Source: Bacteroidia bacterium (GTDB lineage Bacteria > Bacteroidota > Bacteroidia > Bacteroidales > Prolixibacteraceae). From it: DNA of 8,590 nt. The stretch covers positions 1 through 8,590 of the forward strand of contig JANYJT010000071.1 of the NCBI GenBank assembly GCA_025358395.1, written 5' to 3'. How positions within the stretch are numbered: position 1 is the first letter of the stretch; the number at the start of each line of letters is the position of its first letter. Shown here one piece after another: positions 1 to 8,590 of this stretch. The notes below the pieces were generated by a model. That model was not told the DNA's origin and did no database searches. It saw nothing but the letters and a program-made list of their open reading frames with translations. Made by a program: the position numbers and the translations under genes.

Positions 1-118
1 CCATGGTTCTATTCAACCCAAGATGTTTGTATCCAAAGGGATTTTTCTTGATTTCCCTGGCCATTTTTACCGCCTCATTCAGGTTTGGCAGATCGTAAAC
101 AGATGTAAAATGTCGCAT
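1..118 (-). CDS. argF': N-acylornithine carbamoyltransferase (ArgF'), N-terminal fragment cut by window edge
   Basis: Only the first 39 codons are present; the gene runs off the left end. The peptide begins MRHFTSVYDLPNLNEAV and continues with EIKKNPFGYKHLGLNRT. This resembles the N-terminus of the Bacteroidetes transcarbamylase acting on N-succinyl- or N-acetyl-ornithine, where an opening like M.(K/H)FT.V.D and a motif like LG.N(K/R)T precede the carbamoyl-phosphate loop (family knowledge). The enzyme makes N-acylcitrulline in the cytoplasm, using acylornithine from ArgD. The carbamoyl-phosphate loop and substrate loops lie outside the window, so acetyl or succinyl preference cannot be read. 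The ATG at 116-118 is the natural start. It is preceded by two bases and then by a heptad array, with no Shine-Dalgarno motif. The gene is 76 bp downstream of proA on the same strand. Confidence 0.82.
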   Translation of the reverse strand, partial: MRHFTSVYDLPNLNEAVKMAREIKKNPFGYKHLGLNRTM

Positions 119-120
119 TT

Positions 121-141
121 GAGTTATGAGTTATGAGTTAT
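121..141. repeat. Heptanucleotide tandem repeat, 3 copies of GAGTTAT (ATAACTC on the minus strand)
   Basis: Three perfect 7-bp units lie directly upstream of the argF' start codon, inside what would be its 5' leader. Read on the minus strand the unit is ATAACTC, which matches the AT..CTC class found again at 7588-7654. It forms the downstream arm of the composite element described at 151-176. Confidence 0.93.
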
Positions 142-150
142 TTTGCCGCG

Positions 151-176
151 ATCTTGATTAGAGCGTTCTTCACTTT
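151..176 (-). repeat. Core of dispersed composite element, copy A
   Basis: On the minus strand this reads AAAGTGAAGAACGC followed by TCTAATCAAGAT. A second copy lies at 7551-7576 on the plus strand and matches at 23 of 26 positions, with mismatches at core positions 15, 18 and 20. Both copies have GG..AAA heptads on the 5' side (GGCAAAA here, GGATAAA there) and AT..CTC heptads on the 3' side. The shared order of parts argues for descent from one element rather than chance. No such element is known to me. Confidence 0.72.
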
Positions 177-194
177 TGCCTTTTGCCTTTTGCC
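174..194. repeat. Heptanucleotide tandem repeat, 3 copies of TTTTGCC (GGCAAAA on the minus strand)
   Basis: Three perfect 7-bp units begin immediately after the proA stop codon (195-197) on the transcribed strand. This is the upstream arm of the copy A composite element and overlaps the core by three bases. The unit differs from the GGATAAA arm of copy B at two of seven positions. Confidence 0.93.
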
Positions 195-1448
195 TTACCT
201 TCTCACCTGCCCCTCCCCTTCCACAATCCATTTGTAGGTGGTAATCTCCTCCAAAGCCATGGGGCCGCGGGCATGCAATTTTTGAGTACTGATACCAATT
301 TCGGCTCCCAGGCCAAATTGGGCTCCGTCTGTAAAAGCCGTACTGGCATTTGCATAAATAGCAGCAGCATCAACGGTTAGCAAAAATTCATCAAGCGTAT
401 TCCTGTTGGCGGAGATGATCGCCTCACTGTGTTTGGAACCAAAAGTGGCGATGTGTTCAAGCGCCCCGGTCAACGAAGCAACTGTTTTTACAGCCAACTT
501 GTAAGATAAAAACTCTGTGCCGAAAGACTCCTGAGTAGCCCGATGAAGCAAATGGGCCGGATAATTATCAGACAATACCGCGAATGCCTCCGGATCCGCA
601 AATATTTCCACCTGACTGGCAGGCATCAAACTTACAAGAAATGGAAGGTCATGGATACGGCTCTTGTGAATTATCAAACAATCCAAAGAATTACAGACAC
701 TTACCCTCCGCGTTTTGGCATTATGGATTACCTGCTTCCCGATCTCTTTGTCACCATCAGCATCAAAATAAGTATGACAAATACCCGCTCCTGTTTCGAT
801 AACCGGAATTTTTGCATTTTCCCTTACGTACTCGATCAAAGCCTGACTCCCCCTTGGAATAATGAGATCAACAAATCCTCTGGCATTCAGCAAATCCGCA
901 GCTGCTTCCCTGGTCGGAGGCAATAGTAGCAATGAATTTTCATCAATTGACAAGCTGGCCAACACCTTTTTGATGACCGAAACAATGGCCTTATTCGAAT
1001 AATGTGCATCACTGCCACCCTTTAATACAACTGCACTGCCGGACTTGATACACAGGGAAAAGACATCGAAAGTCACATTGGGTCTTGCCTCAAAAATAAT
1101 CCCAATTACACCAAAAGGTACAGTTACCTTCTTAATTTTTAGTCCGTTGGGCAGTACTTCCTTGCTCAAAATTCTCCCTATCGGGGAAGGCAAAGCGGCC
1201 ACATTCCTGATATCATTTGCGATGGCTTCAATTCTTGACCTGCTGAGTTTTAAGCGGTCATACCTGGGATCGGACGAATCCATCAGATCCAGGTCCTTCT
1301 GATTTTCATTTAGAATTTCATCCGTGTGCGCTTCGGTTGCTTCGGCAAGTTTCAGGAGCAAATGATTGACCTGCTCCGCGGATAATTTTGCCAGTTTTCT
1401 GCCGGCATCTAAAACCGGCTTAAAATTATATGCTGGTTCCATAGCCAT
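195..1448 (-). CDS. proA: Glutamate-5-semialdehyde dehydrogenase (gamma-glutamyl phosphate reductase)
   Basis: ProA reduces gamma-glutamyl phosphate with NADPH to glutamate-5-semialdehyde, the second step of proline synthesis. The 417-residue product has the usual family length. Visible landmarks are [14 protein letters not shown] (113-126) and [14 protein letters not shown] (135-148) in the nucleotide-binding domain, [12 protein letters not shown] (about 194-205), and the catalytic cysteine at residue 252 in [14 protein letters not shown]. The C-terminus GEGQVRR is a normal family ending. The start at 1446-1448 shares its A with the TGA of proB (TGATG), which suggests translational coupling; a second ATG two codons in is also possible. 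The stop codon directly abuts a GGCAAAA heptad array. ProA and ProB are known to channel the labile phosphate between them, which fits the adjacent overlapping genes. Confidence 0.97.
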
Positions 1449-2539
1449 CAGATGAGGTATAAATAATCATACTGAATAAAGGGTTTGGACTTCTTGCCAC
1501 CCTTTTCTTCCAAAGTTTCATCCGAAGAAAATGATGCTTTTCCCAATCCCAGTAAATTTCCTTCCTGATCTTTGATCCTCACGATGTCACCTTCCTTGAA
1601 ATATCCCGTAACCGAGGAAATACCTATCATGAGCAGACTAACTGCCTTATCGGAAAGCAAGGCCGACCGGGCTCCCTCGTTGATGACCACTTCACCCCGG
1701 GCAAAATCATCCGAATGCGAAAGCCATTTACGAACTCCGCTTGATTTCTTGGCAGAGGGCAGAAAATGCGTAAATGCCGGCAGGTTTGTTCCATGCAAAA
1801 TATCTGTCAATATATTCTCCTTAAAACCATTGGCAATGAATACTGCAATACCTTGTCCGGCAAGTTTTGCGGCAATGTGATATTTGGTCAGCATTCCGCC
1901 TCTTCCAAAATTCGATTTTTGTGCAGAGATCGAAATCTTATCAACGCTTCTGTTGGGATGGATGGTCCGGATCAGTTCGCTGCCGGGTTGATCCGGGGCA
2001 GCAGTATAAACCCCGTCAACATTTGAAAGGATCACCAGCGCCTCCGCATCCATCATGGAAGCAATCAATCCCGAAAGTTCATCGTTATCCGTAAACATCA
2101 GCTCCGTCACCGAAATAGTATCATTCTCATTAACTACAGGAACGACCTCATTTTCGAGCAGCGTCTTCATGCAGTTGCGCATGTTCAGGTAATGAAGGCG
2201 ATCCCCGAAATTTTCCTTGGTTGTCAGCACTTGTGCTATGGTGACTCCCTGGTCATGAAATAGTTCAGCATATCGATTGATCAGCTTTACCTGCCCGACG
2301 GCCGACCACAACTGCCGACTCGAAACCGGATCCAGTTTTTTTAGTGGCTCAACCTCCGCCCGACCCGCGGCAACAGCGCCTGAAGTGACCAGGGTTACCT
2401 GCATCCCTTCCTTTTTAAGTTGGGTAATCTGTTCAACAATATGCGCCATTCTGGAGACATTGAGCATTCCATCATCCCTGGTGAGCACATTGCTCCCAAC
2501 TTTGACGACAATTTTCTTGTATGACGAAGCAATCCCCAT
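1448..2539 (-). CDS. proB: Glutamate 5-kinase with C-terminal PUA domain
   Basis: ProB phosphorylates glutamate with ATP, the committing and usually proline-inhibited step of proline synthesis. The 363-residue product has two parts. An amino-acid-kinase domain covers about 1-260, with [10 protein letters not shown] (11-20), [10 protein letters not shown] (51-60), NENDTISV (137-144), [16 protein letters not shown] (150-165), VDGVYTA (174-180) and [14 protein letters not shown] (212-225). A PUA domain covers roughly 278-350. Length and layout match the PUA-containing E. coli type. I place the start at the ATG at 2537-2539, giving [15 protein letters not shown]. An in-frame ATG at 2590 would add 17 unrelated residues and overlap the upstream gene. 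The gap to the XRE-cupin stop is 13 bp, and the stop overlaps the proA start. Confidence 0.96.
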
Positions 2540-2552
2540 TGTTACATTTTTA

Positions 2553-3104
2553 TTAAAGCACAACCGCCAAAAACCTCGCGACCCTTCCATTCATCGCCTG
2601 CATACCATGCGGAAGTGACGAATCGAAATAGACTGAGTCACCCGGATTAAGGATGAGCTCATTGTCTCCAATGATCACCTTCATCTGACCTTCGAGCATG
2701 TAATGAAATTCTTGACCGGTGTGTGCGTTGATGGCAATTTCCGGATCCTCTTTTGGCTCAACGATCACGAAATATGGGTCTGCTTTTCGGTTGGCAAAAT
2801 TAGCTGACAATGATTCATAATTGTATGACTGCCGACGCTGAACCACAACGCCCTTTCCTTTCCTGGTAAGGTCAAAGGTGTGAACATGCGGCTGTTCACC
2901 GGTAAGCAGAGTTGTAATATCAAATCCAAAATGTCTGGCCATCCGATGTAATATACTAACCGGAATATCCAATTCGCCACTCTCATATTTCAGGTATTCG
3001 GGTACGGTAATATCGCAAGTCTGGGCCGCCTTTTCGGGGGATATCTCAAGCGATTCGCGCATTCCTTTGAGTCGATCGGCGATCTCAATGATTTGTCGTT
3101 CCAT
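2553..3104 (-). CDS. XRE-family transcriptional regulator with C-terminal cupin domain
   Basis: The 183-residue protein has an N-terminal helix-turn-helix of the XRE/Cro type (about 6-66) and a C-terminal single cupin barrel (about 110-183). Candidate metal or ligand residues are H128, E132 and H134 in HTGQEFHYMLEG, and H166 in the second cupin motif (GDSVYFDSSLPHGM, 155-168). The architecture and length are those of PuuR-like regulators, whose cupin senses a small metabolite (family knowledge). The gene sits between proC and proB, 10 bp and 13 bp from its neighbours, so it is almost certainly cotranscribed with them. I infer that it senses a proline, arginine or polyamine pathway metabolite and controls this or a related operon. 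Target sites and ligand cannot be read from the sequence. There is no signal peptide or membrane segment. Confidence 0.9.
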   Translation of the reverse strand: MERQIIEIADRLKGMRESLEISPEKAAQTCDITVPEYLKYESGELDIPVSILHRMARHFGFDITTLLTGEQPHVHTFDLTRKGKGVVVQRRQSYNYESLSANFANRKADPYFVIVEPKEDPEIAINAHTGQEFHYMLEGQMKVIIGDNELILNPGDSVYFDSSLPHGMQAMNGRVARFLAVVL

Positions 3105-3112
3105 ATTTTTTC

Positions 3113-3145
3113 AGTTAAGAGTTGAGAGTTGAGAGTTGAGAGTTA
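3113..3145. repeat. Heptanucleotide tandem repeat at the proC 3' end (AGTTGAG / CTCAACT)
   Basis: One variant unit AGTTAAG (3113-3119) is followed by three perfect AGTTGAG units (3120-3140) and a partial fourth. On the minus strand the unit is CTCAACT. Most of the array lies inside the proC reading frame and encodes its last residues, and the variant unit supplies the TAA stop. This is the only array here that is mainly coding. Confidence 0.93.
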
Positions 3146-3975
3146 GAAGAAGCGACTGGTCCCTGGAGAGGAAGTTGAGCGTTGTTCAGCTTGTTAAATG
3201 AGACCAGCAATCCACGGATCAATGCTGAGGAAAATCCCTGATGCTCCATTTCGTTCAATCCGGAGATCGTGATTCCTTTGGGAGTAGTCACTTTATCGAT
3301 CTCCTGTTCGGGATGCCTCCCTGTTTGCAGGATAAGCTCTGTCGCACCTTTTACAGTCTGGGCTACAATTTGTTGGGCTACATCCGCTCCAAAACCAATT
3401 TCCACTCCGCCCTGAATGGCTGCCCGGATGAAGCGGAGGGCAAAAGCAATTCCACAGGCACCTAAAACAGTTGCAGCAGCCATCAGCTCCTCGTTGATGA
3501 AAATCACCTTACCCAGCGTTTCAAAAAGATCCCCGACCAATTTCTGAACATCCGGATCACAATCAGGAGCCGCAATAAGCGTCATAGATTCCTGCAAGGC
3601 TACCGCCGTATTTGGCATCACCCTGAAAGTCAGAACGCCTTCAGGTACGTTTTCGTTCAGTTCAGCCAATGATATTCCGGTCATCAGCGAGAGAAGAATT
3701 TGTCCTGGTTTCAAATGCGGTTTCAGTTCCCGAAGCAATTCTATCGCCTGATAAGGTTTCACAGCCAAAATTATAACCTCCCGACCTAAAACACCTTTTG
3801 CATTCTCCTTCCCGATGCATACTCCTTTTGCTTTAAGATCTTCCAGCAAATGCACCCTTCGACGGGTGATGCAGATTTTGGAAGGCACTATTCCTGCTTT
3901 CAGAAAGCCTTCAGCAACTGATCTGCCGAGATTTCCTCCTCCAATAATACCTATATTGATTTGGTTTATTTGCAT
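3115..3975 (-). CDS. proC: Pyrroline-5-carboxylate reductase
   Basis: ProC reduces 1-pyrroline-5-carboxylate to L-proline with NAD(P)H, the last step of the pathway. The N-terminus IGIIGGGNLGRSVAEGF (8-24) is the Rossmann dinucleotide-binding loop. RVMPNTAVALQESMTLIA (118-135) is the central conserved block. The C-terminal helical domain carries the P5CR signature as DKVTTPKGITISGLNEMEHQ (227-246). The PKGIT form in place of PGGT is, as I recall, common in Bacteroidetes. At 286 residues it is longer than the usual 265-270. The extra tail after about residue 262 is low in complexity, and the final residues NSQLSTLNS are encoded by the heptad array at 3113-3145. The tail is probably dispensable. 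The start at 3973-3975 lies 30 bp after argD with only a weak purine stretch upstream. Confidence 0.96.
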   Translation of the reverse strand: MQINQINIGIIGGGNLGRSVAEGFLKAGIVPSKICITRRRVHLLEDLKAKGVCIGKENAKGVLGREVIILAVKPYQAIELLRELKPHLKPGQILLSLMTGISLAELNENVPEGVLTFRVMPNTAVALQESMTLIAAPDCDPDVQKLVGDLFETLGKVIFINEELMAAATVLGACGIAFALRFIRAAIQGGVEIGFGADVAQQIVAQTVKGATELILQTGRHPEQEIDKVTTPKGITISGLNEMEHQGFSSALIRGLLVSFNKLNNAQLPLQGPVASSNSQLSTLNS

Positions 3976-4005
3976 GGCTACTTTTTCTTTGATTGAAAGT
4001 GCAAA

Positions 4006-5136
4006 TTACATATTTTTCGTTACACGGCTTAAGGTTTCCAGGAACCGCGATGCATCACTCTTGGTCAAGGTCAGCGGAGGCAAGATTCTGATCACATGAG
4101 TACCTGTAACTCCTGTAAAAATTTTCTCTTCGAACAAAAGCTTTTTGCGAAGTGTAACCACCGGCTCGTCAAATTCAAGACCGATCATCAGTCCTTTGCC
4201 ACGAACCTCTTTAATCTGTTTGAAGGAGGCCAATTCCTCCAAAAGATATCCTCCGACTGTTGCAGCATTTTCAACCAGCTTTTCCCGCTCCATGATCTCT
4301 AAAACCGCAAGACCGGCAGCACATGCCAGGTAATTGCCACCGAATGTTGTCCCCAGCATCCCGTGCCAGGGTTTTAATTCAGGGGCAATCAATACTCCAC
4401 CTACCGGGAAGCCGTTACCCATTCCTTTGGCTACCGTAATCACATCAGCCTGAATACCTGCATATTGGTGGGCGAAGAATTTTCCGCTACGGCCGTAGCC
4501 GGATTGCACTTCATCCAGAATTAGCAGCGCGCCTTTCTCTTTACACAACCTGCCTGCATTTTGAAGAAATACCGGATCCGGAACCCTGCATCCGCCAACA
4601 CCCTGGATACCTTCGACCAAAACCGCAGCTACCTCACCGGTTGACAAGGCAACTCTCAATGCCTCTGTATCGTTTAGTGGCAAAATAACACGGTCGTGCA
4701 CATCGTTGAGTGGGGCAATAATTTTGGGATTATCTGTCACCGCCACTGCGGCTGAGGTTCGACCATGAAATGACTTATCGAAGGCTACAATCCTCTTTTT
4801 ACCAGTTAGAAACGAAGCCAACTTCAAGGCATTTTCGTTTGCCTCTGCACCGGAATTGCACAAAAACAGATTGTAATCGTCGTAACCTGAAAGTTCTCCC
4901 AGCTTGGTGGCCAACTCTTCCTGCATCGGATTCTGTACCGAATTAGAGTAAAATCCGATTTTATTCAACTGATCAGTGATCCGCTTTATATATTGTGGAT
5001 GTGAATGACCCACTGAGATCACTGCATGACCGCCATAGAGATCAAGATATTCGACTCCATCTTTATCGGTAATTGTACAACCAATAGCCGAAACGGGAGT
5101 CAGGTCGTAAAGGGGATAAACGTCAAAAAGATTCAC
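4006..5136 (-). CDS. argD: Acetylornithine/succinylornithine aminotransferase (class III, PLP-dependent)
   Basis: ArgD transfers an amino group from glutamate to N-acylglutamate semialdehyde, giving N-acylornithine. The 376-residue protein shows LYGGHAVISVGHSHPQY (33-49), the phosphate-cup motif CNSGAEANENALKLA (93-107), the PLP-ring aspartate D208 in LILDEVQSGYGRSG, the Schiff-base lysine K237 in VITVAKGMGNGFPVGG, and GTTFGGNYLACAAGLA (262-277). The start is GTG (5134-5136). There is no ATG between it and an in-frame upstream TAA, and the resulting opening of VNLFDVYPLYDL, read with Met, fits Bacteroidetes homologues that I recall as beginning MKLFDVYPL. The gene follows argC by 64 bp and precedes proC by 30 bp. 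Acetyl or succinyl preference cannot be assigned, and some ArgD enzymes also accept ornithine. Confidence 0.95.
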   Translation of the reverse strand: MNLFDVYPLYDLTPVSAIGCTITDKDGVEYLDLYGGHAVISVGHSHPQYIKRITDQLNKIGFYSNSVQNPMQEELATKLGELSGYDDYNLFLCNSGAEANENALKLASFLTGKKRIVAFDKSFHGRTSAAVAVTDNPKIIAPLNDVHDRVILPLNDTEALRVALSTGEVAAVLVEGIQGVGGCRVPDPVFLQNAGRLCKEKGALLILDEVQSGYGRSGKFFAHQYAGIQADVITVAKGMGNGFPVGGVLIAPELKPWHGMLGTTFGGNYLACAAGLAVLEIMEREKLVENAATVGGYLLEELASFKQIKEVRGKGLMIGLEFDEPVVTLRKKLLFEEKIFTGVTGTHVIRILPPLTLTKSDASRFLETLSRVTKNM

Positions 5137-5200
5137 AATGGTAAAAATTTAGAAGTGAAACTATATGGTATTTTCGATTCTGGAATTCATGATTATTTTT

Positions 5201-6181
5201 TTAAAAAGCTACTGCTTTAAGGTTTAAACCGGCTTTTTCATCGATGCCGAAAAGGATGTTCATGTTCTGCACCGCCTGACCGGAAGCTCCCTTTAAAAGA
5301 TTGTCGATGCAGGAGATAATCATCAGCTGATCACCATGCTTCTCGAGGTAAAGCAGGCATTTATTCGTGTTGACAACTTGCTTCAGATCCGGATTTTCAT
5401 CGGTTATCCAGACAAATGGATGAGACTGATAATATTCGGCAAACAACTTTTTTGCATCGGCCAGAGTTCCCGAAAATCGGGTGTAGGCAGTAGTAAAAAT
5501 GCCTCGTGTATGGTTTCCCCGGACGGGAATAAAATGAACCGAATTTCCAAAATTGGGTTGTGCCTGTTTTAGCGTTTGGCAAATCTCGCCCAGATGCTGG
5601 TGCTCAAATGCCTTGTAAACAGACAAATTGTTGTCCCGCCAGCTAAAATGAGAAGATTTCGTCGGTTCTTGTCCGGCGCCGGTCGACCCGGTAATGGCAT
5701 TCACATGAAGGTCATCAATGATCAGGTCTGCAACCGCCAAAGGCAAAAGCGCCAATTGAATACCAGTGGCAAAACATCCGGGATTGGCTATGTGGGAAGC
5801 AAGCTTTATTGCAGACCTGTTCAACTCCGGTAGCCCATAAACGAAGGCATTACCATCCCTTTTCAAGCGAAAATCGTGACTCAGATCGATAATTTTGACA
5901 TGCTCCGGAAGGTCAATTGTGGCAAGATATTCAATCGATTTGCCATGACCGGAGCATAGAAAAAGCACATCAACCTGACCTAAATCGATGGTGGAAAACT
6001 TCAAATCTGTTTCGCCGATCAGATCCTTGTGGACCGCCGCGATGGGTTTGCCATGGTTGCTGCTGCTTTGAATGTATTTTAAATCAGCATTTGGATGGTA
6101 CAACAGGATACGGATCAGCTCTCCGGCAGTGTAACCGGCACCTCCAACAATTCCGACTCTGATATTATTGCTTAATTCCAT
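5201..6181 (-). CDS. argC: N-acetyl(acyl)-gamma-glutamyl-phosphate reductase
   Basis: ArgC reduces N-acylglutamyl phosphate with NADPH to the N-acylglutamate semialdehyde used by ArgD. The 326-residue length fits the shorter bacterial type. The N-terminus has the dinucleotide-binding loop VGIVGGAGYTAGELIRIL (9-26). The catalytic cysteine is C136 in SHIANPGCFATGIQLALL. A second active-site block is VHFIPVRGNHTRGIFTT (215-231), and STGAGQEPTKSSHFSWRD (166-183) is also conserved in the family. The C-terminus NLLKGASGQAVQNMN is a canonical ArgC ending. The start is the ATG at 6179-6181. Its leader contains a perfect palindrome (6196-6210) and, further up, a polypyrimidine heptad array. ArgC and ProA catalyse analogous reactions on acylated and free glutamyl phosphate. 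Confidence 0.96.
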   Translation of the reverse strand: MELSNNIRVGIVGGAGYTAGELIRILLYHPNADLKYIQSSSNHGKPIAAVHKDLIGETDLKFSTIDLGQVDVLFLCSGHGKSIEYLATIDLPEHVKIIDLSHDFRLKRDGNAFVYGLPELNRSAIKLASHIANPGCFATGIQLALLPLAVADLIIDDLHVNAITGSTGAGQEPTKSSHFSWRDNNLSVYKAFEHQHLGEICQTLKQAQPNFGNSVHFIPVRGNHTRGIFTTAYTRFSGTLADAKKLFAEYYQSHPFVWITDENPDLKQVVNTNKCLLYLEKHGDQLMIISCIDNLLKGASGQAVQNMNILFGIDEKAGLNLKAVAF

Positions 6182-6195
6182 ATGTTGTATTCAAT

Positions 6196-6210
6196 TTTGA
6201 AATTTTCAAA
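6196..6210. promoter_or_regulatory. Palindrome in argC leader, TTTGAAA-T-TTTCAAA
   Basis: Two perfect 7-bp arms are separated by one base, 14 bp upstream of the argC start. A related 16-bp palindrome, GTTTGA-CATT-TCAAAC, lies at 8445-8460 between argR and GNAT. The symmetry and leader location fit a protein-binding operator, possibly for ArgR or the XRE-cupin protein, but I know no matching consensus. The arms are AT-rich, so chance is possible. Confidence 0.3.
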
Positions 6211-6241
6211 TGACCGGCATGTATTGAATTTCCAGAAACGC

Positions 6242-6304
6242 TATTCCCTCCTCACTCTTCTCTCTTCCCTCTTCCCTCCTCACTCTTCCCTCTTCACTCT
6301 TCAC
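6242..6304. repeat. Polypyrimidine heptanucleotide array, about 9 units of TCTTC(C/A)C
   Basis: Units run in strict 7-bp register from 6242 to 6304: one degenerate unit (TATTCCC), then eight of TCTTCCC, TCTTCAC, TCCTCAC or TCTTCTC type. On the transcribed strand it is purine-only apart from scattered T, with units such as GTGAAGA and GGGAAGA. The argG stop codon (TCA on plus, 6301-6303) falls inside the last unit. The GTGAAGA unit equals the first seven bases after AAA in the dispersed 26-bp core. Confidence 0.9.
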
Positions 6305-7488
6305 TTATTCACAGAGAAAAAGATCTTAAGCTGATTACTCAGAATCTTTGTAAATCCTTTTGCATCGTCTGCACTCCAGCCTTTGTTCATCTCGCCATAT
6401 GATCCGAAGTCGCTGTTCATCAGATCATGCTCCGACTCTATTCCGACCATTTGAAACGTATATGGCAAAAGCTTTATGATTACTTTTCCGGTTACGTTTT
6501 CCTGACTGCTTTCGAGGAATTTTTCCATGTCACGCATCACGGGTTCCAGGTATTGGGCCTCGTGCAGGAACATTCCGTACCAGTTGCCCAGCTGCTCTTT
6601 CCAATATTGCTGCCATTTGGTGAGGGTATGTTTTTCGAGCAAATGATGGGCCTTAATAATTAACATCGGAGCAGCGGCTTCAAATCCAACGCGGCCTTTG
6701 ATACCAATAATTGTGTCTCCCACATGGGTGTCGCGGCCAATTGCCCAGGCAGATCCAATCTTTTCGACTTCCCGGATCACATCCACAGGATTGTGGTGAG
6801 TCTTTCCATTAACTGCTTTCAGTTGACCTTTTAAAAACTCGAGCGTAAGAATTTCTTCTCCCTCCCTGGTCAAATGAGTTGGATATGCACTCTCGGGCAA
6901 TGTCTTGTTGCTCGTCAGGGTCTCCTTGCCACCTATACTGGTTCCCCATAATCCCTGGTTGACCGAATAGGCCATTTTTTCGAAATTGTCTTTTACCCCG
7001 TTGTTGCGCAGATACTCGATTTCAGCATCCCGGGTAAGTTCCAGGTCGCGGGTAGGCGTCAGGATTTTTATCTCAGGAGCCAGGACTTCAAAAGCGAGGT
7101 CAAACCTTATTTGATCATTTCCTGCACCCGTGCTGCCGTGTGCAACGTATTGCGCACCAATTTTTTTGGCATAATCGATCACTGCCAATGCCTGAAAGAT
7201 TCGCTCCGAGCTGACCGAAATTGGATAAGTATTGTTTCTCAGCACGTTGCCATAAACCATGTAACGTATTCCCTTGCTGTAATAATCGGCGGTAATGTCT
7301 AATGTTTTATGCGATTTCACTCCCAGCGAATAAGCCTTCTTTTCAATCACAGCCAATTCTTCCTGCGAGAATCCTCCTGTATTGGCCACAGCCGAATAAA
7401 CATCCAACCCCTTTTCTTTGGCAAGATAAATGGCGCAGAATGAGGTATCCAAACCTCCGCTGAACGCCAGAACAACTTTTTCTTTCAT
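6301..7488 (-). CDS. argG: Argininosuccinate synthase
   Basis: ArgG condenses citrulline and aspartate with ATP to argininosuccinate, the penultimate step of arginine synthesis. The 395-residue length is normal for the family. The N-terminus carries the ATP-pyrophosphatase P-loop AFSGGLDTSF (8-17). HGSTGAGNDQIRFDL (117-131) is the conserved nucleotide/citrulline-binding block, and NNTYPISVSSER (85-96) lies in the substrate region. The later segment SAYPTHLTREGEE and the C-terminal domain are typical of the family. The substrate must be deacylated citrulline, so a deacylase acting after ArgF' is needed and is not in this window. The start ATG is at 7486-7488. The TGA stop lies in the last unit of a heptad array, and the final residues SVNK look unaffected. 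The gene lies 119 bp before argC and 214 bp after the GNAT gene. Confidence 0.97.
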   Translation of the reverse strand: MKEKVVLAFSGGLDTSFCAIYLAKEKGLDVYSAVANTGGFSQEELAVIEKKAYSLGVKSHKTLDITADYYSKGIRYMVYGNVLRNNTYPISVSSERIFQALAVIDYAKKIGAQYVAHGSTGAGNDQIRFDLAFEVLAPEIKILTPTRDLELTRDAEIEYLRNNGVKDNFEKMAYSVNQGLWGTSIGGKETLTSNKTLPESAYPTHLTREGEEILTLEFLKGQLKAVNGKTHHNPVDVIREVEKIGSAWAIGRDTHVGDTIIGIKGRVGFEAAAPMLIIKAHHLLEKHTLTKWQQYWKEQLGNWYGMFLHEAQYLEPVMRDMEKFLESSQENVTGKVIIKLLPYTFQMVGIESEHDLMNSDFGSYGEMNKGWSADDAKGFTKILSNQLKIFFSVNK

Positions 7489-7533
7489 TTTTCTTAATTT
7501 ATTTTAAGATCAAAATTTATGCACTATATATTT

Positions 7534-7548
7534 TTAAAAGGATAAAGG
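7534..7548. repeat. Left arm of 15-bp perfect inverted repeat (TTAAAAGGATAAAGG)
   Basis: This sequence is the exact reverse complement of 7686-7700. The two arms bracket most of the GNAT-argG gap, including the core copy B and the GTCTCAT array. The arm overlaps two tandem GGATAAA heptads at 7540-7553. It could act as the end of an element or allow a long hairpin in the leader RNA. Confidence 0.8.
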
Positions 7549-7550
7549 AT

Positions 7551-7576
7551 AAAGTGAAGAACGCACTGAGCAAGAT
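7551..7576 (+). repeat. Core of dispersed composite element, copy B
   Basis: On the plus strand this begins AAAGTGAAGAACGC and ends CAAGAT, matching copy A (151-176, minus strand) at 23 of 26 positions. GGATAAA heptads precede it and AT..CTC heptads follow it, as in copy A. This copy is antisense to the genes, while copy A is in the same sense as the genes. Confidence 0.72.
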
Positions 7577-7605
7577 TTCAACCAATCCCATAACTCATAT
7601 CTCCT

Positions 7606-7654
7606 GTCTCATGTCTCATGTCTCATGTCTCATGTCTCATGTCTCATGTCTCAT
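7606..7654. repeat. Heptanucleotide tandem repeat, 7 perfect copies of GTCTCAT
   Basis: Seven identical 7-bp units lie in the middle of the GNAT-argG gap. Degenerate units flank them on both sides (ATAACTCATATCTCC at 7590-7604, and ATATCTCC with TATATCTCAACTC to about 7678). On the minus strand the unit is ATGAGAC. Perfect identity across seven copies suggests recent expansion, so copy number probably varies between strains. Confidence 0.95.
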
Positions 7655-7685
7655 ATCTCCTGACTTATATCTCAACTCCACTGCC

Positions 7686-7715
7686 CCTTTATCCTTTTAA
7701 CTTTATCCTTTAGCC
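7686..7715. repeat. TTTATCC heptads and right arm of inverted repeat, overlapping the GNAT stop
   Basis: On the minus strand this reads as units GGCTAAA, GGATAAA, GTTAAAA, GGATAAA. Positions 7686-7700 form the right arm of the 15-bp inverted repeat with 7534-7548. The TAA stop of the GNAT gene (7703-7705) and its last codons lie within these units. Confidence 0.82.
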
Positions 7716-8347
7716 TTATTTTTCTTTTCAAGCCACTCCTTGAACATCTCAAAAGGCATGTTCATTTTGCTTTTTTCCTTTTGCCAGGCCGGATCATACA
7801 ACATTCCGGTACACAGACACTTGGAGTGTTTCATTCGCAACAGAATATCATAATTCACACAACTCTGGCATCCCTTCCAGAATTGCTCATCATCGGTGAG
7901 TTCTGAAAATGTGACCGGTCTGTATCCAAGCTCTGAATTTATTTTCATGACGGCCAAACCGGTGGTCAAACCAAACAATTTAGCGTTGGGGAATTTCTTC
8001 CTCGATATCTCAAATGCCTTGTGTTTGATGCGTCGGGCAAGTCCGAAACCTCTGTAATCCCAATGGACAATCAAACCTGAATTGGCCACATATTTTTCAT
8101 CACTCCATGATTCGATGTAACAAAATCCGGCAAATTTTTCTCCATCCAGGGCGATAATCGCTTTCCCCTGACTAATCTTGTCAGCTATATACTCATGGGT
8201 ACGTCTTGCAATACCGGTTCCACGTTCAAGTGAAGCCTTTTCGATGGTATCATTAATTTCGTCCACATATTTCAGATGAGACTCATTGGCCAGCATCACT
8301 GTGATCTCCGGCTTCTTGGGCTCTATATTTTTTTTTCTGAATATCAT
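7703..8347 (-). CDS. GNAT-family acyltransferase, probable N-acylglutamate synthase
   Basis: The 214-residue protein has a GNAT core (about 14-147). Its acyl-CoA pyrophosphate loop is R99-GFGLA in HWDYRGFGLARRIKH, after the strand ANSGLIVHW. The later strand NAKLFGLTTGLAVMKINSELGYRPV is the usual GNAT end. The C-terminal extension (about 150-214) holds four cysteines, C160, C163, C177 and C179, arranged CxxC-x13-CxC. Position between argR and argG, and the absence of any other glutamate acylase here, point to N-acetyl- or N-succinylglutamate synthesis. I recall that fitness work in Bacteroides thetaiotaomicron assigned such a role to the orthologous gene, but I cannot verify that here. A wider GNAT role remains possible. 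The last codons and stop lie in TTTATCC heptads. No clear promoter or Shine-Dalgarno motif is visible upstream. Confidence 0.8.
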   Translation of the reverse strand: MIFRKKNIEPKKPEITVMLANESHLKYVDEINDTIEKASLERGTGIARRTHEYIADKISQGKAIIALDGEKFAGFCYIESWSDEKYVANSGLIVHWDYRGFGLARRIKHKAFEISRKKFPNAKLFGLTTGLAVMKINSELGYRPVTFSELTDDEQFWKGCQSCVNYDILLRMKHSKCLCTGMLYDPAWQKEKSKMNMPFEMFKEWLEKKNKAKG

Positions 8348-8406
8348 TTGTTTACGCTCTTGTGATTGTAAAATTGTTAAAATAACTCTTCCTTAATCGA
8401 CTAATT

Positions 8407-8453
8407 GTTTGAAGGGTTTATGGGGTTTAAAAATTGTTTATGGTGTTTGACAT
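8407..8453. repeat. Degenerate 9-bp array, GTTTNNNNN units
   Basis: Five units begin GTTT: GTTTGAAGG, GTTTATGGG, an 11-base GTTTAAAAATT, GTTTATGGT and GTTTGACAT. They are in the opposite orientation to the perfect ATTTCAAAC array that follows, and meet it at a 16-bp palindrome (8445-8460). Confidence 0.6.
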
Positions 8454-8514
8454 TTCAAACATTTCAAACATTTCAAACATTTCAAACATTTCAAACATTT
8501 CAAACATTTCAAAC
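8452..8514. repeat. Nonanucleotide tandem repeat, 7 perfect copies of ATTTCAAAC
   Basis: Seven identical 9-bp units (GTTTGAAAT on the transcribed strand) end in a partial ATT that overlaps the argR stop codon at 8516-8518. Each unit is the reverse complement of a GTTTGAAAT-type unit like those in the degenerate array at 8407-8453. The gap can therefore fold back on itself. Perfect identity suggests recent expansion or conversion. Confidence 0.95.
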
Positions 8515-8515
8515 A

Positions 8516-8590
8516 TTAAATTCTGTTCTCGAGTTTTGGCATAATACCGATCAGCGTCTTTGTGACATCACTCCGACCAATACCTTCGCG
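8516..8590 (-). CDS. argR: Arginine repressor ArgR, C-terminal fragment cut by window edge
   Basis: The last 24 codons and the stop are present; the gene enters from the right edge. The peptide is REGIGRSDVTKTLIGIMPKL followed by ENRI. This fits the final helix of the ArgR oligomerisation domain, where a conserved GDDT strand (outside the window) is followed by a short loop and a closing helix of about this length. The assignment rests on this weak similarity together with position, because argR precedes the GNAT-argG-argC-argD block in many Bacteroidetes. ArgR would sense arginine and control the cluster. The TAA stop overlaps the end of the nonanucleotide array. Confidence 0.6.
   Translation of the reverse strand, partial: REGIGRSDVTKTLIGIMPKLENRI

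Follow-up and report, generated by a model that had tools for sequence, protein, structure and literature searches.

The short heptad-bordered repeats in the 8,590-nucleotide stretch of Bacteroidia DNA analysed here (the window) are probably short, gene-less representatives of a hairpin-element family that would spread as a selfish unit and whose longer representatives encode an S23/IVP protein. Each element is framed by two arrays of 7-9-bp units in inverted orientation, poor in C in the inward direction; the outer end of an arm tends to coincide with a host stop codon. Its interior is an IVP gene or short filler, in the window copies a core with heptads. S23/IVP proteins (PF05635) are four-helix bundles known from the intervening sequences of 23S rRNA. 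Relatives with a solved structure exist (2gsc), and we know of no function or catalytic site for these proteins.

The earlier note on this DNA described two inverted 26-bp cores bracketed by heptad arrays, and this description holds. The cores, AAAGTGAAGAACGCTCTAATCAAGAT at 151-176 (minus strand) and AAAGTGAAGAACGCACTGAGCAAGAT at 7551-7576 (plus strand), agree at 23 of 26 positions, with three differences, the arrays are confirmed, and the shared core pattern, allowing up to three mismatches, was matched in none of 200 dinucleotide shuffles. Copy 1 lies on the minus strand. Its left arm, 3.4 GGCAAAA heptads at 173-196, follows directly on the stop codon of proA, a gene that ends at 195, and its three ATAACTC heptads at 120-141 (TGAGTTA, 3.1 units) end at the next start codon (ATG 116-118, minus strand). 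The core of copy 1 is conserved in the related locus L012 and degenerate in L013. Copy 2 comprises, on the plus strand, a left arm of 2.6 (AAAGGAT)n units at 7537-7554, the core, and 11.6 interior heptads of the CTCATGT type at 7594-7674, both arrays coming from a tandem-repeat scan. It is completed by a right arm at 7687-7717 (minus strand), the inverse of the left one, which was recognised by eye and has TRF rows at 7686-7719. As a whole, copy 2 covers approximately 7537-7717, bounded by the inverted arrays (AAAGGAT)n and (ATCCTTT)n. The stop codon of a GNAT gene (TAA 7703-7705, minus strand) lies within the right arm, which supplies it.

The earlier note missed this second inverted array, which places the AT..CTC heptads inside copy 2; the true ends are the (AAAGGAT)n and (ATCCTTT)n arms. 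The proposal of a small non-autonomous dispersed repeat with heptad-array ends was right in essence. The core, however, does not define the elements but belongs to the interior of a single subfamily, and each copy is an element of its own at its own gene end; they do not bound a single 7.4-kb unit. Stop-codon siting, the S23/IVP genes of longer members and the locus-specific units lay outside what the note could see. The window holds no inverted partner array for copy 1, a one-armed relative, as many of the arrays are. Both copies are intergenic tandem arrays of 7-bp units, as in the STRR type of repeat; neither has any gene inside and so neither encodes an S23/IVP protein (PF05635, TIGR02436). 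A scan of the window against Rfam at gathering scores gave no match, and the neighbours are protein genes, not rRNA genes.

Three further arrays in the window, all on the minus strand, are related. A one-armed array of GAGTGAA/GAGGGAA heptads from the tandem-repeat scan lies 3' of the argG stop codon (6244-6302); the same slot in L012 has no array and a gap of 4 bp. Another one-armed array, of AACTCTC heptads (3113-3144), encodes the last residues of ProC and is found in L012 and absent in L013. Finally, an element at 8402-8517 has 9-bp units (8450-8517) that begin at a stop codon and, by eye, a degenerate inverted partner (8402-8449).

Further copies of the core, which the earlier note led us to expect, do exist: the nearest genome (G001) holds six, one of them the orthologue of copy 1, against none for the reversed pattern. 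By eye, five of the six have GG..AAA heptads directly to the left and four have AT..CTC heptads to the right, as had been predicted, but the sixth has AAATTTTC-type octads. A slightly looser exact pattern with 21 fixed bases had no match in a collection of 84,980 species, so that within the scope of this search close copies of the core occur in this lineage only. Viral contigs gave 11 raw matches to the core pattern and no relative of an IVP query. The GGATAAA arm pattern has 100 matches in the nearest genome versus one in the control; two relatives have 6 and 8, and four others none. The filler of many relatives also includes a GGAGTCC motif.

Slots remain occupied across species while the repeat units change. 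The slot of the copy 1 left arm is filled in L012 by a longer run of GGATAAA heptads, and L013 has TAATTCATCATTCATCATTC in place of the ATAACTC heptads. Several slots hold an array in each of two species, and some positions are therefore old. Between argC and argD there are arms and an IVP gene in the nearest genome, similar arms alone in a second genome (G002), and neither in the window. At another slot, the IVP gene of a locus of the nearest genome (L247) is truncated and lies with TAATGTGC arms, and the matching locus of G002 (L228) has an intact one.

The longer members tie these arrays to S23/IVP genes. Fourteen of 55 IVP (PF05635) loci were dropped for incomplete flanks, leaving 41 Bacteroidota loci for the arm, background-array and orientation counts. 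Matched inverted arms scoring at or above the 95th percentile of mismatched flanks were found at 38 of the 41, the other three (L232, L284, L312) also being omitted from the comparison of arm units and from the stop and motif counts. The units are 7-9 bp long and differ by locus, yet are alike in both arms of any one element. At 31 of the 41 loci one or both flanks have an array of 7-9-bp units no farther than 300 bp away, compared with 71 of 4285 single background windows. The same holds for cyanobacterial plasmids, at 12 of 15 IVP loci compared with 32 of 996 single background windows; only 6 of the 15 pass the arm test against their own partner, because those loci have unit types in common. 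A link to the short elements is seen at L180, a longer copy with the same ends, which like L221 encodes a TIGR02436 protein. This carrier (L180/L243) has GGATAAA arms and a subterminal GGACTCC motif, and the motif adjoins the arms of 14 further loci, some cut by contig ends, in a count that omits two matches (L157 at 2045 and L161 at 1633) with no arm nearby. The cultured species Prolixibacter denitrificans has 5 IVP genes. The long members were located solely by way of their IVP genes, so other cargo is possible. A literature search found no report of a tie between S23/IVP genes and inverted 7-9-bp arrays.

Stop codons are the preferred site. In the nearest genome, the start of 33 of 43 arms falls on a stop codon, against 1 of 43 in a mirror control, an arm being counted if a sense stop lay within 30 bp, at -7 to +3 or at +9, +16 or +23 (TAA inside the arm). 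Upstream of 32 of 41 IVP genes, at a distance of 15-300 bp, lies the end of a codirectional gene. With no IVP-chosen contigs included, 25 of 62 intergenic arrays in four IVP-bearing genomes are at stop codons versus none of 7 in two genomes that lack IVP, and 205 kb from 11 IVP-less genomes contain no stop-adjacent array. One explanation, which we consider unlikely, is that the arrays are made by the host through polymerase slippage behind stop codons, the hairpins being favoured as terminators or mRNA stabilisers and the IVP genes merely landing nearby. This would fit the sense-strand siting at 3' ends, the slots kept while units change, the array periods in IVP-bearing genomes (mainly 7, 8, 9 and multiples) and the published suggestion that slippage may favour heptads (PMC4679880). 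However, it sits poorly with the difference between IVP-bearing and IVP-less genomes, and the long arms and interior modules common to dozens of loci in one genome look like copying, not parallel slippage. For anyone annotating genomes, an array that overlies a stop codon can be the end of an element and alter the C-terminus of a host protein.

The siting also bears on whether a translational or transcriptional regulator binds the arrays, an idea put forward for the TAACTGA repeats of Beggiatoaceae. Heptads near gene boundaries, and copy 1 ending at a start codon, are in keeping with this, but the units differ widely among loci and the arms of the nearest genome sit at stop codons, which makes a regulator site very improbable. 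The TAACTGA direct repeats are intergenic heptamer arrays reported from Beggiatoaceae, cyanobacteria and some Bacteroidetes (MacGregor 2015, PMC4679880). In contrast to the arrays described here they have one unit and lie mostly upstream of start codons in the main species, and the available part of that report does not mention a link to S23 genes (PMC4679880).

Array density increases modestly, and not monotonically, with IVP number. Across 50 genomes there are 1.5, 2.7, 8.8 and 11.4 intergenic arrays per 100 kb at IVP counts of 0, 1-2, 3-6 and 7 or more (rho 0.43, with no phylogenetic control); after a recount without L012, the locus that led to the finding, rho is 0.41 and the top class falls to 8.0. 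Control periods, with 12 arrays in all, also correlate with IVP number (rho 0.33, p 0.018). Arrays at stops alone give rho 0.31 (p 0.03), or 0.28 without L012 (p 0.054), and stop siting at the loci of this count is 24 versus 10 in the mirror. G062, with seven IVP genes, has 37 arrays per Mb, fewer than the 63 of G002 with three. The modest size and non-monotonic course of this relation are points in favour of host-made arrays. These tandem counts exclude N-runs. The G002 contigs sampled come mostly from earlier match lists, C11 and C123 among them hold IVP genes, and C587 of G001 was drawn from the IVP list; a recount leaves out all three, and the 11 contigs of G061 chosen for IVP are left out of the quoted densities.

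We infer that the window copies are IVP-less derivatives of IVP hairpin elements, and likewise how the elements move. An element would spread selfishly into the space just 3' of stop codons, where it would do little harm because its arms give stop codons to the gene that they cut into and the hairpin could be excised from the mRNA. Once transcribed, the arms would form a long hairpin that is possibly cut from the mRNA, by analogy with the S23-coding intervening sequence that RNase III cuts from 23S rRNA, and the IVP protein would be the likeliest trans-acting helper. Loss of the IVP gene would give short derivatives such as the window copies. Slippage, combined with the copying of one arm from the other, could keep the arms matched while the units change. 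Weighing against this model are the many one-armed arrays, the slots filled in two species, the three IVP loci that fail the arm test and the fact that no catalytic site is known for IVP proteins. Inverted repeats able to pair into a stem are present at copy 2 and at the 38 IVP loci, and in the predicted fold of the copy 2 transcript (7530-7725, minus strand) the arms pair (MFE -46.2 kcal/mol, z -3.47), with 1 of 200 shuffles as good. Copy 1 does not qualify as a stand-alone hairpin, as 195 of 200 shuffles fold at least as well. No movement of elements was seen in the genomes compared, mostly draft MAGs; element-free sites were found in relatives, where the flanks are too diverged to read ends or a target duplication.

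Another possible source of such repeats is a transposase acting in trans. The elements are short, intergenic, gene-less, present in many copies with lineage-specific amplification, and have terminal inverted repeats (copy 1 being one-armed), all of which would suit ordinary MITEs whose terminal inverted repeats are the heptad arms and whose mover is a DDE or Y1 (RAYT-type) transposase. But the arm sequence varies by locus, unlike ends bound by one transposase, and no target duplication was seen in the diverged flanks. Our transposase survey, of Y1_Tnp only, covered 19 loci in seven genomes and found none with tandem arms, 7 of the 19 having one weak match to the arm pattern. Y1_Tnp/RAYT was accordingly rejected as the mobiliser, and we regard the MITE explanation overall as quite improbable. 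REP/BIME elements with RAYT transposases are likewise short inverted modules behind genes, but they differ from the present elements, which have no single palindromic unit. The BrickBuilt MITE of Porphyromonas gingivalis is likewise small, dispersed and intergenic and combines tandem repeats with inverted ends (PMC4596501); it differs in its 23-bp units and small inverted ends, and the part of that paper available mentions no S23 gene (PMC4596501). A dependence on reverse transcriptase was also rejected. By hand count 25 of 42 genomes with IVP and 8 of 18 without it have the enzyme, no tie to IVP presence, and as none was found in 17 of the 42 it is not needed. This is a difference from Avd of the diversity-generating retroelements, which resembles PF05635 in sequence and structure and is described as a partner of reverse transcriptase (PMC10053308).

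A wider reading, which we put forward tentatively, is that S23/IVP genes mark an unrecognised class of mobile element, with the gene between inverted 7-9-bp arrays, codirectional behind stop codons, and able to renew the arrays. Intervening sequences in 23S rRNA would then be members that landed in rRNA, the heptad repeats known from cyanobacteria, Bacteroidota and possibly Beggiatoaceae would represent arms and gene-less derivatives, and the 7-9-bp step would come from the copying machinery. STRR, arrays of 7-bp units in filamentous cyanobacteria, have been described as stand-alone repeats, and we know of no account of their pairing into inverted arms around S23 genes; they share the 7-bp arrays and come from the same group in which IVP genes lie between 7-9-bp arrays. 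The 23S intervening sequence of Coxiella burnetii has an S23/IVP ORF within inverted repeats that form a 28-bp stem cut by RNase III, and is called selfish, its origin being unclear and its spread into 23S rRNA open in the available part of that report (PMC4990558). Insertions in CPR 16S and 23S rRNA also carry the ORF (PMC11270868). The long members resemble such intervening sequences in their S23/IVP ORF, and the family in its paired inverted repeats. Unlike them, the present elements lie between protein genes at stop codons, have locus-specific 7-9-bp tandem arrays as arms, and include abundant gene-less derivatives. Intergenic 7-bp arrays in cyanobacteria, Bacteroidetes and giant sulfur bacteria have no agreed source in the portion of the literature report consulted (PMC4679880), and S23-carrying elements offer a testable one for the intergenic short tandem repeats of several bacterial groups. 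A physical tie between arrays and S23 genes in two distant phyla would merge both puzzles into one question, whether the S23 protein moves or maintains hairpin elements.

Two features of the interiors were judged by eye. The core was considered as a conserved small ORF (GTG AAG AAC GCN ...) and rejected, as after about eight codons copy 1 soon stops and copy 2 enters the heptads. Some element interiors (L156, L185) contain hairpins of the intrinsic-terminator form, with a GC-rich stem and then a U run.

On its minus strand, the 8.6-kb window, part of a Bacteroidota genome, carries proA, proB, an XRE-cupin gene, proC, argD, argC, argG and a GNAT gene. The closest genomes identified by way of ArgG are G001 (locus L012, 96% identical), G002 (L013, 93%), G003 (L014, 89%), G004 (L015, 85%), G005 (L066, 85%), G006 (L016, 83%) and G007, which is Prolixibacter denitrificans (L017, 81%). 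An earlier note had proposed that a 26-bp core at 151-176 (minus strand) and 7551-7576 (plus strand), bracketed by heptads, is a small dispersed non-autonomous repeat. The two cores are real, being identical at 23 of 26 positions where none of 200 shuffles yielded a match, and the predicted further copies exist: six in G001 at up to three mismatches, with none for a reversed-pattern control. At the same threshold the core is without a match in seven of eight other genomes searched, G007 holds a single match with no arrays surrounding it, and a core pattern with 21 fixed bases has no match across the genome collection.

The elements are dispersed and have inverted arms, i.e. tandem arrays of 7-9-bp units. 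The arm pattern AAAGGATAAAGGATAAAG, with at most one mismatch, has 100 matches in G001 versus one in the control, six in G002, eight in G004 and none in G003, G005, G006 or G007. We inspected 60 stretches around such matches (46 from G001, eight from G002 and six from G004). Many show the full form, AAGGATAAAGGATAAAGTTAAAAGGATAAAGT ... ACTTTATCCTTTTAACTTTATCCTTTATCCTT, with an interior mostly well below 200 bp; one-armed copies are found among the remainder, and a number of contigs terminate within or just past a copy. One G002 element (L185, on contig C40) bridges the gap between G001 contigs C289 and C149, thus G001 contigs break at these repeats. A frequent interior order starts beside one arm with the core, continues with RTCTCAT or ATAACTC heptads and ends with CGGAGTCC beside the opposite arm. 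In 15 loci (13 in G001, two in G002) an arm is adjoined by the motif AAAGT-N-GGACTC[CT], a count that omits two matches distant from arms. In the window, copy 2 (about 7537-7717) follows the arm-core-heptads-arm plan and its arms are predicted to pair in the transcript, while copy 1 consists of one arm, the core and heptads only. By eye, the interiors of L156 and L185 contain a terminator-like hairpin built of the core motif and its complement.

One of the G001 copies with the AAAGT-N-GGACTC[CT] motif, L180 (the same as L243), carries a gene for a PF05635/TIGR02436 four-helix-bundle (IVP) protein between GGATAAA arms. G001 to G007 hold 8, 3, 2, 2, 6, 0 and 5 IVP genes, respectively; of 60 genomes from the order, 42 have at least one, and of 14 control genomes none has. 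We collected 55 IVP loci, all 26 of G001-G007 plus 29 others (one per genome, from a longer list), and ran flank tests on the 41 with full flanks. The best upstream-downstream flank pairing was compared with 320 mismatched pairs, for which the 95th percentile score is 13, the 99th is 18 and the best is 30. Own flanks reach the 95th percentile in 38 loci and exceed the 99th in 25; the arm units vary by locus (GGGAGACT, TAATGTGC, ATGAATT, AAAATGTG, AGTACTTAG and others). Read inward, the arms of these 38 loci (2808 nt) comprise 35% A, 9% C, 32% G and 25% T, and 2.11 frames per arm contain stops, versus 1.35 outward and 1.73 when shuffled (72 of 76 arms). Arrays of 7-9 bp lie within 300 bp of the IVP gene on at least one side in 31/41 loci and on both in 12/41, and arrays of other periods in 3/41; the background in single 300-bp windows is 71/4285 and 29/4285, respectively. 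Of the 41 genes, 32 have a codirectional frame of 100 or more codons that terminates 15-300 bp upstream, and 11 have a convergent one downstream.

The linkage of arrays to IVP genes extends to a second phylum. A G001 IVP protein (L221) matches 36 plasmid records, and the names listed, for all but five of them, are cyanobacterial. Of the best 15 of these 36 loci, 12 carry a 7-9-bp array no more than 300 bp from the gene (seven on both sides) and none an array of another period. Half-overlapping background windows of three of these plasmids are positive in 32/996 cases, four of which adjoin a further IVP gene. The own-partner test is passed by only six of the 15 loci (control 95th percentile 23.5), because these loci share GGGGAGCA-type units and the controls are high. 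The further IVP gene beside four of the background windows (L408, 9743-10099), which was not selected as such, is flanked by an array of TAATTCG and one of CGAATTA, the first of which contains the end of the preceding gene. An integrase or tyrosine recombinase gene neighbours the IVP gene in six of the 15 loci (L396, L401 and L404-L407).

The elements tend to be sited at stop codons. We examined 43 GGATAAA arms in G001 that have 330 bp or more of sequence to either side. In 33 cases a sense ORF of 100 or more codons stops no more than 30 bp from the outer end of the arm, versus one in the mirror orientation. These stops group at -7 to +3, plus +9, +16 and +23, where the last three are TAA codons within the arm; in the window, the stop codon of the GNAT gene falls inside an arm. 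A sample of 40 contig pieces from G001 and G002 (531 kb) contains 52 arrays of 7-9-bp periodicity; 25 of them have a sense stop no more than 30 bp from the C-poor strand's 5′ end (mirror 4), and eight lie within long frames. Array periods in these two genomes are chiefly 7, 8, 9 and multiples, with a few of 10, 12, 15, 17 and 19, a preference absent from the two IVP-less genomes. Two further arrays of the window are a heptad array at 3113-3144 that encodes the ProC C-terminus (...QLSTLNS) and is shared with L012, not L013, and a 9-bp array at 8450-8520 that begins at the stop of a minus-strand frame extending beyond the window, the unit of which recurs in the G001 and G002 samples.

A single slot can occur in gene-bearing and gene-less states. 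Between argC and argD, G001 has arms and an IVP gene, G002 a similar pair of arms but no IVP gene, and the window no array. The L238 slot holds an IVP element in G001 and no array in G002; at L247, G001 has TAATGTGC arms with a truncated IVP gene and G002 an intact one; and L139/L267, one convergent slot, has GGATAAA or AGATATA, depending on the species (arms in these four cases by eye). The argG-argC gap is 123 bp including an array in the window versus 4 bp in L012. Between proA and argF the window and L012 have three ATAACTC units, L013 three related but different ones. Other slots are occupied in both G001 and G002, e.g. L157/L189 and L146/L192.

We infer that the elements move and that the IVP protein helps them, the window copies probably being gene-less derivatives of IVP-carrying elements. 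By analogy with rRNA (PMC4990558), their RNA hairpin may be cut. In the literature, Avd of diversity-generating retroelements resembles PF05635 (PMC10053308), CPR bacteria have IVP genes at several insertion sites in 16S and 23S rRNA genes (PMC11270868), and IVP genes occur in cas loci (PMC3936711). A limited search by title and abstract start, mostly without subscription papers, found no paper that connects inverted short tandem arrays with S23/IVP genes; neither ‘tandem repeat’ nor ‘inverted repeat’ appears in PMC8700078 or PMC11270868, and ‘inverted repeat’ is absent from PMC10053308 and PMC3936711.

Array density clearly tracks the presence versus absence of IVP genes across six genomes, although the order with IVP number is not monotonic. 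Omitting contigs selected for IVP, the density of intergenic 7-9-bp arrays, per Mb, is 231 in G061 (20 IVP genes; 78 kb sampled), 84 in G001 (8), 37 in G062 (7), 63 in G002 (3), 17 in G006 (0) and 5 in G016 (0), with 6/18, 7/12, 3/11, 9/21, 0/5 and 0/2 at stops. A second comparison covered 50 genomes, represented by 50 of the 64 ArgG loci with a length of at least 10 kb. For 0, 1-2, 3-6 and 7+ IVP genes there are 1.5, 2.7, 8.8 and 11.4 intergenic arrays per 100 kb (Spearman 0.43, p 0.002, kinship ignored), and 0, 5, 10 and 9 arrays at stop codons; overall, stop siting is 24 versus 10 mirror. Control-period arrays rise likewise but are few (0, 2, 4 and 6; rho 0.33, p 0.018). Leaving out L012, the locus that prompted the inquiry, lowers the top class to 8.0 (rho 0.41, p 0.004), and the correlation of stop-adjacent density from 0.31 (p 0.03) to 0.28 (p 0.054). 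The dose argument is weakened by these recounts without IVP-selected contigs and L012; our confidence in the main reading is unchanged, since the flank evidence carries it. IVP genes also occur in close tandem (G036:C67:66536-67383 and G013:C85:3279-4802), and on the G001 contigs L238 and L242 similar upstream genes are followed in each case by an IVP gene, one intact and the other with internal stops.
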